Assembly: GCA_963575745.1 (NCBI GenBank)
Contig: CAUYUJ010016158.1
Span: 136,501-200,500, forward strand
DNA: 64,000 bases
Direction of reading: 5' to 3'
Origin: Prorocentrum cordatum
Lineage: Eukaryota > Sar > Dinophyceae > Prorocentrales > Prorocentraceae
Position 1 is the stretch's first letter, and every line of letters begins with the position of its first letter. The notes beneath the pieces were generated by a model. The model was not told where the DNA came from. It saw only the letters and a program-made list of their open reading frames with translations, and did no database searches. The position numbers and the translations under genes are program-made. Shown piece by piece: positions 1 through 64,000 of the stretch.

Positions 1-169
1 GAGCGAAGAAGCGAAGAAACACAACACATTGATGTTCCTTTGGTTTGCTTTGAAGGTTTTTGGCTTCCAAAAGGGCCTCAGAGGCGATTCGAGGCACTTT
101 AGAGGGGCAGCGCTACTATACGACCTCCCCTTCATTGATAGATCTCCTCCAAGATGGCCCCCAAAGCGC

Positions 170-330
170 CCCGAAGGCTCCCAAGAACGCCAAAAAAACC
201 CAATAAGGCCCCAAAAGGCCCCCAAGAGGCCCCCAAGAGGCTTCCAAGAGGCCCCCAAGAGACCCCCAAGACGCCACAAGCGGCTCCCCGATATACGCAA
301 GAGGCCCCCGGGACCGCCACTCCCCTGGGA
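170..330 (+). repeat. CAAGAGGCCCC minisatellite, cluster 1
   Basis: Degenerate short-period repeat built on CAAGAGGCCCC. Related clusters lie at 1960-2510 (opposite strand), 6090-6380 (same strand) and 63850-63985 (opposite strand). Open frames across it are by-products of the repeat and are not called as genes. Confidence 0.75.
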
Positions 331-454
331 CTCATTTCTGGACGGGCTGGTGGGGATACTTTTTTTTTGTTCTGCGGCCCGCAAAGAAAAGTCCAGAGGG
401 CGTGTTAACTGGTGGGGATACGCGAAGCGTCTAGAAATCTGATTTAGACCTGGT

Positions 455-560
455 CCGAAATCCCGCTGAATCCAGTTTCATCCCTAATCCCGCGCAATCC
501 GTCTAAATCCCGCTTGATCCCGCTGAATCCGGCTTGATCCCGCTAGATCCGTGGCCCACT
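455..560 (+). repeat. ATCCCGCTNGATCC short tandem repeat
   Basis: Runs of AATCCCGCT, GAATCC and TTGATCCCGCT repeat every 11-13 bases with drift. No coding signal or further copies noticed. Confidence 0.6.
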
Positions 561-1959
561 CTGGCTTAACAGCCCCCAAAGGGGCTTCATCCTCCTTAAT
601 CCTTCCGGCGGAATCCTCCCAGTAGTTGCCTTCCCCCCAAGAATTGTACATCAGGATCAATGGGCGAAAGTTAGAACCTGGAGGAGCGTGAACATGGAGA
701 GGAGGAGGAGGAGGAGGAAGGACAAAAAAACATTTGATAACATCGGGACGAAGTCGCTCGACAGTCCTAGGCCTGGTTCAAAGCCTCGCAATCCGATGCC
801 ATCTTTGGCATGGCAACGAACCCCATCCGGCATGGCAACGAACCCCATCCTGAGTAAGGAGCACTTACCTTTCAAAAGGGTCTCGGTCGTTCTGCAGGCT
901 TGCGTGTGAGATCCATTGCTTCTGATGCGTAATGTATTGGTTGTCGTTCCTTATGCGTCTTTTCCTGGAAAAAGGGGGGTTCGTTCCTCATGTATCGTTC
1001 CTCAGGTCAGGCCGATGACTGTAACATGAACTGACACCTGTACACCTGGGGCTCCTGGGGCTTCGTTCTGCGGAAGGGCCAGTCCCAGAGACGAAGGAGC
1101 CGCACGTACTCGTGGATCACTCGAAGCGCTGATGGTGTGGTCGCTGCTGTAATCTCGTCCCAGTAGCGCGTGAGGGCAGAGGATGACGAGGAGGACGAGG
1201 ATGACGAGGTCGAGCAGGATGGGAGGTCTCGAAACTCGACCCCCGATCCTAGAACTCCGCCGTCGTGGGTCTGGGATAAGGTGGACCTCCAGAGATCTGG
1301 TCCCCTTCCCCGGTGCCAGATCGTCATCCCGAGCAGTTGCTTGACGCCCCTTGGGCCTGGCGAGGGCCCCATGAAGGCTCAGAACGACAAGAGGTTTGTG
1401 CCCGGTTTGTGTTCCAAGACGCTTGCTGCCCCGGTGTCCTGCGCCCCGAGGGATTGTTCAGGTGGCTTGCGCCGTCCTGCCGACCTCCAGAAACGACGAA
1501 GAGTGATGCGCGATCGCGGGAGTCAGTCGGAGCATTGCGGCCTGAATACGTTGGGTCGTGGCTCGGTTCTCTGTGGGCCTTTGCGGCTCTTTTGGGGCCT
1601 TCGGAGCCGGGCGGTCGATGTCGGGAGGTTCTGTTGGTTTGGACGGCACAACGGCAAGTTCGTCGCCCGTTTCTCGAACAGGACTCCGGGCTCCGGGAGG
1701 GGAGATATCAACGGAGAAGGCTGGGGCCGACAATGCTGCGCGCGGCAATAGGTCTCCGCGTCTATGCCTGCGGGAGTCTGTGGGCAAGGCTCGGGGAAGG
1801 CTGTGGGAGGCAATCATAAAGCGCTCTAAGAACCGCTTCGCGGCGTTGTTGGGGTCTCGTGACGGCCACCGGGGGGGCGTCCACGGAGTGTGGGGATGCA
1901 GTGAAACCTTGTAGCGCTCGTGGAAGGAATGAAATGGATCAAAAGGCGTGTGGATGCAT
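561..1959. other. No supported gene
   Basis: No convincing gene. A 22-base unit ending in GAACCCCATCC occurs twice near 808-850. Open frames exist on both strands; the minus frame across 1007-1190 looks somewhat protein-like (it includes TRYWDEITAATTPSA) but has no family signature, partner exon or start context. A low-complexity GAGGACGA stretch lies near 1175-1215. Confidence 0.4.
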
Positions 1960-2510
1960 ATGAGGGGTTGTTGGGATGCTTCTCATGGGCATCTTGGAGG
2001 GCTCATTCTGGCATCTCGGGGGCCTCGTGTGGGCTTCTTGGAGGCATCTTGGCGCTTCTTGGGGGTGCCTCGGGGCCCTCTAGGGGGCTTCGGGTCATCT
2101 TGGGGGAAATGCTCGAATTGTCAGTTCGAATTCGCCCTCTTGGGCCCTCCTTAGGGCCCAAGAGGGCCTCTCTGGGGCCCTCTCGGGGCCCCTGGAGCCA
2201 TTTTCTTGCCATCTTGAGCCGTCTTAGGGCTCTCATGGGGGCCTCCTCATTGCCCGTATGCTAAAAATGTACGTTGCATGGGGCAATGTTTGCTTATTGG
2301 ACCTCTCTCGGCGGTTCTCTGGAGGCACTCTTTAGCCGTCTTAGGGGCCTCGCGCGCCGTCTCGAAGCCATCTTGGACCGTCGTGGGGCCACCCTGAGCC
2401 GTCTCGACGCTCTCTGAGACTGTCTTGGCGCTCTGTGTGGACCCTGTTGGGCTGTCTGGGGGCTCTTTGGAGGCTCCAGTGACCCAAGGGGGGCGTTGAG
2501 GAGCCCAGAG
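1960..2510 (-). repeat. CAAGAGGCCCC minisatellite, clusters 2 and 3
   Basis: Same family as 170-330 read on the other strand (CTTGGAGGC and GGGGCCTC units). A non-repetitive piece at about 2105-2150 matches, inverted, the piece at about 6240-6290. The two clusters are therefore inverted copies of one composite element and not independent expansions. Confidence 0.7.
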
Positions 2511-3390
2511 ACCTCCCGCCCTAATCGGATTTTGAACCCTGGAGGAGGAGAAACGCAGGAGGCGGACAGGCAAATGTCTCTCATGCCTTCCCACGCTCGG
2601 CAAGCGGGGGTCGACAGATTTTGTGATACTCTCTGGCTCGTAACGGTCGTTATACCCATGCCCGACCCCCCTTCTCCCCCCAAGGTAAAGGTAACGATCG
2701 TACGAAGGAGGGGAGGAGCGTTCTAGATCCCTTCCCCCGCCCAAGCGTTACCGCCAGTACCCGGAGCTCCAAATCCCCTCCCCCCACAACCCATCTCTCC
2801 AGAACCATTCCTGGGGACGAACCCCTCCTGGGGGGGGGGGGCGGCGGCGACTCCCTACTAACGCCCCCGAACCCCCCACCCCCCCACCAGGGGGTTTGCG
2901 GGGAACACCCTGCGACCCCCACGAACCCTACCAAAAGCCATGAGAAGGGGGGTTTGGGGGGGGAGATCCTCCCCGATACGGCCTCCCTATAAAAGAACCC
3001 AACCCTTGGGGTCGTCGTCGCCATTCACGGTCGGCGGCGCTGGCCGTAAGGCCTTCGCAGTAACAGAGAGCAGTCCCCTGCTTGCACGCGGGAAGGTCGA
3101 CCGCCAGCTGGAGATGCTGGGGGCCTGGAGCAGCGGCTGCACGGCGACGGTGGCCTTGGTGCGGCGGCAGAGCGCGGGAGCCTCCGGGGCGGGGGGGGCT
3201 GGACGGCGCCCTGGCGGTGCGCGCGCGCTGGCGGCGTCGCGAGGGTGGGACGATTCCGGTAGATGAGCAGGAGGGGGAGGGGGAGGGGGAGGGGGAGGGG
3301 GAGGAGGAGGAGGAGGAGGAGGAGGAGGAGGAGGAGGAGGAGGAGGAGGAGGAGGAAGAGGAAGGCGGAGGAGGAGGAGGAGTGAACTCC
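2511..3390. repeat. GC-rich spacer ending in a GGA microsatellite
   Basis: 2511-3260 is GC-rich with G and C homopolymers near 2828-2840 and 2875-2885 and no supported gene. 3265-3385 is a nearly pure GGA tract. The long Glu, Pro or Leu frames across it are artefacts of the tract. Confidence 0.6.
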
Positions 3391-4145
3391 GCACAGAAGA
3401 GCTGGTGCTACTCGTGCGGCTGCCTGCTCAAGTTGCAGTGGATGGGCGCGCGCCACCTCCCAGTGGAGTCTGGAGCGCATGGCGCGCGGTCGGCCCACGG
3501 GAGCTGGCGGCGTGCCTGCCAAGGGCGGCAGCGGCAAGGGCGGCCCCTCGTGGACGGCACCGCCGTGGCGGGCCGACCGCAGCGGCACGGAGCAAGTCAC
3601 GGAGTAGGCCACTAGCAGGTCATGGCCGCTGTCAGCGTGGTGGGGCCGTTGGCGAACGACAGCAAATTCTAGGCCCTCGAGGCGGCCGCGGCAGCCCTCG
3701 AGGCGGCTCCCGAGGCGCCGCCCGAACGCACGCCCTCGCAGCACCTGCAGGCCGCCCACGCTGTTCCGGACGATGCAATGGGCGCGTTGCAAGCATTTCG
3801 AGTTCGAGCAGCAGCTCTTGGAGGCGCGCGACGAGCTGGATGCCGCCTGCCTCGCTGTAGCCAAAGCTCGGGAGGAGAAGCGGGCGGCCACGCCCAGAGC
3901 CCTGTGGCCTGGCCTCGGCCCGCGACGGCGAACACGCTGGTGTAGTTAGGAGGCGGTCGCGCTCGATGGCTCCAAAGAAGTTCGACCATGAGGCCAGGGC
4001 CGCGCTTCTGGCCGAGCAGGAGGCGCTCTGGGCGCAGGCTCAGGAGGCAAACCGCAGCCATGAGCGCTCGCATTGCTGAGTGGATGCAGCGCAAGCAACA
4101 GGCGCGCGAGGAGGCCTGGGACTGCCAGATGGGGTCCGAGTAGAT
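3391..4145 (+). pseudogene. Eroded LINE ORF1-like coiled-coil protein
   Basis: Fragments in several plus-strand frames look like a worn coding region. In order there are a Gly/Lys stretch near 3515 (AKGGSGKGGPSW), an Ala/Glu helix near 3675-3720 (LEAAAAALEAAPEAP), a helix near 3800-3880 (EQQLLEARDELDAA, then AKAREEKRAA) and another near 4010-4060 (AEALWAQAQEA reading). Each needs a different frame and stops separate them. Gly-rich segments followed by long Ala/Glu coiled coils are typical of LINE ORF1-type proteins as I know them from dinoflagellates. No zinc finger or reverse transcriptase was found next to it. It could instead be a fragment of any Ala-rich structural gene. Confidence 0.4.
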
Positions 4146-5536
4146 GTGGTCGAAGGATCGCTCCGCATCGCCGTCGATCCATCGGCGATGCGGCTCGATG
4201 TGGATCCCGATGTTCTCCACGTCGACGTCGCCGATGCATCGCCGACGTCTTTTGTCTGTCGCTGATGCGTCGATGCGGCGCGATCCTCCTACCCCATCTA
4301 CGGTTGGACCGAGGTATTGGATTGAGGTCGGTTCGGGGATAAGACCTCAATGTTCTTCGTGTGTCTTGGATGTTCGCGTGCGTCCGAGGGAGGGGGTCCC
4401 TCGAGGGATCTTCTGGCTTGGGGTGTTTTGGCCGGCCGAGGCTCTCATGTTCTTGAGGGATGTTCTTCCGTCCCCAGGCCCGACCGTGCTCGGACCCCAC
4501 TTCGGGAGGCTTCCAGGCCGGGAGGGCCCTGCGGCGCCCCTGGGGCACAACGGGGGACAGCGCGGAGCGGGCTGTGGCACCTCGCCGGCCGGCCACGGCT
4601 CCGCGCCAGGGTGCACGAGGGGGCGCCGCGGACAGAGGCGGGCGCGCGGTCTGGTCGTGGCGGGACGGACAGGGAGGGGATGGCGACGGCCAGCCCGGGC
4701 CCGATGACCCAAGCCCTGGGGGGTGGGGGCCAGGGAGCGCGAGAGGGTGGTGCCAGCGCCGGTGGTCAGAACAACCGGGAGAGAAACAGAGCGTGGGCGG
4801 CGAAGGCCATGCCATTCTGGCCTATGGTCCACCCGCATAATAGTAAGGATGGGCAACCTTCCCAAGGGTACCTTTGCGATCCTTGCCCGTTCGGCCCATC
4901 CTTGGCCACTTTAGTTGGCCGCGCCCCGACCGCAGAGCTTCGAAGCGTGCGTCCAAGACCCTTGCATCCTCATCGCGCATCTTTACTATAGGGGCTGACC
5001 GTACCGCCGCCCGCTGGCAGGCAGCAAGGGTGTTCAGGAAGGTACCCGCGGCTGGTGGAGCCCAACAGTTTCAGAGACAGCGAAACGGGAATCGGCGTAC
5101 ACTGGTGTGTGAAGGAGGTGGCCAATCTCTTCTGTTACAGTGCAGGGATTCCTACCTTCGACACTTGGTCAGCGCATACGTGAACAGCCCGCACTGTCAT
5201 AGGAGGGTTGCTGTCCACCTTCACAGTGTGTTCCTCTTCCTTCTGCTGCTCCCTCCACCGTCCTTCCCCCTTCCTCCTACCTCTTCCCGCCTTCCTCTCC
5301 ATCCTTGCCCTTCCTCCCATCCTCGGCTTTGTTGTCGTCGTCGGCGATTCACTGACCTCATCTGGATCGCGTTCTGATCAGGATTCGGGCGGATTCAGCC
5401 GTGGCGAAGTGGGGGCACGTGCATGAGTTTTCCTTGTGACGTGGCCCCCCAGAGCTCTGACCCCATCCCCAGGAGCGGCTCTTCATCACAAGCTTTATTT
5501 GGGGGCGGCCCAGGGAAAGAGGACATCCCCAGCGTC
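4146..5536. other. No supported gene
   Basis: GC-rich sequence with many overlapping frames on both strands but no recognisable domain. CGATGC and GCATCG words recur at 4165-4275 without a clean period. 5215-5330 is pyrimidine-rich (TCCTTCC type). Confidence 0.4.
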
Positions 5537-5586
5537 GTCGTTGCCGCCGCCGCCGCCGTCGTCGCTGTCGTCGTCGTCGTTGTCGC

Positions 5587-5667
<81 letters not shown>

Positions 5668-5669
5668 AG
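5537..5669 (+). repeat. GTC/GCC trinucleotide tract ending at a splice acceptor
   Basis: Nearly pure GTC with GCC interruptions. It ends in GTCGTCGCAG immediately before the PP2C exon at 5670, so it forms the 3' end of an intron. The Val/Ala frame through it is open only because the tract has no stop. Confidence 0.75.
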
Positions 5670-5820
5670 GAGCGACGCTCTTCGTGGCCAACGTGGGGGA
5701 CTCGAGGGCCGTACTGCTCGGCGGCCGCCGCGGCTTCCAGCGGGTCAGCAGGGACCACAAGGCCTCGGACCCGGCGGAGGCGCAGCGGGTGGTCGAGGAG
5801 CTCGCGGCCCTTCCCCGGGA
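5670..5820 (+). CDS. PP2C-family protein phosphatase, orphan exon
   Basis: The translation contains FVANVGDSRAVLL, followed after a short loop by SRDHK and then E..RV. This is the core block of PP2C (PPM) serine/threonine phosphatases, where the Gly-Asp-Ser-Arg segment and the downstream Asp-His-Lys lie near the metal-binding active site. These enzymes remove phosphate from Ser/Thr using two metal ions. A full PP2C domain is roughly 250 residues; only about 45 are here. The exon starts after a CAG acceptor at 5667-5669. The 3' end is uncertain: homology fades after E..RVVEE and no donor is clear. I could not find exons carrying the other PP2C motifs nearby, so this is either one exon of a gene with very long introns or a stranded duplicate. 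Confidence 0.65.
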
Positions 5821-6089
5821 GGCGACGAGAGGCTCAGGTCGGGCGAGTTTCGAGGTTCGAGGCCTTGAGGTTCTCGCACGTCCTCGTCGGTCCTCGGCGG
5901 CGTCCCCGCCCAGGGGTTGCCCTCCAGCGGCTGCGCCTCGACGAGAGCGCTCCAGGGCTGCCTGGATCGTCCCGAGCGGCCGCCGGAGTCCCGCGTTCTG
6001 GCCCGAAGATTGGCCCCTCCTCGCCTTCCTCGGGGGCAACGATGGGGGGGATAGACGTAGGGAGGGATGCATGGATCGCCCACAGCGGC
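5821..6089. other. No supported gene
   Basis: Open frames continue from the PP2C exon but show no PP2C motifs and are rich in Arg, Ala and Ser. Probably intron. Confidence 0.35.
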
Positions 6090-6380
6090 CCAAGAAGCCT
6101 TTCAGATCGACCCAAGATAGCCCAAGAGGCCCCCAAGAGGGCTCCAAGAGGGCTCCAAGACGGCCCCAGAAGGCCCCAAGACAGCCCCAGAAGCTTCCAA
6201 AACGACCCGGGAGGGCCCCAGGACGGCCCCAAGAGGAGGCCCAGAGGGGGAACCCGAATGAACATTTCGAGCACTCGGCCCCGAAAAAACCTGAGGAAGC
6301 GCCAATGGGCCCCCAAGCGGCTCCCACGAGGCTCCCACGAGGCCCCCAATCGCACTCTGATCGCCGATAGGGACCCGATA
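6090..6380 (+). repeat. CAAGAGGCCCC minisatellite, cluster 4
   Basis: Same orientation as 170-330 and inverted relative to 1960-2510, including the shared non-repetitive piece near 6240-6290. Confidence 0.7.
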
Positions 6381-6439
6381 GCCCCACCCCGCCCAGGACG
6401 GTGCGGGTTGACTATCACCGTGAAGGTGCTGTGTACCTA

Positions 6440-6600
6440 ACTGGCCCCCAGGAGAACCCACAGCAAACAGACATCCGCAACAACAGAAACAATCAAATTA
6501 CATCACAAGGCCCAACAACAAAAACAATCAAAAAAACAATCAACAGAAAAAAACACAATCAAAACGAAAGCCGATTTTAATTAGAGAAAAATCGCGTCCA
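6440..6600 (+). repeat. ACAATCAAA-type AT-rich repeat, copy 1
   Basis: An AT-rich island of AACAATCAAA words in GC-rich surroundings. Related islands lie at 21725-22385 (same strand) and about 36650-36830 (opposite strand). Confidence 0.6.
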
Positions 6601-8067
6601 TCACATCGATTGCACCACCTATCTCGTGCGCCACATTGCTTACACCACTTATTTTACAACGCAAATATGGATATTGTAGATCCCACCTTGCAGCGAGAAC
6701 AGGATGAACACTTGATCAGGATTTTCGAGTTCCCGTCGGCGGTCAGGATGAGTCAGCGCGGTGAGACGTGCCCCAATAGCAATACGTTCCCGAGAGAATT
6801 GCCAGAGTTGACCTTGGCCCGACTTGCTATCCCTCAGGATCCTAAGTGGCAGGCGGTTTCAGGCCGACGCCGTTCCTTGAAGGGCGGGGCGCGAGTCTCG
6901 TGTATCTCTCATAATATATGCGTGTGCCATAATACACACAACCCTCAATGCCATATCCTCCTGCAGAGGTTGTATGTTCCTTCACCTCCTGCCCCCTCCT
7001 CCCCCCATCCGTCTCATCCTCTTGTTCGGATGCTACTTGTGCGCGCGAAACGGCAGATGGATGCCGAGAGGATGTCGCTTGTGCCTCCCGAGGGGGTTGC
7101 GTCCTTGCCACTTGTGCATCCCGAGGGGATTGCATCCTTGCCACTGGGCGCCACGTGGGCGCATTCCGCGTCATTGCGTCATCCTTTCTAGCAACATTGC
7201 ATCCTTGCCGCCTGCTCCCCTGCAAGGGGGTTGCATCCTTACCGCCATCGCCCATTGGTTTCGGCTCTCGCAGGGGTAGCACTGGGCCCGAGCCCCTCAT
7301 GCCCAAACCAAACTCATCAGGGGAAACGGGGTGGATTCCTGTATTCATTGTCCGAGTGTACTTGGGTGCCTCGACCGAACATGCCCCCCCAAGAGGGCGA
7401 GCGACAACGGCTGGTCAACGAGCAGTGGGGGACAGAACCAACAAAAACAACAACCTGTGTTCGAACGTCCACCTCGAAAGGGCGGGGGGGGTAGGATGTC
7501 GACGTGCGCAGCGGCCGTTGAGACGGCGAGGGCAGGGTGCTGGTGGAGGAGGAGGCAGGGGGAACCCAACGATAAAAAGGAGGCAGGGGGGAGGACGAAG
7601 AGTTGTTGCGAACGCCTGAAAAAAGAAGGAATGGGAGGAGGAGGAGGAGGAGGAGGGTGACGATAAGGAGGAGAAGGAAGAGGGCAAAGGGGAGGAACTG
7701 TAATATTAAGACGCATGCGGGAGGATGATGAGGAGGAAGAGGAGGACCCACGGGAGGAGGAGGGAAGAGGAGCGCAGGGATGATGATGAGGGGGAGGGGG
7801 GGGCAAGTGGCTGAGGAGGGTGAGCAAGGATGATGAGTGGGACGACGTGTAAAACATACATGGCGGGACGGGGGCAACGATGAGCAGGTTGCACATCAAA
7901 GCGAGCCCTGGCCTTTGAAAAAGAACCGCCCTCCGTCCACGCATTTGTTGCTCCGTGCATAGACCCATTGAGCGTTCCCCGCGGCGTTGATGATTGGATG
8001 CCTCATTGGCAGGGAAACGATGCATCGCTCGATAAGGTGTGCGGTTGTTTCAGTCTCCACGTCATCT
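6601..8067. repeat. Spacer with small minisatellite and purine-rich tracts
   Basis: No supported gene. An open frame from 6670 (MDIVDPTLQREQDEHLIRI) looks mildly protein-like but runs into repeats. At 7080-7215 a unit around GTTGCGTCCTTGCCACTTG repeats about four times. 7620-7830 is purine-rich (GGAGGAGGA). The sequence then leads into the spliced-leader relic at 8068. Confidence 0.45.
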
Positions 8068-8089
8068 TCCGTAACCATTTTGGCTCAAA
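8068..8089 (+). other. Relic of the dinoflagellate spliced leader (DinoSL)
   Basis: The segment contains CCGTAACCATTTTGGCTCAA. It matches the conserved 22-nt dinoflagellate spliced leader at 20 of 22 positions; the differences are A for G at position 7 and A for the final G. In dinoflagellates this sequence is added to mRNAs by trans-splicing and is normally absent from protein-coding loci. Its presence 91 bases before the first ATG of gene A indicates that a trans-spliced transcript was copied back into DNA. Confidence 0.9.
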
Positions 8090-8179
8090 CCTTTCTTGCA
8101 ACCACGCTTCGGTGTCTGTTCTGCCCCAGCTCGTCCAATCTCCGCCACGCCTCCCCGCGCACGTGGCGCCTCGGCGCCG

Positions 8180-9925
8180 ATGTCAGGGCGAGGTGGCGGC
8201 CGTGGACGGGCGGCGAAACGGCCGGCCTCGAAGGAGTTGTTGAGGCCAGGAGCGTTGCCGCGGCAGCCTCGGCCAGATGATTGTGTTTCCGTCATGCGGG
8301 CTGTGTCGTCGGCGCCAGGTCTCGGATCGTGGCCACTGGCGACGTACTTCCACACCCTCTCGAGCAGCTTGCTTGCGGTGGACGACCACCAGCCCCTGAG
8401 CACTGCGATTGGACGTGTTGCGAAATTGTGTCTTACTTCGGCGAACCGAAGTCGAGTGACGTCCAAGACGTCGGTTGCTCAGGATGCATCTGTTTCGCGG
8501 GGGACCGTCGGGCGAGATCTTACGATGTTGGCCAGCCCGATCCTGCATGCAGACCGCCAGGCCCGCCACGTGCTCGAGTGCAACATTGTGTCGACGTGTC
8601 GCCCTGAAGACCTTCTGGAGTATGTTGACAACAGCAGGTCGGACGAGACGCCGATCAAGATCACCCGCAAGGTCGCCTACTCTAAGCGACCTTATGTTCC
8701 TGGGGCTGCCATTGTTCAGCACGCTTCGCCTGGGGTCCAGCTTGTTCATGCCACAGCGTCTCCATTTGTCAAGCATCGCCGTGGCGTGTTCCCCACGAAG
8801 GTACTGCAGAGCGAACAGAGGTTCGGAATGATATTCAAGCACGGCGGCGCCACCTTTAGCATTACGGGTTCTTCGATGACGATACCACAGATTGTCGACC
8901 GAACAACTGCTGAATGCCTCTTGGCGGCGGAACTTGACAGAACTTGCATAAGCGATCACGCCAGCAAGTTCATGACAAAGTCCAGGTGCGTCACCCACGA
9001 TCGTCATCCAGCCAATGACAGGTCTGAGCGGGCACTCATGAGGAAACGCAGGGGGTGGACACTGAGCCGAAACAAATGCGAGTTTCACATCATCACCGTG
9101 GGTATGAAGCACGCGTTTCGGCATTTTGAATCACTGATCTCGTCACGCATCCACCTGTGCCTCTGCCTCAACGAGGGCACCAACATGCTCAGGTTTTCGA
9201 GCATACTTGTCGACACGGTGAAGTCTATGCTGGATGTGCGTTTCGGCAGGCCACCAGCGTCAGCCATCGCCTTCAAGAGGCGCGTGGCTGCGCTGTGCCT
9301 GTCCAACGTATCCCGCGAGGCCGCCAAGCTGCTGTGCTGCCATACGCTGCCCAATGGTGATTGGAGAGACCGTTCGAGAATATCTATATATGTCCCTGCT
9401 GGGAGTGAATATGACAAAGCTGGGCTGGCTGAGTTCGTGGGCAATGGCCTTGCTCAGTTGTTCGCGTCCGTCGCCCTGCCAATGCATGGGCGGCACAGGC
9501 TCGCTGGCAACCGCGAAGCCATCGGCATCTTCGCCATGATGGAGGCTATTCATGGGTTGACATCAGCATGTTTCCCGATCTTTGCAGCGGTGAATCGCAT
9601 CGGCCGTCGGGCAGCTGGTCACGTCGGCGCGGCTGGCGGAGCAGCTGAGCCAGGCCACCCCGACCACGTTCATGGACCTGGTGCTGATGCGCCTGCAGAT
9701 GGCGACGGGGGCGGCGCGGCTGCTGCGGCCCCAGCTGCCGCGGCTGAGGGCGTTGGCGCCCCAGCGCCCGCCGCCGCCGCCATTGTGCCGTTCGTTGCAG
9801 GGATTCCAGACCCAGCGGCGCCCCCTCCGAATGCCAGGCAGCCCGACGACGAGGCCAAGAGGAGGCGAGCCGAGTTCAGCAACTCGATTCGCACTGTCCT
9901 TGAGCTCATTGAGGACAATGGATAG
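8180..9925 (+). CDS. Gene A exon 1, first part: large unnamed protein family
   Basis: The first in-frame ATG after the spliced-leader relic is at 8180 (MSGRGGGRGRAAKRP), giving 581 residues to a TAG at 9923-9925. I do not recognise the function. The N-terminus is Gly/Arg-rich. The central part aligns by eye with gene B at 46.3-47.6 kb through DETPIK (B: DETPMK), LPNGDWRDR (B: LPRGDWRNR) and SACFPIF (B: SATCPLF). The last 90 residues are an Ala/Gly/Pro-rich linker ending in a charged segment. No membrane segment, signal peptide or known catalytic motif is visible. Homology with B resumes directly after the TAG in the same frame, so the stop interrupts a longer ancestral frame. The relic supports descent from a processed mRNA copy, although later exons are separated by introns. 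Confidence 0.65.
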   Translation: MSGRGGGRGRAAKRPASKELLRPGALPRQPRPDDCVSVMRAVSSAPGLGSWPLATYFHTLSSSLLAVDDHQPLSTAIGRVAKLCLTSANRSRVTSKTSVAQDASVSRGTVGRDLTMLASPILHADRQARHVLECNIVSTCRPEDLLEYVDNSRSDETPIKITRKVAYSKRPYVPGAAIVQHASPGVQLVHATASPFVKHRRGVFPTKVLQSEQRFGMIFKHGGATFSITGSSMTIPQIVDRTTAECLLAAELDRTCISDHASKFMTKSRCVTHDRHPANDRSERALMRKRRGWTLSRNKCEFHIITVGMKHAFRHFESLISSRIHLCLCLNEGTNMLRFSSILVDTVKSMLDVRFGRPPASAIAFKRRVAALCLSNVSREAAKLLCCHTLPNGDWRDRSRISIYVPAGSEYDKAGLAEFVGNGLAQLFASVALPMHGRHRLAGNREAIGIFAMMEAIHGLTSACFPIFAAVNRIGRRAAGHVGAAGGAAEPGHPDHVHGPGADAPADGDGGGAAAAAPAAAAEGVGAPAPAAAAIVPFVAGIPDPAAPPPNARQPDDEAKRRRAEFSNSIRTVLELIEDNG

Positions 9926-10413
9926 TGGGGGGTGGAGGCGTTGATTTTCAGGCAGTACATGGAGCCGTGCCATCGGCTGTTGCAGAGGCACATCGACAGG
10001 GCGAGCCAATGCAAGGACCTCCAGTTTCTCATTCAAGAGGCAAGGTTTCTTCTCGGGCCACGAGGCGAAGCTGCTGACGGACCTGCTAAATTGGAATACA
10101 TACCTGTTGAATGTGTGTTGCTCCTCAATGAGATAGAGTTTTTCAGAGATGTCAGGCTCCTTCGTGCCCACGACAGTCTGTGGGCCAATATCCTCCCCGC
10201 GGGCTGTCATTCTCGGAAGTTCAGAGCCCTCGTGTTCAAAGCTCTCGTCTCGTCGGAGTGCATGGTGCAGCAAACGTTGGCTCATGGGCACAAGCAGTAT
10301 TCAACGAGGGTCTTCATCGCCCTGCATTCCGACGAGAAGGCTCTCGAGGTTGAGAATGATTTTCGGGATCGGAGATGCCTGCTCGACGACTGGTCCGTGA
10401 ACTTCGCTGAGCA
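9926..10413 (+). CDS. Gene A exon 1, second part, after in-frame TAG
   Basis: Same frame as 8180-9925; only the TAG separates them. The product aligns with 47816-48480 of gene B (PCHRLLQRHIDRA against PIVRVLHEQLDMA; RVFIALHSDEKALEVEN against QVFGLLVDGNRAESLN). Function unknown; it is helix-rich with no known motif. The 3' end is inferred: exon 2 at 14483 needs an exon ending in phase 2, and candidate donors are at 10393, 10414 (GTGCAT) and 10435. The frame stays open to 10501, but homology to B fades after about 10413. Whether both halves are made as one protein by UAG readthrough, or the locus is a pseudogene, cannot be read from the sequence. Confidence 0.5.
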
Positions 10414-11563
10414 GTGCATCGACGCTCCTGGCGGGCTCAGGCCGCAGGGTCGTTTGGAGGGCCCCATCTGCAAGTGGAGCATAGTGCTCAGGGCATCTTG
10501 ATTGGGAGGCGGAGGAGGGGGAGGAGGAGGAGGAGGAGGAGAAGCAGGAGGAAGAGGAGGAAGAGAAGGAGGAGGAGGAGGAGGAGGAGGAGGAGGAGCG
10601 TCCGTTTGGGTAGGGCTCAGGGGAAAGGGGGCAGTACCATATGGTTTGGGGGGCGGCAGGGGGAGGGCCACGGGCCATGAGTGAGAGGGGAGTACAAGGA
10701 AAGGGACGTCGAGGACAACGGGCGCACGCCCGCGTGCCGTGGCCCGTTGACTCGGGGAACAGCCTGGGCGCAACCCGCCCTCTGTCGGATAGAAAGCTGG
10801 CACGCGGGGCGCTGTCTCATCAAAACGAGGGCCCAACACCGCAGGATGGTTGGGGACAAACTTGTGACCACTCCTGCTTAGAGTTCGAAGAAGGCGGTTT
10901 GAGCGCCAATTGCATTCCTGCGGCGTAGGTATGTACATGGCGTTCAAACCATCTTCAAGCGCGCCCTTAGACTCCTGCGCCGCTTATCAAGATAACCTGT
11001 CGCCCGGACCGGACGAGGAGGAGAAGGAGGGGGAGGGGGGGGTGAAAGGCGTCGGCCTCAGTGCCGCAATGCGCCCCGTCGGTCCTAAGATTGCACCGCA
11101 TTCGTCGCAGGCGGGCCCCATGGGGCCCATCTAAAAATCGCCCGGTTTCCATGGGGCCCTGTCAGGGCCCGCTGGGCTCGAGCGCCACCATTACTAGGTA
11201 TAGTTGTGATTTCCCTGGGGCCCCAGGTTGCCCAGGTGTCTTGGCCATTGCTCGCCCCTCTGGCTCCTCTGGTGTTCTGTCGAGATCCCCGCTTCCAGGG
11301 GGGGTGCTCATTCGAGTCCAGTGGCGTGCCGATGGGCACTGCCATTGGATGCCCATAGACATCCCCTGCAGGACCTCCAGAGCCCTGAACAGCCCCAGAC
11401 TTAGTGGCGGGTGGGGGGTCTAGACAGTGCGTGTGCAAAATAGGTGACGGTATAGTGTATAGTATGTGCCCGCTGCTTCGGGTCGCTCACTCATCCCTCC
11501 TCCCCCCTCCTTCCTCCGCCCTCCTCCCTCCTCCCAGTCCCAGTCCTCCCCCTCCTCCCTTCT

Positions 11564-11910
11564 TCCTCATCATCATCATCATCGTCATCATCATCATCAT
11601 CACGATTAGCAGCATCATCATCATTACCATCACTTGCAGCATCAACACCATCACCACCACCACCATCATCATCGCCATCATCATCAATAGCAGCATCATC
11701 ATATTCACCATCATCATCAACATTGCCATCAACATCATCACATCATCACTACCATCACCAACCGTCATCATCATCGGCATCTTCATCCTCCCCAGCGGCA
11801 TCGCCACCATCATCGATAACAACATTATCATGGCCGTCATCATTACCATCATCGTCATCATTACCATCATCGTCATCACCATCTTCGTTACCGCCACCAT
11901 CATCGACACC
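11564..11910 (+). repeat. R1 module a: CAT/ATC trinucleotide tract
   Basis: Long imperfect CAT/ATC tract preceding the 89-bp satellite. The order is the same in the second R1 copy (27730-28125). Ile-rich and Met-rich frames across it are artefacts. Confidence 0.8.
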
Positions 11911-11929
11911 CATGTGGGCACACCGTTCA

Positions 11930-12900
11930 CGCGTTTCGTGGCCCCATCGGGAGCTCGACTTAAGGTCCCAGTGGTGCCGTCCGCATGGCGGCCCCGCCCA
12001 ATTTCGGCACACCTCGCGCGTTTCGTGGACCCGTGGGGGGCCCGACCTAAGGTTCCAATGGTGCCGTCCGCATGGCGGCGCCGCCATGCTTCAGCGCACC
12101 GCCCACGCGGTTCGTGGCCCCACAAAGAGCCCCACCTACGGTCCCAATGGCGCCGCCCGCATGGCGGCGCCGCACAAGTTTTGGCACATCCCTGACGCGC
12201 TTTGTGGATCTATAGGGGGCCCAGCCGAGGGTCGCAACGGCGCCGCCCGCATGGCGGCGCCGCCCCATTTCGGCACACTTCTCACACGCTTCGTGGCTCC
12301 AGAAGCGGACTCCACCTCAAGTCCCCATGGCGTTGTACGCATGGCGCCGCCGCCCCATTTTGGCACGCCCTTCGCGGTTCGTGGCCCCATGTGGGGCTCT
12401 ACCCGCGGTCGCAATGGCACCGTCCGCATTGCGGCACCGCGCACTTGTTGGCACATCCGCCACGCGTGTCGTGGCCCCAGAGGGGGCTCCACACAAGGTC
12501 TCAGCGGCGCCGTCCGCATGGCGACGCCGCCCCATGTCGGCACGCACCTCGCGCGCGTCGTGGCCCCATCGGGAGCTCCACTTACGGTCCCAATGGCGCC
12601 GTCCGCATGGCGGCGCCGCCCTATTTCGGCACGCCCCTCGCACGTTTCGCGGCCCCATAGGGGGCTTCACCTAAGGTCCCAGTGTCGCAGCCCGCATGGT
12701 GGCTACTCCACCGACGGCCCCAATGGATGTTGTCGCGCGTGCCCGCCGCACCTACTTCGGCACACCCCTCGCACGCTTCGTGGCCCCATAAACAATTCCA
12801 CCGACGGCCCCAGTTGCTGCCGTCGCACGCCCCCACCGCACAATGCTTGGCACACCCCTCACGCGCCTCGTGGCCCTATGCTACAGGGAGTTCCTCCGAA
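11930..12900 (+). repeat. R1 module b: 89-bp satellite array 1
   Basis: About ten tandem units. The landmark CCGCATGG falls at 11981, 12068, 12157, 12247, about 12337, 12424, 12514, 12603 and 12692, giving spacings of 87-90. Most units contain GGCGCCGTCCGCATGGCGGC, continuing to a CGGCGCC arm that can pair with the first GGCGCCG, so each unit can form a GC-rich hairpin. The rest of the unit carries TTTCGTGGCCCCAT and CTCCACCT words. Confidence 0.9.
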
Positions 12901-13917
12901 TGCGTTGCGTACAAGGACGGTAATCACAACTGCATCTGACTTGGGCCCTTCGCCAGGCCAATTGGGGCAGGGCGTGGGGAAGAAGGCTGGGCCACCGGCT
13001 CGGGATCTGATTTCTCGAGCGGGAGGTCGAGCCACAAAGCTACTAGTTTTTACAGGTACCTAATTTATCCCCCTGCGGCAGCAAAAACGTTTCCGCATTT
13101 CGGGGGCCCACGCGCTGAGGCGCCCCCCCTGCCCTCATACCACACTCCACATCGGGGGCACAGGCAAGTGCGGCTAGCAAACTAGCAGCATCATCGACCT
13201 TGCATTCGGATGTCCAGCCGTTGTCTGCGTGGGGCATCTCGTTTGTGGTTGCGGTCGGACGGGCTTGCAATTGCTCTCAGAGCAGGTGCCCGTCAGAATT
13301 CGTTGAATTTCAGATTCGGGAGAGGCGGGGCAGTAATTGCGTCGCTTTCGCAGGGGGGTACTTGAGATGCGCGGTCTCGATCATCAGTTGTAGCGCGCAG
13401 CATTCAACGTATATGTTCGCAACGGTTGGTATCTGAACGCGTTGCACATTCTCTCGCGCGAGGCGCGCTCTCGGCCATCAGCTGCAGCGTTCCGCATCCA
13501 GAACATATTTGTGTGCAACGGTTGGCGCCGAAACGCGTTGGCAGATTCGCACGGGGTGTGTCCACATCCGTGTTGGGGCTCGAAGTATTTTACTGCCGCG
13601 CGCCCCGCCCTATGAATGCAATTCGATTCCCCCCGTGTGTTGGTCCTTCCTTGGCCTGGAGCAAGCACTGATTGGGGATCTGCAAAAGGCGCGCCCCCGC
13701 AAGCGTGCCCCGCACAATACCTCGATTGTGGCCATAGGCCACGTACACTAAGACGCAACGCTCACTAGGAACCAGGATCCGCATTCTCGTAGGTTGCCCC
13801 CCCAGAAACACGTAGAGCCGAAGACCATGATGTCTTATGGCGCGAACGGCCCCGAGTCTTGCCGATCTTACCTGTGGGCCCTAGACCCAAGCCCCGTGAC
13901 CTTCTATGACAATGGTT
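12901..13917 (+). repeat. R1 module c: unique 3' module
   Basis: Aligns along nearly its whole length with 29230-30275. Shared landmarks in order are GGTCCTTCGCCAGGC-like, a C-run before CACACTCCAC, two or three units of about 105 bases with GCAACGGTTGG, then AGCAAGCACTG (13660-13670) and GGGGATCTGCAAA, ending at CCGTGACCTTC. Part of the module also recurs at 16480-16835. Confidence 0.85.
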
Positions 13918-14085
13918 GGCACGCCGCACAATTGTTGGCACACCCTTCGCACGTCTCGTGGCCTTATACGGGGATCGCCCGAATGCGTTGCATATAACGA
14001 CGGCGCTCACAACTGCATATGGCTGGGTCCTTCGCCAGGCTAAGTCTTCCAAGGCCAACCAGAGCCCTGGGGGCTCGATATTCGG

Positions 14086-14091
14086 GTGTGT

Positions 14092-14155
<64 letters not shown>

Positions 14156-14174
14156 TGTGTGTGTGTGTGTGTGT

Positions 14175-14241
<67 letters not shown>

Positions 14242-14245
14242 TGTG

Positions 14246-14295
<50 letters not shown>

Positions 14296-14330
14296 GTGTG
14301 TGTGTGTGTGTGGTGTGTGTGGTGTTGTGT

Positions 14331-14381
<51 letters not shown>

Positions 14382-14392
14382 GGGGTGGGACC
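14086..14392 (+). repeat. GT microsatellite with terminal G run
   Basis: Nearly pure GT dinucleotides followed by a run of about 20 G. Cys/Val and His/Thr frames are artefacts. Confidence 0.95.
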
Positions 14393-14482
14393 GCAGGGGG
14401 TGAGGACTGCAAGCGGTCCTGCGGCCTGGCGTTGTCTGGACAGGGCCCACGATCCACAAGCGCGGCTTCGCTTCCGTGCCAG

Positions 14483-15550
14483 GATGGACAGGCGCTGCAT
14501 CTTGAGGATCGAGTCGTTGCACGCATCGTTTCGCAGAAGGGTGCATGTCAGGGGGGCGCAGACCAAGGGTGAGGTGTTCGAGGAGCTCGCCGCCGACTGG
14601 ATCGTCCAGCAGAGCCGATGTCGGTCATCGTATTCGCTCGACCTCCTGGACGTTGGCCAAGGCCCTCAAAGGGGCAGGGCGATTGAATATCAGAGGGCCC
14701 CCAGCCGTTGGAATCTATATCAGCGTGATCGTGCCCACGGAGCGTTGTTGCAGAATGACCCGTCGGCCAACAGCCTGGCGCACCGCGCCCTCGATGACGC
14801 CGCCAAGACGGACCTCTCGACCCGCTGCTCTGCCGCGCAGGGCGTTGCGGGCCAGCCTCACGCCGTGCCGCGGTTCGGCGAGACCAGGCAGGACATGGAG
14901 CGAGCGGCGAAGAGAGCCCTGGCACTTCGGCACAAAGCTGAGGTGTCGACAGCGCTGGCGTTGCAGGGGGACGACCTCCTGAGCACCGACATTTGTGCCA
15001 GGTCAGTGGTTGCAAAGGTGTTGGCTGATCCGACGATGACTAGTCTACCCGACATGGTCGCTGCCATGCAACATGACCTTCGCTCGTTATCATCACTTCG
15101 CAGAGAGCGGCGGGATGCAGATATGCAGTGCCTGGCAAGATGGTCGGAGACTCAGGGAGCAGAGAGGTTGACCGAGTTCCTTGCTCTTCGGCCTCAGCTC
15201 GAGCCCATGCGGGACGCTCTCATTGCCATCCCCGACCGCCACGATACTGTGATCGCGTACATCGGCAATCCCAAGAGGTCCGCCCTGACCGCCAGCGTCA
15301 TCGCCCCACCAGCTACAGATACGATCATGCAGGATTGGGACAACCGTTGTCAGCCCATCATCCACATCGATTGCCCTGTTATCGAGGAGCCGCCGCAACC
15401 TGCCGTTCGCAAGCCGACGTGCCGCGAAGCTGGCGTTTGCTTGTGTTCCGCCCGTGGCCGCCAAGTCTACTCTATGCGGAACGCCTTCCTGCGCTCCATG
15501 AAGCAGTCGATCCACCCGCAGGGGCTCAAGGGCGACGCGGATGACTGCAA
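14483..15550 (+). CDS. Gene A exon 2
   Basis: The frame begins one base after the acceptor with MDRRCILRIESLHASFRRR and continues to about 15550. Two blocks align with gene B: ASFRRR through DWIVQQSR against AAFRRQLAQR through EWLLQQAR (48.37-48.48 kb), and TIMQDWDNR through CREAGVCLCS and SMRNAFLRSMK against FLEQQWSQR through CMESGYCICQ and KFRNKFLAHLK (61.30-61.48 kb). The roughly 240 residues between these blocks have no counterpart seen in B. They are helix-rich and charged, with no known domain. Near 15550 homology moves from this frame to the next, so A carries a one-base shift or a missed micro-intron there. Confidence 0.6.
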
Positions 15551-15741
15551 GGCTCGCGAAAGTCGAGGGCTTCAGGGCTGGGGCTCTGGCTGAGGAGCAC
15601 GCTGGCGACCTAGACTTCTTGCGGGAGCTGCAGGACGTCATCGGCGAAGACCTCTCGGAGCGTCGCGACGTGCGGTGGTGCTGTCTTGGCGCCCACCCTT
15701 GGGCGCCGCACAGGAGCGCGCACGCGTCCATGACCGTCCGC
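15551..15741 (+). CDS. Gene A exon 2, continuation in shifted frame
   Basis: Frame continuing RLAKVEGFRAGALAEEHAG aligns with B's CIVCRVEGAPTGGACGPN, supporting a frameshift between the two parts in A. The 3' end is set at a phase-0 GT (GTCCGC at 15736 or GTGGAC at 15742) because both flanking exons in B meet in phase 0 at the equivalent junction. Function unknown. Confidence 0.4.
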
Positions 15742-16841
15742 GTGGACGCTGGCGGCGAGGGGCAGTTGTATGAGGATGAGGTGTTTTGGGGGGCCTCTTA
15801 GGGGATCCCCCGATTTCACGGATGCGGTGGGAGTCGCATGCGGACACATCTTCATGCGACTTCCAGCATAATCGTTCGGCAGCCCCCTCGCACGCTTCGT
15901 GAAAGCCAGGCCCCCCGAAACAACAAAATAGGGTTCCAATATATACGCGAAATCAAGCTGATGGTTTCCACGTGTTCTCACGTGGTTAAGGAAACTACGG
16001 TTCCGAGACATCCTCGCCTCTCTGACGACGCAGCGGCCCTCGCATAGATCGCGAAGGCAGCGGTCGAACACATCGTGTTCTCGCAGGTTTTATGGTCTGC
16101 AGGCGTCAGATGCCCACCATTGTTTTGAGCCTTCTCGCAGGGCTTGCCTCCCAGGAAAGGGTGATCGAGCGCCCCCCGTGGCTTCTGATGAAGGGGTCAG
16201 AAGGAGGAGGCAGGAGGGGGAGGAGAAATAGGAGGAGGAAGGATGAGGAGGGAGGGATAAGGAATTGGAGGAGGTGGGGAGGAGGGAGAAGGGGGGAGGT
16301 GGGGAAGGAGGGATGACTGGGGATCAGGATAATGACGGGATCGGCAGGAGGAGGAGGAGGGGGCGGAGGAAGAGCAGGAGCAGGAGAGAGGGAGGCAGCA
16401 GAAAGAGGGGCAAAACGAAGGTAGGGGAGGAGGAAACAGAAACGAGAGGGACGATGAGTTGGCGATTGGGCTATGTGTTTTCGGCCATCAGCGCACCAAC
16501 AATGTTTGCACTGGGTGGTGATGGAACGCACTGTATATTCTCACGTGACGTGTGTTCTCGGCGATAAGCGCACCGCATTCAGATTAATTGTTTGCAACTG
16601 TTGGTGCTGGAACGCGTTTGCATATTCACGATTTTCGCGGGATGCGCCCGCATCCGTTTTGACGTTTTACTTTCGCGCCTCCCCCCCCCTAGGAGTAAGA
16701 TTTTACCTCCCCCTTCTGTGTGGGAAATCATCTTGGGTTTAGAGTTTAGAGCAAGCACTGTCTGGGGATCGACAAACGCGCGCCCCCGCACGTGTGCCCC
16801 AAACCCCAAACAGTGCCTCGAATGAGAGATGTCTGGCAAAG
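15742..16841 (+). other. Gene A intron 2 (inferred)
   Basis: Separates blocks that in B are also separated by an intron (61714-62025). It contains a short satellite fragment (15840-15900), a purine-rich GGAGGA stretch (16195-16440) and a partial R1 copy (16480-16835) that runs almost to the acceptor. The acceptor is GGCAAAG, ending at 16841. Confidence 0.5.
16480..16835 (+). repeat. R1 module c, partial copy
   Basis: Matches 13440-13710 and 29750-30065, including the GCAACTGTTGG-like word, a C-run, AGAGCAAGCACTG (16748-16760), GGGGATC and CGCGCGCCCCCGCA. It ends within about ten bases of the predicted acceptor. Confidence 0.8.
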
Positions 16842-17160
16842 GCCACTGGGGACGTCTACTTTGATTACCGGGCCTTCGACCTCTTGGACACCTCCATGAC
16901 ACATTCTGTCAGGTGGTACCGCAGTTGCGAGGAGGACGATGCCTTTTTGCCACGCTTCCTGCCTAAAGAATGCACTGTGAGACCATATGACTGGAGCTCG
17001 GAGCCCATTGAGTTTTGGAACAAATCACGTGCCAAACGAGCTCGCAGGGCAACCGTTGCCGAGGATGACGAGGCCATCGTGGATCCTGGGCCCGAGGAGG
17101 GGGCCGACGGCGATGCGCGTGGTGAGGGGGAGAGCGACCTCGGCGATGAGGCACTCACGC
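16842..17160 (+). CDS. Gene A exon 3
   Basis: Starts in phase 0 with ATGDVYFDYRAFDLLDT and aligns with gene B from 62026 (AECSFHVEMQIFRLMG): SVRWYRSCEEDDAFLPRFL against TVEFYKILDTSLVLPRLS, then a basic segment (KSRAKRARR against RQKKSKG) and an acidic linker in both. The identical phase and alignment start in A and B make this intron boundary one of the best supported in the window. The 3' end is unclear because the frame runs into a Ser-rich TCC tract (17160-17215). Function unknown. Confidence 0.6.
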
Positions 17161-17335
17161 CCTCCTCCTTCTCCTTCTCCTCCTCCTCCTCCTCCGTCTC
17201 GTCCTCGTACTCTCCTCGCGTCTTCCTCCTCGTTCCCATTCGTATGATTATCGAACTCGGTGGCCTAAGCCTCGGCGTGGCCCCCGATTCGAATCTTCCA
17301 GGGTAGTGCGCACCCTACTTTGTCAGGCTGTCAGC

Positions 17336-17821
17336 AGCGGCGAGGAGGGCCCAGGGGGGGGCCCGATCGCTGACCTCGCCGAGTGGTTTGAGGACGGTGA
17401 GGCCCACGATGCAGCCCCAGATGACCCCAGGAGCATATGCGTGTTCATCGGTGATGACGGTTCCAGGATTGATTATTTTTATGCCGATGGTAGGTTTCAA
17501 GCTGTGTGTAAATGCGCTGGCCACGAGCATGCAGGCAACCCGTGTCGGCTCACGAGGGCCTCCCATCGGGCCGAGGGGACTGCTGAGGCCAACGGGAGGC
17601 CCCTGGGGTTGCTCGCTGCCTGGTTGGAGGCCCGCCGGGATTTTGCTACCAGGGAAGAGCATCGCGAACGGTTTTTTATTATGACAATTCCCTTGGCAGT
17701 TCGGTCAGATGCTCGTGGCCGTCTGCTCGCTTTGCCTGGTGGCGCCGATCTCGCGGGCGAGGAGCGCCCGCGTGATCATGGCGAGGGGCTTGAGTCTCGG
17801 ATGGTCCCCATGGGCTACTAG
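17336..17821 (+). CDS. Gene A last exon, C-terminal domain
   Basis: Aligns with the C-terminus of gene B (62.70-63.04 kb): NPCRLTR through GRPLGLLAAWLEARRD against HGCALTRT through GRPCGFLSAWLCHGHD, and both end a similar distance downstream. In A the segment YFYADGRFQAVCKCAGHEHAG has Cys and His residues that could bind zinc, but B does not keep the same set. It ends at TAG (17819-17821). A plausible acceptor is CTGTCAG at about 17327-17333, preceded by pyrimidines. Not recognised as a known family. Confidence 0.55.
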   Translation, partial: SGEEGPGGGPIADLAEWFEDGEAHDAAPDDPRSICVFIGDDGSRIDYFYADGRFQAVCKCAGHEHAGNPCRLTRASHRAEGTAEANGRPLGLLAAWLEARRDFATREEHRERFFIMTIPLAVRSDARGRLLALPGGADLAGEERPRDHGEGLESRMVPMGY

Positions 17822-18735
17822 GTCCCCGCTGCGCGCCAGCATCGGGTCGCACGAGAATGGAGGAGAAGGATGAGGAGGATGAAGGGGGGCACGTTTGTTG
17901 GATGTAAGCGTCCGCCGCTGGCGTTGCAGCTTCTGCGGATGCATAGTGTTGCTGCACGTTCACGTGGGAATCCGCGTGTCCGTCACAATCGTTCACTGCC
18001 CCCCCTTGCCTCTGCAATAGGCGCCCCCTTCCTTCCCACTCATCCCCTACTCCTTCACTCAGCTCCCCCTGCTCCTCGTAATGCTCTCCGCCCAGCGGGT
18101 CGGTCAACGCCCCTATCTCATCGCCCCTCCTTGCTCCTGCCCGCCGCCTGGCCCCTCCGCGCACTGATCGACCAGCTGGTGGCAAGACCGCCCATCGCTC
18201 GCCCCCGCTGCCTTGGAGAGCGCCCTTGCATAGAGCCCGGAAAAGACGAGGGGGCCCGTATCGAGGGGGGCGTGTGGGGGGGGGCTAGGACGCCGCCCCA
18301 CCGCGTTAGATGCAGCTGGCCCCTCCTACGGATCCTTCAGTTTACGCCATGGGTTGCGCACTCGGCCGCCAACCGTTAGTCAAGCCATGCCATTGCGCCA
18401 CGGGTTGCAGTCGCCGAAGATATTACTTTCTCCGAGTTGCGAGTTGCTGCGCCATGGGTTGCGCGATCGGCAGCCGAAGGTAACGCTGCCGCCGAACGGG
18501 CTCGACCTGGCGGCCCAAAGTCGGCCCCGTGCCCTGCGTGTCTGGGTCAGGTTTCACGTCGGTCCCAATTGCAAGCCCGACGAGGTTCCCCTACGTGCAC
18601 GTTCTCCTCACCCTTATTTGCCCATCAGGTCCTCCTCATACTTCTTCTTCCCCTCCACCCTGCCTGTTCGACCCTCATTGGGCGGGATTGCACTCAGCAG
18701 GGATGTTATTCAGTATAGCGGTTCCTGGCACATAT
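17822..18735. other. No supported gene
   Basis: Downstream of gene A. GC-rich, with a word around GCGCCATGGGTTGCGC recurring three times near 18345-18465. No polyadenylation signal is recognisable. No protein-like frame with support. Confidence 0.4.
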
Positions 18736-18739
18736 GCTT

Positions 18740-19350
18740 AAACGACTGTCAGCCAGCGTGTACCCCGAATATAAGGTTCTGGCCATCTGTTCTATGCGGT
18801 GCAATATACGTGGTGCAGTGTACGCGATGCAACCTATGTATTGCAATCTGTGCGGTGCAACATTGCGATGCAATCTATGCTGTGCAGTATGCGAGGTGCA
18901 GCCTATGTGATGCAACATCTGCGGTGCAATCTATGCGGTGCAATATATGTCGTGCGACCTACGCTGTGCAACCTGTGCATCAATGCAATATATTCGGTGC
19001 GACGTGCGCAATGCAATCTATGTCGTGCGGTCTATGCGGCTGCGACTGCGACGACGTGCGGCGCCACCCGCAAAAACCCTCACTCGCCCCGAGCGGCGGC
19101 GACGGCGACTGGCGGCGACTGGCGGCGCCGCCCGCAAACGTTGCCAGTCGCCCCGAGCAGCGGCGACAGCGACGGCGACGGCGACGGCGGCTACGGGCGG
19201 CGCCGCCCGCAAAATTCGCCCCGAACGGCGGCGACGGCGACGGCGACGACGGCGGCGGTGACGGGCGGCACCGTTCGCAAACGCAACCATACACCCTGAG
19301 ATAGTTAAGCCACATAAGAACCTCTAAATGCAAGCACTCTTTGGGAATAT
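18740..19350 (+). repeat. R2 composite repeat, copy 1
   Basis: Order of parts: a lead with CAGCCAGCGTG, an array of about 15-base units (TGCGGTGCAATCTATG type) at 18790-19040, an array of GGCGACGGCGAC with GCGCCGCCCGCAAA at 19050-19290, then TGAGATAGTTAAGCC and GCAAGCACT (19330-19338) followed by TTTGGGAAT. The whole order recurs at 33780-34390. Confidence 0.85.
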
Positions 19351-19468
19351 GCTTCTCGACGGTTGCACGCGTAGACATCGCATACGTTTGCCATTTCGAC
19401 TCAGCTGAATAGGCGTTCGGTGATTTCCCATTTGCACGCACCGTTCCAGACGCGCCACGTTTACCTTC

Positions 19469-20077
19469 ATGGGCCACGCTTCTGATGCAGAGTCGGAATA
19501 CACTGATATTGACATTGTTGTGAATGACGGGCTAGGTTCGGTACTCCTTCCGCCTGTTGTCACCCGCCGCGTCAAGCGGACATCGTTCGGCGCGGCCAGC
19601 TCGAGTTCCAGGGTTGAAAATGTTCAATTGCCGTGTGCGCGTGCTGACGGACACGATGCCGTGATCGACGTTGAGGATGATTGCGACGACATGAGGCCAC
19701 GTCCGTCATCATCTCCCGTGCGTGCGGGGCCTCAGCAAGCTGTCGCAGGGGGAAGTGGTCCAGGAGAGCAAGTTTCAGCCACGGGAGAGTTTGCCGCCGA
19801 GCCAGATGCCTTTGAGGCACAGGAGATCGGGAGAACTGGCGAGTCAGAGCCATCTGTTGCTGATTCCAGCCGAGGTCGGCCCACTGCGCAGAGTATTGAA
19901 TCCCGTGTGCAATACATATATCACGATCAGGAATCCATGCCTGCCCATATTGCTCGTGTTTTTGACACCATGTCCGCCCCGTCCATTCCGCGCACGAGGC
20001 CTCTTAAGAAGGTCCGTTTCAGTGTGACATGCAAGGTGGAAGAGATTTTCACTGATGCCGGGTCTGATCGAAAATAG
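19469..20077 (+). CDS. Hypothetical acidic/Ser-rich protein
   Basis: ATG at 19469 (MGHASDAESEYTDIDIVVND) opens a 202-residue frame ending in TAG. It is rich in Ser, Asp and Glu with a few conserved-looking patches, for example RPLKKVRFSVTCKVEEIF near the C-terminus. No known domain, signal peptide or membrane segment. Base composition is more even than the flanking repeats and stops are absent, which favours a real exon. It could be a first exon or a single-exon gene; I see neither a spliced-leader relic upstream nor a partner exon downstream. Confidence 0.4.
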   Translation: MGHASDAESEYTDIDIVVNDGLGSVLLPPVVTRRVKRTSFGAASSSSRVENVQLPCARADGHDAVIDVEDDCDDMRPRPSSSPVRAGPQQAVAGGSGPGEQVSATGEFAAEPDAFEAQEIGRTGESEPSVADSSRGRPTAQSIESRVQYIYHDQESMPAHIARVFDTMSAPSIPRTRPLKKVRFSVTCKVEEIFTDAGSDRK

Positions 20078-21724
20078 GTCGAGTGTGCAGTACCCTTGCG
20101 CTCGTGCATAACAGTCGTGAGCACGCCAGTCGCTGCAGCGTGCGATGTAAAACAGTTCGGGTCCTGTGAGTGTTAGTGCCTTGTCGCCCCAGCGCTGGGT
20201 AGCCCCCTAGCGCAAGTCAAGACTCGCTCTCTGCTTTTTTAGGGCGTACTGGCTGCACGCACATACAAGCAACGCGCTGATATCATCACGTGTGGACGCA
20301 CTTATCGTATGTAACACCATGTAGGGTTGTGCAGCTAAGCTGTTGTATGGTACGTGTTGCCTGTACTCATGACACAATGTGTGCCACTCGTACGTCAATA
20401 CATTCCATGCCTAGTTTTATGTGCGAACGTCGTGCGCACGCGATGTAATCATAACGTGCAATACACATCAGTTTTCTACGTCATAGCTTTGTTGTTCAAT
20501 GATTCGTGCTCTGGGAGCGCCAGCGTGTTATCGCAAAGATGCCTGTGGTGCCACGCGGTGTACCGCGCTCGCGGATTACATCCCTATGCACATGTATCCG
20601 TATATGTGGCTCACGCGTTTGTCAAATTGAGGGGCGGCCGAACTGTTTACTTCGCTCATGTGCGCGCGCTGGGCTGAGGGGAACAGCGCGTCTTCGCCGC
20701 GCGAAAGCTGCGCTCGAAAAGGTCGCGCCGCGAGACCGCGTGGGAGAACCGCGTAAGAGGGCCGCGTGATGGTGTGCACGTGCGTAAGGGGGCACGCAGC
20801 GGTACCATAGGGGGCGCGCGGCCAAGGGCATCACATAGGAACTTTACGAGGGGGCCAAACGAGAGAACCATTCAAAAATAACACGCGCGGCCCAGCCTGC
20901 CCCTATCATCCGCAACTGCTGGTGTTTGCGCAATCATGTATCTCGCTGCCCTGCGTAAGTGCATGATGCGCGAGCGTACCTTTTTTTTTGAACAGTGTTA
21001 GTGCTGTATGTGCGTGCAGTGTGGCACCAATGTGGTACTGCGTATGTCGGGTTTTCGATCGCGCGTGGGGTCTGTGTTCGGGCCGATCCAAACCAACCTG
21101 CGATAAGAGTATGGTTTCCGCGTGGCGTGACGGAACTTATGTACACACCCACCGCGCATGTAGATAGAAGGCGTCGGTCATACGACGATTACACATAGAG
21201 GGCGAACACATGGAATGGTACTGCGCCCGCGCACAAGGGCGATGTAGGAAGTGTCTAGGGCGCGCAACAAACTAAACCCGCTCGGACTGGCCTGTATGGC
21301 GGGGGAGGCGGGGGGTGCACTGAGGGCAAATGAGGGGACCTGCTTGCTCAGGGGCGGGGTGCGTTGGTGCGTTTGGAAACAGGGTGTGCAGCGTTGCATC
21401 ATGTAGATGGCGGTTGGGGCGCTGTCTCAAAAAAGGGCATGGCAGAAGGTCGGGGGGACGTGCCGAATGGAGCGGGTGCAAGGGTTCCTAGGGGTACGGG
21501 CCTGTAGTCTGAATGCATCGCCGTGGGGGGGGAGGAATGGGTACGCGCTGGAGGTGCACTGCCCCGTGGTGGCCGCCAGGTGGCTTTGCAATGGAGGCGG
21601 TCGTCACCGTGGCGGCGGCCTGCTCCGCTGGCGCAGTGAATTCGGCGGCCCGCGCCTCTTCGGCTGTGTCCAGCGCGAAGACTGTTCGCAGCGGCCGCGT
21701 GCCCCTGACAGTCTCACCATTTGA
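20078..21724. other. No supported gene
   Basis: Moderate GC, no protein-like frame. Small features only: an eight-T run near 20980-20990 and a short frame (21513-21767) without family features. Confidence 0.4.
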
Positions 21725-22385
21725 TTGTTGCGCGGGGGCGGGCCCCAACCACAATCGCCCCACTTGATTGTTCCCCCGCGCTCCCCGCAGCGCCACCCGC
21801 AAACAATCAAAACGAATGATAGGATTTCGGGCCAAAATTGCTGCGCCGAAATGCACCCCCAAAAAAAAACAATCCCAACTGTCGAGGCAGTTTTCGGCGG
21901 CCAACAAAAACAATCAAATTTGTCGATTGGTTTTTCTCCATACAAAAAAAAATCAGATTTGTAGATGGCAGTTTTTGAGGCACAAAAAAACAATCATATT
22001 TGTAGTTGGCAGTTTTCGAGGCAATAAAAAACAACCAAAAAAACAATAAAACAAAAACAATCAAAACAATCAAAAAACAATCTGATTTGTAGATGGTCGT
22101 TTTTGAAGCAATAAAAACAATCAAAATTGTAGATGGTCGTTTTCCACAATCAAAAAACAATCAAAATTGTAGTGAGGTTTTTTGCATCCACAAAAACAAT
22201 CAAGTGGAACAATCCCACGCTGGCTAGCCGCCAGGCAACAATCAAGTCTAACAATCCGATTCCAGGGAGCGCGGGAATTCAATCCCCGCGTACAATCCCC
22301 CGCCGACGGCGCAGAAAAAACAGTCACACCAAACAATCCCGCGCCGCAGCGCGCGCCAGCAACAATCAACGCGAACAATGCCGCT
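21725..22385 (+). repeat. ACAATCAAA-type repeat, copy 2, with about 60-base units
   Basis: AT-rich block in which TTTGTAGATGGCAGTTTTTG and ACAATCA words recur every 55-65 bases at 21900-22170, then a GC-rich part where ACAATC words continue at wider spacing. Related to 6440-6600 and, inverted, 36650-36830. Confidence 0.7.
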
Positions 22386-22494
22386 GGTGGGTGCGCGGCC
22401 GACATGTGTCACTCACGTCGGCAAGGCGCCATTGCCTGGGCGCCCGCGGGGTGCTGCGCCTGCTGCAGGGGGTCGGCCCGCAGCGCCGACCCCC

Positions 22495-23095
22495 CCCCCG
22501 CCCGCGGGCGCCCGCGTGCGGATTTTTGCAAAGTCCCCCCCCCCCCCCCTGGCGCGCGGTTCTGCAGAGGCTCCCCCCCCCTCTTCCCTTCCTGCGCGCG
22601 GATTTTGCAAAGTACCCCCCCCCCACCCCCCCCCCCGCCAGCCAGGTGCGGATTTTTGCAAAGTCCCCCCCCAGCCCCCCAGGGTGCAGAAATTTGCAAA
22701 GTACCCCAACCACCACCCCTACGCGCGCGACCCTTTGCTGACAACCACACAACACTTTCTCGCGTCAGGGCTCCCGTGAAGTCACCCCGACGCCCCCCCC
22801 CCCCCCGCGTGGCGATTGTTCTGCAAAGGCAACTACCCTCTCAGCCCGCGCGGATTCTGGCAATGCCACCCCTCCCGCCCGCGCGCGAAACCTTGCAAAG
22901 CCCAGCTGGCCACCGCCGACATATGTTTGCAAAGTTGTCTGGGGCACCGCGCCCCCTTGTGCGCGGACGTTTGCAGGGGCCCCGCCCCCGCACCGCGCGC
23001 TGATTTCGCCAAAGGCGCCCCGCCCCCCCCCCACCTGCGCGCGCGGAATTTGACGCAGCCAATGCATCTTCGCGCGCCTGAGTTTTTCGCAGCAA
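22495..23095 (+). repeat. Imperfect repeat: GCGGATTTTTGCAAAG plus C-run
   Basis: Units of 40-60 bases, each with GCGCGCGGATTTTGCAAAG or a variant followed by a run of 7-12 C. At least ten units, drifting in spacing toward the 3' end. Confidence 0.75.
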
Positions 23096-24660
23096 GGTGG
23101 AAACGAACGATTCCAGCGGCGGTCCAAGCCGAGATCCCAGCCGCGATCACCGCCGCGATCGGGCCCGAAATCTCCGCCGCGACCACCGCCGCGGCCCAAG
23201 CAGCACGGCCCGCTGCGAATGTGTTCGCGTCGGCCCCCACCGAGATCCCAACCCAAAGGCCACGTCGGCCGCAGCTGCGACCCATGCGGAAATACCCGCT
23301 GCGCTTTCAGCAGCGGTCCCACACCGACCGCTTCAACATCCACCCCGACCCCCACTGCGGTGCAAACCCAACTCACCCTCTGCTGCTTCCATAGCCAAAA
23401 TGCCAGCGGCAATCCAAGCCAACGCCTCCGCCGCGACCACCGTCGGCGCACAAATCAAGATCCGGGCGGTGCCCCCCCCGCCACGACCCAGGTCATCACC
23501 TTCGCCCTGGCCCAAGCCGAGCCACAATCTCTTCTCGCGGGCGTTGTCCGCAGCAGTCCAAGCCGCGATCTCTTCGCTGGGTCCATCGGTGGTCCCGCCC
23601 CAGGGCGACCCTCGGTCATGCCCCCCGCGGCGACCCCAGCGGCCAACCAAGGCAACGCCTCCATGGCGGCCCCCGTCGACGGTCAGGCCGACATCGCCGC
23701 GTCGACCGCTCCCGCGATCCAGGCCGACATCTCCGCGGCGACCCCTGCGGCGACCCACGGACACGTCCCTGCGGCAACCGCCGAACTGGCTTGCATCCAG
23801 ATGTCCACGGCGAGGTCTGTCGCTGCCAGGGCAGAATGCCCAAATCTCTCTCCGCGGCGACCCGCGGTCAACAAAGCTGCATGGCAACTGCGCCCGCGAT
23901 CCAGGTCAACATATCCGCGGCGCTCCCCGCCCGCGCCCGTGCCCAAATCACCGCGCCGACACCCGCCGACATTCTCGGCCAAATGACCGCGGCGATCCCC
24001 GTCGCTATCCACGCCAGCACCCCCGCGGCCCCCTTGCGCCGCGACGCGGCCCAACATCTTTGCGGCGACCCTCGCGGCGACCCAGGCACGAGGCCGCCGC
24101 GGCGGCCCAACCGAGCCGCCGAGTCGAAATCTAACCTGCGACCACCGTCGCGACCCAAGCTGAGAACCGCAACGACCTCCGCGGATCTCAATTGCGACTC
24201 CCGCTGCCGCGCGATCACCGCTGCCGCCTTGGGGCACCAGCTGTGACCCCGACGGCGGCCCGAGCCATCGCCGCCGCTGCAACCCGACTGTCCGTGGCGA
24301 TCCCGGCTGCGGTCCCAACTTCGCCGCGGTGCAAGCCAACGTCCCCGCGGGGCCCTCCGCCTCGGTGAAGGCCAGCGCCCTTGCGCAGACGCCCGCAGCC
24401 AGGCTGCGCGAAAGTGCCCGCGGCGATCATCACTGCGATCCAAGCCGCGCCTCCCCCCGCGAGCTCAGCGCCAACCAGCCAGCGCCCGCGCCTCCGCGCC
24501 GCAGCGATCCAGGCCCGCGAACCCTGCGTCGATCCCCCGAGACCCCAGATCGAACGATCATCGCCGCGATCTGTGTCGCGATGCAGGCCAACATCCCTGC
24601 GGCGCCCTCTGCAACGACGCAGTTCAAAGTGCCCGCGGCGCCAAGTCGCGATGTAAACGT
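23096..24660 (+). repeat. Degenerate GC-rich GCGATC/GCGACC repeat field
   Basis: Long region of CCGCGATC, GCGGCGACC and CCAAGCC words at short irregular spacing. All six frames are largely open because stops are rare; translations are Ala/Pro/Arg-rich and do not resemble a conserved protein. Confidence 0.55.
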
Positions 24661-25370
24661 ATATCACCAAAACGCACACCGCTGACGCCCACGCGGTAGA
24701 CCGTTATCAAGCGACTTGGCCAAACCGCCGCTTCCAACTCTCACTGGAGAGTTCCGTCGCGACCCATGAGCGGCGAGCGCGGGCGCCTCCGCGGTGGCCC
24801 GACAGCGCAGCTGCGCGCGGGGTCGGCGGCCCGCCAGCTGCGCGGCCTCATCCGCAGCGCGTTGCCCGCCGCGGGCGAAGAACGTGCCTTGCTGGGCTTC
24901 GCCAGGGACCGCGGTGCGACTGTTTGGGGCCATGCCGCTCGCAAGTGGCCCCCTTGCCCGATCATGGCGCGCCCCCCCCCCCCCCACGCCAGGGCGAGAT
25001 CAGCAGCTGGCGCGGCTGCGCGGGGGGTAGGCAGCCCGCCAGGCGCGCGGCCTCGTCCGCAGCGCGCGGCCCGCCGCGGTCGATGAGTGAAAAGTGCTTC
25101 GCTTCGCCGAAGGCCAAGGGCCGCGCCGTGAAGTTCGGGCGAATCCCATCCGCAAGCAGGCCCGTTGCATGGCCGAGGCCGCACCCCCTCGGGGCGCGGT
25201 GTGCAAGTGGCAGGGAGGCGGCTTGGAACCATGTTCCGCTGGTCGCGCGGCCCCGCGGGCGCATATTCAACGGTCGCAGATTTCGCAGGCGGCGGCGCCC
25301 CAGCGGACAAGGCGCCGCGACCCGCTAACCCATCCTCTGGGTGATCGCCGAAGGCGCCGCGAGGCCATGC
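24661..25370 (+). repeat. Two-copy tandem duplication of about 195 bases
   Basis: 24800-24990 and 24995-25190 align: GGCGGCCCGCCAGCTGCGCG against GGCAGCCCGCCAGGCGCGCG, followed in both by CGGCCTC and TCCGCAGCGCG. No family signature in any frame. Confidence 0.6.
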
Positions 25371-25379
25371 GAGGGGGCA

Positions 25380-26440
25380 TCGGCTGCCGTCGCCGCCCCC
25401 CGCGCGTTTCGTGGCCCCGCAAGGGGTGCCCCGCCCGAAGTCTCAATGGCGCCGCCCGCGTGACGGCTCCGCCATATTCCTGCGCACAAACGCACGCTCC
25501 GTGGCCCCGCATGGGGTTCCTCAGATGCAGCTGGCGCCGTCCGCGTGGCGGTGCCGCGCAATGTCGGCGCGCCCGTCGCGCGCTTCGTAGCCCCATAAGG
25601 GCGCCCGCCTAAGGTCCCAGCGGCGCCGCCCGCATTGTGGCGCCGCCCAATTTCGGTTGCGCACGCCGCACGCTTCGCGGTCGCATAGTGGCCTCCGCCG
25701 ACCGCACACTGTCGCCGCCCGCATGGCGGCGCCGCCCGCCCTATGTCGACACGCCCCTCGCGCGCTCCGTTGCCTTATGAGGGGGCTTCACCTCAGGTCC
25801 CAACGGCGCCGTCCGCATGGCGGCGCCGCCCCACTTTGGCGCGCCTCTCACGCGCTCCGTGGCCGCGTGAGGAGCTTCGCCTAAAGCTTGGCGCAGTCCG
25901 CATGGCGCCGTCGCCACATTTCGACGCACCTCCCGCGCGCTTCGTGGCACTATCGGGAGCCCCACCCAACGTCCAAATGGCGCCGTCCGCATGGCGGCCC
26001 CGCCACCTTTTGGTACCCCTCGCGCGCTTCGTGGCACCATGGGAAGCTCCATCCAAGGTTTCAATGGCGCCGCCCCCATGGCGGCACAGCCCCATTTCAG
26101 CACGCCCCCCACACGCTTCGTGACCCCATGGGGGCCTCCACCTGGGGTCGCAATGCCCACTGGCGCCGTCCGCATGGTGGCGACTCCACGGGCGGCCCCA
26201 ATGGCTGCGTTCGCATGTGCCCACCGCACATATTTCGGAAGACCCCTGCATACACTTCGTGGTCCCATCGGGAATTCCACCGACGGCCCCAATGGGCCCC
26301 AACAGTTGCTTTCGCATGCGCCCAACGCGCAATTTTGGCACACCCGTCACAAGCTTCGTGGCCCTACAAGGAGGTCCTTCGAATGCGTTCCGCGCAGCGA
26401 TGGCACTCACAACTGCACATGGTGTGGTCCTTCGCCATGC
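25380..26440 (+). repeat. 89-bp satellite array (third), with R1-like 3' junction
   Basis: Ten to twelve diverged units of the 89-bp satellite, with GCCGTCCGCATGGCGGCGCC in several. The array ends with CCTTCGAATGCGTTCCG and GGTCCTTCGCCATGC, the junction sequence that follows the satellite in R1 at 12895 and 29235; the rest of R1 module c is missing. Confidence 0.8.
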
Positions 26441-27217
26441 TAATAATACTGCGCCCGCCCGCTCGGCATCGGCATCGCCCCCCACCGCGGTCATCTCACG
26501 GCCCCGTTGCGCGGCCCCTCACATGTTGCACCCCGTTGGTTCTGGGAGAATGGCGGTCGACATTCCAGCGCGCGCATGCGGGGGACGTAAGGCAGTCCGA
26601 CGACCCCTCGCGACTGCGAGATAGGAACCAGGTTCTATGACACAGCGGGCGCGTACATTCCCATCGCCAAATACGTTGCATTTGCTGGAGCATGCTTGCA
26701 TCGTACGTTTGGTGTGGTTCGCGCGTGTGCGTTGTGTAATGTTTTACGTATCGTGGTACACCGCACGTGCATAGTAAATATTGGTGCCATATAGGTGGCC
26801 GTCTGCAACGTATCACGTTATGTGTCTCATAATACAGTGTGCCGTGGCATGGTTTGTCCCTGGCGTCAGAGCGTGCTTCTGGGAACGAATGTTGTTTCCA
26901 TCGTGGGCCAAGCGCGTCCATCCATGCTGCACCATAGGGCACCGCCCACTCTGGGCAGACAGTGGCAATGATTTGTCCGCCCCAATCCCTATGCCCCCAG
27001 CCCTCAATTTCAGAGGACCCCTCATGTGGTCCATCCAATGCCCAGGGGCCAGACCCGTTATTGCTCATTGTTCCCATCTGAAGGTTTTCTCGTCGCCGCG
27101 CCTCCAGCTGCCCATAGAGGTGTTGCTCCGTGGATCAGTCTGTCGCTGCCGCTCGAATGTTCCAGGGACCTTCAGCTTCGGAAGCTCTTTCTTCGTTCAG
27201 CGTTTCATTCCGCTGCC
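26441..27217. other. Spacer and putative 5' region of the three-exon gene
   Basis: No supported gene. The 5' untranslated region of the gene starting at 27218 should lie at its end. No spliced-leader relic was found here. Confidence 0.4.
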
Positions 27218-27631
27218 ATGTTGACCCAAACCAGTTTCAGAGGAGCAGGGCCAACAGTTCCCCCGCGGCGAGTGCAAGCAGCAACCTCAGCCCAGCTCGA
27301 GAGGACGACTGCCCTGCGCCCCGCCATGTCCAGGAGAACCTCAGGGGGTTCTAAGAGGAAGGCCTCTAAGCAGACGGATGAGCTCCTGGAGGGGGCGAGT
27401 GCCCTGAGCGACGCGCAGACGGCGGCTTCTTCGGGCGGGAAGGTTGCGAAGCAGACTCGTACCAGGGCGGAGGAGCTTGACATGCAGGCTGCATCGAGTA
27501 TCAGACCCTCGCCTCCCATGCCGGCCGCCGTCCAGACGATCAGTAACATGAGCAACGCTGACGCCTCCAAGAACTTGTGCCAGAGGGCCATGTGCAAGTT
27601 CACTGGGGACAGTCGGTATGCAAAAAGGCAG
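27218..27631 (+). CDS. Three-exon gene, exon 1 (unknown function, about 1252 aa in total)
   Basis: ATG at 27218 (MLTQTSFRGAGPTVPPRR) gives 138 codons. The sequence is Ser/Ala/Thr/Lys-rich and looks disordered, ending with ASKNLCQRAMCKFTGDSR. I set the end at 27631 because AGGCAG followed by GATAGT gives a phase-0 junction to exon 2 (GAGAATCC at 30391) and because the repeat that fills the intron starts there. This requires a GA-AG intron; dinoflagellates are known to use GT, GC and GA donors. The link between exon 1 and exon 2 is an inference from frame, phase and lack of other candidates. Confidence 0.5.
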
Positions 27632-30390
27632 GATAGTTGTCCCAACAATCCTGTGGTGTTGGATCCTCGTTTTGGAGAGGCAGCCCCACGTCCCACTCCC
27701 CCATTCCTCCCTCCTCCCACTACCCCTTCTCCACCATCATCATCATCATCACAATCAGCACCATCACCATCACCATCAGCAGCAACACCATCATCATCAG
27801 CATCGCCATCATCATCACCATCAACACCAGCAACAACAACACAACCATCACCACCATCTGCATCATCATTGTCGGAATCACCATCATCATCATAGTCATT
27901 GGCATCCTCATCTTCACCAACATCAACATCATCAACAATGTCACCATCATCAACCGTCATCGTCACCGTCATCGCACTCGTCGTCATCAGCATCATCATC
28001 ATCACCACCAACATCCTGATCACCATGAACATCAGCAACATCAACATGGCCATCATCATCACCAACATCGTCATCATCATCACCATCACCCTCATCCTTA
28101 TCCTCGCTGTTACCGTCACCCTCATCGGCATCCATTGTGGCACGCTCGTCACACGCCTCTTGGCCATACTGGGAGCTCCACCTGAAGCCATAGTGACGCC
28201 GTCCGCATGGCGCCGCCGCCCATTTTGGCACACTTCTCAAACGCTTCGTGGCCCCATGAGGGGCTCCACCTGAGGTCCCAATGGCGCCATCTGCACGGCG
28301 GCGCCGCCCAATCTCGGCACACCCCTCACACGTTTCGTGGCCCCACAAGGCACAAGAAGTCAACCCGCTGGCCCGATGGCGCCGCCCGCACGGCGGCGTC
28401 GCCCAATTTTGGCACGCGTTTCGCGGCCTCATATGGATCTCCGCCCAAGGTCCCATTGGCGCCGCCCGCACGGCGGCGCCACCCCATGTCGGCATACCCC
28501 TCACGCGCTTCGTGGCTCCATGAAGAGGGCGCCACCTTAGATCCCACTGGCGCCTTCCGCACGGTGGCGCCGCCCCATGTCGGCACGCCCCTCGCACGTT
28601 TCGTGGCCCCATGGGGAGCTCCACCGAAGGTCACAATGGCGCCGTCCGAGTGGCGCCGCCGCCCCATGTCGGCACATCCCTCACGCGTTCCGTGGCTAGG
28701 GCCAAGGGGGGCCCACCGAATGTTCCAGGGGCGCCGTCCGCATGTTGGCGCCGTCTCATTTCGGCACACCCCTCACACGTTTCGCGACCCCATAAGAAGC
28801 TCCACCAAAAGTTCAGATGGTGTTGTCCGCATGGCGGCGCCACGACCAATGTCACAGTGGCGCCGTCCGCATGGCGGCGCCGTTCCATTTCGGCACGCCC
28901 CCCACACGTCTCGTGGCCATATAGGGAGCTCCACCTGAGCTCCCAATAGCGCCGTCCGCATGGCGGCGCCGCCCAATTTCGGCATCCCTCACGCGTTTCG
29001 TGGCCCCATGGGGGGCTCCACCTGGGGTCCCAATGGCGCCGTCCGCATGGTGGCTACTCCACTGACGGCCCCAGTGGCTACGTGCGCATGCGCTCACCGC
29101 ACCTTTTTCGGCGGACCCCTCACACGCTGCGTGGCCCCATAGGGAATTCTACCAACGGCCCCAGTGGCTGCTTTCGCATGCATCCACCGCGCAACTTTTT
29201 GGCACACCCCTTCACACGTTTGCACTATATGGGGCTCCTCCGAATGCGTTGCACGCAACGATGGTAACATTTGCATATGGTTGGGTCCTTCGCCAGGCTA
29301 ATTGAGACGGTGAGTTGGAACGTGGGCTGGGCCAGTGGCGCGGGATTTGGTTTTCCGAGAAGAGGGTCGTTCCCCGAACAAAGAGCTACGAACGTTTAGA
29401 CATAGCTCGCATATTTTCCTGTGGCCGAAAACGTCACCGCATGTCGGGAGCTCACAGAGTAAGATGCCCCCCCCCCCCCCCCACACACCCCACCCACCCT
29501 CAGACCACACTCCACCTCGGGGGCACAGAAAAGTGTGTTTCGCAAAGTAACTAACAGAAACATCGGCTTTGCATTTGGATGTTCGTTCGTTGTCTGTGTG
29601 GGCCATCTCTTCGATGGCTGCGGTCGGACGTGCTTGCAATTACTCTCAGAATACGTGCCCATCAGAATTCGCTGAGTTTCGGCATCGGGGGGGGGATCCA
29701 TTGCTTCGCGTTCGCAGGGGGTACTTGAGATGTGTGTTCTCGGCCACCAGTTGTAGCGCACGGGATTCAGCATACATGTTTGCAACGGTTGGTGCCAGAA
29801 CGCGTTGCGCATTCTCGTGCAAGGCGTGCTCTCGGCCATCTGTGGTAGCCTTCCGCATTCAGAAAATTTTGTTTTGCCACGAGTAGCACCGAAACGCGTT
29901 GGCAGATTCGCGCGAGATGCGTCCGCATCCGTTTTGAGGTTCGAAGTTTTATTCCCCCCCCCCCCTGGGAGTAAAGTTTTACATCCGCCCTCCCCTTTTG
30001 TGGGGAACCCCTCTTGGGTTCAGAGCAAGCACTGGTCGGGGATCTGCAAACGCGCGCCCCCATAAATGGACCCCAACACAGTACTTCGACTGAGACCCTA
30101 GGCCATGTGCACTACGACATAAAGCCCCTAAGATACGCATTCTCGTAGTCTGGATCTCACAGAGACACATCGAGCCTGAGACCCTGAGGTCTTAATTCTC
30201 GAACGGCCCCGAACCTTTCCGATCTGACCGGAGGGGGCCCTAGACTCTAGACCCAAGTTCCGTGACCTTCCATCCCTGGGGAGTCTTCCTTCCAGGGGAT
30301 GCGGTGCCATTCTGTCCAGGGGGATGATATCGTGGGTCTGATGATCGGTGGCGTGGCCAAACATGGCGTATTGTGTCGGCTTCTCCACAG
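27632..30390 (+). repeat. Intron 1 of the three-exon gene, filled by R1 copy 2
   Basis: The 2759-base intron is almost entirely one R1 element: lead (27634-27690, which also occurs inverted at about 10797-10865), CAT/ATC tract (27730-28125), 89-bp satellite (28195-29130) and the unique 3' module (29230-30275) with AGCAAGCACTG at 30024-30034. The exon-intron edges are CAG/GATAGT and CCACAG/GAGAAT, so CAGGA stands at both edges. Confidence 0.75.
28195..29130 (+). repeat. 89-bp satellite array 2 (inside R1 copy 2)
   Basis: Units with landmark CCGCATGG or CCGCACGG near 28203, 28291, 28388, 28468, 28558, 28646, 28738, 28828, 28868, 28956 and 29043. Mostly about 89 bases apart, with one short unit (28828-28868). 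The GGCGCC hairpin arms are kept in most. Confidence 0.9.
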
Positions 30391-33300
30391 GAGAATCCTG
30401 GCCACGTCGTGTTCGACCCCGTTGCAATGAAGAGGGTCATGATCTGCCAACGCCACCTGGGCATCTACCAGAAGGGCTGCCCGCAGAACGGCATCAGTGA
30501 CGCGTGCGAGCGCATGAAGGAGCCTGAGCAGCGGGCCAAGATGGACCAGGTCGAGCGCAACGGCAACTTGCGTGGCACCGATGCGAGGCCGTGGGGCTTA
30601 CCACAGAGCGTCGGGCATGTCGCCCAGTGGGGTTGCAGAGCGTATCGTCTGGCGACTGCCGTGAACAAGGATGAGTGGGAGAAGGTCCACGGGAAGAAGA
30701 TGACGCAGCGGTTTCCCAAGCCCGAGCACCCGACGATGATGGCCATGAAGGAGGACGGCAGCATGGAGTTCGAGAAGGTGTGGCTCTACAGGCCTGTGCC
30801 GTGGAGCGGTTTCAGGATGGTTGAAGTCAGCGCAGGCCTCGCGACGGAGATCAACACGCCCATGATGCCGTCGGACCGTCACTACTACGAGGACCAGGCG
30901 AAGGACGTGGCCGCGGACACGGCCAAGAAGGAGATGTCGCGCCTCAAGGTTCCTTGGAGGAGCTTCGCCGATGGCATGAACTCCCTCCCAGCGAGCTTGT
31001 TCGATGCGCATGGTGAGCCGAAGCTCCACCCGCTAGGTTTCGCCATGGACGAGTGGGGCAGCAACGAGGTGGTGGCCACGGGCGCGCCCATGCCTTTTAC
31101 GCCAGGGGCCATGAGGATGAAGATGCGTGGGGAAGCGTCGTCGGCTACAGATACTCCGATGACGCCAGCGGCGCGCGACGGCAACCTGGATGCGATGGAG
31201 GGGCTCGCTGCCTCGCTTGGACAGCCTTGCTCGAGTGGCGCGTTGCCTCGCGAGCGCGAGGGGGGCCCTGGCGACATCATGATGGCAGGGGCGTTGGACG
31301 ACGTCGGCATGGACGATGTCGCAAGCACCCCGAGGCAGACGGCAACATTCAACCTTGACGAGCCTGTGACATGCAGCAAGAGGGACGACGCCGAGAGCAT
31401 GATCAGTTTGGGCTCCGCTGCGTTAGGCGGCAAAGCCGACGCCCAGAAGTACATAGACGTCCTGGACTTGGAAGTCGCCCAGCAATCGCCGAAGCTGGGT
31501 AATCTGTACCACCACGCCACCAACTACTCCCAGCGGGTCGGCGACGACAAGACCAAAGATGCGAACATAAAGGAGCTCAAGAACAGATTGGAACTCTTCG
31601 GGCACGCTCAGAGATTCAACAGTCGACATGAGGGGTCTTACACCTGCGACGCGCTGGCGGCGTCATACGATACATTGGTTTCTGCTCAGGTCCGCATGCT
31701 CCCCGTGGCCAACGCCGTCATCTGGAAGAAGAAGGTTGATATGATGTTGCAGGCTGATGTCACAAAGGAGTCTGCTTCTGCGATGTTCAGGGCTTGCGCT
31801 CCGATCCCGCTCCCTGCTTCCATGGACGAGGCCTTCGACGTTCGGGCCCCGTGCCTATCCCGATTGTCGGCCGTCGACGAGCGGTGCAATATCCAGAGGT
31901 TTTACTTGTATTTCTGCGAGTCCTGGTTCCTGCCGAAGCTGGAGTCGGGCTGCCACGAGGAGATCATTAGCAGCATCATCGTGGACATGAGACAGTACAT
32001 CACACGAGTGCTGGAATCGTGCCATATCGGCGAGGTCACCGTGAAGTTCTTCTTGGAGCTCAACCGCCTGCTGCGGGGCACCCAGGATTGCATGAACATC
32101 GAGGCGATCTTCGACAGCGGGGAGTTCGAGGAGAGATGCAAGGGCGTCCTGCTGCTCGCCGAGACACGGTGCTCAGAGAAGTTGCGGAAGACCTTCGCCC
32201 TGGCAATCCAGAACCATGAGAAGTACAGCAGGGTTGTGACAGAGATCCACATGTACGCCAAATCGTTGGATGGCGTCATCTCGGACTTCGATGGGTTGGT
32301 GGAAGAGCTGAGGGAAGAGATCGTCCTCGAGGGCGATGGCGAGGCTGCGTTCAACCTCTCAGACCAGATGAATAGCTTGAAATCGAAGCTGGTTAACGCT
32401 GCCAAGATCATGGGGAGGTTGGAACCGTCGAGCCGAATGCACGGGACTATCATGAATCGCATCGTCAGCAAGTGCTTGAAGTATGTATCGGTGATCAATG
32501 CCAGGCCATCGCCGCTGGAAGGTGAGGCCACATCCGCCTTGGACATGATGCGCGAAGCTGCCGTCCAGTTCCCCTTCAACCCGGAGCTCAACACCGTCCT
32601 CGCCGAGCTCCAGGCCGCGACCGTAGCGGCGAGCGAGGCCGAGAGCACCGAGCTGTTCACCGCTATCGTCACGGAGGTGCAGGCAGAGTGCGAGAAGGAG
32701 TCCGCAGAGTTGACGGTGGAGCTCGTTCAGAGGCTTCATGCTTGCGCAGAGAAGCTGAGTGACAACAATCGCCAGCCTTCCGAGCTCGAAGCTGTTTGCA
32801 CACTCGTATCCTCCATGGTTCACGCCACGGCGAAGAACGAGTTGAAGCAGGATGTCTGCGACGCCATCGTGCACGCGATCGGGGTGCTCAAGAACGCGTT
32901 TGCTTACCAGCTTGCGGGGAGCTCTGCGTCGAGCAATTTGCTTCTCGTCGTCGGCAGTGCGCTCACGTCAGTCTCGAACCTGGCCCGTGCTTGCGAAGCA
33001 GTGGAGACGTACTTCAAGTGGGGCGGGGGGGATGCCGAGCCAGACTTGACGGCCATCGCTTGTGGAGATCACCAGTCCAGGTCAATCACCCACGAGCTCA
33101 ACGCTGCGAGGGTTAAGTGGGGCGGCCTCGTGAACAAAGACATCACTTCGTCGGAGCACCGTGATCACCCAGGTATCCAGGCGCTCGTCTCCGCCGCGTC
33201 CAAGCTCAAGAAGGTGACGGGCATCAAGCTCGAGAGCGTGGGCGAGAAGATCAAGCGAATCAAGCAGGATGAGCTGACGGAGAAGCTCCAGTCCTTGAAG

Positions 33301-33465
33301 CGCAACTGCGGCGGGCTACCCGACGCGGAGTGGGAGCGCGGGTTCAAAGGGAAGTCCTTCAAGATGCTGCAGGAGCATTGCGACAAGACCCTCCTGGGAG
33401 AGAACTCGACGGCGGGCGGGCTGAAGAAGGAGTGGACGGCGCTCGAGAAGGATTTGAATGCTGGG
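30391..33465 (+). CDS. Three-exon gene, exon 2: large soluble protein of unknown function
   Basis: A 1025-codon uninterrupted frame starting ENPGHVVFDPVAMKRVM after the acceptor TCTCCACAG. I do not recognise the family. Near the N-terminus is a Cys/His-containing segment (ICQRHLGIYQKGC), then RPWGLPQSVGHVAQWGCRA. About residues 240-350 of the exon look disordered and acidic. From about residue 360 to the end it is mostly amphipathic helix (for example EAAVQFPFNPELNTVLAEL), suggesting a long helical repeat or coiled-coil scaffold. No membrane segment or enzyme motif. It is the least damaged long reading frame in the window, with ordinary codon use and no shifts, so it is probably an active gene. 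The exon ends KDLNAG before GTGTCA at 33466. Confidence 0.8.
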
Positions 33466-34200
33466 GTGTCAAGTTTTCGCGAGGCCCGATGGGCCCAAAG
33501 TCTTCCATGGGCTCGAGCGTGTTTGATTAAGCGAGTCTTTAATGATCCCTGCCGCGCTGGACCCTCTCAGGGTCTGTGTATTCACTCGGGGCACTCCTGG
33601 GGCTCCGAGTGTTGGTCCTGTGGGGAGGTTCGCTACAGTTTAGGGGGGCAGTCCGGGGAGCTGAAGGCGTCAGCCTCGACCTATAAAAGCCATGGTGGGA
33701 GTTATGGGCCAATGTTGGCTTGCATATGTTTGTGACAACAGGTGCGTTACCGATCGCACTGGTCCCTCGAGAAATCTATGTTAGCCAGCGTGGACCCCAA
33801 CCAATATGCCCGTTCCCTTGCAGTCTATGCGGTGTCACCGATGTGGTGCAATGTATGCGATGCAACCTATGTGATGCAGCGTATGCCGTTCAACATATGC
33901 AATGCAATCTATGTGGTGCAATATGGGCGGTGCAACCTATATAATGCAATGTCTGCGGTCCAATCTATGTGGGGCCACTTGCGCGCGGCAATCTATGTCG
34001 TGCAATATAGGCGGTCTAATAGATGTGGTGTAATCTATGTGGTACAACCTATGCGGTGCAATTTACGCGCGACAACCTGTGTAATGCAATACCTGCTGCG
34101 CAATATGTGTGGTGCAACCTAGGTGGTACAATCTACGCGGGAACGACGGCGGCGACGAACGGCACCGCCCGCACACGCCGCCTCTCGCCCCGAACGGCGG

Positions 34201-34232
<32 letters not shown>

Positions 34233-34728
34233 GGCGGCGCCGCCCGCAAAAACCGCCAATCGCCCCAAACGGCGGAGGCAACGACGGCGACCGCTATGGA
34301 GGCGACGGGCGGCACCGCCCGCAAAAGCCGCCAGTCACCCCGAGATGGTTAAGCCAAGTAACCCCAGGTGCAAGCACTGGTTCGGGAATAATGGTAGTGC
34401 AGCACGGCATGCGATGGTATCGCTTGAAATGCTGCGCAATGCAATCGCGCGCAACCCTGGTGCGCCAAGCTGTGCTATTCATGGCTATGCGATGCGGGTA
34501 TGATACACTATGCAGTAGCGTGCTACGCGGCACTGTGGTTTTTGGATCGGCACGGCCATTTGATGTTTGTGTCAACGTAATGCAACGCATGCGTTCAGAT
34601 TGCCATTGCTGTTGTTATGCTTTGCGATGCTATGCTCTGGGACGCTGTTTCACAACGCAGCGCAGCATGGCACATCCCGCCATGACATTGCATCGCATAG
34701 CACAGTACATCATCCAGCGTGCACCTAG
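33466..34728 (+). other. Intron 2 of the three-exon gene, holding R2 copy 2
   Basis: GT-AG intron of 1263 bases (GTGTCA to ACCTAG) joining KDLNAG to EFAALNVQLKAYG in phase 0. About half is the R2 repeat. The rest (34390-34720) has ATGCGATGC-type words without clear period. Confidence 0.7.
33780..34390 (+). repeat. R2 composite repeat, copy 2
   Basis: Same order as copy 1: TTAGCCAGCGTGGACCCC lead, an array of about 15-base units around GTGGTGCAATCTATG (33830-34130), GGCGACGGCGAC array with GCGCCGCCCGCAAA (34140-34340), then CGAGATGGTTAAGCC and GCAAGCACTGG (34370-34380) followed by TTCGGGAAT. Confidence 0.85.
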
Positions 34729-34998
34729 GAGTTTGCTGCCCTGAACGTCCAGTTGAAGGCCTACGGCGTTCCAGGGGTCTCGCGGTCACAGGAGGAGGCC
34801 GACGCTATCAAGAAGGCGAAGGTCACGCACACGAGCTGGATGATAATGAACACATACAAGAAGGTCAAGGACCCGTCGGCGATGGCCGTCACAGTGGCGA
34901 AGGTGTATATGGAGTTCACGTCCAACCTCGGCGGGAAGCTGAATCAGCTCCACGACGGCATCCAGAAGAAGATCGGCCCGCTGGTTTCGGTTTCGTAG
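34729..34998 (+). CDS. Three-exon gene, exon 3 (C-terminus)
   Basis: Ninety codons including the TAG stop, beginning EFAALNVQLKAYGVPGVSRS after the TAG of the acceptor CACCTAG. Helix-rich and charged like the end of exon 2, ending IGPLVSVS. Phase 0 matches the donor at 33466. No known motif. The likely 3' untranslated region follows, with a run of eight or more T at 35041. Confidence 0.7.
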   Translation, partial: EFAALNVQLKAYGVPGVSRSQEEADAIKKAKVTHTSWMIMNTYKKVKDPSAMAVTVAKVYMEFTSNLGGKLNQLHDGIQKKIGPLVSVS

Positions 34999-36649
34999 GC
35001 AGCCCCCTGTGCGCCACCGCCCAGCCTCTCAAGCTCGCTGTTTTTTTTGTTTGCTAGCTGGCATCGGCGCCCCAAGCTCGCTGGCGTCGGCACCTCGGGG
35101 CCGTCTGCCCGCTAGCGCCCCGCGGCCTCGCTCTCCCAGGGGGGCGCCACCGGGACAGAGAGAAACAGCACATCCCCAAAGCAAACGCACCCCCAGGGGC
35201 CCCGCCAGCAATTGCATCAGTGGCCAATGCTCGGCTGCGCGTTTTCGAGCGCATCTAGAATCCAGCGGGCGACGGAGATGACGTCGCCCACGTTGCTTGC
35301 AGGCGCCTAACCGACAAGGCCTGCGCGGTCGCAGAGTGCCCCCCCCTGCCCGTTCGTCTGTTCTCCGCCTGTCCGCTCGTCTGATCTCGCCCCTCCTGAG
35401 GGGGCCCCAGGGGCAACGATTTCGTTCAGAGGGATGCCGTCAGACTGGGAACTGGCAGCGGATCAGGCGGAGTAGGAGGAATGAGGATAAGGAATGGCGG
35501 TGATGATTGCAAGTGACGAGTGTGGATGCGGTGAGAGGGCACGGCGGATAAAGGATGAGGATACCAACGAGGATGCGGAGGAGTACGAAAAATAATGACA
35601 ACGTGAGGGTGGGAGGAGGGGGGAGAGGATAGCGAGGGGCGAAGAATGAGAACAACGCACGGAGATGACAGGGGGATGCGGGAGGACATGATAAAGGCGA
35701 CAAGTAGAGGAAGGTATGGCGACGGAGGGCCGCGCGAGAGGAGGATCCTTCATTCGAACCAATTGCCGACTCGGAACGGTTCCCCCATGCCCCCATGTCT
35801 GGTTTACATCATTGTCGGGTTTCCTGTCTGGGCTCCTGGGCCACTGTCTGCCGCGACTTCCGTTTCATCAATACCCCCCCTACCCCATTCCCAATTCGAG
35901 TCGGCAATCGGTTTGAAATGCAATCCCCGCCGCTCCTTCCCCCCACCCCTTGTTCGCGGTGAACCAGCTGGCACCAGGGCCGCCCAGCTAACCCGCCGCG
36001 CGTGCTAATGTCCGTGGTGTTGTTGTATCGTTTCTTTTCTCTGCTTGCCCCAACCCCTCTCTCGCCTCTCATGTCCTCCTCTTCTTTGGTCTACCTCTTT
36101 GTTCTTCATTTGCCACTCTGCGGGGACTTGGTATGTGTTTTCCGTCATTCCTGGGCCCTGCCCTCTTCCTTTAAATATCCACATCGTTCTTTCCACCTTA
36201 TCATTCCTGTTTTCTCGTCCAAACACTTCCCCCTCCGCCCCTTATCACATAAAAGCACCGTGCCGCGGCTGGGTCTCCCTCTGCAGCGCCATCCGCGTGA
36301 GGGGTGCCGACTTGTCGCTCGGGCGTCAGAGGTGTGCATCAGAGTGGTTGCAGTCGGCGTTTCTTGTGTGCTAGATCTGCGTGAGGGGCGTGGCGACTTG
36401 AGTCGATGAGGCTTCCAAGCATGATCATTGGGACTCTTGCTGGATCGTCCTTTTGGGTGCGATCCACACGCGGGGCGTTCGACCTACCTGTCGTCTTCCT
36501 TGCGGTTCCGATCGTGGTTTGGTTCGCGTGCCAGTGGCCTCTTCGCTTGGAGCTCCAGGGTTTCAAGAGAGCCACTGCGACGACGGCCGAACCTTCAAAC
36601 GCCAGAGCGCGAGCGGACGTTACGGCTACTGGTGCGCCGCGTGGTATGA
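34999..36649. other. No supported gene
   Basis: 3' region of the preceding gene, then mixed sequence: purine-rich at 35460-35760 (GGATGAGGA words) and pyrimidine-rich at 35850-36250. Frames are short or low in complexity. Confidence 0.4.
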
Positions 36650-36830
36650 ACAAGAAAATTGTGTTTCTTTGTTGGTTCATGTTTTTTTTTTTTTTCGCGA
36701 TCGGCCGTTGCGTCGGCCCTTGATTGTTTTGCTTTTTCCGCTTGATTGTTTTTTGCCTTTGTCCACCGTGTGCTCGGGGCGACGCGGGGGATTGTTCAGT
36801 CTGATTGTTCGGCCGTGTGGCCCTTAGGTC
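36650..36830 (-). repeat. ACAATCAAA-type repeat, copy 3 (inverted)
   Basis: TTGATTGTTTTG words, the reverse complement of the repeat at 6440-6600 and 21725-22385, with a T-rich run at 36683-36694. Confidence 0.55.
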
Positions 36831-37220
36831 CACATCGACATCACGGGACTATCAAGGCCCTGTCGCTGATCGATCGGCGACGCATCGCCGATTCCAGGTC
36901 GAGGCATCCCCCCCTGTCGTTGCCCCTCGCCTTTCTGTCTTCCGACGAAGGCATCTATACACCACCACCGTGTCAGGCCAGGATGGCCCTGGCCCTGGCA
37001 CGGTGGTGGCGCGTGGATGCCTTCTGCGTTCATCCGCCACAGGCCCCTCGCGTCGTGCAGGAGCGCATCGGGCCACTGCCGGATCGAGCCAAAGGGCACG
37101 ACGTTTGCGTGCAGTGCAACCAGCTTTGGCCCCGCCGCAGGGCGCTCTCCCGGTGCCTTCGAGACCTCTGGCGCCGGGAGGCCCTGGAAAACCAGCTACG
37201 TGAGCCGATCCTCTGGTCTT
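36831..37220 (+). other. Possible coding fragment upstream of the LINE
   Basis: A plus-strand frame across about 36950-37210 (FCVHPPQAPRVVQERIG, then HDVCVQCNQLWPRRR) looks protein-like with a C-x2-C pair and a basic tail. It could be the worn C-terminus of another retroelement. It runs directly into the CCT tract. No start or stop can be fixed. Confidence 0.25.
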
Positions 37221-37515
37221 CCCCCTCCTCCTCCTCTTCCTCCTCCCGTCCTCCTCCTCCTCCCCTCCTCCTCCTCCTCCTCCTCCTCCTCCTCCTCCCT
37301 CCTCCTCCTCCTCCTCCTCCTCCTCCTCCTCCTCCTCCTCCTCCTCTTCCTCCTCTTCTCCTCCCTCCCTCCTCCTCCTCCTCCTCCTCCTCCTCCTCCT
37401 CCTCCTCCCCCTCCTCCTCCTCCTCCTCCTCCTCCTCCTCCTCCTCCTCCTCCTCCTCCTCCTCCTCCCTCCTCCTCCTCCTCCTCCTCCTCCTCCTCCC
37501 TCCTCCCTCCTCCCT
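37221..37515 (+). repeat. CCT/TCC microsatellite
   Basis: Nearly pure CCT with a few CTTC and CCCT interruptions, about 295 bases. Ser, Leu, Pro and Glu/Arg/Gly frames across it are artefacts. Confidence 0.95.
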
Positions 37516-37839
37516 AAGGCCCCAAGCCGTCGGAGGCATTTCCTGGCGGTGCGTTTTGCCATTGCAGTCTGCATGCCGTTCGTTCTTCCACATTGTCCAT
37601 TTCAGATCGGCCTCGGGCCTGGCGTGCCAGCCGCCAGGCGGCCATCCGCGCATCCGCGGAACACGGCTCGAGAGGAGCCAAGGGAGTCCGCGTCTCATCG
37701 TTGCGAACGCTATCGGAGGGCGGACGATCGGTTTGTTTTGAGACTCGTTGCCTCCCACGATCGAATTCGCGATTTAGATTTGATAGAAAGGATTCAGGAA
37801 GCTGAGGAACTCTTGAGTTCACATCATTCTTCGCAGTCA

Positions 37840-39097
37840 ATGAGCACTTGGACGTGTTCACAATGTGGAGTTTCAAATTTCTTGAAAGGATCTTCGCGCC
37901 GTTCTTGTTCTTCAGTCTTTCAGGGCCACCCTGGTGCAGCGACCTCTCGTCGGCCAGCAAAGGGGCGAGGCAAGGCCTCAGCAGAGGGCTTTGTGCGGGA
38001 CCCGTGGGTCCGCACGCCCCAGTCGCAGGGCGCGCAGCCCGAGGGGCCAGGCGCGCGCCCGCGAGCTGCGAGGCGAGCCCTCAGCCCTGCTGTGTCGTTC
38101 GCAGGAGACGAAGGGGGGGACGAGGATCGGCAGCCTCTTGGGATCATGCCAGCATTGCCGAGAGCTGCCAGATATCACTTTCGATACCTTGGGGACTTGC
38201 CGCCAGAGGCGAGTGCTTCGGATAGAAAGCAATATATTGCCAAGCGACGTCAGGAGCTCAAGACCCTCGCAGCTTCGATTCGCATGAAGGACGATATCAG
38301 CGAGAGCTCAGAGGACGAGAGAGAATGGTTCAGTGCATTGCTCACGGCCATCCATTTGCGTCGCCCGTGGCAAGACCAACACGATCGTCAGACTTCTGCT
38401 CCCGGCCGTTCTCGAGCTCGATTGGATCATTTGAGTTCTTCTATAGGGAACATGGAAAACGAGTTGGAGGTCTCACGCCAGAAGAGGGACGTTGCAGACG
38501 AGTGGGTCAATCGCCGCGAGCGCGCGCTGCAGGAGATCTCCGAGGAGCGTCCCGGGAATCACCCAGTTCCAGTGGATGGAGGAGAGCCAGCCGTGGCGCC
38601 TGCGCCTCGCCCGCGACAAGTGGGACTTCAGCGGCCGCAGCCGATGATGGTGGACCCCATCGGAGCAAGAGGTGACGAGAACTCCACAGACAGCACCACC
38701 CATCCAACCTGGACATGTCCCAGATCTCGCATCCATTCAGCAGCAGCTGGCCTCGATGACAGAGGCTATGAATTCGCACCAGTCCAGCGTAGACGCTCAC
38801 GTGTCCACGCGATCGCAGCAGATTGCAGGTGTCAGTGCGCGTCACGATGCATTAGTCATGGCTATTCGGCCGCAGCACACTCCAGAGCAGCAGGCGCTCT
38901 TGGTTGGGCGCCGAGCTGCCGCGCCATCGCCGGGCCCCGCCCTCAACCAACCTCCCCCGCCAGCTGGCGCCCCGCCTCCTGCCACCGCGTCCCGAGCTGT
39001 TTCAAGGTCGCCTCGTGGCGCTGCAGGTGGAGAGAGGGCGAACGCGGCGACAGAGGCAGCTGCCACGGCGGCCTCAGAGGCGGACAAGGTGGGGTAG
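37840..39097 (+). pseudogene. LINE ORF1-like: zinc finger and coiled coil, frameshifted
   Basis: Starts MSTWTCSQCGVSNF at 37840. The motif W-x-C-x2-C-G-V-x-N-F is the start of a RanBP2-type zinc finger, a nucleic-acid-binding fold common at the N-terminus of dinoflagellate LINE ORF1 proteins. The second Cys pair should follow, but the sequence reads SSRRSC, so one ligand appears changed to Arg. Next come a basic disordered part, a charged region near 38200-38330, and a coiled coil (MENELEVSRQKRDVADEWV). Around 38680 the coding signal moves one frame over (38672-39097) and continues DLASIQQQLASMTEAMNS and a Pro/Ala-rich end with a stop at 39095-39097. RNA binding is the family's expected role; this copy is damaged. 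Confidence 0.6.
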
Positions 39098-39324
39098 CAT
39101 CACCGCCCGCTCTCCGATCAACCAGGATCTCGATCTCCTGGATGGGAGCGGGCAGCCTCTGTATCGCACGCTAAAGTCTGACAAACCACAAGCGGGCGCC
39201 CTAGTTGACTCTCTTAAGGTGCCTTGGGACTTCAGTATATGCCAGGACTGGGAGCCCCTCTCTGCCTTTCTGTTGCATTCATCCCTGTCTTGCCTCTCTA
39301 TTCCCCCCCTTGGTCTCGCAGCTT

Positions 39325-39830
39325 CCAGTGCAGTAACCTCATAGTTTACGCGGATGGATCTGGGGGCGCGTCATCTAGCCCCCCCGCTTGGGCGTTCGCA
39401 GTCGCGGCCGAGGAGCCAGATCAGAGCAGGCAGTTCGGGAGTATTCTCTCAGGAAAACTGGGCGGGGATCATCGTGCCCCCCCCCCCCCCCCAGCCTTCG
39501 CAGTTTGTGGTGTGGGGTCGTCGTTCTCATCTGGGCGATTTCCTGGTCGCATCGAGCAGGTGTAGACTCAGCCGCTTTCTATCTTGACAATTTGCCGGCG
39601 GCGCGTGCTGCTGGGGGAATCGCAAACATCCCGCCAGTGAACGGATATTCCACTGCGATGCGCCCCCTAGTTTTGCTTGTTCAGGTTGAGCGCAAACTCT
39701 CGTTTGTTCATGTGCGAGCACGCGAGGGCGACCCGCTCAATGAGTTGGTTGACTCGCTGGCGGCGCTTGCTATCCTGAATGTCGCCCCCTCTCCCCCACC
39801 GGCGTCCGTGGGGAGCTCTGTTGGGTGACG
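39325..39830 (+). pseudogene. LINE RNase H domain, frameshifted
   Basis: Begins LIVYADGSGGAS with the first catalytic Asp (YADGS) and PAWAF, as in RNase H type I. It continues in another frame with YLDNLPAARAAGG (a candidate Asp) and ends VHVRAREGDPLNELVDSL, which matches the RNase H end motif HVRxHxGxPxNExxDxLA including the last catalytic Asp. The frame change falls at or near a 16-C run (39477-39492). RNase H in LINEs degrades the RNA strand of the RNA-DNA hybrid. Its place before the endonuclease is unusual, since LINEs with RNase H usually carry it after the reverse transcriptase. Confidence 0.7.
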
Positions 39831-40909
39831 CCCTCGTTGCCGAATGGGCGCGGCTTGAGAAGCTTGGGCCGTCGATGGGAGCCCAGCGCCCCCCGCTACA
39901 TGACGGTAAGATGGCCCTTGTATCAGATGCGCCAGGCCATTGGAGATCCCCCCCGTGGTCACAGCCTCTAGGTGTGGAGCATGATCTCCCCTTTTCTGTC
40001 GCGCAGATACCTCATGAACAAGTTGTTGATTGTAAAATCCAGTTTGTGCTTGGATTTGCCAATGTTATGTCGCTGCAGGCTGCCAAGAGAGGACCTCCGA
40101 AGAGGGTCGGTTTGTTTGTGTCTGGTAGGCCACGGATGCTTGCCAACCAATTCTCCAAACAGGGCTTGCACATCATCGGCGCTGTGGAGTCTCGCATGCC
40201 TCGGCGGGGATGGGCGCACATAGGGGGCGATCTCGTTCTCCATGGTCCGAGGACCGAGCATGCTACTCATGCTTGTTCTTTGTGGCTTAGGCGCAGCGTG
40301 CCGTTTGCCCCATCAGCTCTCAGCCAGCGCGATCACACGCGACGTGGTCACGGTTGTTCTTGCCATTCCTACGGTCCGAGTGGTTAACGTCGCAATCGGG
40401 GATGCTACCTTCTCTTTCTGCGCAGGCCATGCCCCGCATACTAAATGGCACAAGCTGGAGATCAAAGAATGGCGGGATAAGTTTGATATTATCGTTAAAG
40501 CAGCCCGCCTCCATACCCCTCGCGCCCCTGTGCTTGTGGACGCTAATGCTGCTGTTGGGCCTGTGGCCTTGCCAGCTATGGGGGCCCTTGCCAAGGAGAG
40601 TGACAACTTCAATGGAGAATGCCTCCGCCGCTTCCTCCTTGCTTCTTCCTTCTTTGCCCCTCTACCTTTGTTGGGGGCCCGCTCAAGGCCAAGACGTGGG
40701 CCCCGCCGCGGGGCTTCTTCCCCGCCCGTAGGTTAGATTACATGTGTGCTCCACTTGATCTCCAGCACGCCGTCGCGAGGCCGTGCGTCAACGATGCCAT
40801 TGACCTGGCGGTCAAGCGCCCCGACCATTTGCTCGCGCAGTTGCAAGTTGGTATCACATTACTTGCATTGCGTAATTTTCATGGAATTCTAGAGGCAAGC
40901 CCAGACTAG
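39831..40909 (+). pseudogene. LINE APE-type endonuclease domain, frameshifted
   Basis: First part: FANVMSLQ, LANQFSKQGLHIIGAVESR, the N-terminal block of exonuclease/endonuclease/phosphatase-fold LINE endonucleases with the metal-binding Glu (usually in QER or QESR; here VES). Second part in another frame: VNVAIGDATFSFCAGHAPH (HAPH at 40428-40439) and VLVDANAAVG (Asp-x-Asn at about 40539-40547), both hallmarks of the fold. Third part: RRLDYMCAPLDL, the I/LDY-type block. The usual final SDH motif is not clear. Family role: nicking target DNA to prime reverse transcription. At least two shifts (near 40240 and 40650) inactivate this copy. Confidence 0.75.
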
Positions 40910-43015
40910 ACCGTGCTAAGCTTCAAGACGAGGATGTGTTGAAAGCGTTTGAGGAGTGCACGCAGAACTGCCCCCGGCCGTCTTGGGAGGTCCCCCCGCC
41001 CAGGCACTGTGAGATTAACAACAAGTATGTTAAAGCAGGTATGACCAAGTTTTTTCAAGTCGAGCCTGAAGTCGAGAAGTTGGGACACCCGCCTGAGACG
41101 GCCATGCAGATTGAGGCCCTTCATCTCACCAGGCGTTCCTTGCGCCAGCTGCGGTCGGCAGCGACGCTGTTGAGCGCTCGCAGTACTTTTGCAGGATGGA
41201 GGCAAGCCAGTTGGTCTAAGTCTTGGGTATCGGGTCTTCCGACTTCTTTCGTCTTTCGTCGTCTCGTTCCTCCCCCCTCCTCCGCGCCTTCTGGGCGTGG
41301 AGAGACGTCCGAGACAGTCGAGATCGACATGCCCGCCTCATTCTTCATTCGGCGACGGTCCCAGAAGCTTGCCTCCACATCTCTGCGCAGCTCGGCCCCA
41401 TCCCCCAACAGGCGCATGCCACCGTTAGGGCAGCACTAAAGATGAGGTGGAAGAGGCGAGGACGCGGCAGGGTCAACCTTCCAGCTTTGGCCACTTGTGA
41501 CTTTGCTGCTGTATCCTCCTGGCTCACTCCTCTCCTGCCCTCTAAGAAGCCTCACCTGAGTGGGGGCATTCTCTGGCGTTCTCGTCTTCTTGCCATTAGG
41601 TTCTCCCCAATGCACTTGGCTTGGCGAGCCGTTTGTATTGGAGGTCAATCGTCGAGTCTCGTTGTGCGCAGCGGATAAACTGAGGAGCATTGCCAAAGAA
41701 GTTTCGGATGCCTGGTCGGCAAGGGAGCATGCCAAGGCTTACGCCTCCCTCCGCGCACTTGGCGGGTCAGGTAAGCGTCACAAGCTGCTCAAAGTTCTTC
41801 TCTCGGTCAAGTTGCCTGGCGGGGCGTTTGCGCCCACAGTGCCCCTAGCACATCAGAGGTGGATGGAGCACTTTGCAGGCCAGGAGCTGGCGGCGGTGGT
41901 CTCACCTGCCTTATTTGCCTTCGTGTTTGTAGATAGGCCTATGGAGGATCTTGGGCTGGATAGGTCTTGGAGGTCGGTTCCCACCCTCATGGAGTTCGAA
42001 CGTTCCCTGAGAAACACTGGCCCTGCGGCTGCTGGTCCTGATGGCCTCCATGGGGCTTTCGTCCGGGCTTGCGTTCCCTTCCTTGCCCCTGCGTTTTTTC
42101 CCCTCGCGCTCAGAAGCGCCATGTTGCTCTCGGAGCCGGTTCAGTGGAAAGGGGGGGATCTGCCGCCGCACATACCTAAGGGAAGGGGGGATATCTATGC
42201 AACGTCAGCGCCCAGGTCAATTCTCGTTGCATCGCATATAGGCAAGAGATATCACTCCTGCCTCCGAACCAGGATGCTGCCAGTGCTGCGCAGCGTCGTC
42301 GGGCAGCATCAGTTTGCATGTATCCCTGGCAGAGGCACTCCGATGGTTAATCTCTCAGCGCGCATCCTTCAAAGGCTTGCCTCGGCCAAAAAGTGGCGCG
42401 TCGCGTTCCTTTTTGTTGATGTTACCAACGCACTTTATTCGTGTGTTCGAGAGCTGGTTCTGGCCACGGACACATCTGAGGCGTCTCTGCTAGCTTTGCT
42501 AAGGACCACAGGACTCCCCGATGGATGCTCGCCGCGCCTGCAGGAGCGGCTGCAGCATATCCCGCTTCTACATAGGAATGATCTTCCATAACATTATGTT
42601 GCCATGGTCCAGGAGGTCTTTCGTATGGGGTGGTTTCAGGTCCCAGGTGCCGAAAAGCTGGCCATCATTCACCAGGGTACTCGGCCAGGGGCCCATTCGG
42701 GGACGCGATCTTTATTTTTGTCATTGCGGAGCTTACGGCCAAAGTTTCAGAGGAGCTGGCACGCGAGGGGCTTGTGTTTAAGGTCCCTCAGCCATCTGAT
42801 TGGTTTGCTACAGAACCTTCCCCTGAGTTGCTTCCTTTCCCTGGCATGGTCTATGCAGACGACTCTTGCTTTGTCTTTGTGTCTCGTTTCGACAGGTTTC
42901 GCCAGGACCTGCCGGTGTTTTGCCGAGTTGCCCTCAACGCTTTTGCTCCGGTCGGTCTTGTTCCCCATCTCAAGGTAGGAAAAACCGAGATCCTGATGGA
43001 TGTCAGAGGCGCATG
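40910..43015 (+). pseudogene. LINE reverse transcriptase, frameshifted
   Basis: The fingers block PAAAGPDGLHGAFVRACVPF lies near 42030. IPKGRGDIYATSAPRSILVA with GKRYHSCLR follows (conserved KGRG...RSI block), then FLFVDVTNALYS (motif A with the first catalytic Asp) at about 42410. Motif B QGTRPG near 42680 is interrupted by a frame change that moves to FGDAIFIFVIAEL. Motif C is MVYADD (YADD at 42852-42863), the remaining two catalytic Asp residues, followed by HLKVGKTE. This order is diagnostic of non-LTR reverse transcriptase. 40910-41560 is the less conserved region between endonuclease and palm, also shifted. A stop at 43013 closes the YADD frame. Confidence 0.85.
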
Positions 43016-44220
43016 AGCCCCCGCATTTCGCAAGGAGCTGTTTTCTCAGCAGGAACCCTGCATTTCGGTCCCGGGGCTTGTTTGTGGGGGTAATGCGATC
43101 TCTGTTGTCAGGTCCTCCCTGCATCTAGGGTCAGTGCTCGACGACAAGGGTTCCCTGGGCCCCGAAATCACTCACAGAGATAGGGACGCAAACGGCGCCA
43201 TGAAGACTTTGCGCAAGGCGATCTCCAAGGCGCCTGGCGAGGACATGGCGCCCAAGCTGATCTTCCATGATAGCCTCTCGCTCAACGCTGCCATGTATGC
43301 CTCTGGGGCCTGGTATTCCCTGCTCAAATCGGATTTGGCCAGATTCCAATTGTCGTACGTTAGACGATGCCGATCGATCCTTTGGATACCTCGCTTCGAA
43401 AAAGGTGGTCCCACGGATAAGGCTATATTGGCAGCTGCTGAGCGTCCGCTTGCTTCCTCTCTCTTGAGAGTATCTAGACTCAGACTGTTTTGCCAGGTTT
43501 TGCACGACGGCCCTGTTCCACTCAGGGCTATCATTCAAGAAGAGTTTAGAGTTTCCAAGACGGGCTGGCTGCAAGAAGTGCTAGGAGACTTGGACTGGCT
43601 CCGGTGCTCTCATTTTAAGTTTGCAGATTTTTCTCTTCCCAGTCTTGAGCCTATTCCTTGGGTTAAGGAAATTATGCGTTCGCCGTCGGCATGGAAACGC
43701 ACTCTCAAGGAGGCTCTAAATGCATCGGCGGATCGTTTGAAAAGGGATGTCAAGGCTAGAGCGTGGGAGATCAGAGTGCTCAACGAGCTGCCCTCCCGAG
43801 GATCAGCTGTGCTGTCACTTCGGCGCGGCCAGGTTCGATTCGGTTCGATCGTTGGACGAACACATCAGCACTAACCATTTTTCTTATACGGACTTAGCTC
43901 GGGCACGAGCGGCTTGCCTCAAGTTTTGCTCGTCGCGCAGCCTCTTGCTGCGACGCGTCGCGTCCTGGCGGCCTTCCTGTTTAGTTTTTTACTTGAAGCA
44001 CATCGCTCCCATGTCGGTGGTAGAGCGAGATGCTCTGACAGTCCTGGAAAAGCAACAGAATCAGGAGTTGACTCGGCTGGGGAGATGGCATTCATATTCC
44101 GCTTTCCAGTCGTTTACCTCCCAGGTCTTCTCCCTCTCGATGCGTTGGCGGTTCATGACAATTATCCCCCTGCTGAGGCCTCCAGGTATTTTGCAGATAC
44201 AGTAGCAGCTATCACAGGTT
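43016..44220 (+). pseudogene. LINE post-RT region with zinc-finger remnant
   Basis: A frame over 43134-43874 (AAMYASGAWYSLLKSDLARF, RRCRSILWIPR) fits the usual helical region after the reverse transcriptase palm. The next frame (43747-44205) contains CCHFGAARFDSVRSLDEH and STNHF, a C2H2-like pattern that typically follows it. The two overlap in different frames, so another shift lies between. Likely nucleic-acid contact; inactive here. Confidence 0.55.
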
Positions 44221-45425
44221 GGAGTCGTCAAGCCCTTGCAGCGGCTGCGTCGGCAGAAATCCCTGACGATTTTGACCCCTCTCCTTCGGATATTGAATGG
44301 CCTTATGTTGAGGCCAGATATACTGGAACCTTGGCGAATGTAATCCGCGTAGGTTTATTAGACGTCAAGTGTTCATTGCTAACCTTTTCTGTGGCCAGCG
44401 CCGAGAAGGGGATATCCAACGTGCTGTTGAAATTGCAATGCAGGTTCACACCCCTTCTTTCGAGCTAGTTGTTCTTTCGATTGATAATTTACTAGACAGA
44501 GAGAAAGGCGATTTAACCAGATCAGTGTCGGTCCAGATATGGGCTGATCACATCAAAGCAGGTAGCATTTTAGGGCTGGGGGGGGGGGGGGGGGCGCCTT
44601 GCGAAACGTTTTCTGTCGCCAGGTGGAGGGAAGGTGCCCCCCCCCCTCCGCTCTTGGCAGGCTGCGTGGGGCATCACGGGCATTCGGCCTGCCCATCGAG
44701 TACAGGTTTCGGGTTCGAATGATTCGTTTCAGGCACACATTGAGTTGTTGGCCACGATGGCCATTGCTAAAGGAGTTGGATGGCACGAACACCCTGCCCG
44801 CTCTGTTTGGGGGCCCAGGTGCGTTCCCAGCTGGCGCGCCCTCCCCGTCGAAGCCCTTCTGGCAATGCCGTCGTTCAGCTTTTCGGTTTTTGATCAATGC
44901 GAGTTCGGACAAGTGGGGAGAGCCCCCACGGGGATCCTTGGAGTGAGGCTCCCATCGCTTGATGCCAAGCTCAGAGACGCGCCAGGTGGAGGCAGGCGTT
45001 CCCACGGCCGTGGCGGGCATCCGCCCATGGCTGGATGGGATCCTGAGCTCAAGCGATGGAGAAGCGCGCCCAAGACGGTTTACCCCACACGTCTCTGTTC
45101 TGTCATTGCCCGCGCTATGCTCGACTCCCTTCTCCCGTCTCTCCTGGGGCAGTCAGCCGTGCTCGATCCACCTGAGAGTGAGGAACAGGAGATTTCAGAG
45201 CTGCGTGCATTCTTCCGGACTCAGCTCGCATTTTCGTCAGAGGACCTTGAGATGGGTCCAGATTTTGCTTTTCGGGCCCAACCTCGGGCGAAACTGTCCG
45301 CCCTGGTCAGAATTCCGCGTGTATTAGAGCCACCTCACGCGGGCACTTCAGCCCCTTCCTTTATGATGTCCCCGCCCCTGCTAAGGCCTCAATTAATTAG
45401 AAAGTCAGAAGAAGCCCATAACTAA
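44221..45425 (+). pseudogene. LINE C-terminal methyltransferase-like domain, frameshifted
   Basis: Shows LFCGQRREGDIQ (44384-44419), VVLSIDN, GDLTRSVSVQIWADHIKAG, then a G-rich run and APCETFSVARWRE (PCE at 44597-44605), and in the next frame WHEHPARSVWG and DQCEFGQVGRAPTGIL. The order F-x-G-x-R...G, acidic residue after a strand, and PC-x-x-(F/W)S resembles motifs I, II and IV of C5 cytosine DNA methyltransferases (catalytic PCQ), with Glu in place of Gln. Retrotransposons of Symbiodinium with cytosine methyltransferases have been reported, so a relationship is possible; I cannot prove it by eye. Frame changes fall at a 17-G run (44578-44594) and a C run (44637-44646). The last frame ends at TAA (45423-45425). 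Confidence 0.5.
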
Positions 45426-45830
45426 GTTTAAAATAGGTCTGCGTTGATAATGCAAAATAGGTAGGAATGTATCGCTCATCGGCAGTAAATATAGCTTTTG
45501 GTCTACGCGCGAGCAGCGCGATACCAGAAAGTAAGTCGCTCGGCCACGAGCATGCTCGACAGGTTGGAGTTGTTAGATTATAAAGGACAGACCTCCCGAC
45601 CCGCCCGCCCTGCACGCCGTGGCCGCCAGATCCCAGGACCACTGGGCCCCCCCGAGTCTCAAAACAGGTTCCCCTTCATGGCCCTCTCCTTTCGCTCTGT
45701 GTTCTCAGTCATCGCCGTTCCCCCATCGCCCCCTCCACGTATCAATTATCCCCCCATCGTGCACATGTTCCCCCCTTTGCAGCTCCCCGCAATATGGCCT
45801 TCCTCCCCGCTCTCCGCCCCGCCCCCGTGG
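45426..45830. other. Spacer between LINE and gene B
   Basis: AT-richer at 45426-45500, then pyrimidine-rich (45660-45830). No gene. Contains neither a LINE poly-A tail nor a recognisable promoter. Confidence 0.4.
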
Positions 45831-45852
45831 TAATCAGCCGTTTTGGCGCGGA
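45831..45852 (+). other. Possible degenerate spliced-leader relic before gene B
   Basis: AGCCGTTTTGGCGC matches the core of the spliced leader (AGCCATTTTGGCTC) at 12 of 14 positions; the flanks do not match. It lies 27 bases before the first ATG of gene B, the paralogue of the gene with the clear relic at 8068. On its own this would be weak. Confidence 0.4.
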
Positions 45853-45879
45853 GTTTTTCGAGTGAGAGCTCCATCAGCG

Positions 45880-47815
45880 ATGATGCAGATATTCGTTCTT
45901 TTGTATTTTGTCATGTCCTGGGCGTCCGTTGTGGCAGAGCCCTCTGAACATGAGAGTGCCGATGGTGACGTGCCACCCGCGTTCGACCCCTGGGATAATG
46001 TTGCAGTTTCGCCAGATGGTGCGGGAGGCGACGCCGAGGATTCAGCTGTGCCAAATGCTTTGATTGCTGCACTGGACGATGCCTTGGCTCACCCACGGCA
46101 GCAGCAACCCAGAACTCGTGCTAGAACAGGTCGCCCTCCATCGCGGCCGCAATCTGTATTCTTGGATTTGGAGGCTGAGGAGCCCGTCGTCGATGAGAAT
46201 ATTCAGCCTGAGTGTAGTGCAGTGCAGCGGAGGGTACACAGGAGAGCCGTGATGGTTGTTGGTTGGGACAAGCGCATGCCAGTATCTCGATTTTTCTATG
46301 GCGCCGCTCAGCCCATTGACACATTATCTAGCAGAGTGCGTTGAGTTGGGACTACTTCCTGGCGCCCCACAGCGCCCTGTCGTCCTGGATGTGGCGAAGC
46401 AGTGGAGTGAACATAGCAGTGGGCTTGTGCTGAATTGGACCCAGCTCGAAAAGGATACGGGCCACGCTCGGCAGAATCTTCAACGCGCCCTCCATCGTTT
46501 TGCAGAAGCCCACTTCCTCAGCCAAGTTATGCTGCGAGAGCAACTGGAGAGAGGACTCGTGGATGCTCTCGGCAATGGCCAATGTTTGCTGTACGTTGAT
46601 GCTACGCGGTACGACGAGACCCCGATGAAGACGACCTTGAAAGGAGATACCTCGACTGGCTCATCGAACGACCCGCAACTCCAGGCGCTTGTCCCTTTGC
46701 CATTCGGTGGAGTACTGCGGCTCCTGCATGCGCTAGCTGGCAGAGAGAAGAGCGCGGCGATGGTCACGAAACTCATGCAGATTAATCAGGCTGTGTGGTT
46801 GCTCGTCAGAGTCGGGGGAGTCCCAGTGCGGCTTTATCTGAACACAGTGTGTCCGCTGCAACCCATGGAGTCGACCGCAGCACCTGTCACCAAGAAGGCG
46901 ATGCTGCGGAGCTGTGCGGTGTCCACGAACAGCCAGCACTTCCATCAGAAGATGCGGTTCTGCTGCTCAGACGCTGCTGCTCCGAACAGCGTGACTGAGA
47001 AGAGCATCGCATCTGACAGATTGGAATGGGAGTCGCTGCATCTTCGCTGCGAGGTGCATGTGACAGCAGGCATACACAAGAAGACGTTCGAGCACTTAAT
47101 GCCTAGCACGATTTCTTCGTTGATCAACGCATCGCTTTCCCTGCATTTGAGTAGCTACCTCAACCATTTCCGGAGGTGCCTGAGGCACGTGATCAGGTCT
47201 AGGATCAAGATCGTATCAGAGGTCTTGCCCGAAGACGCGCTGAACTACAAGAAACCGATCATCAAGATGTTTTTCAGTACAGGTCCTGATCAGGAGGTGA
47301 AGAAGGTGGTCGTGTCGTGTCTCCCACGCGGCGACTGGAGGAATCGGGGCCACGTCGAGGTCTGCGCGCCCACTGGAGCCGCCGACAACATCGACATGGC
47401 CGCAGTTGCGAACCTCATTGAGAACGGCCTCAGCTTCGCCCTCGCGAGCTCGAAGCCAAAGGCGTGGCCGAGACATCGCTGGACAGGCTCGGAGATCGCC
47501 GTCGACTTTTGGGGCCGTCTCGAAGCAGCGCGCGGGCTGGCATCTGCGACGTGCCCGCTGTTTTCGCGGACCCTTGGCAAAGAACTGGAGCCCGCGCAGG
47601 GAGCTAGCGAGATTGCTGGCGCTGGCGGTGCCGCCGGTGCCCTGGAGGACGGCGAGGCTGGCGAGCACGGAGATCCACCTCCTGAGCTTCACGTGGACGC
47701 GGCTGCAGAACGGGCCCCAAATGAGGCGCATGGGGGCGCCGACGGTAGCCAGGCCACCGCTGAGGTCAGCCATGCAGAGAAGAATGCGAAGGACAGGAAG
47801 ATCGCGCATGAATAG
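45880..47815 (+). CDS. Gene B exon 1, first part: paralogue of gene A
   Basis: ATG at 45880 gives MMQIFVLLYFVMSWASVVAE, a good signal-peptide or signal-anchor candidate absent from A, then an acidic, Pro-rich region to about 46300. The coding signal then moves one frame over within a TTTTT run near 46303; from SPLTHYLAECVELGLL onward it aligns with A. Shared blocks are DETPMK, a long helical region, VVVSCLPRGDWRNR, FALASSKPKAWPRHRW and LASATCPLF, then a Gly/Ala/Glu-rich linker. The frame closes at TAG (47813-47815), and homology to A continues immediately after it in the same frame. Function unknown. The shift at 46303 may be a real lesion or a homopolymer sequencing error. Confidence 0.6.
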
Positions 47816-48510
47816 CTCGCGAAGGACCCACTGGCTGACCTGATGTTGTTGAGGTGCGCGCTCACTCCCATCGTGCGCGTGCTCCACGAGCAGCTGGACA
47901 TGGCTGGATTGCGGTGGGAGCTGAGTCAGAGGGCGGCCGTGGCAAGGTCGCTTCGGATGGGGGGCGCCCCAGGGCTGGGCGCCAGGGACTACAGGGTCAT
48001 CGTTGCGTGCGAGCGCGCCCTGGAGCAAGACCTCTTCAGGGAGCTCAGGGCGATTTGGCTTGGGGAACACCACTGGCAGGCGTTTCCAGAGAGATGCTAC
48101 ATCGAGAAGTTCAACTGCTTGACGTTCCGCCTGCTCGCGAGAGAGGGCGCCTTGGTGGAGCAGCTGCGCAGTTCGTACCACGGCCTCTTCCACTTCCAGG
48201 TCTTCGGCTTGCTCGTGGACGGCAACAGGGCCGAGTCCTTGAATCGGGTTCCAGACTGCATGAAGGGACCGTGGGGGAAGGATCTGTGCACCCGTTTTCC
48301 AGGTTTGGTTGGCCAGGACATTTGGGAGGTACTACTCACCCTCGCGATGCTCATGCAGGTCGACATCACGTGCGCGGAGGCGAAGCATGCTGCGTTCCGA
48401 CGCCAGTTAGCGCAGAGGTCCACGCAGACCCACACGCTTAACATCGAGGACGCCTCTGCCGAGTGGCTGCTGCAACAGGCCAGGACCCTGCGTAGGACGA
48501 CGCCCCAACC
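47816..48510 (+). CDS. Gene B exon 1, second part, after in-frame TAG
   Basis: Same frame as the first part. Aligns with A across its intron 1: PIVRVLHEQLDMA, QVFGLLVDGNRAESLN and then AAFRRQLAQRSTQTHTL with EWLLQQART, which in A belong to exons 1 and 2. Here they are contiguous, so B lacks that intron. The frame stays open to 48658, but after about 48500 it becomes Thr-rich low complexity (ATTTTTTIKT) and no longer matches A. A donor is probably near 48495 (CTGCGTAGGA). Confidence 0.55.
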
Positions 48511-48879
48511 TGAAGAACTTCCTCGCGATGTTATCGCTACTACTTCTGGCAACCAGGACAGGAGGGGGAGCAAATACAATACATGCAACAAACTAGCAAC
48601 AACTACAACAACAACAATAAAAACTATCCCATCACATCAACCTAACAGCGATGTGTAGAAGCATATATACGAGCAGCCTCCTTAATATTCATATGAGAAT
48701 CCAATTGTAGAATTCTAAATCTGACCCTGCAATCAACGGATGTGGGTCTACACGAGGCCCTGCTAAAAACATATGAAGTTTCAAACGAGACGCTTGGGAA
48801 CTTGCATTTCAAAGGACGTGCGTCCACAGCGCACCCCTTGTCGCGAAGAGGAGATGCCAAGCCTGCCACAGTTGAATGA

Positions 48880-49740
48880 CTGACTAATTATATAAATTTA
48901 TGTTGGAATGAGCTTTATCAGAACATAAACGCATGGAGGTTTAATCGAAACACAGCTAGCAATGGATGTGAGCGAAAGGGGACACTGCTATCAACTGATT
49001 TATCTCTGCGAGAGAAACCACTTACGAGACACTTTTAGGGACGGATCAATGCTCGATCAAGGTGTGCACGTAAGCAGAGCTGGAAGCATAGTCTGAAGTA
49101 CTCTGTGCGTTCGCGAAAAGTATGTCCAGACGAGATCGCATTTTTGAAAACTGCTTTTTCAAATGTGACTCTGCTTCACTAGATATAGGTCAAAACGAGA
49201 TATGTATGGATTTTCCTCAAATGATTGATTGATTTATATAAATGTATGTTGAAATGAGCTCATGTATCAATGCATGGAGATCTGATTGAAGCACAGCTAT
49301 CAACGGATGTGGGGCGAATAAGAGAAAGGGGACACTGCTATCAACTGATTTATCTTTGAAAGAGAAACCACTTGGTCCTGATCTCGTTGATCCGTGGGAG
49401 GGCTGCTATTGAATCTCAGAGATGTTATAAGCCTGTCCGTCCTTAGATGATAACTCCGCTTAGCCCCGCGAAGAGTGTAATGTACACCGACCACAGACGC
49501 ATCGAGGATCAAGCTCCCGAGGATGAAGATCTTGGGGCACCAGCTCGATCCTCGACTCATCCCCCGATCCAGAGTTCAAGGTTCTCGAGCCAGGTATCCG
49601 AGATCTTGTGATCTCGGTTCCACGACGGCTCGAGAATCTGGAAGCCTCGATTGGGGAATCTTTCGAGGATCAAGTAGACGAAGATGAAGATCTTGATACC
49701 AACGCTTCATCGATCGATCGCCTCCGCGATCGTCTCCCTC
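48880..49740 (+). repeat. Left long direct repeat
   Basis: Two AT-rich units (from about 48885 and 49225; ATGTTGAAATGAGCT, ACACTGCTATCAACTG, GAGAAACCACTT) followed by a GAGGATGAAG part (49500-49690; CGACGGCTCGAGAATCTGG, AAGCCTCGATT). The same order returns at 54900-55830 in the same orientation, enclosing about 5.2 kb. Confidence 0.85.
49042..49142 (+). repeat. Exact 101-base duplicate, copy 1
   Basis: Starts CGGATCAATGCTCGATCAAG and ends GAGATCGCATT. Identical by eye to 49741-49841, while the surrounding repeats are clearly diverged. A weak relative lies at about 54745-54840. Confidence 0.9.
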
Positions 49741-49841
49741 CGGATCAATGCTCGATCAAGGTGTGCACGTAAGCAGAGCTGGAAGCATAGTCTGAAGTAC
49801 TCTGTGCGTTCGCGAAAAGTATGTCCAGACGAGATCGCATT
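49741..49841 (+). repeat. Exact 101-base duplicate, copy 2
   Basis: Identical to 49042-49142; 699 bases apart. Confidence 0.9.
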
Positions 49842-50243
49842 GACCGCGAAAAGTATGTCGCGGAATGGGGCACTGCTATAAACCGATCAACGGCCGACCG
49901 CCGTGGCATCGAAGCGTCTAGAAACGAAATGACACGAGCATCCACTAAAAAATGGGTTGGTGCTGAACTCAACGCTGTTTGGAAGCACTCACAAGAGCAA
50001 TGGCAGGCTGAGAAGCGCTGCGGGCTCAAGTGAGTCATTCCGTGAAGCGATACAACAGGACCTGAGAGCTCAGAAGCACCGCAGACGCATGCATGCCAGC
50101 GGCGGCTGAAAGGCGAGAGGCTGAAGGTAAACATCGCTGGCTATCTGCAAGGCGTATAAGAACTCGCCAAGCAAGCAGAGAAATAACCGAACGCACGCTC
50201 GGAGCAGCAAGCTGAGAAGCATCGCTGGCAGAGCAGCAGCCTC

Positions 50244-52136
50244 TCATTTCAAGCTTTCTCCTGACGGGTGGGTTTCGAGGATTCTGCACTTCTTGGCTGA
50301 GTCCGGTGTCTTTGTCCACGCATTCATCCGCTTGTGCTCGCCAGATTGCTGAAGCTCTGTGCGCATGCCCAGTGTTCTCAATTTCTTGATGAAGTACTGC
50401 GCCTCTATCGCCGCTTCCTCGTCGATGTGTGTTACGCTGTGCACAATGATAGCATCCTCTGAACAGCCTGTAATGAGCAACAGGCAAACCCTGTGCTTCG
50501 CTTTGTTCGGCGGATCCATCTTGAAGGAGAGCAAGTTGTCTATGGAGCAATAGCCGTGAATGGTCATCGCATGTAAATTTTCATCGTCGGTGACGTCCGT
50601 CACTCCTGGAGTAGACACGAGGAAACCACTCGCAGTGGAGACGCATCGGGACTTCTGTGTCGTGCGAACCAGAGCCAATGCCAAGTGGCAGTTCCGGGAA
50701 AGCTGAGAAGCATCACCTTCGCCACTCGCCGTGGGATACTGCACGCGCATGCTGTAGAAGGGGCAAGGACGTATCTCAGAGAGGTGTGCTGCGAGCATGG
50801 CGTCCTGGCTCTCGCGGCACTGTTTCAGGATCTCTAAGACTATGTTGTAAGAGGTATTGGGAGCGCGCGACAGCTGGAGCGGGGATGCTGCAACTACAGC
50901 GGTGTTCACAAAAGTCCGCTCAAGCGTGTCATCGTCAGATCCTGCAGGCACATTGCGGACGCGTCGAATTATGCGACAATTGCCCAAAGGAGGGAAGGAG
51001 ATAGCTCTCTCTTGGTGGACCTTCAGAAACTCGACCATGGAATCAATACCACTCAGTGCGAAGGCTGCCGCTTGGGAGACGGCTACTTTGCAGGAACCAC
51101 TGAAATCGTGAGCAGTAGTAGTAAAGAATACGCGCTGACCTTTGCTCTCCACGACAGAGTCGCCAGGGTCCGGCTCCTCGAGCCTCACTCCGTTCACTTG
51201 CAACAAGTGTGGCAAATTTGCGCCCGGGTCTTCCGGCGCCATCTCCAGAAAGGCGCAGCAGGACACGAGAGCGTCTCCGGTGGGAACTTGTGAAGCGTGA
51301 TCTGGATTCCATGTGACCTCATGGGCGGCCGTGAGCTGCTCTCGATCCTGCGCGAAGTTTTCTTGCGCCGCCAGGTCTTTGAGCTTAGTCATTCTGGGAC
51401 AAGAGCATGCGTCATCGACCGCGCGATCCTGTGACAGGTTCAGCTCCAACTTGCCATCGAATTTGGCCGCTACGTTGAGAATCAGCAGCGGTTCGCCTGT
51501 GTGTGATCTGCATTTCTGTATGTTAGTTTCTCCCCAGACAGCAAGCACAACCTCCGCGGTCTTGGACTGCGTCGTCTGGCTCCCGTCCACCAGGTGGACA
51601 TTTGCCACTGCACCGTGGCCCATGGGAGTGCGAGTGTCTGAAACAGAATGAACCACGGCCATGACATCGAAGGAGCGACGCGACTTGTTGTTCATCATGT
51701 CTGCCACAGTAGTCAGTGGAGCTGGCACCGATGCCAAGGATTTCTTTTCTGGAGAGCTCTGGAGGACAGGAGTGCACGTTGTGCGCTTGAGATCGACCAC
51801 CGCTCGAACAGACGTGTGGATATAAGCGTCCTGCTGCTGTCCGTCCAGGCCAAGCTCGGAGAGTTTCCATGCTGTGAGTGGACGGAATTTGTCTAGAGCA
51901 GCATGCACTTCTGAGGCAGTTCCTTTGAGGGTCGCCTCGCAATTGTGCTCGGAGCTCGTGCCTAGCAGAATGCAGGTGAATCGTATAGCGTCGATATGCT
52001 GGCCATTGCGCTTGCTTTTGTAGGAGTACTTGAGCTCCCTTGGCATGTACACCCGGACTAAGAAGTCTTGGGTTTTAGCACTGCTCTTCGTGAGAGTGCC
52101 CAGTGGGGACGTTGGCCGTTCTGCAGTAGTAGCCAT
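50244..52136 (-). CDS. RPA-like OB-fold protein (tentative)
   Basis: A 630-residue uninterrupted minus-strand frame, ATG at 52136 (MATTAERPTSPLG), stop TGA. About residues 150-240 resemble a single-stranded-DNA-binding OB fold of replication protein A type: SFDVMAVVHSVSD, a VHLVDGSQ strand, VVLAVWGETN, then LLILNVAAKFDGKLELN. In RPA-like proteins these match the strand order of DNA-binding domains A and B. The rest has no clear motif; the C-terminal third contains HIDEEAAIEAQYFIKKLRTL. The dispersed motif is embedded in frame at 50702-50716 (GDASQLSR). A weak spliced-leader relic lies about 145 bases upstream. It is the best-preserved gene in the insert. Alternative: an unrelated dinoflagellate protein with a similar strand pattern. 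Confidence 0.5.
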   Translation of the reverse strand: MATTAERPTSPLGTLTKSSAKTQDFLVRVYMPRELKYSYKSKRNGQHIDAIRFTCILLGTSSEHNCEATLKGTASEVHAALDKFRPLTAWKLSELGLDGQQQDAYIHTSVRAVVDLKRTTCTPVLQSSPEKKSLASVPAPLTTVADMMNNKSRRSFDVMAVVHSVSDTRTPMGHGAVANVHLVDGSQTTQSKTAEVVLAVWGETNIQKCRSHTGEPLLILNVAAKFDGKLELNLSQDRAVDDACSCPRMTKLKDLAAQENFAQDREQLTAAHEVTWNPDHASQVPTGDALVSCCAFLEMAPEDPGANLPHLLQVNGVRLEEPDPGDSVVESKGQRVFFTTTAHDFSGSCKVAVSQAAAFALSGIDSMVEFLKVHQERAISFPPLGNCRIIRRVRNVPAGSDDDTLERTFVNTAVVAASPLQLSRAPNTSYNIVLEILKQCRESQDAMLAAHLSEIRPCPFYSMRVQYPTASGEGDASQLSRNCHLALALVRTTQKSRCVSTASGFLVSTPGVTDVTDDENLHAMTIHGYCSIDNLLSFKMDPPNKAKHRVCLLLITGCSEDAIIVHSVTHIDEEAAIEAQYFIKKLRTLGMRTELQQSGEHKRMNAWTKTPDSAKKCRILETHPSGESLK

Positions 52137-52280
52137 GATGGCCCACTTTCAGAGACAGTGATGCGGGCACAGCGGCGCAGGCTGATGAGCACCGTGCAGA
52201 GCACGGTGACACAGGCTGAGTAGCCCCGTGCAGGGCACGGTTGCGCGTGCGATGGTCAGTCGCGTAGAACAAAAGAGCTT

Positions 52281-52301
52281 TTGGAGCCGGAATGGCAACG
52301 T
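52281..52301 (-). other. Possible degenerate spliced-leader relic before the RPA-like gene
   Basis: On the minus strand, ACGTTGCCATTCCGGCTCCA plus one base matches the spliced leader at about 15 of 21 positions. It lies about 145 bases before the ATG at 52136, in the right orientation. Confidence 0.4.
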
Positions 52302-53122
52302 GTGGAAGGTCCTGGGAGTTGCATGCATGGTTAAGAAAATGCTATGCTTGTTGCGCTCTGAGAACTTGCATTTCAAAGAGCTCGCGTTTACAGCGCGCTC
52401 CTTGTAGCGAAGAGGAGATGCTGCGCCTGCCACGGTTTGGGAGTGTGCTGGGCAAAGCGTCTGCAGTGTATGGGTGCGTCTGTTTATGTGTGTGGTGTTT
52501 ATACTCGGCGTTTATTGTATGTGTTTGTGAATGTATGTTATGTTTGTGCTGTGTTTGTGCATGTGCTGTGCTGTATGCGAGTGCTGTGCTGACAGGAAGG
52601 AGAGTGAGAGAAGGAGGTGATGGAGGAGGAAGGAATTACACAAGGAAGCTCGGTTTTAATGCACGCCTCGGCGATGTCCTCAATGATTGTATATCTACTT
52701 CACCTATCCCTATGAGTCATGTGTTGAAACGATGGTCTGCTATGAATTGATGTATTTTGTTTCTGGAAGGAAGACGCGGTCATAATAATCGAAGTGTCTG
52801 CATAGGAGACAGTGCTGCCCCATCAGCATCGACGCATTCAGAAAAGCTCTAAGTGCATGCAAAGGAGATAGCGCTGCCCAATCAGCACCGAAGTGTTTAG
52901 AAGAGGATTTGAAGGCTGAGAAGCACCGCAGGCAAAAGTCAGACAGTTGGTGCAGTGAGGGGAAATGTTGCCACATCAGCACAGGGGCGTGTAGAAGAAC
53001 TGAAAGTGTTTGCAAAGGAGACGGTGCTGCCCCATCAGCACCGACGCGTCGACGAAAGCAAAGGCAGGCTGAGAAGCACCGCGGGCCAAAGTAAGGTGGC
53101 TGCGGCGGTGAGGGCAGGCGCT
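52302..53122. other. No supported gene
   Basis: TGTG-rich at 52460-52580. From 52780 to 53100 a unit of about 75 bases (GGAGACAGTGCTGCCCCATCAG type) recurs three or four times; two units end with the dispersed motif (52915 and 53068). Minus-strand frames through it (ADWAALSPLHALRAF) come from this repeat. Confidence 0.5.
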
Positions 53123-54718
53123 TCAGCGGCTCGCCGCCTGCTGCGGCGGCATCTTGGGCACCCGCTCCGGCACCCATTGCAGCGCGTCATTCTTGTGCTC
53201 GTTCCAGAAGCACAACATTGCTGATATGGTGCAGACAGGAATTGATTTTCCATTACCGCCGGAGCCGAGCGTTAACGATATCGCTTTCAAAGCCTGCTGT
53301 TCCCGAGTCCTCGTGGTCATGCCGGGCATGATGTTTCGCAGGCCCTCGCGAGAGCCATGTGGAATTGGCCACCGACCAGACAAAGCCAGGAGGTCTCCAG
53401 GCAAGAACTGCGGCAGCATCAATTTGGAACTCAGCCCAGCCAGCAAGGTGATTTACAAGAGTCGTTTGCATCTGTATGCTCCACACCCGTCGACCCTGTG
53501 CTCGCGCTTGTTTGCTAATTGGAAGACCAGGTCGACAAGGCTGAGGAGCGCCTGTCGCCGCTGGATTGTTGTCAGCGAAGATGCGCAGGAGGAAAGCAGG
53601 CGCGCCATTTTGTTGCCGACAGCCCGCATGAAGTGAGCAAGCTGCATTGCAATGTTGCCGCGACAGATTTTCCCCGGGTGCTGACCACCACGGTGCGCAA
53701 CCTCTGCGGTGTCGAGGTAGTGCCTCAGGCCTCGCAAGTTGTTGGTAGCCAGGTATGGCGCTGCAGCATCTACAGTTGCTGCCAAGCCCGTCGTAGCAGC
53801 AATGTAGATCAGACGAACGAGATGGCGGCAACGCATCAAAACACTCGTGCTGCGTGAAGTCTGCAGGTTGAGAAACACCGCGACACCTTTTTTCCAACGA
53901 TTCTTGCAATTTGCGTTGGTCGTCGGGGTCAAATGGTTGGTATACGGGGTTCTCTGGAGATCGAATACCTGAGACGAATTCAGACAATAGTTCGAAATTC
54001 GTATTACCATGCAGATAAGCGATGCCTGAACATATGCAATCACGAGGCTGCTTAGCTGCACAAGCTCCACATGCAACAATCACCCCTTCCTTTGCAGGCT
54101 GACAAGCACCGCAAACACGTGAGCGAACCAAGGCATCTGTGTACAAGCAGCGTTCAAAGTTGTTTGTTGGAGTTCTCAAACCCACTAGCAGCGACGATAT
54201 GACGTTCAACTGAAGAGAAACTCTGACAGCATGTGTGCACCCGGAGCGTTTTGCCGTTCTCCGTGCAGCACGGCGGCGACTTGTTCTCGCTCGACCAAGG
54301 AGGCCAGAGGCGTGTGAGAACGGGATAAACTCGGCAATATATTTTTTAGTTCGCGCGTGCGTGTCGGCATGAAGAGAATTCACAGAGGTTCTGAAGAGAT
54401 CCATCAGAAACTTTCGGGAAGGTCCGAAAGACCTTTCAGCAGCGCGAAGCGGACGAGGAGGTCCACAAACGCCTTCGTCCGAGCACACAGGCGAGCGCCA
54501 TGGATGCTTCAACCAAACTGGCGGAGTGAGCGAAGCGATTGAATAGTTGCAGTCCTCGGAGTGGCTAGGTCTTTCTTTGTCATGCCAGGGGCGAGCTTTG
54601 GTCGAAACCGTTTGCCCATCGCTAGCTGTCTGCAGAGCACGAGAAGTCGCCAGGCAGGCTGAGAAGCACCGCAGGGTGTCCTTCGGCAGCGCATTCAATA
54701 TGTAGAACAGAAGGAATG
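53123..54718 (-). pseudogene. Minus-strand gene with Cys cluster and P-loop, broken or intron-rich
   Basis: Protein-like sequence in three successive frames. (i) About 54720-53860: TNNFERCLYTDALVRSRVCG, a C-x2-C-x10-C-x2-C cluster (VCGACQPAKEGVIVACGAC), then LLSEFVSGIRSPENPVYQPF. (ii) About 53850-53453: HLVRLIYIAATTGLAATVDA, LRGLRHYLDTAEVAH, ALLSLVDLVFQLANKREH. (iii) 53446-53123: SREGLRNIMPGMTTRTREQQ, then KAISLTLGSGGNGKS, a Walker A-type P-loop (GxxxxGKS), and CTISAMLCFWNEHKND. Together they suggest an ATP-binding protein with a zinc-binding part, but no Walker B or helicase motifs were found, so a helicase is not claimed. Frame changes may be short introns or lesions. Confidence 0.4.
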
Positions 54719-54719
54719 G

Positions 54720-54740
54720 ATTGAGCCGAAATGGCCCGAC
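54720..54740 (-). other. Possible degenerate spliced-leader relic before the P-loop gene
   Basis: On the minus strand, GGGCCATTTCGGCTCAA matches the spliced-leader core GCCATTTTGGCTCAA at 14 of 15 positions; the 5' flank does not match. It sits directly upstream of the minus-strand protein-like region (LNALPKDTLRCFS). Confidence 0.5.
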
Positions 54741-54869
54741 CAATGAAATGCACGATGAGGGTGTGAACGCAAGCGTAGCTGGCAGCATAGCTGAAGGCAC
54801 TCCTGGCAATCGCAAAGCGATATATGGAAACGAGATCGTTATTTGGAAGAGTTTTTCCGAATGAATGGA

Positions 54870-55930
54870 TGCATCACTAGATATAACTCCAAAAGAAACA
54901 TGTTTCAAATGATTTTTGAAATGACGTATTGATTATATAAATGTATTTTGAAATGAGCTCCTGTGAAAATGCATGAAGGTTTATTTGACACCCAGCTATC
55001 ATTGGATGTGAACAAAAGGGGGCACTGCTATCAAATGTTTTATCTCTGCGGGAGAAACCACTTTGAGAACTGAATGTGTAACTGTTCGAACAACATGTAT
55101 ACGTAAGCAGGGATGCAACTATACTCTGAAACATGTGGCAACGAAACATTTTCCATGTATTTACTTACATGATGTATTAAGTATATGATTGTATGTTGAA
55201 ATGAGCTGCTGTGTAAATGGATGAAGGTTTTTTCGAAACCCAGCAATCATTGGATGTGAGCAAAAGGGGGCGCTGCTATCAACTGTTTGTCCCTGCGGGA
55301 GGATCTACTTTGAGAACTGTCTTTGTAAATGTTTGAACACCATGTGGACGTAATCAGGGATGCGAGTATACGTTGGAACATGTGACAACGAAACACGTTT
55401 CCATGGATTTTGCTCTACATGACGTATTAATTATATAATTGTATGTTGAAATGGGCTGCTGTATACATGAATGAAGGCTTGTTTGAAACCCAGCTATCAG
55501 TGGACGCGAGCAAAAGGGGACACTGCTATCAACTGTTTTATCTCTGCGGGAGAAACCACTTTGAGAACTGTGAGGAATGTTGTGTACACGGACAAAAGAC
55601 GCATCGAGGATGAAGTCCCGAGGATGAAGATCTTGGGGCACGAACTCGATACTCCAGTGATACCCCGATCGAGAGTTCACGATTCGGGAACCAGGTCTCC
55701 GAGATCCTGTGATCTCGGATCCACGACGGCTCGAGAATCTGGAAGCCTCGATTAGGAAATCTTTCGAGGATCAAGTGCACGAGGATGAAGATGAAGACAA
55801 ACGCTTCAGAGTTGATCGCCTCCGCGATCGAGAGTCGAAGGTTCTCAAGGCGAGGATCCGAGATTGTGTGTTCTCGGATTGACGAAGCCTCGGGAATCTG
55901 GGAGCCTCGATCGCAAGATCATTGAGGCTC
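54870..55930 (+). repeat. Right long direct repeat, three tandem AT-rich units
   Basis: Units of about 250 bases start near 54925, 55175 and 55425 (TGAAATGAGCT, AAGGTTT, CCCAGC, CACTGCTATCAACTG, GGGAGAAACCACTTTGAGAA). They are followed by the GAGGATGAAG part (55605-55810) and a further worn copy of it (55820-55925). Matches the left repeat at 48880-49740. Confidence 0.85.
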
Positions 55931-56369
55931 GAGAGCCTTGCTGAAGCGTTTGATGACTGCGCTCCTGCGAAGTGTTTTTCTGGCACGGACGAGGAGCGCG
56001 AAAGAGTGCAGCGTGCGGAGCGAAAAGCCAGCAAAAGCGGCAAGCTAAGAAGCGCCGCAGACACTCGCAGGCAAAATGCCAACGCGGCCGGGCAGCTCAT
56101 TACATTTCGAAGTAGTATTCCAATACCGCAGGCTGAGAAGCACAGCGGGCATGCAGAGTTGGATCCATCACCTCTCCTGTTCGTCTTCTAGGAGATCGCG
56201 CCAGTCTGGCAGCGAACAGAAGCGGAAAGCGAGCCAAACCTGCAGGCTAAGAAGCACCACAGACACTCGCAGACAGAAATTCAACGCGGCCGTGCAGCGC
56301 ATCACTTTTGGAATTAGCATTCCAACACCGCAGGCTCAGAAGCACCGCGGGCAAGCAGGCCTGGATTCA
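55931..56369. other. Region with four copies of the dispersed motif
   Basis: No coding signal. Motif copies at 56044, 56132, 56246 and 56334 lie in two similar units of about 200 bases (CACTCGCAGGCAAAATGCC against CACTCGCAGACAGAAATTC; both then AACGCGGCCG). Here the motif is clearly non-coding: one copy on the minus strand reads through a stop. Confidence 0.5.
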
Positions 56370-57470
56370 TCACCTCTCCTGCTCGTCTTCCAGGAAATCG
56401 CGCCAATCTGGCGGCTGCCAAGAATCGATGATGCGCCGGGATCCACCCCCCGTGCTGCCGCCGATGTCGAGGTAATCACCGTCTTTCGTGCGCAGACGGC
56501 CATGTCCCAGCGCCACAATCGCTCTGTTGCGGTTCTTGAGCAACTCGCCGCTCTCCCACTTCTGCAGCACATCCCATTGCCTGCGAGTGAAAGTGGCATC
56601 GGCTGCAGGCTGACTAGCACCGCGACGCTGGAGCTCTTGCCGATGGCGATGGAGCCGCTCACCTTCGTTGTAGCGCGCAATGGCCTCCGACTTGTCATGA
56701 TGGAGGCGGCGGCGCTCTCCCTGGGAGACCTGGTCACGATCGGCGAGCTCTGCGGGTGCATCACTGGGCTCGACGTGCAAGGCTCGCTGGAGCATGTCAA
56801 CGTCGAAGCGGCCGGAGAAGGCCAGGACCTCCTAGATCTGCTTCGTCCCGGAAACGCGCTGCAGATGCCGGCACCATCGCTTGCGCTTTTGCTCCCGGAG
56901 GAAATTAGTGAGGCTGCCCTTGCCTTTTCCTTTGCATTTGCTCGCAGGCTGATGAGCACCGCGATCCTGCTGTGCTGAAGTTTTTCCCTTCGCTTTCCTT
57001 TTCTCGGCATCTCGGTTCTGCAGCTGAACCTGGAAGTCAGAACTTTCGTACTCTTCCCGAGCACGTTTGACAAGTTCCGCGCGCTGCTCCTCAGCAAGGA
57101 CATGGCGCATGTCCGTAATGTTCTTGCTTCGGAGGAAGTCGTGGCGGATCCGCAGAACAGCCTGAATGGCCCGAGCAGTCTCTTCCTGCGACGCATAGGC
57201 TGTGTCGCAGTCATCGCCAGGCTGAGGAGCACCAGCGGTCGCCCTCTTCATGAAAAGCAGAAGGCTGAGCTGATGGAGAAGCTTCGGATCGTAGCTCTCC
57301 TCGTACATCTGCTCCCAATACTCCCTCATCTCACGGTGCAGTTCCTGCGCGCGCTGGTGAACTTCATCGTCAAGCTCCTTGCGCTGTGGCGAAGGAGAGC
57401 GGCTTGGCGAATTTCCCCAGTCGACTTCATTCTCGGCTTGGTCTGAAGGGGTCGCTGACGACGAAATCTC
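56370..57470 (-). CDS. C-terminal region downstream of the EEP-fold domain, with in-frame TAG
   Basis: Minus-strand frame beginning without an ATG at about 57470 (SDQAENEVDWGNSPSRSPSP), continuing QRKELDDEVHQRAQELHREM and a charged helical stretch to GTKQI, then TAG at 56834-56832. The same frame goes on EVLAFSGRFDVDMLQRALHV to TFTRRQWDVLQKWESGELL and ends LEDEQER at 56370. The character (Ser/Pro linker, long charged helices) is the same on both sides of the TAG. Motif copies 56609, 56948 and 57221 are embedded in frame as GASQPA, GAHQPAS and GAPQPG. No enzyme motif. It probably forms one protein with 57427-58387 after a frame change near 57460. Confidence 0.4.
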
Positions 57471-58074
57471 CTAAGGCAATCTTCCGCTTCTTTGTCTCCT
57501 TCGGCTGAGAAGCACCAGGGAGAGTAATGGTGATTGCAACAGCATCGGGGGAATCGTTGCGCATGCCACGGTCCATGTACGATGCGCCAACAGCGATGGG
57601 TTTGAACTGCGCAGTGGCCCCAGAGACCGCCACGTTGTCACCTTGGCGATCTTGTGGGTGCGCAAAGACGTCCCACAACTGCTCGTCATCAGTGTGGCGC
57701 TGCAAAGCAACGCGGGTCTGTGTGGACGTGAGGTTGTTGTCGCCGACAATGATGCGTACAACTGGCGCGTCCACTTGCGGACCTTGAAGGCTGTCCAGGT
57801 GGAGTCGGAGGGGCCTGACCGCGCGCTGTCTGGTCAGCACCGTGGGCGGCTTCGTTCCGCAAGCGATGTGCAGGTTGGCAGCAATCAAATGAATTATACC
57901 ATGGCCTTCTATTTGCACATCGAACCGTGTGATCGCAGCGTCCACAGGTCTCCCGATGTCGATTTGATCGATATACGTGTCCCCCTGCAGGGAAACATCG
58001 ACAGGCTGAGAAGCACCGCCGAATCCCCACAGGCTGAGGTAGTTGTCAACCTCGGAGAAGCAGACTGTCGCCAA
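57427..58074 (-). CDS. EEP-fold (endonuclease/exonuclease/phosphatase) domain, second part
   Basis: Contains IIHLIAANLHIACG, a long helix, VRIIVGDNNL (Asp-x-Asn of the fold), then YMDRGMRNDSPDAVAI, in the place where the family has the final SDH/Asp-His motif; the His is not evident. These residues bind the metal and phosphate in EEP enzymes, a superfamily including DNase I-like, AP endonuclease and LINE endonucleases. Motif copies at 58005 (GGASQP) and 57504 (GASQPK) fall at the edges of the domain, in frame. With the missing His, activity is uncertain. Confidence 0.5.
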   Translation of the reverse strand: MATVCFSEVDNYLSLWGFGGASQPVDVSLQGDTYIDQIDIGRPVDAAITRFDVQIEGHGIIHLIAANLHIACGTKPPTVLTRQRAVRPLRLHLDSLQGPQVDAPVVRIIVGDNNLTSTQTRVALQRHTDDEQLWDVFAHPQDRQGDNVAVSGATAQFKPIAVGASYMDRGMRNDSPDAVAITITLPGASQPKETKKRKIALGDFVVSDPFRPSRE

Positions 58075-58387
58075 ACGGTTTCGTCAGGATGTCTGCCGCG
58101 TCAGCCATCGCTTTGCTGAGGCCTTGCCGAAACGCACCGACTTCGCAAGCATATAAGAGATCAGCATCACCGCCCTGGACGATTGTGGCGCACACGCGGG
58201 CAAAGTTGGAGAAGTGAGCGCGAGACTTTTTCCCAGTCATCATATTCTGATCGAGTCCGAAATTGAAGGAGGCGATCGTGAGAGACGCAGGCTGAGAAGC
58301 ACAGCGATCGGTCGCGGCCGCGGGCTCCTGTCGGCCTTCGTTCGCAGGCTGACAAGCACCGCGAGAAGCTGACGCGGAAGATGCCAT
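58046..58387 (-). CDS. EEP-fold domain, N-terminal part
   Basis: ATG at 58387 gives MASSASASRGACQPANEG, with two motif copies (58348 and 58291) in the first 35 residues, then LTIASFNFGLDQNMM and DADLLYACEVGAF. The ASFN strand and the Glu in the following block are the first two metal-site motifs of the EEP fold. It ends GDSLLLRG and continues in another frame (57427-58074); the change falls near 58060, possibly a micro-intron. Weak spliced-leader relic about 50 bases upstream. Confidence 0.5.
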   Translation of the reverse strand: MASSASASRGACQPANEGRQEPAAATDRCASQPASLTIASFNFGLDQNMMTGKKSRAHFSNFARVCATIVQGGDADLLYACEVGAFRQGLSKAMADAADILTKPFGDSLLLRG

Positions 58388-58434
58388 CGCAAGACCGGCG
58401 CGCTCTCACCACAGAAGCGTAAGTGGCACAAACC

Positions 58435-58457
58435 CTGTAAGCCAAAAAAAGCTATCA
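58435..58457 (-). other. Possible degenerate spliced-leader relic before the EEP-fold gene
   Basis: Minus strand reads TAGC, a T run, then TTTTGGCT, similar to TAGCCATTTTGGCT of the spliced leader with an extra T and drift at the ends. Position (about 50 bases before the ATG) and orientation fit. Weak alone. Confidence 0.3.
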
Positions 58458-58726
58458 GAAGCAAAAAGGAACAAGAGAGGAAGAGTTAGATGCCGCTCAG
58501 AACCCTGAAGCACCGAATTGTGAGGATGTCTGAAGGAACTGGAATGTTGAAGACAGAAGCTACGATTTTGCGAGAATGTTCGTTTGGATTTGCGCAGTGA
58601 CGGAAGAGGACACAATGGGAAACACATGAGACGGCAATGAGTGGTACAAACTGGCAAAGCACGGGAATCAAGTTATCAGAGCCGGAAGATTTTGATTTCG
58701 TGAGGATGTCTCAAGGAATTGCATCT

Positions 58727-58762
58727 CTACTACTAGTACTAGTACTACTACTACTACTACTC

Positions 58763-58795
<33 letters not shown>

Positions 58796-58796
58796 G

Positions 58797-58828
<32 letters not shown>

Positions 58829-58837
58829 AAACTACTG

Positions 58838-58885
<48 letters not shown>

Positions 58886-59460
58886 GTACTACTACTTCTA
58901 CTATTACTATTACTATTACTACTACTACTAGTACTACTACTGCGATTTCTTCTACTACTACTACGAGGGGGGGCTACTACTACTACTACTACTACTATTA
59001 CTACTACTACTACTACTACCACTACTACTACTACTACTACGACTACTACTACAACTACTACTACTACAAATACTACTACTACAAATACTACTACTACTAT
59101 TACTACTACTACTACTTCTACTACTACTACTACCATTACTACTACTACTACAGGTACTACGGCTACTACTACTACTACTACTACTACTACGACTACTACT
59201 ACTACGACTACTACACGACTACTACTACTACTACTACTACGATTACTACTACTACTACTACTACTACTAGTACAACAACAACTACTACTACTACTTCTAC
59301 TACAACTACTGCTGCTACTACTACTACAACAAGTACTACTACTACTACTACTACTTCTTCTTCTACTACTACTACGAGGGGGGGCTAATACTACTACTAC
59401 TACTACTGTTACTGCTACTACTACTACTACCACTACTACTACTACTACTACTACTATTAT

Positions 59461-59535
<75 letters not shown>

Positions 59536-59625
59536 CACTACTACTACTACTGCTACTACTACTGCTACAACTACTGCTACTACTGCTACTACTACTACTA
59601 CTACTACTACTACTGCTGGGGGGGG
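58727..59625 (+). repeat. ACT/TAC microsatellite, about 0.9 kb
   Basis: Nearly continuous ACT repeats with scattered GTA, GCT, ACG and AAC interruptions and two identical GAGGGGGGGCTA interruptions (58964-58975 and 59377-59388). All long Leu, Thr, Tyr, Val and Ser frames here are artefacts. Confidence 0.95.
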
Positions 59626-59924
59626 AAAGGGAGAAGAAAAGGACGGAGAGGGAGGGCTCGGAGGCCCTTGGAGGGGGGGATGTGCCCATCCGAGGGAACG
59701 GTGCACCCCCCCCTCCCCGTCGTGAAATCGAGGCACCAGCCGCGGCAACGACCCCCCCCCTATCCCCCTCCGCGACCTGAGTAGAGCACCCAGGCCAGCG
59801 GAGGACGTCATAGGGGGCGGGGGTTCTGACTTCGATGAAAGAAGAAGGAGGAGAGCGGGAGGCAAGGATCAGGCAGACGAAAGCCCTTTTAGGGTTTACC
59901 CTTCCAGGGCCATGCTTCCAGTGC

Positions 59925-60265
59925 CCAGGAATTGAGTTCTGGGAACTAGAAGAACACGAAGTGGCCTACAGTTGGTTCCGGGCATTCAAAATCATGCCCA
60001 GGAATGGAGTTCTGGGAACTTGAAGAACACGAAGTGGCTTACAGTTGCCTCCTGGCATCCAAAATGTGGCCCTGGAATGGAGTTCTGGGAACTCGAAGAG
60101 CACGAAGTGACGTACAGTTGCCTCCTGGCATCCAAAATGTTGCCCGGGAATGGAGTTTTGGGAAGTCGAAGAACACGAAGTGGCCTACAGTTGGTTCCGG
60201 GCATCCAATATGTGGCCCGGGAATGGAGTTCTGGGAACTCGAAGAGCACGAAGTGTGTGACTGTT
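59925..60265 (+). repeat. 72/73-base minisatellite, five units
   Basis: Units start near 59926, 60000, 60072, 60145 and 60217: GGAATGGAGTTCTGGGAACT, then CGAAGAGCACGAAGTG and a CATCCAAAATGTGGCC end. A solitary sixth unit lies at about 60683-60740. In one frame a unit reads EFWELEEHEV. Confidence 0.9.
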
Positions 60266-60299
60266 GGCTCCGGTTATACTTCGTGGAGCTCTTCGCCGT

Positions 60300-61140
60300 C
60301 GATGAGCTAGAGGAATTCCGGCGCGGGTGGAGCTAGTTGGTCGACCCGACCTCAAGAGACAAAGTGGTGACTTTGGGTCGGTTTTGCTAAGATTTGAGAG
60401 ATATTTGACAATTTATTTTGAGAAACCATATTTTTCTCACGTATAGTGGGTTATGACGCGTCTGCCAATCAAATTTTCAAGTCCGTAGCTGCAGTATTAC
60501 TATCGAAAGACTTGCAGGAACCGATTTTGGATGGAAACCGAAGAATCGTGATTTTTCGAGTTTTTCGGCTCTCGCTTCAGAAGCTTTCTTGATGTGTTTC
60601 GAGGAGCGCTGTGCAAGAAAAGAGCTCTACGAGGTGCCCGGCGGTACTTGGTTGACGGTTTACCGCCGGTTCCCAGTTCAAAATGTGGCCCGGAAATGGA
60701 GTTCTGGGAGGTCGAAGAGCACGAAGTGTGTGACTGTTGGCTTAAAACGAGCCCGGCTCTGTTCCCGGTTCTTTTCCCCGGCACCCGCCCAGACCCCCCT
60801 GAGGAGTCATGGTGCTTTCTTTTGAGTCCACTAGAAACCTATCAGCAAAAGCTGCTAGGTAAAAATAACAATAACAACATCAACAACAACAACAACAGCA
60901 ACAACAACACCAACAACACGAACAACAACAACAGCAACAGCAACAACAACGACGACGACGACAACGACGACGACGAAGACGAAGACGAAGATGACGATCA
61001 TGACGACGACGACGACGACGAGTGAATGACACTACGATCGGTGCGCCGCTGCAGGCGGAGAAGGGGCACGCGAGGCCAGGTGGCCCATGGAGGGCACATG
61101 TGAGCAATATTACTTCGACAACCGGAGGGATGAGAGGTCA
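60300..61140. other. Spacer with AAC/GAC microsatellite
   Basis: 60300-60680 is AT-richer with no coding signal. 60860-61022 is AACAACAAC shifting into GACGACGAC. No gene. Confidence 0.5.
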
Positions 61141-61260
61141 TGATATCGGTGCTCTGAGTGCCCAGTACAATGAGATCAAACGCCGAGGAGGCCCTGCGAG
61201 GGCCGCGGCTTGTGCTTCTTCGTTCGGCCGCCTTCGGAGCTGCATGCAAAGCGTGGTCTG

Positions 61261-61713
61261 GCGTGGGCAGAGGCTTCGACAAAGTGCAACTTGGGGCAGT
61301 TTCTTGAACAACAGTGGTCGCAGAGGCATCGCACAATCATGAAGGACGACTGCGCCCCTGTCCAGTCTGCCGCTGTTCTCATCACGAAGTGCATGGAATC
61401 AGGCTACTGCATATGTCAAGGGGATGGGTTGCGCAGGTGGAAGTTCAGGAACAAGTTCCTGGCACATCTCAAGGCTACCTGCCCCCCGCGGTCATCAATG
61501 CGAAGCATGCTGGTTGATGGATGCATCGTCTGCCGAGTCGAGGGCGCGCCGACGGGGGGCGCCTGTGGCCCCAATCTGGAGTTGTGGTTTCACATTGCTG
61601 CGATGTACTTGAGTCCTTTTCGGCCGACTCTCAGCACGCTGCGGAGGACCGCTGATCAACCTGGAGACGATCGTGACGAGCGCAGGGTCAGGCTGCAGGT
61701 TGCTACGGCACTC
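61261..61713 (+). CDS. Gene B, second half, exon before intron
   Basis: Homology to A exon 2 begins at FLEQQWSQRHRTIM and runs through CMESGYCICQ, KFRNKFLAHLK, CIVCRVEG and FHIAAMYLSPFRPTL. The 5' edge is approximate: acceptor candidates are GGGGCAG at about 61290-61296 and GGGCAG at about 61264-61269. The exon ends RLQVATAL before GTAAAT at 61714. A Cys-rich patch (CMESGYCICQ, then DGCIVCRV) could bind metal. Function unknown. If the 5' half at 45.88-48.5 kb belongs to the same transcription unit, it is about 12.7 kb away. Confidence 0.55.
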
Positions 61714-61816
61714 GTAAATGCGATTGCTTGCTTTTGCTTCTTGGGTGTCCTACTTCTACCACGCTACTACCACTACCCCGACACCTCCACCACCACCACC
61801 ACCACCACCACTACTC

Positions 61817-61869
<53 letters not shown>

Positions 61870-62025
61870 GCTACTGCTACTGCTACTGCTACTACTACTA
61901 GTACGACTTCATCCCCCGTGTCCTTAGTATGCATTCCTATACTTCCCCAAGTCTCTCTCTCCATCTCTCTCCCTCGCCCCCTCCTTGTCGTTTGCTGCGC
62001 TAATCATTGTAGTCGCCTCTGGCAG
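61714..62025 (+). other. Gene B intron, 312 bases, GT-AG
   Basis: GTAAAT donor and CTCTGGCAG acceptor, phase 0, with a CCA and ACT trinucleotide tract in the middle (61775-61900). The position matches intron 2 of gene A. The reading frame happens to stay open through it. Confidence 0.7.
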
Positions 62026-63045
62026 GCTGAATGCAGCTTCCACGTGGAGATGCAGATCTTCAGGTTGATGGGCTTGGACTGCAAATGGACAGTTGAGTTC
62101 TACAAGATTTTGGACACATCCCTGGTGCTGCCGAGGCTGTCTCCGTGCGATGTGGCGGTCGAGAGCGCGAGCCCCGCCTGCCATGCATGGCCGCCGTTGC
62201 GACAGAAGAAATCAAAAGGAGTGACTCATGCGGCACCAGACTGGTCTCCCGTCAGTGCAGGCGCGCCTGCGCACGAGGGGGAGGGCGACGACGACCCAGA
62301 GGAGGATCTCACCAAGGACGAGGGAGCCGAGGAAGGTGATATCGACAGTGGCGGCGATGGGGGTGAGCCACGCAGCGAGCTGGATGATGCGATGGACATG
62401 TTCTTAGCAATGATTCCCGAAGAAGATACCGATGCTGCAGGCGGTGGTTCGGGCTCTGACTCGGGGGCCGCAGCCAGCGGGAGTGGCGGCGCTGGCGGCT
62501 CGGGGTCGTCGGGCTCAGGGGGCGCCCCCCCGCCGCCGCATCCGCCACCGCCGTTGCCGCCTCCGCCTGGGCCGCCGCCAGATCCGCAGGACGGCGACGG
62601 CGGGCCGCCGCCGTTGCCGCCGCCTCCTGCGCCGGCGGCCCCTGTGCGGGGTGGCAGCAGACCAGCCGAGGCAACTGTTTATGTAGGTTGTGGCAAAATA
62701 TCACATTACCAATCGAAGCGTAGCTTTGAGGCATCTAGCTCTCGGCACGGTTGCGCCCTCACACGGACAGCTAGGTGCAAGAGGGTTGCTGGTGGACAGT
62801 TGAAAGGAGGGAGACCTTGCGGTTTCTTGTCAGCATGGTTGTGCCACGGCCATGACAAGACGACCAAAGAGGCTCACACAGACACCGAGTGGCTGAAAAC
62901 ACTTAGCCCTGCACACAGGCATTTGGCCAGAGGGGGTCTTCAGGCGACCCCAGCAGGAATGCCCCTCCTCAGCTTTGAAAGGGCCAAGGACGATGGCGAG
63001 GATAGCGAGCCCGAGGATTTGTCGGGCTACGTTGCTGGCGCGTAG
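62026..63045 (+). CDS. Gene B last exon, C-terminal domain
   Basis: Starts AECSFHVEMQIFRLMG and aligns with A exon 3 and last exon. Blocks: TVEFYKILDTSLVLPRLS; a basic patch; a long acidic and Gly/Ser/Pro-rich linker (62280-62670) with a polyproline run; then HGCALTRTARCKR, GRPCGFLSAWLCHGHD and an acidic end with TAG at 63043-63045. B is continuous where A is interrupted (17160-17336). Function unknown; the linker suggests two folded parts joined flexibly. Confidence 0.65.
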   Translation, partial: AECSFHVEMQIFRLMGLDCKWTVEFYKILDTSLVLPRLSPCDVAVESASPACHAWPPLRQKKSKGVTHAAPDWSPVSAGAPAHEGEGDDDPEEDLTKDEGAEEGDIDSGGDGGEPRSELDDAMDMFLAMIPEEDTDAAGGGSGSDSGAAASGSGGAGGSGSSGSGGAPPPPHPPPPLPPPPGPPPDPQDGDGGPPPLPPPPAPAAPVRGGSRPAEATVYVGCGKISHYQSKRSFEASSSRHGCALTRTARCKRVAGGQLKGGRPCGFLSAWLCHGHDKTTKEAHTDTEWLKTLSPAHRHLARGGLQATPAGMPLLSFERAKDDGEDSEPEDLSGYVAGA

Positions 63046-63849
63046 CGCCTTCTATTTTGCGAGCAGCACGTCTGTTCGAACCAGTGCGCTCGCAAGCTTT
63101 GCGTCGCTGCAGAACGTTTAAATTCCAAGTCCCCATGCCCCCCTGGTGCCACCCCCATATCCCCCGACTCTCCCCGTCCTCCTCTGGCGACTTGTTATCC
63201 CACCATCCTCCATATCCGCGTCGCCTTCCCTCCCACTCCCCCTCGCCCCCTCGTCATCCCTCCGCGCCCCTTCTTCGAAACATGCACGCGCACCTATCGA
63301 ACTATACGGACTCGCGAAAAGACTTAAGTGACGATGCGCTGCGAGACGCACGGCACATATGACCAGGCATCGATGGCCACACCACGACACATACGAGCAC
63401 ACTTAACGTATGTTGTCCAGCATGAAACATCACACGTGCACGACATATTCAGAGCGACCCTTGCGGGCACATCAGTCATTATACCATTGCATCCGCCATC
63501 TCGTTTCGCGCTTTATGGAGCCACGAGTGTCAAGAGTTGGCTGGGCATTGCACCCTCCTCATGTGCCATTTTTGCCGAGAGCTCGAGATGCCATGGAGTG
63601 CGAATTCTTGATGCTTCGCGCCGCCCCACCAGCCCATCCAGAAACGACGCTCAGGCGAGTTGAGGTGATGAGGGAAGTGGTTCAGCAGAGAGGGGGACAG
63701 CCGAACCGTTCGACGGGGGAGGGGAAGGCGGAGGGTGGATGGATGGATGAGGGAGGGAGAAGGATGACGAACACGATGAGAAGGAGGAGGAGGAGGAGGA
63801 GGGGGGAAATAAGGGGGAAAAGGATGATGAGGATCGAGGAGGAGGGCGA
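63046..63849. other. No supported gene
   Basis: Downstream of gene B. Pyrimidine-rich at 63130-63280 and purine-rich at 63690-63845. No coding signal. Confidence 0.4.
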
Positions 63850-63985
63850 GCAAAAGGGCCAGGGGCCTCATGGATGCCCCTCGGAATCTCTTGGGATATC
63901 TCTTGGGCGAATGTTTGATGCCTCTTTCGGCGTCTTGAGTGGTCTCTTGGCGGCCCACGGGGGGGCCGTTGGCGTTGCCTGTGTT
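63850..63985 (-). repeat. CAAGAGGCCCC minisatellite, cluster 5
   Basis: GGGCCTC, CTCTTGGGATATC and GTCTCTTGGCGGCC words, the family at 170-330 on the opposite strand. Probably continues past the window edge. Confidence 0.55.
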
Positions 63986-64000
63986 TCGGGGGGGTCGCTC

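Follow-up and report, generated by a model that had tools for sequence, protein, structure and literature searches.

A recurrent hairpin of about 24 nt in reading frames and gene flanks as a probable sense-strand mRNA signal

Between 50.0 and 58.4 kb of the window (the whole 64-kb stretch of Prorocentrum cordatum DNA analyzed here), a short motif recurs on one strand as the apical half of a hairpin of ~24 nt. Comparisons among copies indicate that this hairpin is very probably real and kept by selection. The best explanation overall, to which we assign a probability of roughly 0.6, is a sense-strand mRNA hairpin with a putative bound factor. A conserved RNA signal was among the readings offered in a preliminary description of this DNA, and it is supported by a hairpin with compensatory changes, long reading frames included.

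The 18-mer GCTGAGAAGCACCGC, searched across the 64-kb window with up to 3 mismatches tolerated, gave 25 matches per 64 kb versus 3.40 expected (sd 1.93; 100 shuffles, maximum 10), only 4 of them exact. The plus strand carried 23 of the 25, at positions 50,007-58,362; a single match (57,081) lay on the opposite strand, and a single one, with 3 mismatches, lay beyond the 50.0-58.4 kb block (61,638). The 10-kb flanks on each side of the window (L047, L048) held no 18-mer at ≤3 mismatches. The earlier count of about 20 scattered copies in one orientation was confirmed, with 23 same-strand matches against 3.40 expected in the whole window; the conserved minus-strand letters of the motif are corrected to GGTGCT-NN-TCAGCC with two free positions. 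Hairpin copies were also located with an unfiltered hairpin model (≥15.5 bits), which returned 24 matches, all on the minus strand and 23 of them at 49,999-58,366 (Table 1). This model missed the plus-strand 18-mer match at 57,699 (3 mismatches). Bit scores in the window are inflated, since 14 of the 49 training rows come from it, the outlying match included.

Across the 4.13-Gb genome, the 18-mer occurred 6,414 times and a reversed control 0 times, so that the whole-assembly count is far above the control. The orientation bias held locally: the two strands were used equally genome-wide (3,174 and 3,240), yet the 106 copies with an exact core followed by T, found in 16 of 19 stretches examined, lay on a single strand within each stretch (16/16).

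Table 1. Carrier genes and hairpin-model matches in the window; gene limits marked approximate are estimates.
Feature	Position	Strand	Score (bits)	Remark
EEP-like gene	56370..58387	-		limits approximate; frame broken (pieces in different frames)
Gene 2	53100..54300	-		homologous to L036; frame changes in window copy; limits approximate
630-aa ORF	50244..52136	-		uncharacterised but conserved family; 24 homologs in databases at 53-85% identity
Hairpin copy, EEP-like gene	58340..58366	-	33.9	GACQPA
Hairpin copy, EEP-like gene	58283..58309	-	30.4	CASQPA
Hairpin copy, EEP-like gene	57997..58023	-	34.1	GASQPV; column 500 site, compensated in paralogs
Hairpin copy, EEP-like gene	57496..57522	-	29.0	GASQPK
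Hairpin copy, EEP-like gene	57213..57239	-	32.5	GAPQPG; column 1379 site, C-G to A-U in paralogs
Hairpin copy, EEP-like gene	56940..56966	-	30.9	GAHQPA
Hairpin copy, EEP-like gene	56601..56627	-	27.5	GASQPA, serine codon AGT
Hairpin copy directly past stop codon	56326..56352	-	35.9	site in 7/7 aligned sequences
Hairpin copy, downstream flank	56238..56264	-	27.5	
Hairpin copy, downstream flank	56124..56150	-	34.8	202-bp tandem duplicate
Degenerate copy, downstream flank	56036..56062	-	16.6	
Hairpin copy, upstream of gene 2	54650..54676	-	32.2	
Hairpin copy in gene 2	54090..54116	-	32.6	L036 counterpart degenerate
Hairpin copy in gene 2	53859..53885	-	26.4	L036 counterpart in other phase, AVLLSL
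Motif-like stretch in gene 2	53532..53558	-	24.5	...RRQALLSL...; possibly plain coding sequence
Hairpin copy, gene 2 downstream flank	53060..53086	-	32.8	
Hairpin copy, gene 2 downstream flank	52907..52933	-	29.8	
Hairpin copy, upstream of 630-aa ORF	52207..52233	-	21.1	
Hairpin copy, upstream of 630-aa ORF	52173..52199	-	28.9	
Degenerate copy in 630-aa ORF	50694..50720	-	16.6	GDASQL; some homologs GGASQP or GGAPQP
Hairpin copy past stop of 630-aa ORF	50203..50229	-	30.4	
Degenerate copy, downstream flank	50060..50086	-	15.5	
Hairpin copy, downstream flank	49999..50025	-	23.1	
Outlying hairpin-model match	15,581-15,607	-	≥15.5	training row

The hairpin comprises GG, a bulged U, GCU, the loop NNUC, AGCC, and a lower stem, the motif being its apical half. 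Seen from its base, the hairpin has four lower-stem pairs of largely free sequence, a G.U and a G-C pair, the bulged U, GCU paired with AGC, and the NNUC loop; lower-stem letters vary among copies and pairing is retained. RNAalifold, run on 49 dissimilar copies (flank-identity limit 0.65 for near-duplicate removal), returned ..((((((.(((....))))))))).., the structure proposed beforehand. In these copies 90.5% of cells paired versus 81.0% after shuffling, and 38 cells were doubly changed versus 13.2 (sd 2.7), each value reached in 0 of 500 shuffles that leave the relatedness of copies in place. Slid registers gave only 28-50% pairing, and slides of +1 and +2 gave 25 and 24 doubly changed cells versus 38 in the true register. 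All six standard pairs occurred at both L3-R4 and L4-R5, which were paired in 39/49 and 36/49 copies, respectively. Pairs changed on both sides, a weaker measure, numbered 4 versus 3.3 (reached by 204/500 shuffles).

Pairing was also assessed family by family, with copies dropped where the base after the core was other than T or C, and the result was stable at redundancy (flank-identity) limits of 0.65, 0.55, and 0.50. In the EEP-like family alone, 57/72 cells were Watson-Crick versus 41.6 expected; its strictest set had 11 copies and gave 32/44 versus 23.9 (p = 0.003). All other families together had 131/228 versus 95.3 (0/5,000 shuffles). A held-out set, reduced from 101 to 26 dissimilar new copies by removing those similar to the training set (limit 0.65), gave a weak result (44/104 Watson-Crick cells versus 35.8, p = 0.026); its cleaner subset of 16 copies with R1 = T gave 30/64 versus 27.5 (p = 0.24). 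With earlier subsets, p was 0.10 for 5 copies and 0.045 for 7. At homologous sites in paralogs, compensation ran G-C/G.U/C-G at column 500 and C-G/A-U at column 1379; some column pairs in this comparison were broken, and hairpins were broken or degenerate in several copies (e.g., 50,694 and 56,036). Structure kept through compensatory change, as in protein-binding regulatory mRNA hairpins in general, was found in these comparisons, the held-out test being weak.

These differences bear on the idea of a selfish mini-hairpin. Such an element, short, palindromic, and made of DNA or RNA, would multiply by copying itself; coding sequence would put up with it because the gain is just six small residues and the frame is kept. 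The mobile short element of the preliminary description survives in part, through tandem multiplication (neighbors spaced by 27 nt in L034/L038-type paralogs and by 72 nt in L044; a run of three 17-nt units side by side in L036) and through sites found in one protein and missing in a relative (e.g., P0014 versus P0012). Plain copying is insufficient, however, because lower stems differ among copies, with all six pair types, and pair by compensation, both sides changing together at homologous sites. Gaps at empty sites spanned 4-12 residues (the script accepted 4-14) with no fixed inserted unit, and copies kept to a single strand per stretch in non-coding flanks too. We regard such a selfish element as rather unlikely.

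Three genes lie among the copies at 50.0-58.4 kb. The first was named EEP-like (endonuclease/exonuclease/phosphatase) by eye, and Pfam and PDB searches gave this identity no support; related open frames of 731-734 aa occur in L037, L034, and L046. Its alignment, A1, comprised 19 sequences, namely the L034, L037, and L044 open frames of this genome and 16 of 18 database matches (P0013 and P0017 omitted). No relatives of A1 were confirmed in genome-contig and viral-contig scans. The best identity of P0018 was 40%. For gene 2, the L036 homolog has a 436-aa frame with GSGGNGKS. An RPA-like identity for the 630-aa ORF, considered by eye, found no support.

Within long frames the copies mostly read G-A-x-Q-P-A, x being free and its codon holding T in third place. 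Phases were more uniform than first described: in ORFs of at least 400 aa, 62/71 copies shared the G-A-x-Q-P phase (25/32 once redundancy was removed), and the RCFSAC readings in the window lay in flanks or off the comparison-supported frame, so that the claim of different phases stands only in part. Such uniformity could reflect a linker peptide under protein-level selection with frozen codon choice, as could the retention of the peptide in many database homologs (18/18, 24/45, and 14/24 in a pattern scan of three families). Codon usage argues otherwise. At 38 protein-defined GA.QP sites, GCT was used in 35, CCT in 34, and T as the third base of the free x in 34, against a background of about 21-28%. 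In frames of at least 400 aa, the codon-6 wobble base and the first base of codon -1 were Watson-Crick paired at 17/24 dissimilar sites versus 7.0 (sd 2.1), with 21/31 versus 9.2 in frames of at least 180 aa and 30/44 versus 12.2 in frames of at least 60 aa (0/20,000 shuffles at each limit); five control pairings in frames of at least 60 aa were null. This pairing links a synonymous position in the copies to a base lying seven codons before it. A flank-identity limit of 0.7 was used for codon counts, wobble tests, and phase and strand counts.

Fourfold sites in three paralogs were unchanged at 27/33 inside the motif and 196/384 outside, totals that sum three non-independent paralog pairs. Taken singly, the L034-L037 pair reached significance (p = 0.014), whereas the remaining two did not (p = 0.15 and 0.08). 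The x-codon version of this paralog test reached no significance. Copies also stand in downstream flanks, and L036 reads one copy as AVLLSL. A peptide-only motif was rejected on the codon and wobble tests, and we hold the linker-peptide account as a whole to be very unlikely.

Reading frames also bear on the proposal, made in the preliminary description, of micro-introns or introner seeds that are spliced out. GTGCTNNTCAG starts with GT and ends with CAG, and dinoflagellates are reported to have introners as well as non-standard splice sites (PMC10666404, PMC11453091). However, frames of 689-734 aa cross five to eight copies each, removal of the GT...AG unit would break the frame because 11 nt is not divisible by three, the peptide persists in homologous database proteins, and conserved pairing reaches past the supposed ends. 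On this indirect evidence from frame and peptide retention, the proposal was rejected as hardly credible.

The strand that folds can be judged from the pairs themselves. The G.U pair was retained in 42/49 copies, and L1-L4 held 20 G.U versus 9 A.C; a sense RNA is favored because of this conserved pair and the excess of G.U over A.C in the lower stem. Mean fold energy was -9.5 for sense, -7.4 for antisense, and -7.65 with right flanks swapped. The same pairs weigh against a hairpin acting in DNA, such as one that Helitron-like elements might use, in single-stranded form, as a signal for rolling-circle transposition, as do the wobble tuning within frames and the many irregularly placed copies per gene in place of one near an end. 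Some carriers do have faint Helitron-linked domains (L042, DUF6570, E = 8.5e-6, 26.7 bits with a cut-off of 24.3; L041, Helitron_like_N, E = 0.014, below cut-off), DUF6570 being presumably associated with Helitrons. A DNA hairpin seems to us distinctly unlikely.

Under the preferred reading, that of an mRNA hairpin, selection would maintain the fold of the sense-strand hairpin in transcripts, in downstream flanks as well as in reading frames, where it is mostly spelled G-A-x-Q-P-A. A putative protein factor may read the apical stem together with its bulge and loop, the hairpins of one mRNA acting jointly, and the hairpins would set transcript fate (stability, translation, export, or location), much as Smaug recognition elements work but with another loop. 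Targets would be the mRNAs of a small number of multi-copy gene families whose long frames are unbroken; from sequence, the chances that the hairpin marks transcripts of such families appear about even. More tentatively, the hairpins could form an RNA address code, in which thousands of them, spread over unrelated multi-copy families in both frames and downstream flanks, would be served by one dedicated putative reader. Within that possibility, and no more firmly, the RNA signal might have shaped the proteins of these families through GAxQPA inserts over a long period and in at least two species. If true, thousands of mRNA hairpins would lie in frames of unrelated families with RNA pairing dictating synonymous codons, and proteins would clearly have gained recurrent peptide inserts from an RNA signal. 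They would also offer a concrete handle on post-transcriptional control, which is said to dominate in such organisms (review PMC12787238).

Rfam 15 gave 0 matches in the 64-kb window at the gathering threshold; with the limit relaxed to E ≤ 1 for 49.9-58.5 kb, a single match appeared, which was unrelated and below threshold. Among known systems, the iron-responsive element and the phage MS2 operator are bulged protein-binding hairpins, usually one or few per mRNA; they share the small stem, single bulged base, and short conserved loop but differ in loop and bulge letters. CAR-E (intronless mRNA export) and fission-yeast DSR motifs likewise occur as several short sense-strand copies per transcript, where they decide transcript fate; those motifs are described as linear sequences, not hairpins. 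Sponge mitochondrial repetitive hairpin-forming elements are also dispersed short hairpins in many copies (PMC2800124); those are mitochondrial and intergenic, whereas the copies here occupy reading frames and gene flanks, keep to a single strand per stretch, and have lower stems that differ in letters yet pair. Dinoflagellate introners resemble the motif as many copies of a short sequence in genes of such large genomes (PMC10666404, PMC11453091). They are defined in PMC10666404 as introns with 8-20-nt inverted and 3-5-nt direct repeats within 30 bases of each end, whereas here pairing joins the halves of a single ~24-nt unit with no defined intron ends. The copies also sit within open frames and persist in the encoded proteins, and protein-level empty sites showed no constant repeats. 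Smaug recognition elements of insect mRNAs, as described in PMC4053848, have a CNGGN0-4 loop on a non-specific stem, unlike the consensus NNUC loop, fixed apical stem with bulged U, G.U pair, and largely free lower stem found here. They too are short stem-loops with a conserved loop, and one mRNA can carry several of them, whether in its 3' UTR or in its reading frame (Hsp83 has eight in the frame), as the hairpins here stand in frames and downstream flanks.

The preliminary description had reported about 20 copies of GCTGAGAAGCACCGC, all in a single orientation between 50.0 and 58.4 kb, and this was borne out: at up to three mismatches the block holds 23 matches on the plus strand, and the window as a whole 25 against 3.4 expected. 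The motif was also evident genome-wide (4.13 Gb, 21,875 contigs searched), where CAGGCTGAGAAGCACCGC gave 3,174 and 3,240 matches on the two strands and its reversed control none, and GGTGCTNNTCAGCCTGC gave 5,321 and 5,186 (control, 5 and 5). Read in the sense of the block's genes, which are on the minus strand, the motif is GCGGTGCTNNTCAGCCTG. Eighteen stretches of 8-10 kb were fetched, 16 around motif places and two beside the window; in these and the window, 106 exact-core copies were spread over 16 of the 19 sources, on a single strand per source in all 16. Within ORFs of at least 400 aa, 62 of 71 copies shared the phase G-A-x-Q-P (25 of 32 among dissimilar copies), so that the earlier view of copies in different phases applies to a minority. 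These exceptions are genuine; a copy in fetched stretch L036 is read AVLLSL within a frame of 436 aa in which the substitutions follow a coding periodicity. All seven aligned sequences of the EEP-like family have a motif site directly after the stop codon.

An identity as micro-introns, proposed from the sequence alone, was judged very unlikely, as frames of 689-734 aa each run through five to eight copies and database relatives retain the peptide. A simple pattern search, which counted partial words as well, showed at least one G-A-x-Q-P-like word in all 18 relatives of the L034 protein and in 24 of the 45 relatives of an L042 protein; for the 630-aa ORF, 14 of 24 relatives had such a word at the homologous site. 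Most of the contigs from which these proteins derive are 1-4 kb long and may or may not be transcripts. Database protein P0018 had at most 40% identity to the Prorocentrum genome among the matches listed and is therefore taken to come from another organism.

Another of the proposed readings, a conserved RNA signal, was supported, in the form of a hairpin with compensatory changes whose pairing is tuned at synonymous bases within frames. Flanking bases left (L) and right (R) of the core pair outward. Across 87 dissimilar copies, with as many as two mismatches allowed in the core, Watson-Crick pairs numbered 47 against 40.7 expected for L1-R2, 58 against 42.6 for L2-R3, 51 against 23.6 for L3-R4, and 48 against 29.5 for L4-R5; L5-R6, pairs farther out and shifted registers showed no excess over chance. 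RNAalifold, given only a stricter 49-copy alignment, returned the same structure. A count on these copies gave 38 doubly changed cells (13.2 when shuffled; 25 and 24 when slid by +1 and +2 columns) and 90.5% of cells paired in register (50% and 37% when slid). The contiguous lower stem averaged 3.16 pairs, against 1.89 (sd 0.14) in shuffled data. Homologous sites in paralogs carried compensatory changes, for instance at alignment columns 500 (G-C, G.U, C-G) and 1379 (C-G, A-U), and some pairs were broken at columns 1014, 1652, 1724, and 2111.

The decisive test is wobble pairing within reading frames. At 44 dissimilar, protein-defined sites in frames of at least 60 aa, some of which are probably not genes, the synonymous third base of codon 6 complemented the first base of the codon preceding the motif in 30 cases against 12.2 expected, and five control pairings were null. 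The counts were 21 of 31 (9.2 expected) in frames of at least 180 aa and 17 of 24 (7.0 expected) in those of at least 400 aa, each reached by none of 20,000 shuffles. Protein-level selection does not account for this pairing.

Held-out pairing checks came out weak. From 101 exact-core copies fetched later, 26 were dissimilar from each other and from the training set, with 44 of 104 Watson-Crick cells against 35.8 (p = 0.026); the subset of 16 in which T follows the core had 30 of 64 against 27.5 (p = 0.24). Earlier held-out parts gave p = 0.10 (19 copies, 5 dissimilar) and, with G.U pairs included, p = 0.045 (41 copies, 7 dissimilar). Held-out copies were mostly retrieved with patterns whose loop carried G or A, and their near-fixed L1-L2 and R2-R3 letters left little room for a pairing test; single-copy matches include chance ones, since the G-in-loop pattern had 790 matches and its reversed control 146. 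With training and held-out copies pooled and split by family, the EEP-like and the remaining families were each significant at three redundancy limits.

Several features favour sense RNA rather than DNA as the working molecule: strand uniformity, G.U bias, and fold energies. In the 49 copies, a G.U pair adjoining a G-C pair and the bulge was kept in 42, G.U outnumbered A.C across L1-L4 (20 vs 9), and the four apical pairs were present in 41 predicted folds. Mean fold energy was -9.5 kcal/mol for sense, -7.4 for antisense, and -7.65 for sense with right flanks swapped.

Codon usage was skewed at 38 dissimilar GA.QP sites, chosen by protein sequence within ORFs of at least 180 aa: GGT stood in 27, GCT in 35, and CCT in 34, and T ended the variable codon in 34, relative to carrier backgrounds of 20-28% for these codons and 1,860 of 8,952 for third-base T; the counts are partly ascertainment-biased because stretches were fetched via the exact motif. 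Among three paralogs (proteins 57-65% identical), fourfold third bases had stayed the same at 27 of 33 positions in the motif versus 196 of 384 elsewhere, summed over three non-independent pairs of which one alone reached p < 0.05. Conservation of the variable codon's third base among these paralogs was not significant.

The carriers are diverse. Eleven ORFs, ten from copy-bearing fetched stretches plus the window's 630-aa ORF, fell into seven groups without mutual BLASTP similarity at E ≤ 1e-3, and a Pfam scan of 18 proteins gave just two hits above cut-off, leucine-rich repeats (L039) and DUF6570 (L042). The region at 56.3-58.4 kb is one member of a multi-copy family with several subfamilies; a genome search with a distant relative as query yielded 2,925 candidates, and the 62 scored lie within uninterrupted frames that mostly span 732-734 aa. 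This EEP-like family occurs in many near-identical copies, partly in tandem arrays. The window's own copy is disrupted by frame changes, and its relative in L037 (~90% identity) keeps a 731-aa open frame. The region at 52.9-54.8 kb has a relative in L036 at about 80% identity. The ORF at 50.2-52.1 kb is part of a conserved family, and 24 database proteins are homologous to it. A separate family has tandem repeats of 30 nt that read like GGAAQPAVPG; several of these repeats contain a stretch resembling the hairpin core. Gene 2, itself at ~53,100-54,300 on the minus strand, has in its downstream flank a second repeated hairpin, partly at 59-nt spacing, with strongest copies of -15.5 and -12.9 kcal/mol and one copy broken.

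Coordinates of carrier genes and other repeats
Feature	Location	Strand
EEP-like copy	window 56,370-58,387	-
EEP-like gene family, one of several places	G000:C98:24,000-40,000	
Family with 30-nt tandem repeats	L035:5120-5959	-
Family with 30-nt tandem repeats	L038:2635-3768	-
GGTGCTGATGGGGCAGCACC-like hairpin	window 53,041, 52,982, 52,888, 52,829 (range 52,829-53,041)	-
GGTGCTGATGGGGCAGCACC-like hairpin, two copies	L036:6071-6130	+
Tandem repeat, 248-bp unit, 2.6 copies	window 54,921-55,571	
Long CTA microsatellite	window 58,727-59,614	
Dispersed arrays, similar GC-rich units of ~87-90 bp	window 11,917-12,876, 25,800-26,142, 28,171-29,054	

The fixed UC within the loop, the near-fixed bulged U, the fixed apical stem, and a lower stem of largely free sequence resemble a protein-recognised site in folded RNA, where a putative protein factor would bind the hairpin. 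The presence of several sites per transcript suggests cooperative or graded action. As the carriers seen belong to multi-copy families whose long frames are unbroken, our guess is that the hairpin marks such transcripts for stability, export, or control. When the motif's DNA strings and its peptides GASQPA and GAPQPA were looked up, the literature covered gave two papers with unrelated titles, in each of which a single DNA string stood once. Among papers listed on in-frame repeats or hairpins in dinoflagellates, on Prorocentrum repeats, or on structured RNAs, in a literature with few subscription papers or bioRxiv preprints, the titles and abstract openings did not describe the element. The nearest working analogue is the Smaug recognition element (SRE), of which the Hsp83 coding frame has eight sites and the 3' UTR of nanos two (PMC4053848). 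The hairpin is not an SRE, as the loop differs.
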